Made by a program: the position numbers and the translations under genes | NCBI GenBank assembly: GCA_020061105.1 | Contig: JAGUYW010000089.1 | Coordinates: 1 to 50,529 of the forward strand | Length of the DNA: 50,529 bases | Origin: Anaerolineales bacterium | Lineage (GTDB): Bacteria > Chloroflexota > Anaerolineae > Anaerolineales > UBA4823 | Reading direction: 5' to 3' | Part shown: one piece after another, positions 1 to 50,529 of the stretch | How the letters are laid out: every line of letters starts with the position of its first letter | How positions within the stretch are numbered: position 1 is the stretch's first letter | Notes under the pieces: generated by a model | What the model was told of the DNA's origin: nothing | Databases searched by the model: none | The model's input: the letters and a program-made list of their open reading frames with translations, nothing else

Positions 1-526
1 AAGGCAGCATTTCAGGAAAAACAGTCACACGATTATAGATCTCTGGCTCGACGACCTGCTCAAAAATTCCGAACGGGTCGCCCGACTCGAGCCGCGGCGG
101 CCCCAGGCGGTAAACGCCGCGCTTGCGCAGCAGCAGCGAGTACATGCGCCGGTCGCGCTCATACCAACGCAAGCTGAACAGGCTGATCAAATGACCAAAT
201 TCGGGTGAGTGCGTCGGTTTTAGCGCCCCTTCTTGCTCGGGAGCGACCGCGCTGGGGAACATATCTGCCACCCGCAACCACGGCGCAGGCAAAAACTTGC
301 GATTTTCCGCCTCCACTGTCAAGGCCAGACGCTCGCCTGGAAAACCGCGCCAGTATGGCAGGCGGCGATGGTAGCTGACAGCATCCAGGGCGTGTTTGCG
401 CCAGCGGTAGGCGATGGCGCTGATGATCAGCAGCATGATGGCAAAAGCGGTGAGGGAATAAACCCGCGTCAAAATGCCGAGCAGGAAAACCAACACCAGA
501 AAAGGCCACCAGCTCAACGGCGCCAA
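1..526 (-). CDS. DUF58 domain protein, N-terminal part (cut by window edge)
   Basis: The reading frame runs off the left edge of the window, so only about 175 N-terminal residues are visible. The apparent start is a TTG at 524-526, just after the MoxR stop, with a GGAGG-like ribosome site inside the end of the MoxR gene. Two hydrophobic stretches near residues 5-18 and 25-38 look like membrane helices. The visible part ends in the pattern RGVYRLGPPRLESGDPFGIF, which is typical of DUF58 proteins. DUF58 proteins are commonly encoded next to MoxR ATPases and are thought to act with them in membrane-linked chaperone or maturation roles. The TTG start is inferred; no ATG lies nearby in frame. Confidence 0.8.
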   Translation of the reverse strand, partial: MAPLSWWPFLVLVFLLGILTRVYSLTAFAIMLLIISAIAYRWRKHALDAVSYHRRLPYWRGFPGERLALTVEAENRKFLPAPWLRVADMFPSAVAPEQEGALKPTHSPEFGHLISLFSLRWYERDRRMYSLLLRKRGVYRLGPPRLESGDPFGIFEQVVEPEIYNRVTVFPEMLP

Positions 527-527
527 T

Positions 528-1463
528 TCAGCCCTCCACCGGCGCGGCTACGCTTTCGACAATGCTGGCGACCAGTTCCTGCGGCTTGCGCCCGCGCAGT
601 TGCGCCTGCGGTGAGATCATCATACGATGGGTCAACACATGCGGCGCCAGGCGCTTGATATCGTCTGGAATGACATAATCGCGACCTTCGATGGCTGCCC
701 AGGCCTGGGCGGTCTGGTACAAAGCCAGGCTGGCGCGTGGGCTGGCGCCTAACTCGATCTCCGGGTGTTGGCGAGTGGCGTGGGCAATTTTGACTACGTA
801 ATCGCGCAGCGAATCTTCCATTCTGACCTGGCGACGCTGTTCCTGAAGCGCCAGGATCTCTTCGGGAGTGATGACCGGCTGCAGTTCGGGCAAGGGGTCA
901 GACAGGCAGAAGCGCTCTAAAATCTGCGCCTCTTCCCGCTCGTTGGGATAGCCGATCGCAATCCGCAGCAGGAAACGGTCGATCTGGGCTTCTGGCAGTG
1001 GGAAGGTGCCTTCCAACTCAACCGGGTTTTGAGTAGCCAGCACCAGAAACGGGCGCGGCAGCGGCCTGGTGACCCCATCCACGGTGACCTGGCGTTCTTG
1101 CATGGCTTCCAACAAGGCCGATTGGGTGCGCGGCGTGGCGCGGTTGATCTCGTCAGCCAACACAACCTGGCTGATGATCGGGCCAGGGCGGAATTCGAAG
1201 GCTTGCTCTTTCTGATTGAACCAGCTCAGACCGGTGACGTCCGAAGGCAATAGATCGGGAGTAAATTGCAGTCGGCGAAAGGAACAACCCAACGAGACCG
1301 CCAGGGCGCGCGCCAGAGTAGTTTTTCCGATGCCCGGCACATCTTCGAGCAGCACATGCCCTTCGCACAGCACGGCGGTCAAGGCCAGGTTAATCACCTC
1401 GTCTTTGCCAACAATCACTTTTTGGATGTTTTCCCGCACCCGGCGGGCAACTTGAGCAATCAT
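528..1463 (-). CDS. MoxR family AAA+ ATPase
   Basis: 311 residues, the usual size for MoxR ATPases. The Walker A motif (GIGKTT) lies near residue 46 and the Walker B (VVLADEINRA) near 100, followed by the AAA+ sensor region (LATQNPVELEGTFPLPEAQ) and the C-terminal lid. The family works as a chaperone-like ATPase in the cytoplasm, usually with a DUF58 and/or VWA partner. Here the DUF58 gene follows directly, its TTG lying 1 nt after the MoxR stop, so the two are surely co-transcribed and probably translationally coupled. The client is unknown. Confidence 0.95.
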   Translation of the reverse strand: MIAQVARRVRENIQKVIVGKDEVINLALTAVLCEGHVLLEDVPGIGKTTLARALAVSLGCSFRRLQFTPDLLPSDVTGLSWFNQKEQAFEFRPGPIISQVVLADEINRATPRTQSALLEAMQERQVTVDGVTRPLPRPFLVLATQNPVELEGTFPLPEAQIDRFLLRIAIGYPNEREEAQILERFCLSDPLPELQPVITPEEILALQEQRRQVRMEDSLRDYVVKIAHATRQHPEIELGASPRASLALYQTAQAWAAIEGRDYVIPDDIKRLAPHVLTHRMMISPQAQLRGRKPQELVASIVESVAAPVEG

Positions 1464-1472
1464 GAATGCCTC

Positions 1473-1601
1473 TTATTTCTCTGCAGGTTTACGACCCATT
1501 ACAACAAATAAACTATCTTCTTCCTTGACAGGTTCAAATGTGAATTCTTCGAATGTATGGAAATATTCCAAGGCTGCCCTCCCAAAAACAGGCAGCCAGG
1601 T
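1473..1601 (-). other. Short open frame, possible gene remnant upstream of moxR
   Basis: Between the stop at 1602-1604 and the TAA at 1473-1475 there is a 42-codon open frame that ends 9 bases before the MoxR ATG. Its composition looks protein-like: aromatic and acidic, ending in LFVVMGRKPAEK. The only usual start in it is a TTG at 1571, with no convincing ribosome site. The ending resembles the C-terminus of a larger enzyme such as a methyltransferase, so it may be a decayed gene end rather than a 32-residue protein. The rest of the 1464-1793 gap holds the ilvE promoter and a short GGCTGCC/GGCAGCC inverted repeat at about 1572-1592. Confidence 0.3.
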
Positions 1602-1697
1602 CAGCTAATTGTACAATACAAATGGAAATCGCGAAGAGGTTGATTTTTTCACCTCCGACGACCTTCCTTCCATGGACTAGGTAGCGAACTAAAAAAA

Positions 1698-1726
1698 TTG
1701 TCCCCACCGTTACTAGGTGTTATAAT
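1698..1726 (+). promoter_or_regulatory. Sigma-70-type promoter of ilvE
   Basis: TTGTCC (1698-1703) and TATAAT (1721-1726) are separated by exactly 17 bases. Transcription would start near 1733, giving a leader of about 60 bases before the ilvE ATG at 1794. The leader shows no leucine/valine/isoleucine-rich peptide or obvious attenuator. Confidence 0.75.
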
Positions 1727-1793
1727 CCACACCAGATGACATTGTCACATAGACCAAACACCCCTAATTCCCACATCCCGGAGGTGAAAAAAA

Positions 1794-2741
1794 ATGGAAA
1801 TATCGATGCCTAAGTTTGCTTATTTCCAAGGCAAAATCAGGCCCTATTCTGAAGCCAAAGTTGGCGTGCTCACGCATGCCCTGAATTATGGGACCGCCGT
1901 ATTTGGGGGTATGCGCGGCTATTGGAACCAGGACGAAGAGCAAATGTTCCTGTTTCGCCCGTTCGACCATTTCAAACGCCTACTCGACTCGGCGCGCCTG
2001 CTGATGATGGAGTTCGACCTGACCCCCCAAAGCCTGACCCAGGTCGCCATCGACCTGCTGCATGCCGAGGATTATCGCTGCAATGTCTATTTGCGCCCGT
2101 TGGCGTATAAATCCGACGAGATCATCGGGGTGAAGCTGCATGGACTGCAGAACGAGCTGAGCATCATTGCCATCCCCTTCGAACGCTACGTTACCAACGA
2201 CACGGATGCCCATGTTACTTTCTCATCCTGGCGGCGGTTGGACGACAATATGATCCCGGCGCGCGGCAAGATCAGCGGCGCGTACGCCAACTCAGCTTTT
2301 ATCAAAACAGACGCGGTGCTTTCAGGTTTTGACGAAGCACTGGTTCTCAATCAAGATGGTCATATCTCAGAAGGCAGCGCCATGAATATCTTTATGGTGC
2401 GCAATGGCGTTGTCATTACCCCACCGGTGACGGATAATATTTTGGAAGGCATCACCCGGCGGTCAACCATCGAACTACTGCGCCAGGAACTCGGTATGAC
2501 GGTGATCGAACGCTCGATCGACCGCACCGAAGTCTACCTGTGCGAAGAGTTCTTCATGACCGGCACTGCCGCCCAGGTCACCGCGGTGACCAAAGTGGAC
2601 CATCGCCCGATTGGCAGCGGCGTGATGGGACCGGTCACCGAACAACTGCGCCAGGCCTTCAGCGATGCTGTGTACGGGCGCAACCCGAAATATCGCCACT
2701 GGCTGACCCCCGTTTACGCCAAAGTGGCCGAACCAGCCTGA
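1794..2741 (+). CDS. ilvE: Branched-chain-amino-acid aminotransferase
   Basis: 315 residues, a class IV PLP aminotransferase of normal length. It transfers the amino group between glutamate and the 2-oxo acids of Leu, Ile and Val in the cytoplasm. The catalytic lysine is in RGKISGAYANSA (near residue 159). The class IV signature around EALVLNQDGHISEGSAMNIF (near 180-200) and the late TGTAAQVTAV motif are present. Start choice: GGAGGTG lies 7-9 bases before the ATG at 1794; a second ATG four codons on is less well placed. The 3' end overlaps the convergent phosphoesterase gene by 28 bases. Confidence 0.93.
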   Translation: MEISMPKFAYFQGKIRPYSEAKVGVLTHALNYGTAVFGGMRGYWNQDEEQMFLFRPFDHFKRLLDSARLLMMEFDLTPQSLTQVAIDLLHAEDYRCNVYLRPLAYKSDEIIGVKLHGLQNELSIIAIPFERYVTNDTDAHVTFSSWRRLDDNMIPARGKISGAYANSAFIKTDAVLSGFDEALVLNQDGHISEGSAMNIFMVRNGVVITPPVTDNILEGITRRSTIELLRQELGMTVIERSIDRTEVYLCEEFFMTGTAAQVTAVTKVDHRPIGSGVMGPVTEQLRQAFSDAVYGRNPKYRHWLTPVYAKVAEPA

Positions 2742-3298
2742 TTAGATAGCGCTAAAATTTCACCCGAGACCTCGTTCTCAGCAGAAATGCGTAAAACGCC
2801 GATGCTGCGAGCGAGGTCTTTTCGATCCGGCAGATGCGGCGAACCCGGGTTAAAAAACAACTGCCCGTCGATCCATTGGTTGAGCGCCGTATGCCCGTGA
2901 CCAAACACAATCACCCGGGCGTCTGGGAAAGCAGCCTGCAAACGCGGCAGCAAACGGCTGTGCTGGTAGCCATGCCGGTAGAAAAAAGGCTTATCCCACA
3001 GGTACTGTTTCCAAGAGCCATGCCCGTGGGCCATGCCGATCTGCACGCCTTGAAAATCCAAGCAGCGTTTCGAAGGTAAATGGGGCAGCCATAACCAGTC
3101 GCGGTTGCCGCGTACTGCAAAGACCGGGGCGACTTGCTCCAGTTCTGCTAATATTGCCGGAGCAGAGATATCGCCGGCATGCAAGATGGCCTGCACCCCG
3201 GCGGCGCGGAAATGCGGGATCACCTCCGGATGCAGCCGGCGCACCCGATCTGGGATGTGCGTATCAGCAATCACTCCCAGAACAACCATCGCCATCAT
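2714..3298 (-). CDS. MJ0936/YfcE-type metallophosphoesterase
   Basis: 194 residues from the ATG at 3298, which overlaps the stop of the upstream acetyltransferase gene as ATGA. Metal-binding motifs of the calcineurin-like fold are all visible: ADTHIPD near the N-terminus (D-x-H), HAGDIS (G-D), GNRDW (G-N-x-D), then MAHGHG and FGHGH. Proteins of this small family hydrolyse phosphodiesters in vitro; the cellular substrate is usually unknown. The coupling to an Eis-like acetyltransferase gives no clear pathway. The frame extends 27 codons further upstream into the acetyltransferase gene, but the ATGA start fits the alignment with the family. Confidence 0.88.
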   Translation of the reverse strand: MMAMVVLGVIADTHIPDRVRRLHPEVIPHFRAAGVQAILHAGDISAPAILAELEQVAPVFAVRGNRDWLWLPHLPSKRCLDFQGVQIGMAHGHGSWKQYLWDKPFFYRHGYQHSRLLPRLQAAFPDARVIVFGHGHTALNQWIDGQLFFNPGSPHLPDRKDLARSIGVLRISAENEVSGEILALSNQAGSATLA

Positions 3299-4680
3299 GC
3301 TACCGGCCAAACGTTGGAGGTTTGTTTGGGGAACAAGCTGCCCAACAGCACTTGCGCGCTGTCGGAGTTGCTGTAACAATCGGCAAAGGCGTAGTCTAAT
3401 TCTTCGAGAGAACGGTAGCCAAAGAGTAATTGCAAGAAGGTCAGCCCTGGAAAGAGCGCATCGCCGGAATGAGGGTAGGGTTCTGGCTGCCAGTCTTCTA
3501 CTGAAACCAGTCTCCCCCTCTCGAACCTCAAAAGCAGCCCCGAGGTATAAAAACTCAGCTTCAATTCTCCGCTATGCCCGGCAAGAACCGAACCGGTCAG
3601 GCGCTGTTCTAAAATCGGAGCGACCAGGCGCAAAAAGCCGGCCGGGTCTGGCAAACGCAGGTACCAGGCATAGGGCTTGCGTTGGCGCGGCAACAATCCT
3701 GCCATGGCCTGGTAGGCCGGGTGTTCTTCGCCAAACCACAGGCCAAACGAAGACACCTCGGGCTGTTTTTCATCCTGGGCAGCATTTTTCTGCCCGGTTG
3801 CTAACAGATAGCGGATCACACTGGGCGTTACTTCCGCCCACGAAACGCCAGCCTTCAATTCGTAAAGCTGCGCCGACAGGCCAAAGCCCCAATTAAACGG
3901 CGAATGTGCCAAAAAGCCCACCGCCTCGCCGTCTGTACTTTCGATCATGCGCAGTTCCAGGCGGTTTACATTTTCTGCGCTTTTGCCGGTTAATTCATAT
4001 TGCCACAACGCTTCATCGTGTAAACAACTGACCAACGAACGTTGGCAGCCGTGCTGGTAAAGCTCAGCCATGAAAGGCTGGTCAGCGGGTTGAGCCGGGC
4101 GGACAATATACGGCTCGCTCTGATCTTCCTTCAATTTGGGGTGGTTGGCCTGGTAGCCCACCCGGCCGCCGCCCAGGTTGAGCACCATTTCGTAGCCAAA
4201 CAAACGGTAATAATACGGGATGCCGGTGATTGCCTGAACCAGGTAACCGCGCTCGGTGCACCACTGGTGAACAACTTCGAACTGGGCACGCACCAGGCCA
4301 CGCTTGCGATACTCTGGAAGCGTGCCCACCAGTTCAGGCCGCCCGACAGCGAAAGGCACCCCGGCAAAACTCCAGGTCTGTGGAATTAAATTGAGCGACG
4401 AGACGATCTGGCCTGTTTTGGCATCTTCCACAATCGTGAAGTCGCCAGGGGTCAAAGTGGGGTGCGGCAAGGTCAGCAGATCATGCGTCCAGGCAGCCAG
4501 GCGAGGGTCGGGTTGATCGGGCCCATCATCGCTGTGAATGCGGGCATTAAAATCAGCCAAGGCCTGGGCGTCTTTTACGCGCCCTTTGCGCAAAATCAAC
4601 CCATCGCCCAGGTCGCGAAGATGAAGTTGGGATTGGCGTGCTGTAGTCGGCAAGGAACCTCCAGGCGCTTCCCCATTCAA
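3295..4680 (-). CDS. Eis-like GNAT acetyltransferase with C-terminal SCP2-like domain
   Basis: 461 residues. The N-terminal half is a GNAT fold: the acetyl-CoA loop region reads ELVGTLPEYRKRGLVRAQFE near residue 116, an RKRG variant of Q/RxxGxG. A second degenerate GNAT-like segment follows, then a C-terminal region (about 365-450) that resembles sterol-carrier-type domains of the Eis family. Eis proteins acetylate amines such as lysines or aminoglycosides; the substrate here is not known. Transcription likely starts from the -10 box at 4706-4711 (minus strand), part of a symmetric divergent promoter shared with wecB. It is translationally coupled to the downstream phosphoesterase. Confidence 0.82.
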   Translation of the reverse strand: MNGEAPGGSLPTTARQSQLHLRDLGDGLILRKGRVKDAQALADFNARIHSDDGPDQPDPRLAAWTHDLLTLPHPTLTPGDFTIVEDAKTGQIVSSLNLIPQTWSFAGVPFAVGRPELVGTLPEYRKRGLVRAQFEVVHQWCTERGYLVQAITGIPYYYRLFGYEMVLNLGGGRVGYQANHPKLKEDQSEPYIVRPAQPADQPFMAELYQHGCQRSLVSCLHDEALWQYELTGKSAENVNRLELRMIESTDGEAVGFLAHSPFNWGFGLSAQLYELKAGVSWAEVTPSVIRYLLATGQKNAAQDEKQPEVSSFGLWFGEEHPAYQAMAGLLPRQRKPYAWYLRLPDPAGFLRLVAPILEQRLTGSVLAGHSGELKLSFYTSGLLLRFERGRLVSVEDWQPEPYPHSGDALFPGLTFLQLLFGYRSLEELDYAFADCYSNSDSAQVLLGSLFPKQTSNVWPVA

Positions 4681-4704
4681 AATACTTCCGGGGATTAGCG
4701 CCTA

Positions 4705-4722
4705 GATTATACTGTTATAATC
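4705..4722. promoter_or_regulatory. Palindromic divergent promoter between GNAT gene and wecB
   Basis: The sequence GATTATACTGTTATAATC is a perfect inverted repeat holding a TATAAT on each strand: 4706-4711 read on the minus strand and 4716-4721 read on the plus strand. The plus-strand box ends 7 bases before the wecB ATG at 4729, so the wecB transcript would begin at or very near its start codon. No strong -35 element is visible on either side. Confidence 0.65.
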
Positions 4723-4728
4723 GCTTTC

Positions 4729-5853
4729 ATGAAACCCCAACCCCTCAACATCATGCACATCGTTGGAGCGCGCCCCAATTATATGAAAATTGCTCCGATC
4801 ATGGCGGAAATGGTATTACGCCCGCAGCTTTTTCGGCAAACCTGCGTCCACACTGGGCAGCACTACGACGCCAATATGTCGGAAATTTTCTTTCACGACC
4901 TGGGCATGCCCCAGCCCGATATCTATCTGAAAGTCGGCTCTGGCACACATGCCGAACAGACCGCCCGCATCATGCTGGCCTTCGAACCGCTGGTGCTGCA
5001 AGAACGTCCCGATTGGGTGATTGTGGTGGGCGATGTCAATTCGACCATCGCCTGCGCCTTGGTGTGCGCCAAGCTGGGCATTCCAGTAGCGCATGTGGAA
5101 GCCGGGCTGCGCTCGTTTGACCGCAGCATGCCCGAGGAGATCAACCGACTGCTGACTGACCAGATCGCAGATTTGTTATTCACCCCTTCGAAAGATGGCG
5201 ACGCCAACCTGCTCCGAGAAGGCATCCCAGCCCAGAAAATTCATTTTGTGGGCAACGTGATGATCGATACCTTGGTGCGCATGCTGCCCAAAATCGAGGC
5301 CAACCCCACTCCTGCCCGGCTGGGTCTGAAAGAACGTGAGTACGTATTGGTGACGCTGCACCGCCCGGTCAACGTGGATGATCCACAGCGCTTGCAAGCC
5401 ATTATGGGCGCGCTGGTAAGAATTGCCAAAGATCTACCGGTGGTCTTTCCGGTGCACCCGCGCACCCGCAAGCAGTTGGCAGAGATCGGTTTTGACGAAG
5501 CGAACTTCGCCGGCGAAAAGGCAGGGCTGCGGCTGCTCGAACCACTCGGCTACCTGGACTTCCTGGCGCTGATGCGCAGCGCTCGCCTGGCGCTGACCGA
5601 CTCAGGCGGCATTCAGGAAGAGACGACCTTCCTGGGCGTGCCGTGCCTGACCGCCCGGCCAAATACAGAACGCCCGGTGACCGTCGAAGTTGGCACGAAC
5701 CGCCTGATTGACAGCACCCCCGAGGCCATCCTCAGCGCGGTGGAACAGGCGCTTAACGTTCCAGATGTCCAGAAAGGCAGGATTCCTGACTTTTGGGATG
5801 GCAAAGCCGCTCAACGGATTGTTGAGGTCTTTGCGCAATTGGCTGCCAGATAA
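4729..5853 (+). CDS. wecB: UDP-N-acetylglucosamine 2-epimerase (non-hydrolysing)
   Basis: 374 residues, full length. It interconverts UDP-GlcNAc and UDP-ManNAc for cell-surface polysaccharides. The family start MHIVGARPNYMKIAP, the VGDVNST loop, the HVEAGLRSFDRSMPEE catalytic region, the TLHRPVNVDD histidine motif and the late DSGGIQEE nucleotide-binding motif are all present. The ATG at 4729 has no Shine-Dalgarno sequence and lies only 7 bases after a TATAAT box, so the mRNA may be leaderless. No other surface-sugar genes are nearby. It converges on hemL with 46 bases between the stops. Confidence 0.93.
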   Translation: MKPQPLNIMHIVGARPNYMKIAPIMAEMVLRPQLFRQTCVHTGQHYDANMSEIFFHDLGMPQPDIYLKVGSGTHAEQTARIMLAFEPLVLQERPDWVIVVGDVNSTIACALVCAKLGIPVAHVEAGLRSFDRSMPEEINRLLTDQIADLLFTPSKDGDANLLREGIPAQKIHFVGNVMIDTLVRMLPKIEANPTPARLGLKEREYVLVTLHRPVNVDDPQRLQAIMGALVRIAKDLPVVFPVHPRTRKQLAEIGFDEANFAGEKAGLRLLEPLGYLDFLALMRSARLALTDSGGIQEETTFLGVPCLTARPNTERPVTVEVGTNRLIDSTPEAILSAVEQALNVPDVQKGRIPDFWDGKAAQRIVEVFAQLAAR

Positions 5854-5899
5854 ACTTCAAACAAACAATAAAATTGAGAGTCCGGCGCTGGAACTATTG

Positions 5900-7192
5900 T
5901 TACACCAGCGAATGAAAAGCAACCTGGGCGGCAGCAAGGGTGGCGTCGATCACCTCGTCGGTGTGGGCGGTCGAGATAAAACCAGCCTCGAACTGCGACG
6001 GCGCCAGGTAAACGCCATTCTCTAACATGCTCTGGAAGAAACGCCCAAAACGACCGGTATCGCAGGTCTTGACGGTTGGCCAATCCACGACCGGGGTCTC
6101 GGTAAAGAAGAGCGAGAACATCGACCCCACCCGGGTTTGCTGCACCGGAATGCCGGTGGCCTGGGCTAACTGTCCGATGCCGAGACACAGGCGCTCAGCG
6201 GCTTGCTCCAGCCGCTGCCAGACGCCCGGCTCTTGCAGAGCACGTAAAGTGATCAGCCCGGCTGTCATCGCCAACGGATTGCCAGACAAGGTGCCGGCCT
6301 GGTAGACTGGCCCCGAGGGCGCGATCAGGCGCATGATGTCTGCCCGCCCGCCGTAAGCGCCGACCGGCAAACCGCCGCCAATCACCTTGCCCAAAGTGGT
6401 CAAATCGGGCTGGATGTCATACAAGGTCTGAGCGCCGCCAGAATGGACGCGAAAACCGGTCATCACTTCGTCAAAAATCAACAGCGCCCCAAAACGGCTG
6501 GTCAACTGGCGCAGCCCTTGCAAGAAACCCGGCGTTGGCGGCACAACCCCCATATTGCCTGCCACCGGCTCGACAATCACTGCGGCGATCTGCTCAGGAT
6601 AATGGGCGAAAATTAACTCTAAGGATTGCAAGTCATTGAAGGGGGCTGTCAGGGTATCCTGGGCGGTTGCAGCGGGCACGCCAGGCGAATCGGGCAGCCC
6701 CAACGTGGCCACCCCAGAACCGGCCTGCACCAACAGCATATCGGCATGGCCGTGATAACAGCCTTCGAACTTGATGATTTTATCGCGTTGAGTGAAAGCA
6801 CGCGCCAGCCGTAGAGCGCTCATCGTGGCCTCGGTGCCCGAATTGACAAAGCGTAACATCTCCATCTGCGGCATAAACTGCCGGATCATGCCCGCCAGTT
6901 CCGTCTCTAAAGGGCTGGGAGCGCCATAACTGGTGCCACGCTCGACAGCAGCTTTGAGGGCTTCAACGACGCGCCCTTCGGCATGTCCCAGGATCAACGG
7001 GCCCCACGAAAGCACATAATCGATAAAGCGGTTGCCATCCACATCGAACAAGTACGGGCCCTCGCCGCGATCAATGAACAACGGCTGTCCTCCTACGGCG
7101 CGGAAGGCGCGCACGGGCGAATCGACTCCGCCGGGTAAGACTTGTTGAGCTTGTCGGAAAAGTTCCTGGGAACGGGTAGTGATCAAAGTCAT
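5900..7192 (-). CDS. hemL: Glutamate-1-semialdehyde 2,1-aminomutase
   Basis: 430 residues from the ATG at 7192, which has GAGGAG a few bases upstream. The frame also has an ATG four codons earlier, inside that ribosome site. This PLP enzyme makes 5-aminolevulinate from glutamate-1-semialdehyde, the second step of the C5 route that HemA begins. PLP-lysine motif [18 protein letters not shown] is near residue 265, with the family N-terminus [12 protein letters not shown] and the GCYHGH motif. It is last in the heme run, 23 bases after hemY. Confidence 0.95.
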
Positions 7193-7215
7193 GGCTCTCC
7201 TCATACACGTTATTG

Positions 7216-8721
7216 TTATAAGAGATATTCAGCCGCTTGCTGACCGGAATGGATACAATCTGGAATCCCAATGCCGCGATAACCATTGCCAGCAAGAGCG
7301 ATTCCTGGCCAACGCTGAAGGGCTGCTTCGATGCGCTCCAGGCGCTGCGGGTGGCCTATATTATACTGTGGCATGGCGCGCTCCCAAATGAAAACCCGCC
7401 ACAACAAAGGAGAGGCGTCAATCCCCAAAGTCAGGCGCACTTCTTCTTTCGCCAGTTCCAGCAATCCGGCTTCATCCCAGGGAATTTCGGCCTCCTGACC
7501 CGCCCGACCAATAAACACCCGTAAAAGGGCTGAGTCCTGTGGGGCGCGGTGCGGGAATTTTGTGGAAGTCCAGGTGCAAGCCAACGCCTTACGTCCCTCG
7601 CGGCGCGGGATCACGTAACCATAACCATCCAAGGGACGCCCCAGGTCGGCCTGGCGATAAGCCATCGAAACCGTAGCGGTCGACACATAAGGGATAGCCT
7701 GTAACTCATGGCTCAGGCCAGGGTCAAGTTCAGCCAGGAGTTGGCCGGCAGCAAAAGCCGGCGTGGCCAAAATAATTGCATCTGCAGACAAACTTTCGCC
7801 TTTTTCCAGCCATATTCGATAGCGTCCAGCCGGAACGGAAGTTTGCTCAGGGGGATTAGCAGGATCATGCAGCGCTTCGATGCGCTGCACAGCCGCGTTC
7901 AGGCGCAGATCAACTCCAAAATCTGATAGACGCGCCGTCAATCCATCGACGATTTCTGCTAAACCATTGGTGGGGGTCAAGAAAATGCTGCGGTTATTAG
8001 CACTGCTGGCAATAGCAGCCGGAACGCCTGCAGGAGAGGACACCCCGCCAGGCGCTGGGTGTCCAGCAGCAGGGCTCTGCCGGGCGCGCAGTCGCCGGGC
8101 AGCCAGGGCGCCTTTGACCAGGCCGCCATGCTTTAATTCCCACTCTCGCAAATAGGGAAAAGTCGATTGCAGGCTGAGTTGGTCGCCATCCCCAGCATAA
8201 ATGCCGCTCATGAGCGGCTCGATCAGGTTTTCATAAGCCGAGCGACCGAGACGCCGGGAGACGAAGTTTCCCAGGCTTTCGTCGCCATCCAAGGGGCGCG
8301 ACGGGAGAAAGAAATCCAGCCCCATGCGAGCTTTCTGCGGCCAGGAGAGCAGGCCGGTACGCAGCATGGGCATAAATTGGGTTGGCACCATCATCGTCAA
8401 CCCTTCTGGCAATGGTCGCAAGCGTTGGCCATGTAAGACATAGGTGTTTTTTTGATGAGGGTTGGTGCCTTGCAAGCGATCTTCCAATCCCAACTCGCGA
8501 CATAACTGCACAGCCCAAGGTTTGGAGCGCAAGAAGGTGTCCGGCCCGCCTTCAATCACAAAACCATCCACGCGATCAGTAACAATTTTGCCACCCCAGT
8601 AATTTGCGGCTTCTAAAACCGTCACTTCCAGGGGCAGGTTCTCCTGGCGGGCTTTTTTACTCAAGTGGTAGGCGGCTGCCAGCCCTGCGATGCCACCGCC
8701 GATAACAACAATTTTCTGCAT
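7216..8721 (-). CDS. hemY: Protoporphyrinogen/coproporphyrinogen oxidase (HemY/HemG type, FAD)
   Basis: 501 residues from the ATG at 8721. The open frame continues far upstream into hemE, but the FAD-binding [15 protein letters not shown] motif begins 4 residues after this ATG, which fixes the start. Downstream motifs [14 protein letters not shown] and the C-terminal [17 protein letters not shown] belong to the flavin-dependent porphyrinogen oxidase family. An Ala/Pro/Arg-rich insert lies near residues 208-240. The enzyme oxidises either protoporphyrinogen IX or coproporphyrinogen III; sequence reading alone cannot say which. The gene is 26 bases after hemE. Confidence 0.9.
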
Positions 8722-8747
8722 CCTTACTCCTGACCAGGCGCTTTCGT

Positions 8748-9827
8748 CTATCGAGCGCTCAGTTCGTGCACCATCTCTACCGCGGCGCGGACATTCTCGA
8801 CCGGGGTATTCTTGAGAATGCCATGCCCCAAGTTGAAAATATGCCCAGGGCGTCCCGCTGCACGCTGCAACACATCCTGCACCCGCTGGCGCAGTATTGC
8901 GGTTGGGGCAAACAAAGTGATCGGGTCGAGGTTGCCTTGCACAGCCACATCGTGCCCCAACAGATCCCAACCCTGGTCGAGCGGTAAGCGCCAATCGAGG
9001 CCAATCACCGAACCGCCAGCCTGTTTCATCAAAGGCAGCAAAGTGGTTGCCCCTACTCCAAAGTGGATCACCGGAACGCCGGTTGTCAGAGCTGCCTGGA
9101 GCACGCGGCGCGAATACGGCAGCACGAATTCGGCGTAATCGTGCGGCGCAAGCGCCCCGACCCAAGAGTCAAACAACTGCACCGCTTGCGCGCCTGCCTC
9201 AACCTGGGCAACCAGGTAGGCCGCCAGAGATTCACTCAAGATTTCCATAAAGGCGTGCCAGGTTTGAGGATCTGCATACATCATGCCTTTGGTGTGCAAA
9301 TATTCACGCGAAGCCTCGCCTTCGATCATATAGGAGGCCACCGTAAACGGCGCTCCCGAGAAACCGATCAGGGGAACCTTGCCATCCAATTCTTTCCGCA
9401 CCAGGCGAATGGCCTCCATGACATGACCCAGATCGGTATGCGGCTGTAAAGTTCGCAGGCGCGCCACATCCGCCAGTCTACGGATTGGGTCATGAATCAG
9501 CGGCCCCTCCCCTTTGACAAATTCTAGCTTCAGCCCCATCGGTTCAACTGGCAGCAAAATGTCGGCAAACAGAATCGCTGCATCCACCCCCAGGGCGTTG
9601 ACCGGTTGTAAGGTTACTTCAGCGGCTAACTCAGGCTGGGCAACGATTTCTAATAATGAGAAACGATCACGGATTGCCCGGTATTCGGGCATATAACGCC
9701 CGGCCTGGCGCATGAACCATACAGGGGTTGCATCGACGGGCAGACGTTGGCAGGCGCGTAAAAAGCGTAACTGCGGCTCATCGACCCATTGTGCTGAGGC
9801 AACAGAAGTTGCCTGGGGGTTGTTCAT
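8748..9827 (-). CDS. hemE: Uroporphyrinogen decarboxylase
   Basis: 359 residues from the ATG at 9827, which forms an ATGA overlap with the radical SAM gene. The first family signature, RQAGRYMPEYRAIR, is near residue 40; the second, IGFSGAPFTVASYMIEG, is near 145. It decarboxylates uroporphyrinogen III to coproporphyrinogen III in the cytoplasm. A longer frame upstream lies within the radical SAM gene and is not supported. It sits between the radical SAM gene and hemY, so its product is available to both. Confidence 0.95.
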   Translation of the reverse strand: MNNPQATSVASAQWVDEPQLRFLRACQRLPVDATPVWFMRQAGRYMPEYRAIRDRFSLLEIVAQPELAAEVTLQPVNALGVDAAILFADILLPVEPMGLKLEFVKGEGPLIHDPIRRLADVARLRTLQPHTDLGHVMEAIRLVRKELDGKVPLIGFSGAPFTVASYMIEGEASREYLHTKGMMYADPQTWHAFMEILSESLAAYLVAQVEAGAQAVQLFDSWVGALAPHDYAEFVLPYSRRVLQAALTTGVPVIHFGVGATTLLPLMKQAGGSVIGLDWRLPLDQGWDLLGHDVAVQGNLDPITLFAPTAILRQRVQDVLQRAAGRPGHIFNLGHGILKNTPVENVRAAVEMVHELSAR

Positions 9828-10975
9828 TGCGACCATCCTTCTGGAACATAAGCGCAGGCGGGGTCGGTTTCCAGGTAATCTCCAGTCACGCCATAAGCCC
9901 GGCCACGCTGCCCGCCGCAAATATCTCGATACTCGCACACGCCGCATCTGCCTTTTAGCTTATCCGGGTTGCGCAAATCTTTAAAGATTGGGTGGTTGCG
10001 ATAAATATCTACCACATCATCGTCGCGGACATTGCCAGCGCACACCGGCAAAAAGCCCGAAGGGTGAATTTCGCCAGTATGCGAGATGAACAAAAATCCA
10101 TTCCCATCGTTGACGCCCTTGGTTGGGCGATGCAAACCATCTGCATACTGAAAACCCGCTCCCTGGAAGGTCACCGGTTTGCCATTGCTGCTTTCGGCTT
10201 TTTTACGCTGGATTGCCACCCGGCGATACATGGGGGCGGCGGTAGCTTTGATATCGAAGGGGGCGGTTTGCGCCAGATCGTATAACCAGTTAAATACTTC
10301 TTCATGCTCTTGCGGGCTGATCATCCACGGAATCTGCGCCCGACCGGTAGGTACCAGGAAAAATACCGACCACTGCACTGCACCAACTTCCTTGATGAAC
10401 TTCACCATTTCAGGCAGCAGGTGAAGATTATGCTTAGCCACCGTGGTATTGACCTGGGCGCTAATCCCGACTTGTTGAGCATTGCGTAAAATATTCATCG
10501 TGCGCTCAAAAGACCCTACTACCTTCCGAAAGTCATCATGCACCTGCGCCACCGGTGCATCCAGGCTGAGGGCAATGCGGCGAATGCCGGCCTGGCGAGC
10601 CTGACCCATGCGCTCTAGCGTCGGTAGCGCTGTGGCAGTCGGCGTCAGAGAACAACGCAAGCCTTTCTGAGCTGCATGGGCTACCAACTCGAACAGGTCG
10701 CGGCGCATCATGGGATCGCCGCCGGTAAAGATCAAGATCGGATTGCCAAAATCAGCCAGGCGGTCAATCAGGCGCAACGCCTCCTGGGTGGTTAATTCAC
10801 GCGGGTCGCGATGGTGTTGTGCGTCAGCCCGGCAATGCACACAGGCATAGGCGCATGCCCGGGTAACCTCCCAGGCAATTGTAAAAGGCGACAGGTCAAA
10901 ATCCGCTTCGACCATCCGTTGATCATGGTATTGCCGCTCGGCAGCGGCGCGTCCTGAAAGCATTGTTGCAGTCAT
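9824..10975 (-). CDS. Radical SAM/SPASM enzyme of the heme cluster (TIGR04053/AhbD-like)
   Basis: 383 residues. The N-terminal CxxxCxxC cluster is ACAYACVHC near residue 41, preceded by the WEVTRAC pattern, and FTGGDPMMRRDL is the GGE-type SAM motif. The C-terminal SPASM-like Cys set includes CGVCEYRDICGG, then GDYLETDPACAY. This arrangement matches the TIGR04053 group and the related heme d1/AhbD enzymes. The ATGA overlap with hemE and position between hemB and hemE imply a tetrapyrrole role. AhbD-like decarboxylation of Fe-coproporphyrin III is one option; an oxygen-independent coproporphyrinogen oxidase role is another. Neither is shown by sequence alone. Confidence 0.82.
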   Translation of the reverse strand: MTATMLSGRAAAERQYHDQRMVEADFDLSPFTIAWEVTRACAYACVHCRADAQHHRDPRELTTQEALRLIDRLADFGNPILIFTGGDPMMRRDLFELVAHAAQKGLRCSLTPTATALPTLERMGQARQAGIRRIALSLDAPVAQVHDDFRKVVGSFERTMNILRNAQQVGISAQVNTTVAKHNLHLLPEMVKFIKEVGAVQWSVFFLVPTGRAQIPWMISPQEHEEVFNWLYDLAQTAPFDIKATAAPMYRRVAIQRKKAESSNGKPVTFQGAGFQYADGLHRPTKGVNDGNGFLFISHTGEIHPSGFLPVCAGNVRDDDVVDIYRNHPIFKDLRNPDKLKGRCGVCEYRDICGGQRGRAYGVTGDYLETDPACAYVPEGWSQ

Positions 10976-11024
10976 CTCAAATCTCCTCTCACCATTAAAT
11001 TTTCAAGGCGTATCTTGACGCCGA

Positions 11025-12050
11025 TTAATCTGCCAGCCAGCGAGCCGCATCTTTGGCGTGGTATGTTAAGATCAAATCAGCCCCGGCGCGCCGGATCGCT
11101 GTCAGCGCCTCGAGTACAGCGGCGCGTTCGTCTAACCAACCATTTTGGGCGGCAGCTTTGAGCATGGAATATTCACCACTCACGTTATAGGCCGCCAGCG
11201 GGAACTGCGGGTAAGCCTGTTTGACCGCTGAAATCACATCCAGATAAGGCAGCGCCGGTTTGACCATCAACATATCGGCGCCTTCGGCGATATCGAGAGC
11301 TACCTCGCGCAGCGCCTCGCCCCGGTTGGCAGGGTCCATCTGGTGGGATTTGCGATCGCCAAACTTGGGCGGCGATTCAGCGGCGTCACGAAACGGGCCG
11401 TAGAAAGCCGAAGCGAATTTGACGGCGTACGATAAAATCGGGATATGCTCGAACTGCCCGTGATCCAGCGCGCCCCGGATGGCGCCCACCATACCATCGA
11501 TCATCCCGCTGGGAGCAATCACATCTGCCCCGGCCTGGGCATGCGACACAGCCACTTTCCCCAACACCTCCAGCGTTTCGTCGTTGAGCACATAGCCTTC
11601 CGGCAGGTTGGGGTGTCTCTGCCCCTCGACATTCAGCAAACCGCAATGTCCGTGATCGGTATATTCGCACAAGCACACATCGGTTATCACCACCAGCTGC
11701 GGTGCAGCCGCCTTGATCGCCCGAATGGCCTGCTGGACGACCCCCTCAGACGAGAAATTCTCCAATCCAACGGGGTCTTTTTGCTCCGGGATTCCGAACA
11801 AGATCACCGCCGGAATACCCAAACCGGCAATTTCCTGCGCTTCAGCAGCCAGGCGGTCAACCGACCATTGATACACGCCCGGCATCGAGACAATTTCGCG
11901 TTGGATATTTTCTCCTGGACGGACAAACAGGGGATAGATCAAATCGCCAGGATTGAGTTCGGTCTCACGCAGCATGGCGCGTAAATTGGCGCTCAGGCGG
12001 GTGCGACGCGGCCGAGAAACGGGAAACTTCGGTAGTGAAATGCTGCTCAT
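11025..12050 (-). CDS. hemB: Porphobilinogen synthase (delta-aminolevulinate dehydratase)
   Basis: 341 residues, standard length. It condenses two 5-aminolevulinate molecules to porphobilinogen. The zinc-binding cysteines are in [13 protein letters not shown] near residue 127. Two Schiff-base lysines are in [16 protein letters not shown] and [12 protein letters not shown]. It follows hemD with 13 bases between, and is 49 bases before the radical SAM gene. Confidence 0.96.
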
Positions 12051-12063
12051 TTTTGCTCCATTT

Positions 12064-12825
12064 TCATTTGTTATATTCTTGCAGGGCGGCTAACAACCCA
12101 TCTGTTGTGTATTCTGTTGCCACGATATCGACCGGCAGACCAAATTCGGCAGCAGTGGCAGCGGTGATTGGGCCGATGCAGGCAAACAACGGCTTGCCAG
12201 GCAAATGCTGCACATCCAAACCTGCCGCGCCAGCCAATTCCACAAAGTTGCGCACGGTGGAAGAACTGGTGAAGGTGACAATGTCAACGCCCTGGCGTAA
12301 AGCCTGCAGCGCCTGGGAGTCAGGTTGGGCGGGCGTGGTGCGGTAAGCGGCAATTTCATCGGCAACGGCGCCAGCCTGCTCGATCAAGCGGGCCAGGTCT
12401 GGCCTGGCAAGATCGGCGCGCAACAACAACACTCGCTTGCCTTGCAGGTCGCCCAGGCCGGGCAAAATGGCTTCGGCAATGTATTCAGAGGGAATGTAAT
12501 TGACCTGCACCTGCCGTTCTTGCAGGGCAGCAGCTGTTTTTGGGCCAATGGCGGCCGTTCTCACAGAAGGTGGAATGCCCGGCAGACCCAGTTCAGCCAA
12601 TCGCTGCCAGACCATCTGCACCCCATTGGCGCTGGTAAAGATCACCCAATTGTAATCTCCCAAAGAACGCAAGGCCGCATCCAGCGGGTTGCCGTCCTCG
12701 ACAGGCTGAATCTGGATCACTGGGAAAGCAATTGGGTGGGCGCCTGCCTGGCGCAGGCAATCCATGAACTCTCCAGCCTGGGACTGTGGACGGGTAACTA
12801 AAATTCGCATACCAGCTAAGTTCAT
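12064..12825 (-). CDS. hemD: Uroporphyrinogen-III synthase
   Basis: 253 residues with the poorly conserved HemD fold. Recognisable parts are the N-terminal [26 protein letters not shown] near residue 80, AAIGPKTA near 107, and the late [10 protein letters not shown] and [11 protein letters not shown] motifs. It closes and inverts ring D of hydroxymethylbilane to give uroporphyrinogen III. Its ATG follows the hemC stop with no gap, so the two genes are co-translated. Confidence 0.93.
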
Positions 12826-13743
12826 TTATTGCCCCCCGCCATCGCCAGCCAAAAGAACCGCAGCGCCCTGCGCCAGCGCCTGCTGGGCGCAGACCTGCCC
12901 TACCTGGAATGGATCCACTCCTGTAGCCTGACAGCGGATCACCTGGCGACCGTTCGGAGCAGCCGCCAGGGCTTGCAAGGCAATTTGGCTATCCTGCACA
13001 ACTGCATAAGCCGCTACCGGCAGTGAACATCCGCCACCCAATCCGGACAGAAAGGCGCGTTCTGCCTCGACAGCCAGGCGAGTATGGGCGTCCTCAATGC
13101 GAGCCAGGATATCCAGGGTGGGTTGATCATCGACGCGGCACTGCACTGCCAAAGCGCCCTGCCCTGGCGCTGGCAGCATGATTTCCAAAGGCAGCCATTG
13201 AGTGATGTGGGCTTGCAATCCCAGGCGAGTCACTCCCGCCCCCGCCAGGATGATGGCATCGACCTGGCCTGCTTGCGCTTTGCGCAAGCGGGTATCGACG
13301 TTGCCGCGCAGCGACTCGATCCGTAAATCAGGACGATAGGCCAGGATTTGAGCAGCGCGGCGCAAGCTGGAAGTGCCCACCCGGGCGCCCTCAGGCAAAC
13401 TCTCCAAGGTGTATCCGCTCGCTGAAATCAAGACATCCTCAACCTGTGCACGCGGCGGGATAGCTCCCACCACTAAGCCAGGTGGATTCTCTACCGGTAG
13501 ATCTTTGAGGGAATGAACGGCGCCGTGCACACGCTGCGCCAGGAGTTCCGCTTCCAGTTCCTGGGTAAAGAGCCCTTTCCCACCAATTTCAGGCAAAGGC
13601 TTATCCAGGATGCGATCGCCCTGAGTGGTCATGATGTGTTCCCGGCATTCCAGGCTGGGTAGAGCGGCTTGTAATGCATGCATCACCCACTGCGTTTGCC
13701 AGCGGGCCAGTTTCGAAGGACGAGTTGCAAAGACTAATTCCAT
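12826..13743 (-). CDS. hemC: Hydroxymethylbilane synthase (porphobilinogen deaminase)
   Basis: 305 residues from the ATG at 13743 (AGGTGG six bases upstream); the frame could begin six codons earlier. Motifs: FATRPSKLARWQT at the N-terminus, the GDRILDKPLPEIGGKGLFTQ segment, HSLKDLP, and the dipyrromethane-cofactor cysteine in GGGCSLPVAAYA near residue 235. It polymerises four porphobilinogens. It follows hemA by 42 bases. Confidence 0.95.
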   Translation of the reverse strand: MELVFATRPSKLARWQTQWVMHALQAALPSLECREHIMTTQGDRILDKPLPEIGGKGLFTQELEAELLAQRVHGAVHSLKDLPVENPPGLVVGAIPPRAQVEDVLISASGYTLESLPEGARVGTSSLRRAAQILAYRPDLRIESLRGNVDTRLRKAQAGQVDAIILAGAGVTRLGLQAHITQWLPLEIMLPAPGQGALAVQCRVDDQPTLDILARIEDAHTRLAVEAERAFLSGLGGGCSLPVAAYAVVQDSQIALQALAAAPNGRQVIRCQATGVDPFQVGQVCAQQALAQGAAVLLAGDGGGQ

Positions 13744-13785
13744 AGATCCACCTGGGAGCAAGTTTACACCCTTTTCAATCGCTCA

Positions 13786-15090
13786 TCAATCAAGGCCAGC
13801 CCAATTAGGATTCGAAGGTTGGTCTAAATCGAAGAGCTGACGGGTCAATGAGGCCACTTCCGCAGCCTGTGAACTGCCTGCTGATTGGCGCAAGCGAGTG
13901 ATGGGTGCGTGAAGCAGTTTTTTGACTAATGCCTGAGTGAGAGCATTCAAATGTTGCATTTCTTCTTCGCTCAAATCCGGCAGTCGACGTAGTGTCTTTT
14001 GTAACTCGGCCTGGCGTAGCTGCTCGGCGCGCTGGTGCATTTCAGCAATGATGGGAAATACATCTAGCATCATCAACGATTGCTCGAATTCGGCCTGAAC
14101 CTGAAGAAGAATTTCTTCTGCCAGAGGCGCCTGGCTGGCTCGTAAAGTCAACGAGCGATCCAGGCCTGCCTGTAATGAGTCCATATCATAGAGATGAACG
14201 CCTGGCGTATTGGCCACCTGGCTTTCGATATCGCGCGGCACAGCGATATCAATCATAATCAATGGACGCTGCGGACGCAACTGCATAGCCTGGATCACCG
14301 CATCCTGGCTGATGATTGTGTGCGGAGCACCGGTGGAGGCGATCACAATATCAGCCTGAACCAGCGCCGGAAGCAAGCTCTCGAAAGTCCCTGCCTGTGC
14401 GTTCCAGCGCTGCGCCAGGTCATGGGCGCGTTGTAAGGTGCGATTGAGGACTTGAATCTGGGCCACACCGCGCTTACGAAGCGCTTCGACCGCCAATTCA
14501 GCCATCTCGCCAGCCCCCACTATGAGTACACGCGCCGCTGGCAAATCTGTAAAAGCCTCTTCAGCCAGGCGCACCGCCACAGACGAAATCGAGGCTGGAT
14601 TACGGGCAATGGTGGTTTCGGTGCGTACTCGTTTACCGGCCCGGATTGCGAACTCGAACAAGCGCGAAAGCAAGCTTCCAATAGCCTTGTGGTTGCGCGC
14701 CAATTCCAGCGCATCTGCAACCTGTCCGAGAATTTGCGGTTCGCCCAAAATCAGCGATTCGAGACCAGCCGCCACGCGCAATAAATGGGTTACAACTTCT
14801 TGATCAGATAAACAAAACAGGTAAGGTTCGAATTGTTCGAGCGCTACGCCGCTGGTCTCAGCCAAAAGAACTTTTAGCGGATCAAAACAAGTCCTCGGCG
14901 CAACAGCATAGTATTCTACCCGGTTACAGGTGGATAGGATGACCAATTCTGAGATTTGCTGCACTCCTGAGCTTTCATCACATCCCAAACGAACAAGAGC
15001 CGAATAAACTTGTTGCTCTTCCAAGGCCAGCTTTTCCCGCAACGCCACCGGCGCTGTATGGTGATTCACTCCCAGGCAAAGTATGTGCAT
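13786..15090 (-). CDS. hemA: Glutamyl-tRNA reductase
   Basis: 434 residues, the usual length. It reduces glutamyl-tRNA(Glu) to glutamate-1-semialdehyde, the committed step of the C5 pathway. The nucleophilic cysteine is in ILSTCNRVEYY near residue 54. The NADPH domain (VLIVGAGEMAELA) is near 193, and the long C-terminal dimerisation helix is present. It heads the heme gene run and lies 113 bases after the upstream GNAT gene. That gap holds no promoter I could identify with confidence, so hemA may be served by read-through or by a weak promoter. Confidence 0.96.
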   Translation of the reverse strand: MHILCLGVNHHTAPVALREKLALEEQQVYSALVRLGCDESSGVQQISELVILSTCNRVEYYAVAPRTCFDPLKVLLAETSGVALEQFEPYLFCLSDQEVVTHLLRVAAGLESLILGEPQILGQVADALELARNHKAIGSLLSRLFEFAIRAGKRVRTETTIARNPASISSVAVRLAEEAFTDLPAARVLIVGAGEMAELAVEALRKRGVAQIQVLNRTLQRAHDLAQRWNAQAGTFESLLPALVQADIVIASTGAPHTIISQDAVIQAMQLRPQRPLIMIDIAVPRDIESQVANTPGVHLYDMDSLQAGLDRSLTLRASQAPLAEEILLQVQAEFEQSLMMLDVFPIIAEMHQRAEQLRQAELQKTLRRLPDLSEEEMQHLNALTQALVKKLLHAPITRLRQSAGSSQAAEVASLTRQLFDLDQPSNPNWAGLD

Positions 15091-15203
15091 GTCTCAAGTT
15101 TATGCCATACTTAACAGATCACACAGATAGTTTTCTGAGGATTTGCGTTAACAAACAATGAACATTTGGAAAGATTAAGATTAATTGCTTTCCGAAACTG
15201 TGC

Positions 15204-16184
15204 TTATTCCATGCCCGGTCGCAAGGTTTTCTCGAACACCACATATTCGTGACCAACATGCATGCCGGCGCGCTCGTACAGGCGCGTCGCACCGGTGGGA
15301 CTCTGGGCGTCTACCCCCAGGCCCACCCGCAACAAACCGCGCCGGTAAAACTCTCCCAGGGCATGCAGCAGTAAAGCCAAACCCAGGCCTTTGCGTCGCC
15401 ACGGGCGCCGCACCGCCAGCTGGCTTACCCAGCCATCGCCAACATTCAGCCGGCATAAGGCGGCGCCGGCAATTTCATTTCCATCCCTGGCTATATACCA
15501 CAACGACGGGTCGAATTTGTCATCGAACCAGCGCTGCTGCCAGTCTGTAAACACCCATTCGACATAGCCCCAATGGTCACGAAAGGCCTCGTGCACAGCA
15601 TCAAAAATTGGACGCGGGTCTTCTGCAGGCTGGAAAAGGCTCAACTCGATTCCATCTGGCCATCTGGGAGTCTCAGGCGGATGATCCATCACGATTTCCA
15701 TGCGCCAAAAATAGCGCGCCGGTGAATAGCCATGATCCTGGTGTAGTTGGTGTCCCGTCAGGTCGACCCCGCTGACGCCATTGCGCACGACTACGCGCTT
15801 CCCCGTTTCTGCCAGGTGGATTTGTTCTCTGGCGCGCTGCTCGACCAGGGGTAGCAAGGCAGAACCAATACCCAGGCCGTGAAAATCGGGGTGCACATAA
15901 CCATCGCCAGAAAACAGAACAGCCTTCGAGCGGTTGAAGACCTCTTCGTAACCAACCACCTGTTCAATCGGGCCTTCTGTCCCATTTAATATCTTGACCG
16001 CCACCCAGGCATCCTGGTTCAAATCGAAACCAGAGCGCTGCCAATCGGATACCAGTTCAACTGTCTCCATATCTGATTCGCCACGATCCAGGATATCGCA
16101 AGCGCGGATCAAGTCAGTAACTGCTTGCGCATCCTCCATCGTAGGCCGGCGGATCGAAAAACCTTCAGGCAAGATCGCGTTCAT
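15204..16184 (-). CDS. Two-domain GNAT acetyltransferase (MshD-like layout)
   Basis: 326 residues from the ATG at 16184 (GGAG seven bases before). The start lies inside the end of the MFS gene, a 20-base overlap that suggests coupling. Two GNAT domains in tandem: the first has HPDFHGLGIGSALLPLVEQ near residue 105, the second RRPWRRKGLGLALLLHALGEF near 270, both acetyl-CoA-loop patterns. The layout resembles mycothiol synthase and streptothricin/aminoglycoside-type relatives. The substrate is unknown. It is a paralogue of the gene at 19500-20507, and both end in similar FEKTLRPGME / YEMEMRPGVE tails. Confidence 0.85.
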   Translation of the reverse strand: MNAILPEGFSIRRPTMEDAQAVTDLIRACDILDRGESDMETVELVSDWQRSGFDLNQDAWVAVKILNGTEGPIEQVVGYEEVFNRSKAVLFSGDGYVHPDFHGLGIGSALLPLVEQRAREQIHLAETGKRVVVRNGVSGVDLTGHQLHQDHGYSPARYFWRMEIVMDHPPETPRWPDGIELSLFQPAEDPRPIFDAVHEAFRDHWGYVEWVFTDWQQRWFDDKFDPSLWYIARDGNEIAGAALCRLNVGDGWVSQLAVRRPWRRKGLGLALLLHALGEFYRRGLLRVGLGVDAQSPTGATRLYERAGMHVGHEYVVFEKTLRPGME

Positions 16185-17424
16185 CTTTGTTCTCCAAACC
16201 TTTTTCTTGTGGTGTGGTGCGCTGCATGGCGCGAGCATATAAAGCTAATACCGGGGTCAGGATGCAGGCCGAAGAAAATAACGCCGCCCGCACGGAAACC
16301 GCGCTGCCGATCAGCCCGATCAACGGACCGCCGGCGATCTGACCGAGAGAGTCGACCTGCCCGCTCATGGAAATCACCGTCGCTCGCACGCCAGGTTCCA
16401 GGCGCTGGTTGACCCAGGCTGTATAGATGGGGGCGATAACGTTACGGGCAACATAAACGACACAAAAAGCCAGCAAGACCACCGCCAGGTAAGGCGCCAG
16501 GGCGAAGGTGAATAAGCCAACTATTAACAATACAGAAATACCCATTAAAGCGCGGGCAACCGCTCCATAATTTTGGGTATCCAGATGGCGATGCACAATC
16601 CCGCTGGCGCCCGCCGCCAACAGCAGGCTGACGATGCGCAGCGCGCCGACCCACATGACCGGTTGAAAGACTTCCGCAAACGGCAGGCTAAAATTTTCAA
16701 GCAAATGCTTGGTCCACAGCCGGTCGAAGCCCTCGCTATACAATCCGTAGATCAAGCCAATCGCCAGGATACGGATCAGAGAAGGCCGGCCGCGCACCAT
16801 ATCCAGGCCACTGCGAAAAGTTTGCCACATGGCTTGCCATGAACTGCGCTGGTGGCGCGGCAGCGGTTTGAAGCCGGTTTCAGGCATCGACAGCGCCAGA
16901 TACAATGAAAGCAGCATCAGAGCCACCCCACCAACCTGGATCGGCAGGCTAACTCGACCAGCGCCCAGCCCCATGCCGAGGCCAATCCCGACCAACGCCG
17001 CCAGGTTGCCCACCTGGTTGCCCCGCAAGAAGGCTTTGCCAGCAGCCGCCTCGCCAATTTCATCGCTCAGCCAGGCTTCGGTGGCGCCGCTGGTGAAGGT
17101 GTAACCCAACCCCCACAAGACTTGCGCCAGTAAGATAGTCCAGAACAGCGGGAAGGAACCCTCCACCAAAAAACCCAGGCCGATTAGAAACCAGCCAATG
17201 ATGACAGAAAGGCGACGGCTGTAAACATCGGCAATCACTCCGGTGGGCGTTTCGAACACAAATGCGGCAATTTCCAGGGTGGTGCCCACCAGAACCAATT
17301 GCAAGACGCTCAGTCCCGCCACGGTGATCTGGTAGACTGAACTGGCAGTAAAGATCATGGCAAACAAAACCGCCGAAGCGGCTTTGATGATCAGGAAAAT
17401 TTTGTAAGGATCCGATCTTCTCAT
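16165..17424 (-). CDS. MFS transporter
   Basis: 419 residues from the ATG at 17424, which forms an ATGA overlap with the amidase stop. Around twelve hydrophobic segments fit a Major Facilitator permease; a loop-2/3-like motif GVIADVYSRRLSVIIG lies near residue 60 and favours a drug or metabolite exporter of the 12-helix type. An ATG eight codons upstream also exists. The final ~20 bases overlap the next GNAT gene. Neighbouring acetyltransferases and an amidase suggest export or resistance toward a small molecule, but that is inference. Confidence 0.88.
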   Translation of the reverse strand: MRRSDPYKIFLIIKAASAVLFAMIFTASSVYQITVAGLSVLQLVLVGTTLEIAAFVFETPTGVIADVYSRRLSVIIGWFLIGLGFLVEGSFPLFWTILLAQVLWGLGYTFTSGATEAWLSDEIGEAAAGKAFLRGNQVGNLAALVGIGLGMGLGAGRVSLPIQVGGVALMLLSLYLALSMPETGFKPLPRHQRSSWQAMWQTFRSGLDMVRGRPSLIRILAIGLIYGLYSEGFDRLWTKHLLENFSLPFAEVFQPVMWVGALRIVSLLLAAGASGIVHRHLDTQNYGAVARALMGISVLLIVGLFTFALAPYLAVVLLAFCVVYVARNVIAPIYTAWVNQRLEPGVRATVISMSGQVDSLGQIAGGPLIGLIGSAVSVRAALFSSACILTPVLALYARAMQRTTPQEKGLENKDERDLA

Positions 17425-18812
17425 AAAGCTGGCTTGCGTTGGCCCCAACCGGTCGCCTGTTCATAGGCAAACGCCGCTCGCAGTAAGCGCCCTTCCGCCC
17501 AAGGCGGGCCAACGATCTGCAATCCAACCGGCAAGCCGGCCTGGGTGAAACCGCAGGGCACTGAAATGGCCGGCAGCCCGCTCAGGTTGAACGGGGCGGT
17601 GAAGCGCGTCAGCAGGCGCGCCATGGATGTGGCGTCCTGCCCGGTCAGGGGTGGAGCTATGACCGGAGTGGTGGGAGTAAGCAATAGATCATAGCGCTCG
17701 AAAAACTCGGCGAACTGGCGGCGCGCCTGGCTTTGCGTGCGGCGCGCCTGAATATAATCCTGCAGGCTGGTATTCTTACCGATCAACAAGCGGTTCATCG
17801 TTTCCGGGCTAAAGCCGGTCGGGTTTTGTTCAATGCGCTCATGGTGGAATGCCACTGCGTCACTCATGGTCATCAGACCGTTTGCGACCGCCGCCTGGCG
17901 AGCGCCAGGGAATAACGTGCTTTCGACCTGGGCGCCGAGGTCGGAGAACTGCCGGGCAGCCTGGCGTACGCAATCCAACACTTCGGGATCGGCTTCGTTG
18001 AAAAATTCGTCATCAGCCAGGGCAACCCGCCAGCCGCCGACCCCCTTCTCGATGCTTTCCAGGTAATCATCCACCGGGCAATCGACCGAATACGGGTCGC
18101 CGGGGTCGTAACCAGCAATCACCTGCAGCAAGATGGCGACATCTTGCACATGGCGCGCCAGCGGCCCGGCGTGGTCTAAATGCCAGCTCAGCGGGATGAC
18201 CCCGCCCAGGCTGACCCGCCCACGGGTGGGCTTCAACCCCACCACGCCGCAGATCGACGACGGGATGCGGATCGAGCCGCCAGTGTCGCTGCCCAACGAA
18301 CCCATGCACAACCCTGCCGCCAGCGCCGCTCCTGAGCCGCCCGACGAGCCGCCAGGCGAGCGATGCAAGTCCCACGGGTTGTGGCAGGCGCCGAAATAGG
18401 ATTGGATATTGGTGGTTCCCAGGGCAATTTCGTGCATGTTGAGCTTACCCAACAAAATGGCGCCCGCCTGTTTCAGCCTGTGTACGGTAAAGGCGTCGCT
18501 GACCGGGATGTTATCGACGAAAAAGCTCAGGCCTGCGGTTGTACGCACACCGCTGGTCTCGTATAAATCCTTTAACGCCAACGGGATGCCATGTAAAGCC
18601 CCACTGGGTTGGCCAGTTTTTGCAAGCTGGTCGGCGTGTTGGGCGCTCGCCAGGGCTTCTTCAGCCGTGATGGTGATAAAACTGTTCAGCTTTTCATCGA
18701 CCTGTTGGATGCGCTCCAGATGGGCGCGGGTCAATTCCAGGGCAGAGATATCCCCATTGTGCAGCAAATGGCGCGCCTGCGACAGGCTCAGCCAAATCAG
18801 TTCCTCGCTCAT
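17421..18812 (-). CDS. Amidase signature family hydrolase (GatA-like)
   Basis: 463 residues from the ATG at 18812, overlapping the HAD stop as ATGA. The Ser-cis-Ser-Lys triad is visible: lysine in HGIPLALKDLYET near residue 77, the Gly/Ser stretch SPGGSSGGSGAALAAG near 150, and the nucleophile region GSDTGGSIRIPSS near 173. The family includes GatA of the tRNA amidotransferase, but no gatB or gatC lies in this window, and the partners are a HAD hydrolase and an MFS transporter. A free-standing amidase acting on a small amide is therefore likelier. Substrate unknown. Confidence 0.88.
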   Translation of the reverse strand: MSEELIWLSLSQARHLLHNGDISALELTRAHLERIQQVDEKLNSFITITAEEALASAQHADQLAKTGQPSGALHGIPLALKDLYETSGVRTTAGLSFFVDNIPVSDAFTVHRLKQAGAILLGKLNMHEIALGTTNIQSYFGACHNPWDLHRSPGGSSGGSGAALAAGLCMGSLGSDTGGSIRIPSSICGVVGLKPTRGRVSLGGVIPLSWHLDHAGPLARHVQDVAILLQVIAGYDPGDPYSVDCPVDDYLESIEKGVGGWRVALADDEFFNEADPEVLDCVRQAARQFSDLGAQVESTLFPGARQAAVANGLMTMSDAVAFHHERIEQNPTGFSPETMNRLLIGKNTSLQDYIQARRTQSQARRQFAEFFERYDLLLTPTTPVIAPPLTGQDATSMARLLTRFTAPFNLSGLPAISVPCGFTQAGLPVGLQIVGPPWAEGRLLRAAFAYEQATGWGQRKPAL

Positions 18813-19441
18813 GCCGCCGCCTTTCCGCCTGAACCATTCAACAGCGCCTGAACCTGTGCACACGCCTGCGCTGAATTGCGGAAATGTACCGCATGCAGCC
18901 CAGCAGCTTGTGCAGCGAGGATGTTGTGCTCGAAATCATCGATAAAAATAGCCTGCTCAGGCGCAACTCCTAGCCGCTCAACAGCGATCTGGTAGATGCG
19001 CGGGTCGGGCTTCATCATTCCTTCTTCAGCGGAGACCACAATGTCATCGAAATAGTGATCGATTTTGAGTACTTTCTCCAGGAACATTCGTAAATCGTCG
19101 AAGGCGTTACTGAGCAAACCCACCCGGTAGGCAGGGCGTAGTTGCTCGATATAAGCCAGCAAATCCATATCGATGCGGTCGCCGGCGAAGAACTGCGCCT
19201 GCAAGGCGCGCATCTCTTCCACCGGCCAATCAAACTCGCGGCATAGATCCTGCCAGTGCTGGGTAGCGCTAACCTCGCCGCGCTGGGCGCGATGCCCGGC
19301 CTGTCTGCCAAAGACGCGTTCTTCCATTTCGAATCGATCCATCCCCAGGCGCTGCGCCAGAGCCTGGCGTGGGGCGGGGTCTTCTGTGCGCAAAAGTACC
19401 CCGCCCATATCCCAAATGACTGCTCGAATGGTCATGCTCAC
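18809..19441 (-). CDS. HAD-superfamily hydrolase
   Basis: 210 residues. Motif I is VIWDMGGVLL near residue 9, with the nucleophilic Asp but Gly in place of the second Asp. Motif II is LLSNAF near residue 110, motif III lysine is in MMKPDPRIYQIA near 147, and motif IV is FIDDFEHN near 167. The cap is helical, as in the epoxide-hydrolase-N/phosphatase subgroup. It starts a set of ATGA-coupled genes (HAD, amidase, MFS). Confidence 0.88.
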   Translation of the reverse strand: MSMTIRAVIWDMGGVLLRTEDPAPRQALAQRLGMDRFEMEERVFGRQAGHRAQRGEVSATQHWQDLCREFDWPVEEMRALQAQFFAGDRIDMDLLAYIEQLRPAYRVGLLSNAFDDLRMFLEKVLKIDHYFDDIVVSAEEGMMKPDPRIYQIAVERLGVAPEQAIFIDDFEHNILAAQAAGLHAVHFRNSAQACAQVQALLNGSGGKAAA

Positions 19442-19499
19442 CTCCGTGAAGTTTTCCCTGCCAAGGGTGTGGAATGAGAAAAGCCACGCGGCGATTGTA

Positions 19500-20507
19500 T
19501 CATATGCTTTGGGTGCTCAGTTCGACCCCAGGGCGCATTTCCATTTCATAAATGGTGTATTCGTGCTGCGGGTCCGGGCGCATACCGGCCTTGAGATACA
19601 GGTCAGTCGCTCCGGTCAGGCTGGCGCCATCCACGCCCAGGCCGACCTGGCGCTTGCCGCGCTGGCGGAACTGCTCGAACGAATGGTGCAGCAGCGCTTT
19701 ACCCAGGCCTCGACGTCGCCAGGCGCGCTGCACGCCCAAGGATCCCACCCAGCCCATCTCGGGGTAGCCATCGGTGTGTGGATAACACAACGACGTGCCA
19801 ACGATCTGGTCGCCATCCAGCGCCAGGAACCAAAGCTGTGGATCGAAGTATTCGCTGGTTTTCATAAAGTGCATCCAGCGCTCAAAATCCTGATCGAGCG
19901 AATGCTCGACGTGGCCCCAGTGGTCGCGGAAAGCATCGTTCACGGCTTCGAGCACAGCGCGTTCTTCCTGACCGACTCGCATGGTGCGCACGGTGATGCC
20001 TTGCGGCCACTGCGGAGGGGTGACGGGGTGATCTTCCAGGTCGATGACCATGCGCAGGTTACGGCGGATGGCGGTAAAACCTTCATCTTCAAACAGACGC
20101 CTGGCAGATTGAAACTGGCTGGGCACATATCCCAGCAGCGCCACGCGCGCTTCAGGCGGCGCTTTGGGGATCGCCGTTGCAGCGCGTTCTTTCACCCATC
20201 CAAGCAGCGCAGTGCCAATGCCCTGGTCCTGATACTGCGGGTGAACGCGCCCCCAGCACGAAATGCGCGTGTGTGGGTCGTTGAGGTCCCAGACCTCGTA
20301 ATAACCCACCACCTGTCCTTCTGCAGTTTTCACCAGACGCTGATCACGCTGCATGTCCAAACCCGGTGAGTTCCATTCGGTGCGGATATCTTCCAGATCG
20401 AACTTTTGAACGCTCAGGCTGTCGAGCGAACACAGGTTGAACATTTCTACAGTAGCTTCCAGGTCGGCCATTTGCGGCGCGACCAATCGATAACCATTGG
20501 ATGACAT
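19500..20507 (-). CDS. Two-domain GNAT acetyltransferase
   Basis: 335 residues with two GNAT domains. The first has HPQYQDQGIGTALLGWVKER near residue 90, the second RAWRRRGLGKALLHHSFEQF near 265. It is a paralogue of the 15204-16184 gene and has the same layout. It lies 18 bases after the RimL-type genes and 58 bases before the HAD gene, so probably belongs to the same transcript. The acceptor molecule is unknown. Confidence 0.85.
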   Translation of the reverse strand: MSSNGYRLVAPQMADLEATVEMFNLCSLDSLSVQKFDLEDIRTEWNSPGLDMQRDQRLVKTAEGQVVGYYEVWDLNDPHTRISCWGRVHPQYQDQGIGTALLGWVKERAATAIPKAPPEARVALLGYVPSQFQSARRLFEDEGFTAIRRNLRMVIDLEDHPVTPPQWPQGITVRTMRVGQEERAVLEAVNDAFRDHWGHVEHSLDQDFERWMHFMKTSEYFDPQLWFLALDGDQIVGTSLCYPHTDGYPEMGWVGSLGVQRAWRRRGLGKALLHHSFEQFRQRGKRQVGLGVDGASLTGATDLYLKAGMRPDPQHEYTIYEMEMRPGVELSTQSI

Positions 20508-20525
20508 ACAAACCTCTTTTCTGCA

Positions 20526-21101
20526 TCAAGGATTGGTTTCGGCGTGTTGTTGTCGTCTTAACCAATCTGCCTTTAAAATGCCCATGAACAAAATATCGTA
20601 GCGCTGCCCTTCTTTGTTTATCCATTGACGGGCGCGCCCTTCCAGGGTGAAACCGGCCTTTTCATAGGAGCGGATGGCACGCGGGTTATAGTCGAAGACC
20701 GTCAGAGAAACCCGCTGCAGGTTCAGCTCGGTAAAGGCATACCGCAGGATGATGCGCATGGCGTCGGTGCCGTAGCCTTTGCCCCAATCGGCGCGCTCGC
20801 CAATCGAGATGCCCACAAAGGTGTCGCCATGATTCCACCCCACACCGTCGAGGCCGATCTCGCCAATCAAGCGATCATCCTGTAGAGAGCGAATGACGAA
20901 CTGGTACAGGTGAATCGAATCTTCTTCCATCACCTTTTCCCAATACTTCTGGCTGGCTTTCTGCGAGTAGGGTTGGGCGATCCCGGAAGACATCAAACGC
21001 CAATACCACGAATCGCGCCCCCAGGCGACGGTGGCTTTCGCCATGCTTTCGGCGTCCACCGCCGACAGGCGCACCAGGTCGCCACGGAAACTATCTTTCA
21101 T
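20526..21101 (-). CDS. RimJ/RimL-type GNAT acetyltransferase (third of three)
   Basis: 191 residues from the ATG at 21101, in an ATGA overlap with the preceding paralogue. The pattern GERADWGKGYGTDAMRIILRY near residue 107 is the acetyl-CoA loop, followed by the RimJ/RimL signature YNPRAIRSYEKAGF. These enzymes acetylate N-terminal amines of proteins or amines of small molecules such as peptides and antibiotics. It is one of three tandem copies that clearly arose by duplication. Confidence 0.87.
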   Translation of the reverse strand: MKDSFRGDLVRLSAVDAESMAKATVAWGRDSWYWRLMSSGIAQPYSQKASQKYWEKVMEEDSIHLYQFVIRSLQDDRLIGEIGLDGVGWNHGDTFVGISIGERADWGKGYGTDAMRIILRYAFTELNLQRVSLTVFDYNPRAIRSYEKAGFTLEGRARQWINKEGQRYDILFMGILKADWLRRQQHAETNP

Positions 21102-21649
21102 CCCTGCCACTCCTCGCGCAAGATGCCCATGATCAAACAGTCAGCTCGCTCGCCGTCGCGATGCAGGCGATCCCGTTCGCGGCCTTCTACATTGAAACCG
21201 GCTTTCTCGTAGGAACGGATCGCTCGCTGGTTATAAGCAAACACTCCCAGGGTGACGCGGTGCAGGTTCAACTCGGTGAAACCATAGCGCAGGATGACCC
21301 GCATGGCATCGGTGCCATAGCCGTTATTCCAATAGTTACGCTCGCCAATCCCAATCCCCACCCAGGCATCGCGATGGCTCCAGGCACCGACAAACAGGCC
21401 AATGAAGCCGATATGGTGGTCGCCTTCCAGGGTGTGCATATGAAAGAAGAATTCGTTCGGCTCTTCTTTCTCAAGATCTTTCTCAATCCATTCCTTGATC
21501 TTCTTTGGAGACCACAGTTGAGACGGGTCCATATCCAAAAGGCGGTAGTATTCCGAATCGCGATCCCAGCGCGCAAAAGCTTTGCCTGCCAGTTCGGGTT
21601 CTTCAGCGGTCAGCCGCACAAGTTCTCCACGAAACAAATCTGTGTTCAT
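21098..21649 (-). CDS. RimJ/RimL-type GNAT acetyltransferase (second of three)
   Basis: 183 residues from the ATG at 21649, with AAGGAG seven bases upstream and an ATGA overlap with the preceding gene. Acetyl-CoA loop GERNYWNNGYGTDAMRVILR, then YNQRAIRSYEKAGF. A long upstream extension of the frame runs through the preceding gene and is not supported. It is nearest to the third copy in sequence. Confidence 0.87.
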   Translation of the reverse strand: MNTDLFRGELVRLTAEEPELAGKAFARWDRDSEYYRLLDMDPSQLWSPKKIKEWIEKDLEKEEPNEFFFHMHTLEGDHHIGFIGLFVGAWSHRDAWVGIGIGERNYWNNGYGTDAMRVILRYGFTELNLHRVTLGVFAYNQRAIRSYEKAGFNVEGRERDRLHRDGERADCLIMGILREEWQG

Positions 21650-22221
21650 TGCTCGCTCCTTGCTTGCCATTCCTGGCGTAAAATGCCAAAATGCAGCAGG
21701 TCCCAACGCCGTCCATCGCGGTCTAAGGCCTGGCGGCGGCGCACTTCTTCGGTGAAACCAGCTTTTTGCACAATATGCACAGCCACCGGGTTGTATTCTG
21801 GCACAACCGCGGTCAGGCGGTGCAGATTTAATTCGTGAAACGCATAGCGCATCAAAAGTTGCAGCGCTTCGGTTCCATAGCCCTTGCCACGCTCCTCGGC
21901 CTCGCCGATGCCCATGCGCAGATAGCCGTTTCCGTTTGTCCACTCAATCCAATCTAACCTGGCAAAACCGATCAGGCGATCATCCGGACGCAGGCGGATG
22001 GTGAAATAGAACAGGTTGCGTTTTTCTTCCATCTCTTTCTCGATGGCTTCATATTGCTTTTTCAGTTTCGCAGCCGAAAGCGGGCGCGCCGGTTCCGGAC
22101 TCAGCATGCGCAAATAAGCGGCGTCGTGCGTCCATTTTGATTCGATCTCGGGGTCTTTCTCGTGATCGATATGCGCCAGGCAAATTCTTTCCCCTTCATA
22201 CAATGATTTGCTGATATCCAT
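21646..22221 (-). CDS. RimJ/RimL-type GNAT acetyltransferase (first of three)
   Basis: 191 residues from the ATG at 22221, chosen because AAGGAG lies nine bases upstream and the upstream frame has no family match. Acetyl-CoA loop region GEAEERGKGYGTEALQLLMRY and YNPVAVHIVQKAGF identify the family. It is the most divergent of the three copies. It follows the ABC gene with a 73-base gap that contains a large hairpin. Confidence 0.87.
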   Translation of the reverse strand: MDISKSLYEGERICLAHIDHEKDPEIESKWTHDAAYLRMLSPEPARPLSAAKLKKQYEAIEKEMEEKRNLFYFTIRLRPDDRLIGFARLDWIEWTNGNGYLRMGIGEAEERGKGYGTEALQLLMRYAFHELNLHRLTAVVPEYNPVAVHIVQKAGFTEEVRRRQALDRDGRRWDLLHFGILRQEWQARSEQ

Positions 22222-22244
22222 TTCATTAATCTCCTTCGATATTG

Positions 22245-22284
22245 CCGGCGCAACAACAACTTGTGGTAAGCGTTGCTGCGCCGG
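22245..22284 (-). terminator. Intergenic hairpin between ABC ATPase and first RimL-type gene
   Basis: Arms 22245-22257 (CCGGCGCAACAAC) and 22272-22284 form a 13-base-pair stem with one wobble pair and a 14-base loop. No T-run follows on the minus strand, so it is more likely a processing, stability or partial attenuation element than a full terminator. Confidence 0.45.
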
Positions 22285-22294
22285 ATCTGATTGT

Positions 22295-23053
22295 TTAGAG
22301 TAAAACCCGCTTGATGCCGGGTGGGGTGTCAATGGCGGCAATCTTGCCATCGTCCATCAAGGCGATGCGGTCGCACAAGGCGCTGGCTTCAACCAGGTCG
22401 CGGGTGGCTAACAAGACGGTCACACCATGCAGGTCACGATACTCACGCAGCAGGTTATGGATCGCAGTCTTCGAGCGAACATCCAGGTTGGCGGTCGGCT
22501 CATCCAACAACAACAAGCGTGGGCGGGCGAGCAAGGCGCGCGCCAGTTCCACTTTTTTCTGGCTCACCAGGTGCAGTTCGCTCATCGGGTTTTGCAAGTC
22601 GGATTCATCCAACCCGAGGCGCCCCAGGATTTCGACCGCCTGGCGGCGCAGTTCGACATAACGGGCAGCCGTGGGGCGTGCGCCATAGAACAGGTTGTCT
22701 AGCGGGGAAAGCTTCTTGAAGAAGCTGGCGCCTCCCGAGATGCGGTTGGTCATCTGCTGCACCTGCTGCGAGTGGCTGACGACGTCGTAGCCGAAGACGC
22801 GCAAGCGACCACTATCCGGCAGCAGCAAGGTAGCCAACAAACGCAGCAGGGTTGACTTGCCTGAGCCGCTCGGTCCGACCACGCCGAAGATCTCGCTGCG
22901 ATGCACATGGAATGAGATATGATCGACCGCTACCACCTCTTTCAGGGCTTCGTTGAAACGGCTGTCCAACTGTCCATACTGCCGTCCCCACCCCGCCAGG
23001 TGTGAGCCGCCAAATTTTTTACAGGCATTGTATACACTGACTGCTTCAGACAT
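22295..23053 (-). CDS. ABC transporter ATP-binding protein with degenerate motifs
   Basis: 252 residues from the ATG at 23053, which has GGAGG five bases upstream; a TTG six codons earlier is less likely. Walker A is GPSGSGKST near residue 58 and Walker B is LLLLDEPTANLD near 178, with the catalytic Glu. The signature position reads LHLVS instead of LSGGQ, no clear Q-loop glutamine is seen (RISGGASFF), and the switch histidine is replaced (LLATRDLVEA, where ATHD is usual). No permease gene is adjacent. It could be a regulator, or an ATPase partner of a permease encoded elsewhere. Confidence 0.85.
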   Translation of the reverse strand: MSEAVSVYNACKKFGGSHLAGWGRQYGQLDSRFNEALKEVVAVDHISFHVHRSEIFGVVGPSGSGKSTLLRLLATLLLPDSGRLRVFGYDVVSHSQQVQQMTNRISGGASFFKKLSPLDNLFYGARPTAARYVELRRQAVEILGRLGLDESDLQNPMSELHLVSQKKVELARALLARPRLLLLDEPTANLDVRSKTAIHNLLREYRDLHGVTVLLATRDLVEASALCDRIALMDDGKIAAIDTPPGIKRVLL

Positions 23054-23083
23054 CTCGTCCTCCACTTCCAAACCTTACACTTC

Positions 23084-23119
23084 AAAAAAAACAGCCACCG
23101 GACATCGCGCCCGTGGCTG
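23084..23119 (-). terminator. Rho-independent terminator 2 (proximal to ABC gene)
   Basis: Stem CAGCCAC (23092-23098) with GTGGCTG (23113-23119), followed on the minus strand by eight T (23084-23091). It lies only about 30 bases before the ABC start codon, so transcription into the ABC gene requires read-through or regulation here. Confidence 0.7.
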
Positions 23120-23135
23120 GAGAAGGTCTAAAAGC

Positions 23136-23173
23136 AAAAAAACAGCCACGGGGTGGAGGCGCCCGTGGCTGTT
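23136..23173 (-). terminator. Rho-independent terminator 1 (after the 29-codon ORF)
   Basis: A perfect 12-base-pair stem (23141-23152 with 23162-23173) and a 9-base loop, followed on the minus strand by seven T (23136-23142, partly in the stem). The stem shares ACAGCCAC/GTGGCT with terminator 2, so the pair look duplicated. Confidence 0.85.
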
Positions 23174-23200
23174 CACGACACTCGGTTAGTTATCTACCGG

Positions 23201-23290
23201 TCAACAGGCGCACTCCGACAAGGAATAAGCAGCACCACCGCCGATCACGGCGATGCAAGCGCAATAGATTTGTGCAAATGTGTTATTCAT
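23201..23290 (-). CDS. 29-residue Cys-containing peptide (unknown)
   Basis: A short ORF with four cysteines arranged as two CxC pairs, at residues 10 and 12 and at the C-terminal 27 and 29. A hydrophobic middle (IAVIGGGAAYSL) separates them. AAGGA lies 13 bases before the ATG and 10 before an in-frame TTG one codon earlier. It has its own near-consensus promoter (23343-23370), a palindrome in its leader and two tandem terminators after it, so it behaves as an independent, strongly transcribed unit. It could be a RiPP-like precursor, a small membrane or metal-binding peptide, or a leader peptide controlling the ABC gene. I do not recognise it. Confidence 0.5.
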   Translation of the reverse strand: MNNTFAQIYCACIAVIGGGAAYSLSECAC

Positions 23291-23316
23291 CAAAGTGCGT
23301 CTATCCTTTCTAAAGA

Positions 23317-23331
23317 TTAAGGTTGCCTTAA
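23317..23331. promoter_or_regulatory. Palindrome in the leader of the 29-codon ORF
   Basis: TTAAGGTTGCCTTAA is a perfect inverted repeat (six-base arms, three-base centre). It lies about ten bases downstream of the -10 box, where a bound repressor would block transcription. It could also form a weak RNA hairpin. Confidence 0.5.
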
Positions 23332-23342
23332 GCGAGGGCAAT

Positions 23343-23370
23343 ATTATCATAACATTATGGGGTTTGTCAA
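23343..23370 (-). promoter_or_regulatory. Promoter of the 29-codon ORF
   Basis: On the minus strand TTGACA (23365-23370) and GATAAT (23343-23348) are separated by 16 bases; an overlapping TAATAT (23341-23346) gives 18. The -35 is a perfect consensus. Transcription would start near 23335. Confidence 0.75.
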
Positions 23371-23400
23371 GGATTTTTTCAAATAAAAGGTAAACATACC

Positions 23401-23429
23401 TTGACAAAACGAAACAAAAAAGCGATAAT
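23401..23429 (+). promoter_or_regulatory. Promoter of the padR-type operon
   Basis: TTGACA (23401-23406), 17 bases, then GATAAT (23424-23429), close to the sigma-70 consensus. Transcription would begin inside the palindrome that follows directly. Confidence 0.78.
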
Positions 23430-23430
23430 C

Positions 23431-23470
23431 ATATATGTCGTTGTGCGACACATTGACGCACGACATATAT
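23431..23470. promoter_or_regulatory. Probable PadR operator (nested palindromes)
   Basis: Arms ATATATGTCGT (23431-23441) and ACGACATATAT (23460-23470) are exact reverse complements. Nested inside are TGTCG-5-CGACA (23436-23450) and GTGCG/CGCAC. The position directly after the -10 box fits autorepression by the PadR protein encoded just downstream; PadR sites often hold ATGT...ACAT symmetry. Confidence 0.6.
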
Positions 23471-23517
23471 TGAGTAAACTATCCAATCCATCGAATAAAC
23501 TGTCCCGTAAAACCAAC

Positions 23518-23877
23518 ATGCCAGAAACCTCCAACCTGCCGCTGACCGAAACCACTACACTGATCCTGCTCAGCCTGGCGCCAGGCCCGAGCCACGGGTA
23601 CGCTATTATGAAAGATGTGCATACCCTGAGCGAAGAACGCGTCGCCTTGAGCACAGGCACGCTCTACGGGGCGCTGAACCGCCTGTTGGAACAAGGCTGG
23701 ATCGAACGGGTGGACGACCCCCAACCTAACTCCACCCGGCGTGAACGGAAGGCCTACCGCCTCAGCGCAGTGGGACGCTCTATCCTGATTGAGGAGTTGG
23801 ATCGATTGGAAAGTCTGAACACAATTGCTCGCCAGCGCCTGAGCCCAGGGGGCTATGGAGACACCCAACAACCATGA
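23518..23877 (+). CDS. PadR family transcriptional regulator
   Basis: 119 residues from the ATG at 23518. The PadR winged helix is clear: LTETTTLILLSLAPGPSHGYAIMKDV, then LSTGTLYGALNRLLEQGWIER and the beta-wing with RRERKAYRLSAVGR. The frame is open further upstream through the operator, but that stretch has no family match. No good ribosome site precedes the ATG. It overlaps the membrane-protein gene as ATGA, a common pairing in which the PadR protein controls the membrane partner. Confidence 0.9.
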   Translation: MPETSNLPLTETTTLILLSLAPGPSHGYAIMKDVHTLSEERVALSTGTLYGALNRLLEQGWIERVDDPQPNSTRRERKAYRLSAVGRSILIEELDRLESLNTIARQRLSPGGYGDTQQP

Positions 23878-25001
23878 AAATGCTCCCCACCTGGCTACCA
23901 GCCGCTTACCGTGCCCTGCTCAGATTGTATCCCAAAGCTTTTCGGGAGGTCTACGCAGCAGAAATGCAAAGCGTTTTCACCCATGCGCTATCAGACGCCC
24001 GGCAGCGTGGCGCTCTGCCCGTGCTGAGGTTGTGCAGCCGTGAACTGCTGGAACTGCCCCTGGCCGCGCTGGTCGAACACCAGCATGAAAGGAACCGCAC
24101 CATGCTAACGAACCCGCCCGTAGCGCGCACCCCCTGGTGGATTGCCCTGGCCGCCAGCGGGCCTTTCTTTATCGCCATTCTGGATGCCGTGGCGTTAGAT
24201 GCGCCGCCAACCGTGAAGCTGGTTTTGGCGCCGTCTTTGCTGCTCTTTTGCGTGAGCATTCTGCTGGTCGAAATCATTCGCCAACGCCAGGTACCCTTCT
24301 GGGTATTGGTTTATGTGGGGTTCTTTCTCTTTGGTGCTTTCGCCAATTTAGCCGCGCCATTTCTCGATCGCATTTCCTGGATCAGAAGCCTTTACGACAG
24401 CCTGGGCGACACAGACCAACTATCCATGCGACTGGCCTGGTCTTTGTTAAGCAGCCTGAGCCTGTGGAGCATCTTGCTGCTGCTCACCGCCGCCGGATTA
24501 GGATTGGCCTGGATGCTGCCGGTGGCGCGCAACCTGGCGCGTTCGGCGCTGCAGCATTGGGATTACCTGGTGTTGTTGTTGTATGGCGCCGTGCCTTTTC
24601 TTTATTTGGTTGAATTTGACAGCTATCGTTATGATCAACCCTTCAGTTCGACAGGGATTGCTTGCCTGGGATTGGGGGTTCTTTTCTTCCTGCGCTCTCG
24701 AAGCCGCGGCGGGCGCTTGCTGGCGCTGCTGGCTGGCATGAGCGCGGCGTATTGGATCATGGCGGTTTCAAAATATTATCTGGTGCCGCTGCAAACCTGG
24801 GAATATTGGTTTAACCATAATCCCGTTGAAACCGAACGCTGGTTTGAGTCCTTGAGCACATTGCTATCCTGGGTTGTGATGCTTGGCGCCCTGAGCCTGC
24901 CCGCCTTGCTCAGCCGCTGGCAAGCGAAGGTCGCCGTCGAGGCAGAAGATGCTACGGCGCAAGAACTACCGCCGGCGCACTCAGCCCGGCCTGGCAACTG
25001 A
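23874..25001 (+). CDS. Multi-pass membrane protein paired with PadR
   Basis: 375 residues. The N-terminal 60 residues contain YRALLRLYPKAFREVYAAEM, a segment often found at the start of PadR-associated membrane proteins and permeases. About eight hydrophobic segments follow (from about residue 85 to 355), among them a pair near 120-150 and clusters near 190-230, and the C-terminus is cytoplasmic-looking and acidic. No enzymatic motif is seen. Translation is coupled to the PadR gene. The function is unknown. Confidence 0.8.
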   Translation: MKMLPTWLPAAYRALLRLYPKAFREVYAAEMQSVFTHALSDARQRGALPVLRLCSRELLELPLAALVEHQHERNRTMLTNPPVARTPWWIALAASGPFFIAILDAVALDAPPTVKLVLAPSLLLFCVSILLVEIIRQRQVPFWVLVYVGFFLFGAFANLAAPFLDRISWIRSLYDSLGDTDQLSMRLAWSLLSSLSLWSILLLLTAAGLGLAWMLPVARNLARSALQHWDYLVLLLYGAVPFLYLVEFDSYRYDQPFSSTGIACLGLGVLFFLRSRSRGGRLLALLAGMSAAYWIMAVSKYYLVPLQTWEYWFNHNPVETERWFESLSTLLSWVVMLGALSLPALLSRWQAKVAVEAEDATAQELPPAHSARPGN

Positions 25002-25007
25002 GCAGCC

Positions 25008-26036
25008 TTATTTTGTGAGCTGGTATGTGTCGATGACCACACCACGCCGGGTAATGAATTGGAAGGTCATCTGCGCAGCGTCGGCGATCACCAGCATGGC
25101 GCCATAATCATCGCGATAGCGCACCTGGGAACGCGGGTCAGGCTCCACGAAGTAGTAAATCGGCCCGCCGCCGACGCCATTGATGAATAACGGGATGCCA
25201 TCAACGATCAGGCGTTCGTAAACATGATCATGCCCCGCCATCAAAACATCGGCGCCCCACTCTACAAAAGGCCAGCGCATCCAATCGACCGGACCATGGA
25301 GGCCCGACGAATACGGGGGGTGGTGGAAATACACGACCTTCCATGGCGCTGTGGAAGCAGCCAGGCCGTCTTGCAGCCATTGGGCTTGCACTGAAATGCG
25401 GCTGACGCCGTCGGGCTCGCGCGAGTCGCTGTTGACGGCAAAGAAATGCAAAGGCCCCCAGGTGAAATCGTAATAGCGCTCGTTGCCCGGCAGCGTGAAA
25501 TAGTCGAAGTAAGCCTGGGCCCGGTTAGTATCCCAATCGTGGTTGCCGATGGTTGGGAAAAAGCGGTTCTGGTCTGCACCGGGGCCATATGTCCCTACAT
25601 AGGGATAAATATATTCGTGGTAAAACTGGCCGATATTGGCGTCGATGGTCTCCGCCGCCCCGCTGGGATAGTTGTTATCGCCAACGGTAATGATGAAATC
25701 GGGCTGCCAGCTTTTGACCAGGTTGGCGACATCGGCGGCGTTCTGGTCGCCCTGTCCGTAATCGCCAATCACGGCAAAGCGCACCGGCGCCGGGGTAGGT
25801 GTCAGCGTGGGAGGCGGGTCGGTGGGCGTTGGCGAAGGCAGCGGCGTTGCCGTAGGTGGGGCCGGCGGCGGCAATGTGGCAGTCGAGAGCGCCTCAACCG
25901 GCGTCGTGGTGGCTTGCACACCACCCCTTAAATCGTCCGGCTGCGTGGTGGTGAGGTTGCACGCCAGAGATGCGGCAAATAAAGCCAGTAAAATAATTCC
26001 TACAGTCGCAGCCCGGATAGGCGCTGTGCGTTTCAT
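25008..26036 (-). CDS. Secreted metallophosphoesterase lipoprotein
   Basis: 342 residues. A signal peptide ends in a lipobox (LFAASLAC, Cys near residue 26), and a Thr/Pro-rich spacer runs to about residue 85. The calcineurin-like fold follows: FAVIGDYGQGDQNA, TVGDNNYPSG, TIGNHDWDTN, then YFHHPPYSSG and MAGHDHVYERL, which supply all the metal ligands. The layout resembles purple-acid-phosphatase-like enzymes. It is anchored outside the membrane; the substrate is unknown. It converges on the plus-strand membrane-protein gene with only 6 bases between. Confidence 0.9.
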   Translation of the reverse strand: MKRTAPIRAATVGIILLALFAASLACNLTTTQPDDLRGGVQATTTPVEALSTATLPPPAPPTATPLPSPTPTDPPPTLTPTPAPVRFAVIGDYGQGDQNAADVANLVKSWQPDFIITVGDNNYPSGAAETIDANIGQFYHEYIYPYVGTYGPGADQNRFFPTIGNHDWDTNRAQAYFDYFTLPGNERYYDFTWGPLHFFAVNSDSREPDGVSRISVQAQWLQDGLAASTAPWKVVYFHHPPYSSGLHGPVDWMRWPFVEWGADVLMAGHDHVYERLIVDGIPLFINGVGGGPIYYFVEPDPRSQVRYRDDYGAMLVIADAAQMTFQFITRRGVVIDTYQLTK

Positions 26037-26126
26037 TACTTCTCCTCAATCCCCTTGTTGTGATCAAAGTTGGTTTTTTTCAGCAGGCGTCATACACGCC
26101 TATCATGCATCGCCCGCTTGAGCAGT

Positions 26127-28760
26127 TTATCGCTTGGAATACAACCACACCTCGAAAAACGCATCCAGAGAGGTACGCGAGGCGCGCCGGAAGGCGTTTA
26201 GTAAATCCTCGCCTCGGGCGATGCGGAAACGATGGGCGCGGTAATACTCTCGTAAAGCGCCAAAGAAGGCCTCGTCGCCGATGCGCTGCCTTAAAGCATC
26301 GAAAAACAGCGCTCCTTTGACATAAACCACGCCTCCATAAACCCTGGGGTTGTTTAAACTCTCGAAATATGCCAGGTCTTTGGCAACCCAATCATCATTG
26401 CCATCTTGCAGCAAGCGATCGTAACGCTCCTGCCAGTAAGCCACCAGGCCGTCTTTATGCTGCGGGCCGAGGGCAAATTCATAATACAGGCTCGAAGAAT
26501 AAGTGGTCAACGCTTCGTCTAACCACGGCTCGTCGAAGACATCGTTGCCGACCAGGTTATACCACCACTGGTGCGCCACCTCGTGCGCCACGGTGGTGGA
26601 AAATTCCGGCTTGTCAGGCGCAGCATACAGCGACTCGCCGATCAAGACGATACCTGGAAATTCCACCCCCAGGGCGTTTCGCATTGGCGCAGCCACCACA
26701 TCCAGTTCATTGTATGGATACTGCCCAAAACGTTCGTTGAAAATGCGCAGCGAGTCAGCCGCCACAGAGAGCGCCGCCTGGCCGCCTGCTTTACCGCCCG
26801 GAAGATAAAACGAGTTCACCTGGACGCCATCGACCTCGCGAGAGAGCTTCTCGAAATGCGGGCTGGCAACCAGGAAGAAATCCCGCGCCGGGCCGCTTTG
26901 GTAAGAAAGATCTGCCCAGCCGTCGACCACCTGGCGAGTAATTTCGGTTCCGGTGGCGACTACCTCCACCTGTTCGGGAAGGTGAATTTCGACGGCGTAA
27001 AAGGCAATATCGCTGTAAACCGAGTCGCCAATTTCCGAAACGGCGTCCAGGTTCCAGCCATCCCGGTCATAGACCGCCAGAATCGGATACCAGGAAGCCA
27101 GGGCCATCACATCATCCGAGAAATTATAGATGCCATAGCCAGCCGGCGTGGCCTGTCCGCCGAAATCTAAAGGTACCTGGCCGGTAAAATCAAAGGCCAG
27201 CAAAACTTTGGCGCCGCCCATTAACATGCGCGGCATGTCGACGCGCAACACGGTATCATCGTGAGACAGGGCAGTTTGCGCCGGCTGGCCGTTTAATAAC
27301 ACCCGGTTGACCGTAAGCGAACCATTGCCGTAGCTGCGCCCACCATTGGGCAACAGGCGGAAATACAGCTCGCCCAGGGAGACTTCTTCCGTGTTGGTAT
27401 ATTCCAGGCGCGCCTGGCCGTGGAAGCGGTGCTCATGGAAATCGATCGTCAACCGGATGGAATAGCGCGGCGCAGAAGACAACCCCGGTAAGCCCTGGCG
27501 CGCCGATGGTAGCAGGGCGGAATAAGCCAGCTCTACATTCAACGGCTGCGTGTCCAACAACCATGCATCCAGTTCTCCCGGATCAACCTGTGAAACCGGA
27601 AACGGAGATGGGATATAGGAAGCCGCGGGCGCAAAAGAGCGCGGCAAGATGCGGCTGGTCAAACGATCCGAGGCCGGCTGGCAGTCCTCGAAGAAAATAT
27701 CCCCCGTCACGCGCAAGTAACACAGGAATTCACCTCTGGCGGACGAACTGACCTTCAGCACAACGGCGGTTCCGTGCTGGTCGTAGATTTCCACATCCGG
27801 CTGCGCTCCGATTTGCTGGATCAATTCAGGTAAATTAGCCGTTCCAGAAGTGCGCACCAGGCAAGCTTCCCCCGTCCCGCCGTTCAACAAGCAGGCGCTG
27901 CGATCAGCGTAGCGTTCCTGGCTGAGCTGGCAGAAGGTTGGGGTACCGGCTATCACAAAGCAAGCCCCCCACACCCCCTTGAAATCTACGTAAACAACCG
28001 TATCGGTGATGGACTCTGGGTCGTAATGTCCCAGAATCAGGCGGTAAGGCTGGTGGATCAGGTCGCCAAAGGGCCGCAAAGCGCTCAATCCCATCACGCG
28101 AGCCTGCTCGCGGGTGACCGGTGTGACCTGGGCCTGGCGCCCAAACTGGATTAGCTGGTTGACCGACGTTACCGGCTGACGCAACGGCTGGTTGATCAGG
28201 TTATCGGCCATCAAGCCCAGCGGGGCGAGCAAGATCAGGCCTGCCATCACCAGGTTAAACCAACGCACGCTCTGATGCGAGCTGCGCGTGGCTGATTCGA
28301 CCACAGACATTTGCAGCGCGCCGGCAATGGCGGCCAGCAGCCCCACCACAATATATAACAGGCTCATACGCGCCTGAGCGCTCTGCGTAAAGGGATAAAT
28401 TGCCAGGCCGCGCAGGTGCGGCTCTAACAAGCCAATCAAAAACGAGGCGCCTTCGAAAGGAGTATGGCTGGCGGTCCACACAAAGCCCAAACCCGCCAGC
28501 ACCCACAAACCGGCTGCCAGCAAGCCGTGATCGAAACGCGCTGCCAGCCAGCCCGCTGCCGCCCCAATCAAGACACAAAACGGCAGTCCTACCGCCAGCT
28601 TGACCCATGGCAAGTCCGCCGCGGCGCGCCACAGCAAGTACGTATCCAAGCCCCACACCCCCAGCGAAAACCCTACTCCAGCCAACATGCCAAAAAACAG
28701 GCCGTTGCGGCGTTTTTCGGCTTGCAATTGCAAGACGGTTGGCATTCGATTGGCGTCCAT
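26127..28760 (-). CDS. Membrane-anchored M1-type metallopeptidase
   Basis: 877 residues. The N-terminal ~200 residues hold about six hydrophobic segments (around residues 20-190). The extracytoplasmic part contains an M1-like beta domain (about 425-600) and the catalytic zinc motif TVAHEVAHQWWYNLVGN near residue 730, with the third ligand Glu in DEALTTYSSSLYY. The M1 exopeptidase GAMEN-like element is not obvious; the nearest candidate is NALGVEFPGIVLIG. GGAGAG lies before the ATG. The gene follows the sugar dehydrogenase gene with 17 bases between, so the two are probably co-transcribed. Confidence 0.88.
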   Translation of the reverse strand: MDANRMPTVLQLQAEKRRNGLFFGMLAGVGFSLGVWGLDTYLLWRAAADLPWVKLAVGLPFCVLIGAAAGWLAARFDHGLLAAGLWVLAGLGFVWTASHTPFEGASFLIGLLEPHLRGLAIYPFTQSAQARMSLLYIVVGLLAAIAGALQMSVVESATRSSHQSVRWFNLVMAGLILLAPLGLMADNLINQPLRQPVTSVNQLIQFGRQAQVTPVTREQARVMGLSALRPFGDLIHQPYRLILGHYDPESITDTVVYVDFKGVWGACFVIAGTPTFCQLSQERYADRSACLLNGGTGEACLVRTSGTANLPELIQQIGAQPDVEIYDQHGTAVVLKVSSSARGEFLCYLRVTGDIFFEDCQPASDRLTSRILPRSFAPAASYIPSPFPVSQVDPGELDAWLLDTQPLNVELAYSALLPSARQGLPGLSSAPRYSIRLTIDFHEHRFHGQARLEYTNTEEVSLGELYFRLLPNGGRSYGNGSLTVNRVLLNGQPAQTALSHDDTVLRVDMPRMLMGGAKVLLAFDFTGQVPLDFGGQATPAGYGIYNFSDDVMALASWYPILAVYDRDGWNLDAVSEIGDSVYSDIAFYAVEIHLPEQVEVVATGTEITRQVVDGWADLSYQSGPARDFFLVASPHFEKLSREVDGVQVNSFYLPGGKAGGQAALSVAADSLRIFNERFGQYPYNELDVVAAPMRNALGVEFPGIVLIGESLYAAPDKPEFSTTVAHEVAHQWWYNLVGNDVFDEPWLDEALTTYSSSLYYEFALGPQHKDGLVAYWQERYDRLLQDGNDDWVAKDLAYFESLNNPRVYGGVVYVKGALFFDALRQRIGDEAFFGALREYYRAHRFRIARGEDLLNAFRRASRTSLDAFFEVWLYSKR

Positions 28761-28777
28761 GTGACTCTCCAGTTGAG

Positions 28778-30124
28778 TTATTGCGCTTCCAGCCGGTAAA
28801 TCGTACCCGCTTGATCCACCAGGTAAACTTCACCGGCCTGATCTTCTCCAAACGAGGTAATCCGCCCCATGCCTTCGAACAACACCCTATTCAACCACTC
28901 GCCGCCGGAGCCGCGCAGCAGCCCCCACACCCGCCCAGAGCAAAAGTCGCCATACAGGTAGACGCCTTGCCAGGCAGGCAAATTCTGGCCGCGGTAGATC
29001 ACGCCCCCCGTGACCGAACAGCCCTGGGAGTGGTCATACTCAGCCGCTGGAGCAACCCAATTCAATCCTTGTGGCGGGCTGCCTTTATACGGCTGGCTGC
29101 CCTCAAAAAAGCGCCAACCATAGTTCAGCCCGGCGGCGCCCGCCGGGGCAAAATTAATCTCTTCCCACTGGTTCTGCCCGACATCCGCGATATACAGGTC
29201 GCCGGTCAGCCTGTCGAAAGCAAAGCGCCACGGGTTGCGCAATCCAGTTGCCCAGATTTCGGGCTTTCCGCCGCCATTGGCAAAGGGGTTATCGGGCGGA
29301 ATGGCGTAGGGATCGCCGTTATCGACATCGATGCGCAAAATTTTCCCCAACAGGGTATTGAGCGATTGCCCGGAGTCCAGCGGGTCGCCAGCCGAGCCGC
29401 CATCGCCCAAACCGAGGTAGAGATACCCATCCGGCCCAAAAGCCACCATCCCGCCGTTGTGATTGCCAAAAGGCTGGTCGATCAGCAGCAGGCGCTTTTC
29501 AGAGGCCGGGTCGCTGCGGTCGGGGTCGCCAGCGGATACCTGGAAACGGGCAATGGCAGTATTACCGCGCAAGTCGGTGTAGTTGACATAGAAAAAGCCG
29601 TTTTGGGCATAGTTGGGGTGAAAGGCCAGGCCCAAAAGACCTTGCTCAAAACCCTGGCTACCGACCCGGTTGGTAATATCCAAGAACGGTTCAGCCATTA
29701 AAACGCCATCCTTCAAAATTTGAATGCGCCCGGGTTGTTCGACAACAAACAGGCGCCCCGAGCCATCCCCAGCATGGGTAACCGCCAGAGGATTGACAAA
29801 GCCGCTGAAAACACGCCGCCAGGTAAATGGGCCGGGGTCCGGCAAAGCAACCGCATCCGGGGTGGCTTGAGCGCCGGCTGGCGTTTGCGTGGGCGCCGGC
29901 GGGCCGCCCTCAATCGGAGTGGGGGGTGGGGAATCGGTGGGCAAAATGGTTGCCGGGGGCTGCGTAGGCGTCGAAACCACCGGCAGGGCGCCGCTTTCTT
30001 GCGCCTGGGTTGGCGGCGCGCCGGGCGCGGTGGGAATGGCTGTTGGAGATGCATCGCTACAGGCAGCCAACAACAAGGCCACCAGCAAAAATAATCCTAT
30101 TCGAAACATCATCTTGTATACCAT
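28778..30124 (-). CDS. PQQ-dependent sugar dehydrogenase (glucose/sorbosone type), lipoprotein
   Basis: 448 residues. The signal peptide ends in VALLLAAC (lipobox Cys near residue 22), followed by a long Pro/Thr spacer to about residue 98. The beta-propeller then shows the family patterns FVNPLAVTHAGDGSGRLFVV, QGLLGLAFHPNY, NHNGGMVAFGPDGYLYLGLG and GLRNPWRFAFD. It would oxidise sugars or related alcohols outside the membrane. The start could be 4-5 codons later (MMFRIGL), which gives a tidier signal peptide. Confidence 0.9.
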   Translation of the reverse strand: MVYKMMFRIGLFLLVALLLAACSDASPTAIPTAPGAPPTQAQESGALPVVSTPTQPPATILPTDSPPPTPIEGGPPAPTQTPAGAQATPDAVALPDPGPFTWRRVFSGFVNPLAVTHAGDGSGRLFVVEQPGRIQILKDGVLMAEPFLDITNRVGSQGFEQGLLGLAFHPNYAQNGFFYVNYTDLRGNTAIARFQVSAGDPDRSDPASEKRLLLIDQPFGNHNGGMVAFGPDGYLYLGLGDGGSAGDPLDSGQSLNTLLGKILRIDVDNGDPYAIPPDNPFANGGGKPEIWATGLRNPWRFAFDRLTGDLYIADVGQNQWEEINFAPAGAAGLNYGWRFFEGSQPYKGSPPQGLNWVAPAAEYDHSQGCSVTGGVIYRGQNLPAWQGVYLYGDFCSGRVWGLLRGSGGEWLNRVLFEGMGRITSFGEDQAGEVYLVDQAGTIYRLEAQ

Positions 30125-30141
30125 CCAAACTTATGCGATGT

Positions 30142-30546
30142 TCAATTTTCGCGATCCTTAAATTCACCGTCAATAATTTGATCTGCTGCCTGCCCATCCA
30201 GCTGAGTTGGCGCTGGGTGAACGACGTGCGGTTCAGATACCGGAGCGTCGCGCCACTCGCCGGGCAGCACCTGGCGCATGGCTTCCATATGCTCCTGGAC
30301 AACATCCGGCGGGCACAGCTCGACAAACAAATAAGCCCCCAACCACATCACGGCCATATCGTCGATCGGCCCTGGGGCCAGGTCGGGGAACAAGAAATAG
30401 AACAACGAACCAACCGGCAGCAGCTTAATCAGCGGGCTGACCCGCCCATCCGCCATCAGGCGGCCGATCAAGCGCACCCGCAACCACAGTTCGCCAAACA
30501 CCCCACCGCTGGGGGGGACAATTTCGCTGTCTTTGTCCTCAGTCAT
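30142..30546 (-). CDS. DUF1232-like small membrane protein
   Basis: 134 residues with GGAGGT before the ATG. The central segment RLIGRLMADGRVSPLIKLLP followed by PDLAPGPIDDMAVMWLGAYL matches the DUF1232/YkvA pattern (basic helix, then a PxDxxPD-like turn and DD). One or two membrane segments are likely. It is 17 bases before the sugar dehydrogenase gene. Function unknown. Confidence 0.72.
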   Translation of the reverse strand: MTEDKDSEIVPPSGGVFGELWLRVRLIGRLMADGRVSPLIKLLPVGSLFYFLFPDLAPGPIDDMAVMWLGAYLFVELCPPDVVQEHMEAMRQVLPGEWRDAPVSEPHVVHPAPTQLDGQAADQIIDGEFKDREN

Positions 30547-30690
30547 GGTACCTCCAAAGTTCTTGCAAAGATTATACCCCGAACGCCAAAAGCTCCAGCG
30601 CTGCGGGCTAACACTTAATCTACGCTAATCCGGTCGTCTGGTTGCAGCCGGCTCTTCATTCACAACCTTCATCCAGCCTGCCAGGCGCTT

Positions 30691-30722
30691 AAAAAAGGAC
30701 AGAGCAGCCAATTGCGCTGCTC
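30691..30722 (-). terminator. Terminator after rplT
   Basis: Stem GAGCAGC (30702-30708) with GCTGCTC (30716-30722), loop of seven bases, followed on the minus strand by TGTCC and six T (30691-30696). It closes the infC-rpmI-rplT transcript. Confidence 0.85.
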
Positions 30723-30750
30723 CGTCGGAGGGTTTTTAGAGGAGTCCAGG

Positions 30751-31098
30751 TTAACTTTGGGCCTTGGCGACCACAGCGGCGAAGATTTGCGGATCGCGCA
30801 CCGCCAGGTTAGCAAGCACCTTGCGATTGAGGGCGATCTGGTTTTTCTTCATGCCGTGGATCAGGCGGCTGTAAGTGACGCCATTCAAGCGCGCCGCGGC
30901 ATTGATGCGGGCAATCCACAGGCGGCGCAAATCGCGCTTGCGGGCGCGACGGTCACGATAAGCATACCACAGGCTTTTCAACATGGCCTCATTGGCGCGC
31001 CGGTACAAGCGATGGCGGGTGCCAAATTGGCCTTTCATCAACTTCAAAACTTTCTTATGGTGCTGGCGACGAACAATTCCAGTCTTTACACGAGGCAT
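30751..31098 (-). CDS. rplT: 50S ribosomal protein L20 (bL20)
   Basis: 115 residues, standard length, with [19 protein letters not shown] and [19 protein letters not shown]. It binds 23S rRNA early in large-subunit assembly. In other bacteria it also represses its own operon by binding the mRNA leader. The 136-base gap before it contains a GTTGCG/CGCAAC hairpin (about 31151-31176) that could be part of such control. Confidence 0.97.
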
Positions 31099-31234
31099 AA
31101 TCTACTCTCCTGCGAGCCCCTGGGCGCCGGCGGCTCTGAGACCGCCCGTTGCGAACACCCAACAGCCGCAACTAAAAAGGGAAAAAACCGAACAACGTGG
31201 ATGGGAATCCAACCACGCCGGCAACCTAGCGAAG

Positions 31235-31471
31235 CTAGTGAGCCTTCTTCAGGTAGGGCGCCAGACGGTGCACGGTCTTCACAATGCCGCGGCCTTTGAC
31301 CGGCAGCATTTCAGCGAAGAGCGCTTTCGTCCGCTTGGAGGTGCGGCGGCGCAAGTGGCTTTTGCCGATCTTGGTGCGCACCAACATCCCAGACCCGGTC
31401 AGGCGGAAACGCTTCGATGTAGCCTTATGAGTCTTGATCTTATACTTTCCAGCGGTTTGCTTACGTGGCAC
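31235..31471 (-). CDS. rpmI: 50S ribosomal protein L35 (bL35)
   Basis: 78 residues. Family pattern KIKTHKATSKRFRLTGSG and GKSHLRRRTSKRTK. It is slightly longer than the usual 65 residues, with extra residues at both ends. The gene lies in the classic infC-rpmI-rplT order. Confidence 0.96.
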   Translation of the reverse strand: MPRKQTAGKYKIKTHKATSKRFRLTGSGMLVRTKIGKSHLRRRTSKRTKALFAEMLPVKGRGIVKTVHRLAPYLKKAH

Positions 31472-31491
31472 AATAAACTCCTCTCACACAA

Positions 31492-31524
31492 AATTCCGCG
31501 GATCTGGTTCAACTCCGCGGATTT
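31492..31524 (-). promoter_or_regulatory. Hairpin between infC and rpmI
   Basis: Two copies of the self-complementary octamer TCCGCGGA (31495-31502 and 31514-31521), with flanking AT pairs, form a stem around an 11-base loop. There is no T-run. The position just upstream of rpmI is where L20-dependent control of rpmI-rplT acts in other bacteria, so it may be a regulatory hairpin. Confidence 0.45.
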
Positions 31525-31565
31525 CAACAAACGGATTTCTAGAATTGAACTTCAGCGCTTGGTAA

Positions 31566-32093
31566 CTATTTCTTTTTCGGCGCTTTGGTGGGGGCCAGGA
31601 TCATTAACATCGTCCGGCCTTCCAAAGCTGGGGCCTGTTCCACTGTCGCCACATCCGCCAAATCTTCCGCCACTTCTTTGAGATCGTTCAGAGCGATCTC
31701 AGGGTAGGTGATTTCGCGGCCGCGGAAGCGAATGCGAACTCGCACTTTCATTCCACTGTCCAACCAACGCCGGGCATCGCGCACTTTCAAATCGCGGTGG
31801 TGTTCGTTGGTTTTCGGTCGCAGGCGGATCTCTTTGACTTCGATTTTGGTCTGCGCTTTGCGAGCTTCGCGATCTTTCTTGGCTCGCTCGTAAATAAACT
31901 TCCCAAAATCCATCACCCGGCAGACAGGTGGGTCAGAATTGGGGGCCACTTCTACCAGGTCTAGCTCGGCGTCTCGGGCGATGCGCTGGGCTTCTTCGGT
32001 CGAAACCACCCCAACATTCTCACCCAACGGGCCAATCAAACGTACCTGTGGAACACGAATGGCCTCATTTACTCGATAATTGATTGCGCTGAT
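31566..32093 (-). CDS. infC: Translation initiation factor IF-3, apparent AUC start
   Basis: 175 residues if translation begins at the ATC at 32091-32093. The conserved N-terminus (INYRVNEAIRVPQVRLIG) extends well upstream of the first plausible ATG/TTG. The frame is closed by a TAG just two codons before that ATC. AAGGAG (minus strand, 32100-32105) sits six bases from the ATC. Other bacteria use AUU, AUC or similar codons for infC, which lets IF-3 repress its own translation. The N-domain, linker and C-domain (VKVRIRFRGREITYPEIAL...) are complete. Confidence 0.93.
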   Translation of the reverse strand: MSAINYRVNEAIRVPQVRLIGPLGENVGVVSTEEAQRIARDAELDLVEVAPNSDPPVCRVMDFGKFIYERAKKDREARKAQTKIEVKEIRLRPKTNEHHRDLKVRDARRWLDSGMKVRVRIRFRGREITYPEIALNDLKEVAEDLADVATVEQAPALEGRTMLMILAPTKAPKKK

Positions 32094-32144
32094 ATGCTAC
32101 TCCTTAAATTCTAGATGATCTTGCCCTGAAGACAAGTGCAAGGC

Positions 32145-32173
32145 ATCATACCAAAAAAAGCCGGAATCGTCAA
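32145..32173 (-). promoter_or_regulatory. Promoter of infC-rpmI-rplT
   Basis: On the minus strand TTGACG (32168-32173), 17 bases, then TATGAT (32145-32150). Transcription would start near 32138, leaving a leader of about 45 bases before the AUC start. Confidence 0.78.
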
Positions 32174-32208
32174 CCATATAACTTGATTGGGCCATCCAAT
32201 CGAGAAAT

Positions 32209-32238
32209 CGGGACACAAAACGGGACATAATCGGGACA
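32209..32238. repeat. Three CGGGACA direct repeats
   Basis: CGGGACA occurs at 32209-32215, 32221-32227 and 32232-32238, a spacing of 12 and 11 bases, or about one helix turn. They lie between the infC promoter and a plus-strand TATAAT (32270-32275). The phasing resembles binding sites of SARP/OmpR-type activators. Confidence 0.6.
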
Positions 32239-32273
32239 ATTACACTTCTAAAAAGGACAGTCAAACCCGTATA

Positions 32274-33182
32274 ATGCGACATCCTTTCGCACAGAGAAGG
32301 CCAGATTCTGCCTATTACGTCAACAAAACTACCGATGACAACATAGCGCTTCAATCACTAATAGATACCGGCGCCTGCACCACGGATGATCCATCCCCAC
32401 TGGCGCCCCCTTGCTCATTGCGCTCGGCTATCAAGCTGGCGAATGTCTTCCATGGGGTAATCAATATCCCAGCCGGGACTTACAACATCGCCGGCAGCCT
32501 GCTGATTGACCAACCATCCGGCGTTGAATTCAAAGGTTCTGGCCATGAAACCACCACCATCGATGGCAGCGGCGCTGACCGCATTCTCTGGGTCAGTCAC
32601 ATCAACGCCAATGTGGCGATGCGCGACCCAGATAACAAAACTCTGAGAATTAATGACAGCGTCATTCGCAATAACGCCGCCGGGTTTGGCGGCGGTATAT
32701 CGGTTTTCTCGAATGGCACTCTGACGCTGGAAGACAGCCCCATCAGCGGCAGCCTCACCAAAGGCAATGGCGGCGGCTTATACGTTGAAGGCGTTGCATT
32801 TCTCAGGCATGTAACCCTGACCGGCAATACAGGGCTGAGCGGCGACGCACTCTCGGATTGCGCCAACGGTCTCACCGGCTTTGGCGCTAACATCATCAGT
32901 TCCGCCAGCAGTTGCACCATCAGCGGCGGGACGATCATTGATTTAGACCCGCTCCTGGCAGGACTGGACGACAACGGCGGCCCCACACTCACCCACATGC
33001 CGGCCGTGAACAGCCCCGCTGTGGATGCCATCGAATGTTTCCTCGGCGAAAGCACTGACCAACGCGGCTAGCCGCGCCCGCAAAGCGGATTGAACTGTGA
33101 CATCGGCGCAGTTGAGCGCCAGTTTCAAGAATTTTACCGCTACAGCCTGTTCATACCGGTTATCCTGCGCGCCTTGCCGTGA
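32274..33182 (+). pseudogene. CSLREA-type secreted beta-helix protein, decayed
   Basis: The frame encodes the start of a secreted repeat protein: AYYVNKTTDDN, then CSLRSAIKLANV (CSLREA-like domain near residue 40) and beta-helix-like NNAAGFGGGI and GNGGGLYVEG repeats. A TAG at 33069-33071 falls inside the usual TDQRG...PRPQSG...CDIGAVE ending. The same frame continues for 37 more triplets to a TGA at 33180-33182, reading through CDIGAVE to a YSLFIPVILRALP tail. No signal peptide precedes the mature-like N-terminus, and the only ATG (32274) overlaps the -10 box. It has therefore lost both its export signal and its continuous C-terminus. A read-through or sequencing error for the TAG cannot be excluded. 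Confidence 0.7.
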
Positions 33183-33230
33183 ACTAACTTTCCTTGAATT
33201 TCTGGTTGTCAGATTGCAATTACTTACTGC

Positions 33231-33251
33231 TTGATGGTATTCTGCCATCAA
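33231..33251. terminator. Short hairpin between pseudogene and WD40 gene
   Basis: TTGATGG and CCATCAA form a seven-base-pair stem with a seven-base loop between the convergent CSLREA pseudogene and WD40 gene. There is no T-run; it may be a weak bidirectional end signal. Confidence 0.3.
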
Positions 33252-33301
33252 CGTCTCTGAATCCTTGCCTTTAAGCACTACGGTGGCGTCTTCATCCTGA
33301 C

Positions 33302-35536
33302 TTATGGCCCACTGGGAACCCCCCACAGAATCACAGTCCCATCATAAGAGCCGGATGCCAACAACTCTCCGGAGGGCGAAAAAACCAGGTCTGTCACATA
33401 ATCCCGATGACCATACAGAATTTTCAAAAGGGCGCCATCCACGGCTCGCCACAGGCGCACCGTGTGATCGTAGCAGCCGGTAGCCAGGGTATAGCCATCT
33501 TTCGAGAAGGCAACCCGCATGACACCCGCTATATCAAGCTGGTATAACCGCTCGCCATCTCCGGCGCGCCAAAGCTCCACCTTCCCCAAATCCCAGCCGT
33601 CTTCATTCTTTGACACTGAGGCCAGGGTTTGCCCATCGGGTGAGAAAACCACCTGCGAAAATTCATAGGTCCATTCGTGGCCTTCAATCGAAAATAAGCG
33701 CTCTCCCTCCGGCACTTTCCAGAGCTGAATGGCATAATCCGGATATCCGAAAATTGCAGCCAGGGTCTTGCCATCGGGCGAAAACGCCAGGTCCAACACC
33801 TCTCCCTGGTAACCTTCCAGCCCGCGGATGAGCTTCTCGTCCTCCAGGTCCCAGAGTTGAAGGATCCCTTCCAGGTACCCGATCGCCAGCATCCTACCAT
33901 TTGGCGAAAAGGAAACGCTGGCAGGGACATAAGGCGGTGCTTCTTTCCCGAAGAGGCTTTCCAGTCGCGTCAATCGCGCCCCGTCTTTCATGCTCCAGAA
34001 GCTGCCCTGCGTCCACAAGAACTGCCCATCCAGGCTAAAGGAAACTTTGGCAGTACCATACCCTAAATTGTTTGGATCTTCGATCTCATTTTCAAACTGG
34101 GCATCTTCCGCCCCCCAGAAGCGGGCAGTTAGATGCGGGTTGCCGCTGTTCGCCACCAGGGACTTCCCATCCGGCGAGAAGGCAACGCCATCCACATTGG
34201 TTCCATATTCATCGAATGCCGCCACTCTAGCAGCGGTATTGGGATCAAAAACGTGAATGCTTTTGGCCGTCCAGATCAGCAAGTTTCCTTCGTTTGGCGC
34301 GTAGGTGAGCTCGAGCGGATCTTGTATGTCTACTACGGTGCGCTTTCCATCCGGGAGTTGCCATATCGCTGCTTGTGGCGCGGTCAGGCTGTTAGCCGGC
34401 CCATTCCCCACAATTGCCAGTGATCGCCCATCTGGGGCAAATCGCAAGCTGGAAACGGCCTGGAAGCTGCCTTCAAGGGTTTGCAAGAATTTCCCACTCG
34501 AAACATCGTACAGCCTGATTTGATCTCGGTCGAGCAGCGCCAGGGTCTGCCCATCTGCCGAAAACACAATGGATTTTCCGCTGAAAGCCTGTAATACCCG
34601 GTTTCTTTCTAAATCGACCAGACGTACCGCGCCGGCATTCTCGATTGCCAGGACTCCGCCGGTTGAAAAGGCCGCTCGCTCCCCGGTCCACTGGTTCAAG
34701 AGACTTCCGTCCTCGGTGCTGTAGGCGCGGATTTGACGATCATCATCCACAGCCCACGGCATGGTGACAAGTACACTCTTATCTGGGGAAAATTCCAGTG
34801 TAGATCCCTGGAATGTAAAGCGCTCTCCACCATCCGAAACGCTCCAGAGTTGCACTTTGCCGGGATGAAAACCCACCGCCAGGCTCTGCCCATCCGGTGA
34901 AAAGACCAGATCTGTCAGGGTTGTTTCCCACCCTACCGGTTTTTCCCACACGATCGTCCCCTGTTCGAGATCCAAGAGGTAGATGCTTTGTTGCATATTC
35001 TCCTCATGGATGTCGCCCCTTGGAGAGAAGGCGACCGCTCGCCGGCTGGCAGCCAGGTAGCGGCGATTAGCAGATAAAACTACCATGTGTGGAGAGGCTG
35101 GCACAAGCGTGAACCCTTCTTCAGGGGAATTGAGAATCGTGGTAAGCCTGCGCAGCGTTCGCGCCTCGTATAGGTCGACCCCAAGTGTGGTGGGGATGAC
35201 CAATAGTTCGCCATCCATCGAGTAGAATGGCACACCGTTGATCATCCCCTGCCCCAACCGCCTTATTTGGGTTACACCAGCCGCATTCTGCGGAGTGATC
35301 CTCCGGCTGGCTGCCTCTGCAGGAACCGGTGTGGCGCTGAGTGTGAGGTCAGCAAAAGCTGTAGCAGAAGCTGTAGCAGAAGCTGTAGCAGAAGCCGTCT
35401 TTGAAGGAGGTGAGGAGGCGGTGCTGACAGGCGTGTATATTACAGTGGTGCTGAACGATTGCAAAGGCTGTGGTCTGCAACCGGCGAACACCAACAAAAT
35501 TATGAGCCCACTGAGAAATCGAAAATAGGTTTTCAT
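33302..35536 (-). CDS. WD40-repeat lipoprotein
   Basis: 744 residues. The signal peptide ends in LLVFAGC (lipobox Cys near residue 20), followed by a Ser/Ala/Thr-rich spacer. That spacer includes three exact 12-base DNA repeats (35358-35393, GCTGTAGCAGAA on the plus strand). The rest is built of about 14 WD40 blades, many with the phrase FSPDGQ/KxLA and ending in xLW. The last ones are the most regular (LATGCYDHTVRLWRAVDG, LLASGSYDGTVILWG). It is probably an extracellular scaffold, with no enzymatic motif. It separates thrS from infC, which are neighbours in many bacteria. Confidence 0.9.
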   Translation of the reverse strand: MKTYFRFLSGLIILLVFAGCRPQPLQSFSTTVIYTPVSTASSPPSKTASATASATASATAFADLTLSATPVPAEAASRRITPQNAAGVTQIRRLGQGMINGVPFYSMDGELLVIPTTLGVDLYEARTLRRLTTILNSPEEGFTLVPASPHMVVLSANRRYLAASRRAVAFSPRGDIHEENMQQSIYLLDLEQGTIVWEKPVGWETTLTDLVFSPDGQSLAVGFHPGKVQLWSVSDGGERFTFQGSTLEFSPDKSVLVTMPWAVDDDRQIRAYSTEDGSLLNQWTGERAAFSTGGVLAIENAGAVRLVDLERNRVLQAFSGKSIVFSADGQTLALLDRDQIRLYDVSSGKFLQTLEGSFQAVSSLRFAPDGRSLAIVGNGPANSLTAPQAAIWQLPDGKRTVVDIQDPLELTYAPNEGNLLIWTAKSIHVFDPNTAARVAAFDEYGTNVDGVAFSPDGKSLVANSGNPHLTARFWGAEDAQFENEIEDPNNLGYGTAKVSFSLDGQFLWTQGSFWSMKDGARLTRLESLFGKEAPPYVPASVSFSPNGRMLAIGYLEGILQLWDLEDEKLIRGLEGYQGEVLDLAFSPDGKTLAAIFGYPDYAIQLWKVPEGERLFSIEGHEWTYEFSQVVFSPDGQTLASVSKNEDGWDLGKVELWRAGDGERLYQLDIAGVMRVAFSKDGYTLATGCYDHTVRLWRAVDGALLKILYGHRDYVTDLVFSPSGELLASGSYDGTVILWGVPSGP

Positions 35537-35757
35537 CAGAGCCTTTTTTTATCCATAGATTTCACTCACTTGTAGCGGCAACGGCTAAGTTTGATGGCCG
35601 AAACTGGAGATGGCGAATCTTTTACCGGTCTTGAGGACAGGCATAGTTTCCAACATATTGGTCATTGGCTTATTTCCATCAGCCTACACTTAAGACTTGT
35701 CATTTCCCCTTTTTGTTCCAGGTTTATTCGAGAATAGGTGAGTTAAATTTCTCGAAT

Positions 35758-35796
35758 GGGCAAAGCAATCGCCACAGAACAGCGATTGCTTTGCCC
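35758..35796 (-). terminator. Terminator-like hairpin after thrS
   Basis: A perfect 15-base-pair stem: 35758-35772 (GGGCAAAGCAATCGC) with 35782-35796, nine-base loop. It lies 16 bases after the thrS stop. The following minus-strand bases are A/T-rich but not a clean T-run. The remaining 35537-35757 stretch shows no gene. Confidence 0.65.
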
Positions 35797-35812
35797 CCAA
35801 CGAGATGACCGG

Positions 35813-37609
35813 TTACACGCCAGCGGCGATGTCTTGCTGGACGTGCTGCAGGAAGGCTTCGAGCGCCATGGGGCCGGGGTTTTCGCCGTTGCGCAGGCGC
35901 AGGGCTACCTGCTCCTGTTCCACTTCTTTATCCCCCACCACCAACATGTAGGGGATCTTCTGTTTCTGGGCGTCGCGGATCTTGGCGTTCATGCGCTCGC
36001 CGCGCTCATCAACTTCGATCCGCAGGCCGGCCTGGCGCAGTTTGCCGGCTACCTGCTGGATGTATTCCATGTGGCGGTCGGCGATGGGAATCAGCACCGC
36101 CTGCACCGGCGCCAGCCAGGCCGGAAAAGCGCCGGCGAAATGCTCGATGATCACGCCCAGGAAGCGTTCTGTGGTACCCGTCACCGCCCGGTGCAGCACC
36201 ACCGGCGTATGCTCGGCGCCATCTTCGCCGATATAGGTCAACCCCAGGCGGGAAGGTTGGATGAAATCGACCTGGATGGTCGAAAGCTGCCATTCACGCC
36301 CCAGCACATCGCGGGCCAGGAAATCGGCCTTGGGCCCATAGAAAGCCGCTTCGCCTTCGGCTTCGAAAAATTCGACCTGGTTGGCTAAGAGCGAGGCGCG
36401 CAGCGCCGCCTCGGCCTTGACCCATTTCTCGTCATCCTGCACATACTTGCCGCCTTCGCCGCGCAGCGACAAGCGCACTTTATAGTCCTTGAAATGGTAA
36501 CGGTCGAGCACCTCTTGAATCAGGTGCAGCGCCAGGGAGAATTCACTCTCTATCTGCTCTTCGGTGCAGAAGATGTGGCAGTCATCCTGGGTCAGGGCGC
36601 GCACGCGCGTCAGCCCGCTCAATTCGCCGGTCTTCTCGTAGCGGTAGAGGGTGGCAAATTCGGCAAAACGCATCGGAAATTCACGGTAGGAATGCCGCCC
36701 CATCTCGCGGAAAAGCGTCATGTGGCTGGGGCAGTTCATCGGCTTCAGGCGAAAGACGGTGTTCTCGTCCACCATGGGGGGGAACATTGAGTCTTTATAG
36801 TTGTCATAATGCCCCGAGCGGCGGTACAGGTCTTCCTTCACCAGGTGCCCGGTCCAAACATGCTGGTAGCCGTAGCGCGTTTGCACATCGCGGACGTAGT
36901 TTTCCATCAAGTAGCGCAGCATTTCGCCTTTGGGGGTAAAAAGCGGCAAGCCCGGCCCGACATCTTCGGCAAAGTAGAACAAACCCAGTTCTTTGCCCAG
37001 GCGGCGGTGATCGCGCTTCTTGGCCTCTTCCAGCCGCCACAAGTGTTCTTCCAATTCCGGGGCGCTTTTCCAGGCCGTGCCGTAGACGCGCTGCAGCATG
37101 GGGTTCTTCTCATCGCCGCGCCAGTAGGCGCCCGCCACGCTCATCAGCTTGAGGGCCGAGGGGTTGATTTTGCGGGTATTTTCGACATGCGGGCCGCGGC
37201 ACAGGTCGATGAATTTGTCGTGCTGGTAAACCGAAATTTCGAGGTTCTCTTTCAGCGGGTTGCCATATTCATCGAAACCGCCCTGCTCCAGGCCGGCGAT
37301 CAATTCCAGCTTGTAGGGCTGGTCTTTGAAGATCTGGCGCGCCTCATCCGCTGAGACCACACGCTTGTGAAAATCATGCCCACCGGCGATGATCTGGCGC
37401 ATGCGCTTTTCGATTTCCTGCAAATCCTCGGGAGTGAGCGAACGCGGCAGGTCGAAATCGTAATAAAAACCTTCCTCCACCGGCGGTCCGATGGTGTATT
37501 TGGCCTGTGGGAACATTTCCACCACCGCCTGGGCCATGACGTGCGCCGCCGAATGGCGGATGCGGTATAGGTCGCTCTCTTCGTAGGCAATATTCTGATT
37601 TGCAGACAT
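35813..37609 (-). CDS. thrS: Threonyl-tRNA synthetase lacking the TGS domain
   Basis: 598 residues. The protein begins almost directly with the editing domain (RHSAAHVMAQAV, HxxxH near residue 18, and CRGPHV near 135), so the ~60-residue N-terminal TGS domain usual in longer ThrS is absent. The class II core is complete: motif 2 region with RYEKTGELSGLTRVRAL, zinc Cys in MNCPSHMTLF, motif 3 GTTERFLGVIIEHFAGAFP, then the anticodon domain. Expression is probably controlled by the T-box leader directly upstream. Confidence 0.96.
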   Translation of the reverse strand: MSANQNIAYEESDLYRIRHSAAHVMAQAVVEMFPQAKYTIGPPVEEGFYYDFDLPRSLTPEDLQEIEKRMRQIIAGGHDFHKRVVSADEARQIFKDQPYKLELIAGLEQGGFDEYGNPLKENLEISVYQHDKFIDLCRGPHVENTRKINPSALKLMSVAGAYWRGDEKNPMLQRVYGTAWKSAPELEEHLWRLEEAKKRDHRRLGKELGLFYFAEDVGPGLPLFTPKGEMLRYLMENYVRDVQTRYGYQHVWTGHLVKEDLYRRSGHYDNYKDSMFPPMVDENTVFRLKPMNCPSHMTLFREMGRHSYREFPMRFAEFATLYRYEKTGELSGLTRVRALTQDDCHIFCTEEQIESEFSLALHLIQEVLDRYHFKDYKVRLSLRGEGGKYVQDDEKWVKAEAALRASLLANQVEFFEAEGEAAFYGPKADFLARDVLGREWQLSTIQVDFIQPSRLGLTYIGEDGAEHTPVVLHRAVTGTTERFLGVIIEHFAGAFPAWLAPVQAVLIPIADRHMEYIQQVAGKLRQAGLRIEVDERGERMNAKIRDAQKQKIPYMLVVGDKEVEQEQVALRLRNGENPGPMALEAFLQHVQQDIAAGV

Positions 37610-37640
37610 GTTTATCTCTCCTTTTCAATCCAACAAAAAA

Positions 37641-37900
37641 CTCTCGCCCACACTGGGGCGAGAGCCAAATACGCTCGCGCGGTTCCACCCAGATTACCTC
37701 CTTGTTGGGAAGCATCTCTTTGCGACTGATAACGGAGTCACCCGTTTTTCTCTACTAAAAGCTCGCTTCTGCAAGCTTTTTTCAAGTTTCCGCTCGCGGG
37801 GGGTTTTGGCTGGCTGGTCGCCGAGGGAGACTCTCAATCGGTGGCCTCCATTCCCTGTCGGCGCCGTTGCCGGTTACTCGTCCCGGTCATGGCGTTTGCG
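37641..37900 (-). promoter_or_regulatory. T-box riboswitch leader of thrS
   Basis: On the minus strand the core T-box TCTGGGTGGAACCGCG lies at 37678-37693. It is followed by a terminator hairpin (37641-37664, ten-base-pair stem CTCTCGCCCC/GGGGCGAGAG type) and six T (37635-37640). Upstream, GAGTA (AGTA element) near 37875, a long stem I closed by CGCCGA/TCGGCG, and an ACC (37816-37818) followed by A in the internal loop are visible. ACC is a threonine codon and fits the specifier. Uncharged tRNA-Thr would favour the antiterminator and thrS expression. The 5' edge is approximate. Confidence 0.88.
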
Positions 37901-37913
37901 TATTTTTTTTGAG

Positions 37914-37987
37914 TGGGCGGAATAGGGCTCGAACCTACGACCTCTGCGATGTCAACGCAGTGCTCTAACCAACTGAGCTATCCGCCC
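37914..37987 (-). tRNA. tRNA-Val (anticodon GAC)
   Basis: 74 bases with a seven-pair acceptor stem (GGGCGGA with TCCGCCC), D-loop AGCTCAGTTGGTTAGAGC, anticodon stem CTGCG/CGCAG around loop TTGACAT, and T-loop GGTTCGAACCC. The anticodon is GAC, reading valine GUC/GUU. The CCA end is not encoded. It lies just upstream of the thrS leader on the same strand. Confidence 0.97.
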
Positions 37988-37999
37988 GGACGGATGGAA

Positions 38000-38027
38000 A
38001 TTATACCACAGCCAGGCCATCCGACAA
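38000..38027 (-). promoter_or_regulatory. Promoter of tRNA-Val
   Basis: On the minus strand TTGTCG (38022-38027), 16 bases, TATAAT (38000-38005). Transcription would begin about six bases before the tRNA 5' end. It may also supply the thrS leader. Confidence 0.7.
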
Positions 38028-38035
38028 GGGCAAAG

Positions 38036-38076
38036 CGAAGCAGAGAATCGCTGGCCTCTCAACGATCTCTGCTTCG
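38036..38076 (-). terminator. Hairpin after the multiheme cytochrome operon
   Basis: Arms CGAAGCAGAGA (38036-38046) and TCTCTGCTTCG (38066-38076) are perfect complements, with additional internal pairing in the 19-base loop. On the minus strand the stem is followed by CTTTGCCCTTGTC, a poor T-run. It probably closes the cytochrome transcript. Confidence 0.5.
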
Positions 38077-38121
38077 TATTTCATTTGTACGGATTTTAAC
38101 CAACGTTTGTTTTACTGGTCA

Positions 38122-38154
38122 GGTGCAATGCACCAAACCCAGGTGCAATGCACC
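38122..38154. repeat. Two palindromes GGTGCAATGCACC, 20 bases apart
   Basis: The 13-base palindrome occurs at 38122-38134 and 38142-38154, just after the stop of the 24-heme cytochrome gene. Each copy can form a six-pair hairpin. It could be an mRNA 3'-end stability element or a protein-binding site. Confidence 0.6.
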
Positions 38155-38162
38155 AGCGTGGC

Positions 38163-40607
38163 TTACTGTTTGACCATCGCCTTGGGCTTGAAGTACAACC
38201 GGATGGTGCCGGTGGTCAGCAGCAGGAAGCCGGCCAGGTAAATTGTGGTCATGATGTCCAGGCCTGCGGCGGCGGCGTCTCTCGGCGCGCTGGCTTGCTC
38301 AGGTGGAAGAGGTTCTGCAGTAGGCTGGATGGAAAGCGGCGTCGGCGTGAACTTGGGCGTGCGGGTAGCCGCAATTTCGGTGGGCTGCTCGTCCATATCG
38401 ACCGGCTGCTCACCGGGTTCAGGTGTCACCAGCGTGGGAAGCGGTTCGGGAGCATCCGGGGTGGCAGTCGCTTTCTCCTCAACCACATCCACCGGGTCCG
38501 TATCTTGTTCTTCGGAATCGGGGGTTGGGGTTACAATCTTCCAGCTATCGGTGGTGTGGCAGTTCGAGCACATGCCACGCGGGTGTCCAGAAGGACGGAT
38601 ATTGGTATGGCAAGCATTACAGTTGGAATAGCCGGTGTGGTCGAACTTGACCTCGTTCCAATCTTCATAATCGAAGTGGCAGTTGCTGCACACACCCGGC
38701 CAGTGGCCTTGCGGCGTGGCGTGACAATCGGTGCACGAGCCATAGCTGGCCATGATCTCAGTGTGGTTGACGTTGATATCCGTCCATGAAGAGTCGCCGT
38801 GGCACAAGGTGCAGGTCCCGGGGTAGTGACCCGTCGGGCTGCTGTGGCAATCGGTGCACGAGCCATAGCTGGCCATAATATCCGTGTGGTTGATGTTGAT
38901 ATCCGTCCAAGAAGAGTCGCCATGGCACAAGGTGCAGGTTCCGGTGTAGTGTCCGATCGGGCTGCTGTGACAATCGGTGCATGACCCATACAACTGCATG
39001 ATCTTACCATGATCCGGCGTGATATCCTGCCATGAGCCATCGCTGTGGCACAGGGTGCACGCTCCAACGTAGTGCCCGCCCGGCTGGTTGTGACATTCCA
39101 GGCAGTTTTGCGACAGCTTGCTGTGCTGCACATCGACCTGAGACCAGGCGGCTTTGGAGTGGCACTGCGAGCATTGCCCGGGATAATGCGCCGTTTCGCT
39201 GCGATGGCAAGACGAGCAGTCCGAGTATTTAGTTTTTCCATGGTCGAACTTGGTGGCAACCCAATTCTTCTGGGTGTGGCATTCGTCACATTTGCCGGGG
39301 TAATGGAAAGCCGTTGCCATATGGCAGTACTGGCACTCAGTGTTGCCCTTATGGAAATCTATATCCTGGTGGCAATCCAAACATTTAGGGTTGCTGGGGT
39401 GTTTCCAGGTCGATTCCCAAGAGGCGGTGGTGTGGCAGTTCGAGCACTGCCCGGTGAAATGGTTGAGGGCTTGCTGCCCATCGTGGCACGACTTGCAATC
39501 GCTGGCGTTGCTGTGATCGAAAGCCAAGGCGCTCCACTGCGCCCCGGCCACATGGCAGGAGGTGCAGGCCATATCCGGGAAGTGCGCCGAAGCGACTTCC
39601 TGCTTGTGGCAGGCATAGCAATCATTCACGCTTCGGCCGGTGTGGTCGAAACTGGCGGCGCTCCAACTGCTGACATCTTTGTGGCAATCCATGCACTCGC
39701 CATCATAGTGGAAGAGCTTGATCGAGAAACCGAAGGGTGTGGCGATGCTGGGCAGGTCCTTCTCATGGCAGCTCAAGCAGTCCGTGTAGATCTGGTGGTC
39801 GAAGGCGAAGGGTTCCCACGAGTAGGTGTGGTGACAATCGACGCAGCGGCCCAGGTAGTGCGGAACCTCCGTCTCGGTCTCAAAGTTCAGCCCCGGCGAG
39901 ACCACCGACACGCTCAGGCTGATATTCCTGAACGAGCGCACGGTTTGGCTCGGCGCTTCATGGCAGTCTTCGCACTCACGCGGCGTGCCTTTGTAAAGTC
40001 CGTCACTGTGGCAGGCCATGCACTCGACCGTGTAGTGCCCGGCCAGCTGGTAAGTGGTATGGTCGGCAGGGGTAAATTCGCCGCTGTAGAACTGCACCAA
40101 TTGGGGCGTGATGAGGGTGCTCCAGATGCGCTTGTGCAGGCGGGCCTCGGGCATGTTAATGCTCATCTGCACCCGGTCATACAGCACTTTGATGACATCG
40201 ATCTGCAAAAACGGGTCGATAGTCTCCAGGATGATCTTGGTCTGGGTGAGCAGCAAATTCAGGCGATGCTGCAATTCACCCATCTCCTGCGCCTCGATCA
40301 CATCCATCCGGCCAGCCACATCCACCATGGCGGTATTGAAAGCCGCACCGGCCAGCTGGATGGATTGGACATCGCGGGCATATGCCAGGTCTGCCAGGCG
40401 GCGCTCTGCCAGGTCGATCGACAGGTTGGCGCTGCGCTGGGGATCACGCGCCAGGCGCACATGCATGCGCTCGGCAAACTGCTGCATTTCAAACAGGGCA
40501 TGCCCAGGTTTGAAGGGGTGGATCACCGCCAGGTAGGCCAATCCTAGCACGGCAACCACCACAAAGACATTGACAAACATTAGAGTGAACCAGAAGATTC
40601 GCTTCAT
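38163..40607 (-). CDS. 24-heme c-type cytochrome, membrane anchored
   Basis: 814 residues from the ATG at 40607 (GGAGGTG eight bases upstream). The longer upstream frame lies in the preceding gene and is unsupported. An N-terminal membrane segment (near residues 4-27) is followed by a helical heme-free region to about residue 190. Then I count 24 CxxCH motifs, many with extra His that may be distal ligands. The last third has a near-exact 41-residue repeat (CTLCHGDSSWTD...). A Pro/Thr/Glu-rich spacer and a C-terminal membrane helix (GLDIMTTIYLAGFLLLTTG) end the protein. Probable role: electron conduit outside the membrane, receiving from the bc-like complex encoded upstream. Confidence 0.92.
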   Translation of the reverse strand: MKRIFWFTLMFVNVFVVVAVLGLAYLAVIHPFKPGHALFEMQQFAERMHVRLARDPQRSANLSIDLAERRLADLAYARDVQSIQLAGAAFNTAMVDVAGRMDVIEAQEMGELQHRLNLLLTQTKIILETIDPFLQIDVIKVLYDRVQMSINMPEARLHKRIWSTLITPQLVQFYSGEFTPADHTTYQLAGHYTVECMACHSDGLYKGTPRECEDCHEAPSQTVRSFRNISLSVSVVSPGLNFETETEVPHYLGRCVDCHHTYSWEPFAFDHQIYTDCLSCHEKDLPSIATPFGFSIKLFHYDGECMDCHKDVSSWSAASFDHTGRSVNDCYACHKQEVASAHFPDMACTSCHVAGAQWSALAFDHSNASDCKSCHDGQQALNHFTGQCSNCHTTASWESTWKHPSNPKCLDCHQDIDFHKGNTECQYCHMATAFHYPGKCDECHTQKNWVATKFDHGKTKYSDCSSCHRSETAHYPGQCSQCHSKAAWSQVDVQHSKLSQNCLECHNQPGGHYVGACTLCHSDGSWQDITPDHGKIMQLYGSCTDCHSSPIGHYTGTCTLCHGDSSWTDININHTDIMASYGSCTDCHSSPTGHYPGTCTLCHGDSSWTDINVNHTEIMASYGSCTDCHATPQGHWPGVCSNCHFDYEDWNEVKFDHTGYSNCNACHTNIRPSGHPRGMCSNCHTTDSWKIVTPTPDSEEQDTDPVDVVEEKATATPDAPEPLPTLVTPEPGEQPVDMDEQPTEIAATRTPKFTPTPLSIQPTAEPLPPEQASAPRDAAAAGLDIMTTIYLAGFLLLTTGTIRLYFKPKAMVKQ

Positions 40608-40629
40608 TGGCTTCACCTCCTCCTGAGGG

Positions 40630-41721
40630 TCATTGATTTGACCCTGAACCGCTATCTGGTTGATAGCTTGACAGATCGAAACTCTTGCCAGTAATGGCGG
40701 CCGCCTCGCCGGACGCCCCGGTGGGGTGGCATTCGATACAAGATTTCTCGTAATAGTCCGTGATTCCATTGACCAGGTGCAAGCGCTCCATCTCTTCAGC
40801 CTGGTGCACATCATGGCAGCTAAAGCAATCAAAGGTGGTCATGGCGACAGCGTGACAAGTCTGGCATTGATCGGTGTCATTATCGCCATGGCTGACCATA
40901 AAATCATGGCGGATCAGCTGGGCTGGCAGCCAGGCGACCGCAGTATGGCAGCGCTCACACTGTATGCCAAACTGCCCGGCGTGCAACTCAGGATCGACAT
41001 GGCAGCTCACACATTCCTGCTCCGTCCCGGCATACACCAGGTTGGCGTGACATTGGGTGCACTCGGCGGTCAGGTGAGCGCCGTCGAGCGGGTAGTAGGC
41101 GTTGTGGTCAAACTCGCCCATGCGGTCGACGCCGTCGTGGCAGCTCAGGCAATCGGCGCCGAATAATTCCAGGTGCTCGGCCATGTAGTCATGGTCGTTT
41201 TGGACATGGCAGGTCAGGCAGTCCAGGGTCTCATGAATGAAACGATCGCCGCTGTGGCAGCTCTGGCAGCCCATGGCCTCATTCTGATAATCGACTTTGT
41301 GGCGCGCCAGGCTGAAACCGGTCAAAGCTTTATGGTCGACATTGGGATAGGCAAACTGCGAAATAACCACATCGCGCCCCTGATGCTCGAAGTGGCAGGT
41401 CTGGCAGCGGCTGGTGCCCGGCAGCAGCCCGTGCAGCCCGTCCCCTTCCAGGCGCTGCTCGGCAATCTCCATGTGGCAATCCTGGCAGCGCGTATCGGTA
41501 ATGCAATGCACCGGCGCATGGCAGTGCGAGCACTCGTGCTCGAACTCGGCGTGCGAAGCATAGCCGTTGAGCGGCGTGTTCTTCGGATGAGTAGCCGAGA
41601 TCAGTCCCGGCGACAACATGCCGGAGGCTTTCACATAATACACGCCGCCCCCCCCTATCAGCAGCAGGGCAAACAGGCTGCCTAGCAAGAACGTTCGTTT
41701 TGGAATAAATCGTTTCATCAT
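40630..41721 (-). CDS. 12-heme c-type cytochrome
   Basis: 363 residues with an N-terminal signal-anchor (LLGSLFALLLIGGGGVYYV). I count 12 CxxCH motifs. The last five, from CVSCHVDP to ECHPTGASGEA, form a module shared with the 6-heme protein encoded just upstream. An extra His/Cys-rich stretch (HCITDTRCQDCH) lies near residue 75. The start may be either of two adjacent ATGs. It is 22 bases before the 24-heme gene. Confidence 0.92.
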   Translation of the reverse strand: MMKRFIPKRTFLLGSLFALLLIGGGGVYYVKASGMLSPGLISATHPKNTPLNGYASHAEFEHECSHCHAPVHCITDTRCQDCHMEIAEQRLEGDGLHGLLPGTSRCQTCHFEHQGRDVVISQFAYPNVDHKALTGFSLARHKVDYQNEAMGCQSCHSGDRFIHETLDCLTCHVQNDHDYMAEHLELFGADCLSCHDGVDRMGEFDHNAYYPLDGAHLTAECTQCHANLVYAGTEQECVSCHVDPELHAGQFGIQCERCHTAVAWLPAQLIRHDFMVSHGDNDTDQCQTCHAVAMTTFDCFSCHDVHQAEEMERLHLVNGITDYYEKSCIECHPTGASGEAAAITGKSFDLSSYQPDSGSGSNQ

Positions 41722-41745
41722 CGCAACCTTCCCCAGAATAAAAAC

Positions 41746-42624
41746 TTACGGTCCCAGTTTTTCGAATATACGCTGCGCCTGCGCCAGCCCGTCCGCCGAC
41801 CGGTCGCCCAAAGCGCCCACCTGCATCAACTGCCTGGCCTCCCCAGATTGCCCGGTCGGGTGGCAATCTGCACACAGTTGATAGTCCGCCAGTTTCTCGG
41901 CCTCATGCACTTCTTGCATGTCCTGTTCTGCATGATCGTGACAGCCATAGCAGGTGTAGGTGTAGTAATTTTCTGCATGGCAGGTCTGGCAGGCGACCGC
42001 CCCGTCGCCGCCGTGATCCAGCATAAAGGTGTGGCGGGTGAGAAAAGCCGGCTTCCAGGAAACGCTGCTGTGGCAGCGGGCGCAGTTCACGCCAAATTGA
42101 TTACGGTGCACCAGCGGGTCTTCGTGGCAAGACACGCAGCGGTGCGGGTCGTCCTCGTTTTCAATAAATAAATACGCCATCCCGGTTTCGTCTTCGGGAG
42201 CATGGGTAACTTCGAAACCGCTGGCCAGGGCTACGGCCTGCACAGCCTGCCAGTCGCCCCAGCGGATCAGATCGACCAACTGGTTGATCTGGTAATCGTT
42301 CAAAGCCCCACCTTCCTGGATGTGCCAGGCCGCCATGGCGCTGCCATGCACCGCCCGGGCGATGGTCTTCTGCAGCAAGGTGGGTTCGGCCGCCGCCAGG
42401 GCCGGATTGTTCAACGCCGGCATGGCGCCGATGCCGGCGCCGTCTGCCCCGTGACAGACAGCACAGTAACGCACATACAACTGCATGCCTTCTTGCAAGG
42501 ATTGCGCTCGCATGGCCTCTTGCGACCGGCTCATGCGGTCATTCTCTCCCGCTGCATACACCGGCAGCACGATCACCAAAACCATCAAGAAAAGCAGGCT
42601 GATCCAGTTCGACTTTGCGCTCAT
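41746..42624 (-). CDS. 6-heme cytochrome: class I c domain fused to multiheme module
   Basis: 292 residues with an N-terminal signal peptide (LLFLMVLVIVLPVYA). The first heme site is CAVCHGADGAG near residue 54, a class I monoheme domain with a later methionine. Five further CxxCH follow from about residue 163, in the same order and spacing as the end of the 12-heme protein. It could be the entry point for electrons from the Rieske protein. It is 22 bases after the Rieske gene. Confidence 0.92.
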   Translation of the reverse strand: MSAKSNWISLLFLMVLVIVLPVYAAGENDRMSRSQEAMRAQSLQEGMQLYVRYCAVCHGADGAGIGAMPALNNPALAAAEPTLLQKTIARAVHGSAMAAWHIQEGGALNDYQINQLVDLIRWGDWQAVQAVALASGFEVTHAPEDETGMAYLFIENEDDPHRCVSCHEDPLVHRNQFGVNCARCHSSVSWKPAFLTRHTFMLDHGGDGAVACQTCHAENYYTYTCYGCHDHAEQDMQEVHEAEKLADYQLCADCHPTGQSGEARQLMQVGALGDRSADGLAQAQRIFEKLGP

Positions 42625-42646
42625 GGTCTCTACACTCCTGCCCGGC

Positions 42647-43156
42647 TCAGGCGTCGAAATAAACGATCTGATCCGGCGAGAAGTGTTCCCGGCGGGTCAC
42701 TTTGGAAGTGTCCACCAGCACAGCCCCATCCTGGAAACTGACTTCGAACAGATCCAGGGCTTTGGGAACCGGCTGGCTGATAAAATCGCCATTGATATCG
42801 AAACTGGAAGCGTGGCACGGGCAATAAAAGCGCTCCTTCGATTCAGACCATTCCACCGCGCAGCCCAGGTGCGGGCAGCGCCGGTATAAAGCCATAAAGC
42901 CGCCATCCTTGCCGCGCACCAGGTAGAAATTGCCGTCTGTGAACTCGGTAACCGAGTTATTGGGAATCTCATCTACCTTGCCAGCCGTAAAAAGGCCGCC
43001 GAACTTGCCATCCAGGCTCTTAGCCCGCAAGAACTGCAGGCTGCCGATGCCCATCTCCAACACCGCCAAACCGCTCAGGGCACCCAGGCCCAACTTCATG
43101 AAATCACGGCGGGTGAAGTCTTTCGTCTCTGAGTAGTGTTTATCTTTGGCAGTCAT
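42647..43156 (-). CDS. Rieske iron-sulfur protein of a bc-type complex
   Basis: 169 residues. The N-terminus TRRDFMKLGLGAL has a Tat-type twin arginine and a membrane anchor. Cluster-binding boxes are CPHLGC near residue 94 and CPCHASSF near 112, the spacing of bc1/b6f Rieske proteins. It would take the first electron from quinol at the Qo site and pass it to a cytochrome c, here probably one of the multiheme products. It lies 14 bases after the cytochrome b gene. Confidence 0.95.
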   Translation of the reverse strand: MTAKDKHYSETKDFTRRDFMKLGLGALSGLAVLEMGIGSLQFLRAKSLDGKFGGLFTAGKVDEIPNNSVTEFTDGNFYLVRGKDGGFMALYRRCPHLGCAVEWSESKERFYCPCHASSFDINGDFISQPVPKALDLFEVSFQDGAVLVDTSKVTRREHFSPDQIVYFDA

Positions 43157-43170
43157 TGCACCACCTCCAA

Positions 43171-44541
43171 TTACCAGATAAAGGGTAGAACCAGGGCCAT
43201 GTTCTCGCCGCGGAAGTACACGCCGATGACAGTCAAGACCACCAGGCTGACCATCAAGAAAGTGAACAGGCCCAGCATGGCTTCGCTGTGGTTGGCGCGC
43301 CGCCCGCCATGCGAAATCAGCAGGCGCATCAAGGCGTACACCAACCCCAAACCGAGCAGGCTGGCGCCAAAGGGTATCAACCCGCTGACGATCCAGGCCG
43401 GCAGGCTCGGGAAGAGCTGCCCCAGGTCGAGCCAGAACTCATCCACGATCACCAGGGCGGGGATCAAATCGACGCCCAGCACGGTTGCCAGAATGGCAGC
43501 GCGCTTGCCATGCGAGGAGCGGAAATACAGGCCGATATCGTTTTCACGACGATCCAACCAGGGCACGAAAACCATCCAACCCGCCACGCTCAGCACCAGC
43601 GACATAGCCGCCAGGGGGTGCATGTGCAGCAGCAGCTCTTGCAAGCCCAGGAAATACCAGGCCGCCTTGGCCGGGTTGGGCGAGACCAACGGGTTGGCAA
43701 TCGCCCCCAGCGGCGCTGGCTTGAGCATCGCCAGCACCAGCACCACGGTCAGCAGGGCAGTGGCGGCGGCAAACTCAACCGAAACCAGGTGCGGCATGGT
43801 GGTCAGGCGCTTGATCTTATCGCCTTCCTGGTTGGTAGGCTGCGACAGGCCGCCGTTCTTGCGAATTTTCCAGAAGTGGTAGCCCATCAGAGCGGTCATC
43901 AAAATCGGCAGGGTCACCACGTGCAGGGCGTAGAAATTGCTCAGCGCCCCCTGGGCGACTTCCGGCCCGGAGAGCAAGAACCGGCTGATTTCTTCGCCAA
44001 CCAGCGGGATATAAGCCAGCAAGCTGGTGCTGACGGTGATGGCCCAAAAAGCCAGCTGGTCCCACGGCAGCAGGTAGCCGGTGAAGTTGGAGGCCAACAC
44101 CAAACCCAGCAGCGCTACCCCGATGACCCAGTTGGCGGTGCGCCCACCCTTGAAGCCGCCGGTGAAATACACCCGCAGCAAATGTAAGAAGGCGCTGATC
44201 ACCAGCAGGTTGGCCGACCAATGATGCACGGCCCGGATCAATGAACCGAAGACCATCCTGGTTTCCATCTCCTGGATGCTTAAGTAAGCGTATTCCACGC
44301 GGGCGTCGTAGCGGAACATGAGCAGTAAACCGGTCAGGCCGAGCAACATGGCCAATAGGGTGGTCATGCCCCCCAGGCCCCAGGTATAGTTGAAGCGCAG
44401 GGCTGTGGCGGGCACGGTCAGGGGGTGCAGGTGCAGCACCAGGTTGTTCAAGACCGTCGCCATGCGCCCGCGCTCATCCGTCTCAGCGCCCGGGCGATAA
44501 AGAAGTTTTCGTTTAATTGAATGAAACGTCTGTCGTTCCAT
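43171..44541 (-). CDS. Cytochrome b subunit of a bc-type complex
   Basis: 456 residues from the ATG at 44541, which has GGAGG upstream; the longer frame by 12 codons contains that ribosome site. Heme-b histidines are in HHWSANLLVISAFLH (13 residues between) and HVVTLPILMTALMGYH (14 between). The second spacing is the one seen in b6-type proteins. The quinol-site motif reads KAAWYFLGLQELL, where bc1 has PEWY. The N-terminal four helices and a C-terminal subunit-IV-like half are joined in one protein. Confidence 0.93.
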   Translation of the reverse strand: MERQTFHSIKRKLLYRPGAETDERGRMATVLNNLVLHLHPLTVPATALRFNYTWGLGGMTTLLAMLLGLTGLLLMFRYDARVEYAYLSIQEMETRMVFGSLIRAVHHWSANLLVISAFLHLLRVYFTGGFKGGRTANWVIGVALLGLVLASNFTGYLLPWDQLAFWAITVSTSLLAYIPLVGEEISRFLLSGPEVAQGALSNFYALHVVTLPILMTALMGYHFWKIRKNGGLSQPTNQEGDKIKRLTTMPHLVSVEFAAATALLTVVLVLAMLKPAPLGAIANPLVSPNPAKAAWYFLGLQELLLHMHPLAAMSLVLSVAGWMVFVPWLDRRENDIGLYFRSSHGKRAAILATVLGVDLIPALVIVDEFWLDLGQLFPSLPAWIVSGLIPFGASLLGLGLVYALMRLLISHGGRRANHSEAMLGLFTFLMVSLVVLTVIGVYFRGENMALVLPFIW

Positions 44542-44587
44542 CCTGCCATCCTCCTCACTTACAAGTTCTACAACCAACCACCGAACG

Positions 44588-46087
44588 TTATTGCCTGAGC
44601 AAGGGTAAAAAGACCTTTATGGGTAGATTGAGGGTCTGCAAACATCCGAGATACACAAAGGCCTTGCCCAGAATATCGGTATTCGAGCGATAATAGGGCG
44701 CTCCAACCGCCAGGTCGATGAAGCCATCGCCGTTCAGGTCGCCGGTCGAGAGGGCGTAGCCGAACGAAGCATCGGCTTTCTCGCCGGTCATGCTCCACAG
44801 CACCGGCATGTTTCCGCCATAGGCGGCTCCTGAAGCGACATAGGCTTTGCCTTCGTTGGGCTTATCCGGCGGCTCGCCAAAATTGTAAGCCCCGTAGACG
44901 ATATCCGGGACGCCATCCTGGTTGATATCGCCCGCCGCCGCCACGGCGAACCCCAACATCGAGCCGGCCTGCTCGCCCAGGATCTGCAGATCTGGCGCTT
45001 CCGCCGGTCCGCTCGAGCCGCCGTAGAACACCAGCACCCCGCCGGTGGAGAGCTGCGTACCGTCCAGGCCGGCATAACCGGGCATCCCGACCAGGAAGTC
45101 GGCGAAACCATCCTGGTTCAGGTCGCCGGCCGGGCTGACGGCCTCGCCTAAACGCGCCCCAACCGTGGGGGAGATATAACTCCAACCAGCAGCCAGGTTC
45201 AGGCCGCTCTCAGAGCCGTAGAACAGGAAGACCGCGCCGGATTGTTGGCCGTCGACGCTGTAACCCGGCGCTCCGACCAGCACATCGTCATAACCGTCGC
45301 CGTTGACGTCGCCCACCCCACTGACGGCGTGCCCGTAGGTTGCCACCGCTTTGCCGCCATAGGTGGTCCAGTCTGGCGATAGACTGGTACCATCCGGCGA
45401 GCCCAGGTACACAAAGGCGGCGCCTTCGTTGTTGTAGATGTGGGTATAGACGCGCGCCCCGACGATGATATCGGCGTAGCCATCGTTGTTGACATCGCCA
45501 GCGGCGGCTGCGGAATAGCCAAAGGCAGCGTCTTTCTGACCGCTGACGGCGAACCAGGCGGGATCCGCAGCCAGCCCACGGAATGAACCGTAATACACGA
45601 AGGCCGCGCCTTCGTTGGGGAAGATCGGATCGGCGGCGTTGTTCTGCCAGCGGAAAGCGCCGATCAGGGCGTCGTCGTAACCGTCGCCGTTGACGTCTCC
45701 CGCGGATGTTACGGCATTGCCAAAGCGCGAGCCTTTTAAGCCGCCCGAGTAAGTGCGGTCTGGCAGGCTGGGCGCCCCACCCGCCGAGCCGTAATAGACC
45801 TGCACCATGCCTTCCATGCTTACTTCTTCTTCCAGAGTGGTTTTGGGCGAACCGACCAGCAGGTCGCGGTAGCCATCGGCGTTGAAATCGCCGTCCAGCG
45901 AAACCGCATAGCCGTATTCGCTGCCGCTGCGGTCGCCGATATTGCTCCAGGCCGGGGTATCGGCCAGGGTGCCCACCACCACGTCGGTCAGGTCGGCGCC
46001 TGCCTGGGCTAAAACAGCGCCCTGCCAGCTTACCGCCAGCAGCGCTGTGATGACCATCATGCCCAGGAACCAACCACTTTTCTTCAT
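44588..46087 (-). CDS. Secreted FG-GAP/integrin-alpha-type beta-propeller protein
   Basis: 499 residues with a signal peptide. Seven FG-GAP repeats have the calcium-binding pattern DxNxDGxxD, for example GDVNGDGYDDVLVGAPG and GDLNQDGFADFLVGMPG. The C-terminus is a short basic/hydrophobic tail, LPIKVFLPLLRQ. It may be an extracellular structural or adhesion partner. The position between the large secreted protein and the bc genes puts it in the operon, with 46 bases before the cytochrome b gene. Confidence 0.9.
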   Translation of the reverse strand: MKKSGWFLGMMVITALLAVSWQGAVLAQAGADLTDVVVGTLADTPAWSNIGDRSGSEYGYAVSLDGDFNADGYRDLLVGSPKTTLEEEVSMEGMVQVYYGSAGGAPSLPDRTYSGGLKGSRFGNAVTSAGDVNGDGYDDALIGAFRWQNNAADPIFPNEGAAFVYYGSFRGLAADPAWFAVSGQKDAAFGYSAAAAGDVNNDGYADIIVGARVYTHIYNNEGAAFVYLGSPDGTSLSPDWTTYGGKAVATYGHAVSGVGDVNGDGYDDVLVGAPGYSVDGQQSGAVFLFYGSESGLNLAAGWSYISPTVGARLGEAVSPAGDLNQDGFADFLVGMPGYAGLDGTQLSTGGVLVFYGGSSGPAEAPDLQILGEQAGSMLGFAVAAAGDINQDGVPDIVYGAYNFGEPPDKPNEGKAYVASGAAYGGNMPVLWSMTGEKADASFGYALSTGDLNGDGFIDLAVGAPYYRSNTDILGKAFVYLGCLQTLNLPIKVFLPLLRQ

Positions 46088-46171
46088 CTCATCCTCTTTT
46101 TTGTTTTTTCGTATCGTTCGTTTTTGCGAGTCTTTTCTGTTTTATTGAGGTGTCTTGCTGCTTGCTCTTTT

Positions 46172-46204
46172 CTCGTGGGCTGGGCCCCCTGCCCAGCCCA
46201 CGAG
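46172..46204 (-). terminator. Strong hairpin between the 1221-residue gene and the FG-GAP gene
   Basis: A perfect 13-base-pair GC-rich stem (46172-46184 with 46192-46204) with a seven-base loop. No T-run follows on the minus strand, so it may be a processing or partial-termination site that sets expression ratios in the operon. Confidence 0.5.
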
Positions 46205-46250
46205 GCTTTAATTCAGGCTTACCTTTCTTCACGTTTGCGGTGAAAAGTTC

Positions 46251-49200
46251 TCACGGCACGATCAGCACTTTGACGCTCACGCCAGGCGACCACTTTCCGC
46301 CCTTATCCTTGGCTTTGAAGGAGAAGTTGTGCCAGCCGGGTTTGAAGTTTCCGGGCGGCATGCGCATGGTCATGTCATTGCCCACCACAGTGGTCACGCT
46401 GTTGTAAGTATCCGTCCAGACCACTTCCGCAATTCCGAGCGGCGAGTAGGCCATGGCTTCGATGATCAGGTCGTCCACATCCGTGAGCGAGACGTACTGG
46501 CTGCTGATGTAGATGATATCCACAGTGGGTCCCAGCGGCATCGCATTGAGCAGCGGCAGGTAGTTGCGGTAGATGTTTTCGTAGACCACGATGATCGCTT
46601 TCGGGCCAGGCGTCCACTTCCCGGTCTCGTCTTTGGCCTTGAATTCGAACTGGTGCCAGCCGGGCTGCAGTTGGCCAGCCTCGACGCGCAGATGGTAATC
46701 CGAGCCCATCCAGTTGGTCTGGCCGTTGAAGGTGTGGTTCCACTCGACTTCCAGGATGCTGTACGGCGATGTGACTTTGCCGGTCAGCAGCAGCTCTTCG
46801 CTGACGGCGATGGCGGTGTTGTTGGCGATCACGGTAACTGTTGTGTCATCCGGCAGGTACAGGAAGCGGCGGAAGATCATATCGCTCTCGAAGATCAGCT
46901 CGTGACCATCGGGCAGAATTTCCTCTTTCCACTGGTTCCAGACCGAGTACATGAAGGTGCCACCCGGGTTGGCGAGCATGGCTGCTTCGCCGGAGAGGAT
47001 GTCGGCTTTGTTTTCTGCCCATGGCCAGCGGTAATCTTCTATCTCACCCGTCTCAGGATCGTACCAGTCCGGATCCAACTCCCAGACGTCGCCATACACC
47101 GTCGCCCGGCTGTAGTACAGGTTGAGCGGGGTGGCTTCGCCGATTGCCGAGGTGGTGTTGTCGCCGGTTTCGTAGATCATAAAGAACTTGTCAGGGGCGC
47201 GGACTGCATCATCGTCATATGGCAATCCTTCGAAGGAAAAACCATTAGCGGTCAGCCAATCCGTGCGGATGGTGGGGTAGAGCTTAAGGCCGCCGGTGGG
47301 GGTGTAGCGGGGGTCGAGGATGGTGATCTTGTTGCCGATCAACTGCGAGACGTTGCGGGCCTGTTCGAATGCGCCAGCGCCGTAGACGAACTCGGTGCCT
47401 TCACATTCCGAGGAGGGCGTGCTGACGCAGTAGTTCTCGACAGCGGTGGTGCCAGCGCCGCCCAGAGTAGCCGGGGTGGTGGTCCAGGTCAGGCCGCCGT
47501 CGAAGGAGCGCCGCACGTACAGGTTGTAGTGGTCGTTGCCGACCGTGTTGGCCTTCCAGTTGGGCGACCAGGCGTACATCATCATGACAAAGTCGCCATC
47601 CAGGAAGCCGCGGTGGCCCTTGGAGATATCGAAGGGATTCTCCCAAATCTGGTCGTCCAGGTCGTTGTCGTCCTCGCAGTCGTCGATCGATGTTCCACCA
47701 TCACACTGGCGCCACTCAAGCACCTTGGGGAAGGAACCAACATCAGTCGGGATGCTGCCGTCGTCGGCGACCGGGAAGGTGTCGGCGCAGGTATCGTTGC
47801 CGGTACCCCCGCTGCATTCCACGATGGTGGTGCCGGAGATGTTGATGGCGGGCGAGAGGCATAAGCCCTTCAGGTAGTTGGGGTTGGTCCCATCGGTGTA
47901 GTCCCACACAGCACACTCCATATTCTCAAAGGCGTAGGGGTTGTCGACCGCCGGGTCGAAGTCATCCGGGATCACCACCCGGCGCAGCATGATATCGGCC
48001 GGGCCACCCTGGTTGATGATGCCCTGCTTGTAGATCAGCATGGCGGACAGACCGCTTTCCGAGTCCACGACGGCTTGCACCGAGTTGGTCGTCAGGGCAA
48101 AGCGGCGGGCGATCTCGGTCAGGTAGTAATCGCCGCCATTGAGTGGATCGATCTGCACCGGGAAGAACTCGTACTCCTCGCACTCATAATCCGCCCCCAC
48201 CGTCCACGGGCTGCATTTGGCGGGTTGGTTAAGCATGCCGCCCTGATCGACGAGGGGATGGGCAAACATATCGAAACTGTAGTACCAGATATTTTTGCCG
48301 ATATCGATGGGATTCTCGGCCGGGTTACCATAGGGGTCGACCAGCTGGTCGCCCAGGGCTTTGGTCTTTTCGGCTGCCATGATGACCCAGGCGCTGCGAT
48401 CGACCACGCCGTCTTCATCGATATCGACTGCGACAACCGGGGTGTAAGGTTTAATGTTGAGGCGCACCCGGGTGGAAGCGACGCGGCCATTCATGACACG
48501 ACCATCTTCGGTCTTGCAAACTGTCAGGGTGGCGCCGCCGGGGGTGGTCCAGGAGACTGTTTCGGTGCAGAAATCCGAGTCGGCAGACTGCGCCAGCGTA
48601 TCCAGGTTGGATATCACATTGGTATGATCCCAGGTGTCGATGGTGTCGAAATCGATGTAGCAGTACGGATCGCTTTTGGTCGCCTTGCACATGTTGTTGT
48701 CGGTCAGGCGGGTGGGGATAGCCATCGGGACATAAGGCTTGGGCATGGTAGCATCCGTTAACAAGGCGTAATCTGCCATCGAAATCGCGCCTATGGTATC
48801 CACTGCATTTGGATCAAATACCAGATCGAAATCGGCATAGCTGATGTAGGAATACCAGATATCGGTCTTGCCGTTGGCAATGGCGCCGGACCAGCCTTCG
48901 CCAGGTCCAAGCCCCTGACCGGGGCGCAGGCCGAGCGGGTCTTCCTGCCAGGTCAGGATGCAGCCTGCGCCGATAGCGCAGTCGACCGCCGGCAGGTTGG
49001 CGTCGCGCCCTCCAGAGGTCAGGCGCTCGGGCTTGGTCCACATGACGTAGGTGGCTTCGGTCTCTGTGGTTTTCGGATCATCGCCAGCGAGCAGCTTGCC
49101 GCGCGCCGTCCAGACGCAGGAATAGGGGATCTCACCGACTTCCGGATAGCCTTGCAAGGTGTAGTTCACCGAGCCCTGCTGGCCGTTCACGCCAAACAGG

Positions 49201-49916
49201 TCGTACAGGTAGACGGCGTCTTTGCCATAGGTTTCTTCCAGATCAGCCAGGTAGTCTACATTGGCAGCAAACATTTCCCCACTCAGCTTATAAAGCGGGG
49301 TGCCGCCATCGCAGTATTTACTGACCCAGGCAATGAAGATCTGGTCGCCAGCCACCTGGTGCACCATGTTATGCACATCCCCTGGATATGGATAGCCATT
49401 CGCCAGAGTGAACGACGACAGGTGCGCCGAGCGCGACAGGTTGGTGGTCTTCCAACTGGTGCCGTCATCCAGCGAGACACCGACATGGGCGTCAAAATGC
49501 CCGAAGCTGATGCCGCCTTCGATCTCGTCGATGACGGTTGGCCCCAGGGTGCCGGGCAGCAGGCTGGTCTTCAAGCCAAGCAGGTTGGCCAGCGAGGTCA
49601 GCAGGTCGGGCTCGCCCAAATCGTCGATGTAGACGGTGACCAGCGGCTTGGCGTAATCGCGAGCTTCGTATGCCACGGTGCCTGCATCATCGTCCAGGAT
49701 GTAGTTTTCCACAGGGCCAACTAATCCAGTCGACGCCTGGGCCGGAACGTAAAAGTCCATCATATAGATGGCTGCTTTTTCGGTTTCGCCGTCGGGCGTT
49801 TTGGAAATATTGCGCCGAAATAGTAACCCATCTTCGGCGAGCGCCAGGCTGGAAATCAGGCTGGCTATCATGACAACTACAATTAAACTTCCAAGGATTT
49901 TAAACCTTGTTTTCAT
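46251..49916 (-). CDS. Large secreted protein of unknown function, first gene of bc/multiheme operon
   Basis: 1221 residues. A signal peptide (LIVVVMIASLISSLALA) is followed by RRNISKTPDGE. The long central part is rich in Asp, Trp and aromatic residues, with scattered Cys pairs that may form disulfides. Two Ig-like repeats of about 85 residues end the protein, each closing with the phrase QPGWHQFEFKAKDETGKW / KPGWHNFSFKAKDKGGKW. There is no CxxCH motif. It may belong to the 'choice-of-anchor' group of secreted proteins, but I am not sure. GGAGG lies before the ATG. Being encoded with cytochromes suggests an extracellular redox or substrate-binding partner. Confidence 0.85.
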   Translation of the reverse strand: MKTRFKILGSLIVVVMIASLISSLALAEDGLLFRRNISKTPDGETEKAAIYMMDFYVPAQASTGLVGPVENYILDDDAGTVAYEARDYAKPLVTVYIDDLGEPDLLTSLANLLGLKTSLLPGTLGPTVIDEIEGGISFGHFDAHVGVSLDDGTSWKTTNLSRSAHLSSFTLANGYPYPGDVHNMVHQVAGDQIFIAWVSKYCDGGTPLYKLSGEMFAANVDYLADLEETYGKDAVYLYDLFGVNGQQGSVNYTLQGYPEVGEIPYSCVWTARGKLLAGDDPKTTETEATYVMWTKPERLTSGGRDANLPAVDCAIGAGCILTWQEDPLGLRPGQGLGPGEGWSGAIANGKTDIWYSYISYADFDLVFDPNAVDTIGAISMADYALLTDATMPKPYVPMAIPTRLTDNNMCKATKSDPYCYIDFDTIDTWDHTNVISNLDTLAQSADSDFCTETVSWTTPGGATLTVCKTEDGRVMNGRVASTRVRLNIKPYTPVVAVDIDEDGVVDRSAWVIMAAEKTKALGDQLVDPYGNPAENPIDIGKNIWYYSFDMFAHPLVDQGGMLNQPAKCSPWTVGADYECEEYEFFPVQIDPLNGGDYYLTEIARRFALTTNSVQAVVDSESGLSAMLIYKQGIINQGGPADIMLRRVVIPDDFDPAVDNPYAFENMECAVWDYTDGTNPNYLKGLCLSPAINISGTTIVECSGGTGNDTCADTFPVADDGSIPTDVGSFPKVLEWRQCDGGTSIDDCEDDNDLDDQIWENPFDISKGHRGFLDGDFVMMMYAWSPNWKANTVGNDHYNLYVRRSFDGGLTWTTTPATLGGAGTTAVENYCVSTPSSECEGTEFVYGAGAFEQARNVSQLIGNKITILDPRYTPTGGLKLYPTIRTDWLTANGFSFEGLPYDDDAVRAPDKFFMIYETGDNTTSAIGEATPLNLYYSRATVYGDVWELDPDWYDPETGEIEDYRWPWAENKADILSGEAAMLANPGGTFMYSVWNQWKEEILPDGHELIFESDMIFRRFLYLPDDTTVTVIANNTAIAVSEELLLTGKVTSPYSILEVEWNHTFNGQTNWMGSDYHLRVEAGQLQPGWHQFEFKAKDETGKWTPGPKAIIVVYENIYRNYLPLLNAMPLGPTVDIIYISSQYVSLTDVDDLIIEAMAYSPLGIAEVVWTDTYNSVTTVVGNDMTMRMPPGNFKPGWHNFSFKAKDKGGKWSPGVSVKVLIVP

Positions 49917-49957
49917 CTCATCCTCCTCTATTTAGTTTTGAGATTGAATTTAGACGA

Positions 49958-50161
49958 TCATATTTCTTCTTGAACTGAGACTAACCGTGGTACTGAACCT
50001 TCTGATATGGATGCCAAAAAATGATACAACGCTCGCAGATTTGCGAAATGGCGATATTCCCCGGTCAACACGTCTTGCAAGGTATAGCGATATTCTTCGC
50101 ACTGGTCATCCTTCCAAATGCGTAAGATGTAGCTGGTATGGCGTAAAAATGGCGTTTTCAT
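49958..50161 (-). CDS. Small conserved-looking protein
   Basis: 67 residues with a composition typical of a folded protein: SYILRIWKDDQCEEYRYTL, then VLTGEYRHFANLRALYHFL. The pattern 'I-L-R-I-W...LxDVxTGExxxFxxLxALxxFL' resembles short ORFs found near regulators in Chloroflexota. It is divergent from the BTAD regulator gene. There is no known domain. The intervening 50162-50337 is described in the separate promoter and repeat entries. Confidence 0.6.
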   Translation of the reverse strand: MKTPFLRHTSYILRIWKDDQCEEYRYTLQDVLTGEYRHFANLRALYHFLASISEGSVPRLVSVQEEI

Positions 50162-50193
50162 CTGTGTTTTTAACCTTTAACCTGATTAACGTA

Positions 50194-50222
50194 TTGCGCC
50201 GCAACCGGTTTTAATGTATTAT
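50194..50222 (+). promoter_or_regulatory. Candidate promoter upstream of the BTAD regulator gene
   Basis: TTGCGC (50194-50199), 17 bases, TATTAT (50217-50222). Transcription would begin near 50229, so the direct repeats would lie in the transcribed leader. A second A/T-rich candidate (AAATAAT, about 50305-50311) follows the repeats and would place them in an activating position. Confidence 0.45.
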
Positions 50223-50231
50223 TAGGCATAG

Positions 50232-50292
50232 GCGTGAGCCGAGCGTGACCACGGCGTGAGCCGTTTGTGAAGTGAGCGTGAATAAGGCGTTA
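50232..50292 (+). repeat. Six direct repeats at 11-base period (GCGTGA type)
   Basis: GCGTGA at 50232, 50243, 50254 and 50276, TTGTGA at 50265 and GCGTTA at 50287, every start exactly 11 bases after the last. SARP-family regulators are known to bind tandem repeats spaced by about one helix turn. The neighbouring gene encodes such a regulator, so the array is a likely autoregulatory site. Confidence 0.75.
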
Positions 50293-50337
50293 ATAAAGAT
50301 TAGAAAATAATCCAATCCCGGTTTCACCAGAGGGGTT

Positions 50338-50529
50338 ATGCCGAACCTGTCTGTTTATTTGCTTGGGGACTTCCAGGTGCGCCTGGATGGCCAACCGATC
50401 ACCCGAAAATTTCGCACCGATAAAGAACGCGCCCTGTTCGCTTACCTGGTGGTTGAAGCGGGCCGCCCCCACACCCGTGAAGCGCTGGCCGAGCTGCTGT
50501 GGCCCGGGCGCAGCGACGGCTCGGGGCGC
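50338..50529 (+). CDS. BTAD/SARP-type transcriptional activator, N-terminal part (cut by window edge)
   Basis: 64 residues are visible from the ATG at 50338 (GAGGGG upstream). The start LSVYLLGDFQVRLDGQPI, then KERALFAYLVVEAGRPHTREAL and ELLWPG, is the winged-helix DNA-binding region of BTAD/SARP activators and of the large ATPase regulators common in Chloroflexota. The rest of the gene lies outside the window. It is preceded by an 11-base-period repeat array. Confidence 0.88.
   Translation, partial: MPNLSVYLLGDFQVRLDGQPITRKFRTDKERALFAYLVVEAGRPHTREALAELLWPGRSDGSGR

Follow-up and report, generated by a model that had tools for sequence, protein, structure and literature searches.

The leader described here is probably (we would put the chance at about 0.78) a cis-acting, ribosome-controlled transcription attenuator resembling that of vmlR. 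Such an RNA switch would probably turn on drug-resistance-type genes (ABC transporters, ABC-F proteins, acetyltransferases and efflux pumps) when ribosomes become stuck. The RNA, and not a peptide, is the conserved object. Judged by sequence, it would represent a new RNA family with a known kind of mechanism, its vmlR-like class being assigned by anatomy, not by induction.

In the proposed mechanism, RNA polymerase would transcribe a short upstream ORF (uORF) carrying element B at its 3' end. In the absence of drug, either a ribosome completing the uORF would cover B or element A would pair with B; the first terminator (T1) would then form and the ABC/GNAT operon would remain off. The presumed drug spectrum is that of early-acting translation inhibitors. 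These would arrest the ribosome at or close to the start codon of the uORF, leaving A covered and B free. Free B would pair with element C (the T1 loop and upper 5' arm) and T1 could not form. The freed T1 3' arm might then pair with the 5' arm of the second terminator (T2) and disable this as well, allowing the polymerase to read through. The uORF would serve as a landing strip for ribosomes, its peptide sequence being irrelevant.

The leader in its genome and in Anaerolineae

The features of the locus are listed below. All coordinates are those of the window, the whole stretch of 50,529 nucleotides that was analysed.

23343-23370, minus strand: sigma-70-type promoter (-35 TTGACA at 23370-23365, -10 GATAAT at 23348-23343); the same type is found in 131/134 relatives
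23291-23301, minus strand: element A, GACGCACUUUG, between the Shine-Dalgarno sequence (SD; AAAGGA) and the uORF start codon; complementary to B; proposed anti-antiterminator strand
23201-23290, minus strand: uORF of 29 codons, MNNTFAQIYCACIAVIGGGAAYSLSECAC*; a uORF runs through the motif in 136/136 relatives, in three frames
23232-23256, minus strand: P1, a hairpin within the uORF directly 5' of the motif
23201-23218, minus strand: element B, conserved motif UCGGAGUGCGCCUGUUGA, with its pairing core at 23217-23207; proposed antiterminator strand
23155-23165, minus strand: element C, CGGGCGCCUCC, end of the T1 5' arm and loop; complementary to B (B:C -19.1 kcal/mol in the window)
23136-23173, minus strand: T1, intrinsic terminator 1, hairpin and U7, -22.0 kcal/mol
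23084-23120, minus strand: T2, intrinsic terminator 2, a near-twin of T1, -17.2 kcal/mol; pairing of its 5' arm with the 3' arm of T1 is possible (-21.5 kcal/mol)
22295-23053, minus strand: ABC ATPase gene, DrrA-like (below the TIGR01188 cut-off), ATG at 23053; proposed first gene controlled
19500-22218, minus strand: four consecutive GNAT acetyltransferase genes (ends at 21646, 21098, 20526 and 19500), probably in the same operon as the ABC ATPase gene

An initial annotation, made from the sequence alone, had already pointed out the promoter (11 of 12 positions match the consensus), the 29-codon ORF with cysteines at residues 10/12 and 27/29, and the twin terminators, both of which are hairpins with U-tracts and sit directly 5' of the ABC ATPase gene. 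It had also included a leader palindrome, TTAAGGTTGCCTTAA. This is indeed present 3' of the promoter (approximately 23317-23331), but the family alignment shows no conservation of its palindromic character, and we have dropped it as a functional element.

The ABC ATPase gene is followed by the four GNAT acetyltransferase genes, a HAD hydrolase gene and an amidase gene. When used as a query against genome contigs, the window ATPase retrieves only ATPases of 28-38% identity, from many phyla. Divergent from the leader, and sharing its intergenic region, are genes for a PadR regulator and for a membrane-like protein of 375 amino acids with no Pfam match (23401-24998, plus strand). The PadR protein might provide the leader promoter with a second layer of control.

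Element B is an 18-nucleotide motif, TCGGAGTGCGCCTGTTGA, at the 3' end of the window ORF. A protein search with the 29-amino-acid peptide identified ORFs ending in SECAC* in the same family, and among these relatives the nucleotides TCGGAGTGYGCCTGYTGA are almost invariant. Allowing at most one mismatch, this pattern occurs in 22/38 family genomes, while a reversed control pattern occurs in none. A covariance model built on the motif and T1 matches 33/38 family genomes and 280/400 order genomes (E <= 0.01), with up to five copies per genome, and 118/396 genomes in a sample of the class (E <= 0.001). The phylum sample (E <= 1e-4) yields matches in this class and in no other. Genomes matched include Anaerolineales bacterium (E=3e-15), Chloroflexi bin.33 (1.5e-8), Chloroflexi HyVt-442 (1.6e-5) and Anaerolineae SKW140 (2.7e-5), the E-values being rough and only those of about 1e-6 or better being safe. 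One Dehalococcoidales genome, one Thermoflexaceae genome and controls from outside the Chloroflexi gave no match to the model better than 0.007. This distribution points to Anaerolineae (Chloroflexota) as the lineage of the window. A second match in the window's own genome (G000:C7, L271; E=2.8e-4) carries neither a proper motif nor a uORF and is judged to be a false positive.

No Rfam 15 family reaches its gathering score in the leader: the window yields tRNA only, and the best weak match within the leader scores 22.9 bits (gathering score 41). We have found no earlier description of such an element from Anaerolineae in the open-licence literature, where absence proves nothing.

The uORF, pairing and target counts come from a set of 136 aligned copies. 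A promoter of the form TTGAC-N17..20-TANNNT lies at most 110 nucleotides before the uORF start in the 131/134 relatives mentioned above (one in shuffled letters). T1 is found in 136/136 elements and T2 is robust in just 81/136. An exact copy of the motif also occurs on one contig of a viral collection (L273; IMG/VR UViG_3300007790_000083, 1074-1095, minus strand), which could be the edge of a provirus or host DNA.

Pairing between leader strands and terminators

The core of B (GGAGUGCGCC) is complementary to C. In 21 of 23 B variants the element's own C pairs better than a swapped C (p=1.2e-6), and two-sided compensatory changes occur at 7 of the 10 core pairs; compensation was scored on best-duplex registers with swapped-partner controls, and kinship was ignored. 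Examples of B and C changing together are GGAGUGUGCC/GGUACAUUCC (L103), GGGGUGCGCC/GGUGCACCC (L093) and GAAAUGCG/GCGUUUCG (L232).

Element A is also complementary to B. The A:B duplex is strong in the window (-14.8 kcal/mol) and reaches -10 kcal/mol or better in about two-thirds of the elements (87/135, against 10.7% with shuffled A). Strong pairing is found in 77/103 elements of the large frame group and 10/30 of the group called frame 0 (see below). A is weak or absent in about one third of elements, mainly frame 0, and an anti-antiterminator is not universal. A and B change together in L232 and L105. Taken by itself, A:B does not reach significance in the variant-level test (p=0.08) and is therefore less certain than B:C.

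Folded without a ribosome, the window leader up to C adopts an extended A:B hairpin. Masking the footprint of a ribosome on the start codon gives B:C pairing instead, and the corresponding mask on the stop codon leaves neither A:B nor B:C. This behaviour extends to the family: B:C appears in 121/135 elements with the start-codon ribosome (46 with shuffled C) and in 8/135 with the stop-codon ribosome. With no ribosome, the final folds of the 135 elements include A:B in 47 (9 when the sequence before the AUG is shuffled) and B:C in 83. A:B may nevertheless be kinetically favoured during synthesis, since it is transcribed first.

Most of B:C falls within the T1 loop, with just two to three bases of the T1 stem used. 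It could therefore be a pseudoknot that stabilises the terminator, in which case a ribosome over B would relieve termination. We consider this unlikely. In most elements only 1-4 nucleotides separate C from the T1 3' arm, beside a B:C helix of approximately 10 bp, and in H-type pseudoknots a helix of this length with such a gap is unlikely to coexist with a full stem. On these steric and kinetic grounds the B:C helix should exclude the full T1 stem. Moreover, if B:C stabilised T1, normal translation would activate resistance genes, which makes little sense for such targets.

Under the attenuator that we propose, release of the T1 3' arm could also affect T2. The 3' arm of T1 complements the 5' arm of T2; own partners beat swapped ones (p=3e-4), and the pairing reaches -12 kcal/mol or better in 65 of the 81 robust T2 terminators. 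The freed arm might in this way disable T2.

A CCTT sequence immediately 5' of the motif (elements L093-L118) is conserved in both main frames and is explained by neither A:B nor B:C. Pairing of this sequence with the SD was considered and dropped, as it would not nest with A:B.

Translation across the motif

A uORF passes through the motif in every one of the 136 copies, starting 44-96 nucleotides before the motif and stopping between -1 and +10 nucleotides from its end. In 120/136 an ATG preceded by a strong SD is open through the motif with a stop right after it, compared with 1.2 in dinucleotide shuffles. The frame is not constant: the same nucleotide motif is read as ...RSAPVxR* in 104 copies, as ...SECAC* (frame 0) in 30 and as ...GVRL* in two. 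Within the motif, both main frames have fixed four-fold degenerate third positions (G in 104/104 and T in 102/104 in one; G in 30/30 and C in 30/30 in the other), which implies selection at the RNA level. In the uORF body, changes in 13 independent close pairs number 39, 46 and 49 at the first, second and third codon positions, respectively, and synonymous changes (a share of 0.34, against a neutral expectation of 0.27) show no significant excess (p=0.12). Together, the open SD-led uORFs, the fixed degenerate sites and a body with no significant constraint indicate that translation across the motif is selected whereas the peptide, detectably, is not. The region of P1, directly before B, is more stable than in shuffles over the 136-element set (p=9e-19).

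These results bear on explanations in which the peptide or another factor takes part. One is that a SECAC or RSAP peptide, together with a drug or an amino acid shortage (for example, of cysteine), halts the ribosome as it reaches the uORF end, where the ribosome itself would block T1. MsrDL acts through a stall at the stop codon (PMC10314930), the uORF stop codon is close to the end of the motif, and T1 begins a median of 27 nucleotides after it. With three frames, however, there is no common C-terminal peptide of the erm/cat/msrD kind and there are no Cys codons conserved throughout; a ribosome on the stop codon covers B and mostly falls short of T1, and the covariation of B with C is left unexplained. 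Such a stall is distinctly improbable. Nor does the family resemble an attenuator of cysteine biosynthesis, as its targets are ABC, GNAT and MFS genes and Cys codons are conserved in frame 0 copies only.

It is highly improbable that B is instead bound by a trans-acting protein or RNA with the link to the ribosome being secondary: B is far more invariant than C, which speaks for such a factor, but two cis partners, A and C, already account for this, and the uORF is universal.

A functional peptide was the first of two readings in the initial annotation, which proposed an exported, metal-binding or RiPP-like product. It had suggested searching relatives for the peptide and had named, as evidence against it, a frame that is not conserved with synonymous and non-synonymous changes equal. 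The frame proved not to be conserved and the synonymous excess is not significant, which argues against a peptide function. The SECAC peptide was convincing as a conserved product in the first relatives but was ruled out once other frames appeared, and no core peptide is conserved in one frame across the 136 copies, as would be expected of a RiPP precursor or small secreted peptide. The two CxC pairs are not conserved among relatives; with three frames across the motif, CxC is a by-product of one of them. That the peptide is the product is hardly credible: a strong promoter of its own, an SD, two CxC pairs, two terminators, and acetyltransferase and ABC ATPase genes nearby all suit it, but the frame varies, the body lacks significant amino-acid constraint, the motif is fixed at synonymous sites and the main (RSAP) frame has no conserved CxC end. 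Support is good for the second reading, in which a leader ORF and attenuators control the ABC/acetyltransferase genes, although neither the RNA pairing nor the conservation of translation as such had been recognised.

Known attenuators and target genes

Descriptions of antibiotic-sensing attenuators have mostly dealt with individual genes, in Bacillota and Actinomycetota. We know of no sequence relation between the vmlR leader and the Anaerolineae family, and the two are compared here by anatomy, not by alignment. In the vmlR leader of Bacillus subtilis, initiation-arrested ribosomes induce and the uORF codons can vary (PMC9226507). Both systems have a uORF and a terminator, and ABC-F genes lie behind both kinds of leader; the antiterminator of vmlR has a proposed counterpart in B:C, and its anti-antiterminator a candidate one in A:B, in about two-thirds of elements. 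Here the SD-led uORF and T1 precede the gene, the antiterminator pairing shows compensatory change and its competition with T1 would follow from geometry. It is likewise predicted that an initiation-arrested ribosome blocks the anti-antiterminator and that uORF codon identity is largely free. The differences are that the uORF typically has 27-33 codons (three in vmlR), that B lies within the end of the uORF, that C is a terminator loop, often with two twin terminators, and that many unrelated gene families share a single family of homologous leaders.

The msrD and mefA leaders sense macrolides via specific stall peptides, and in msrD the stalled ribosome obstructs the terminator (PMC10314930). 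The Anaerolineae leader shares with these and other ARE ABC-F attenuators (for example, lmo0919) a leader ORF and an intrinsic terminator before resistance genes, but has no conserved peptide. The toiL uORF of Escherichia coli, which acts on topAI through translation initiation and Rho-dependent termination (PMC12121999), is a further case in which a single uORF is proposed to respond, through the position of the ribosome, to several classes of ribosome-targeting antibiotics; the Anaerolineae leader, unlike toiL, would target an intrinsic terminator. The uORFC-6-1 motif before hflX in Bacillales (PMC8632094) is likewise a predicted structured RNA that contains a uORF and precedes a ribosome-stress gene. 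It concerns another phylum and another target, and the text describing it does not mention Chloroflexi.

The first downstream gene is ABC in 71 elements, GNAT in 36, U200 in 17 and MFS in 8 (132/136); the remaining four all lie at contig ends. These groups were defined on the same gene set, and independent support is provided by Pfam: 116 first genes include ABC_tran in 65 (25 with ABC_membrane and 18 with the ABC-F linker), GNAT in approximately 30 and MFS in 6. Examples of the ABC-F targets pass NCBIfam NF000355 (ribosomal protection-like ABC-F) and match ABC-F proteins whose ribosome-bound structures have been solved. In one genome (G022) there are three leaders: one precedes an ABC ATPase/GNAT operon, another an ABC exporter and the third an ABC-F gene. 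The apparent antisense orientation of some first genes (L150, L151, L165, L180 and others) is an artefact of long ORFs on the opposite strand; MFS, GNAT or ABC genes are present in the sense direction.

One RNA family with a short, nearly invariant core marks resistance-type genes widely in the largely uncultured Anaerolineae, and the leader alone flags candidate self-protection genes, including unknown ones. We would give even odds to a broader reading, that this single attenuator family, with at most five copies per genome and spread across one class, governs a translation-stress regulon: a frame-free, peptide-independent sensor of initiation-arrested ribosomes with a two-terminator strand-exchange cascade, placed before unrelated resistance families (ABC-F, ABC/MFS efflux and acetyltransferases). 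With three uORF frames already explored by evolution, the need for a stall peptide in such sensors is directly testable.

The uncharacterised U200 proteins (approximately 200 amino acids, '...GYRVDYLN...YVCGSL...'; for example, L141, L145, L146 and L149) are candidates for a new resistance or stress protein. The one protein tested, that of L146, has no NCBIfam match at E <= 1e-20. U200 genes are mostly followed by GNAT genes, and runs of GNAT genes are common behind the leader in relatives, with three in succession in 13 elements.
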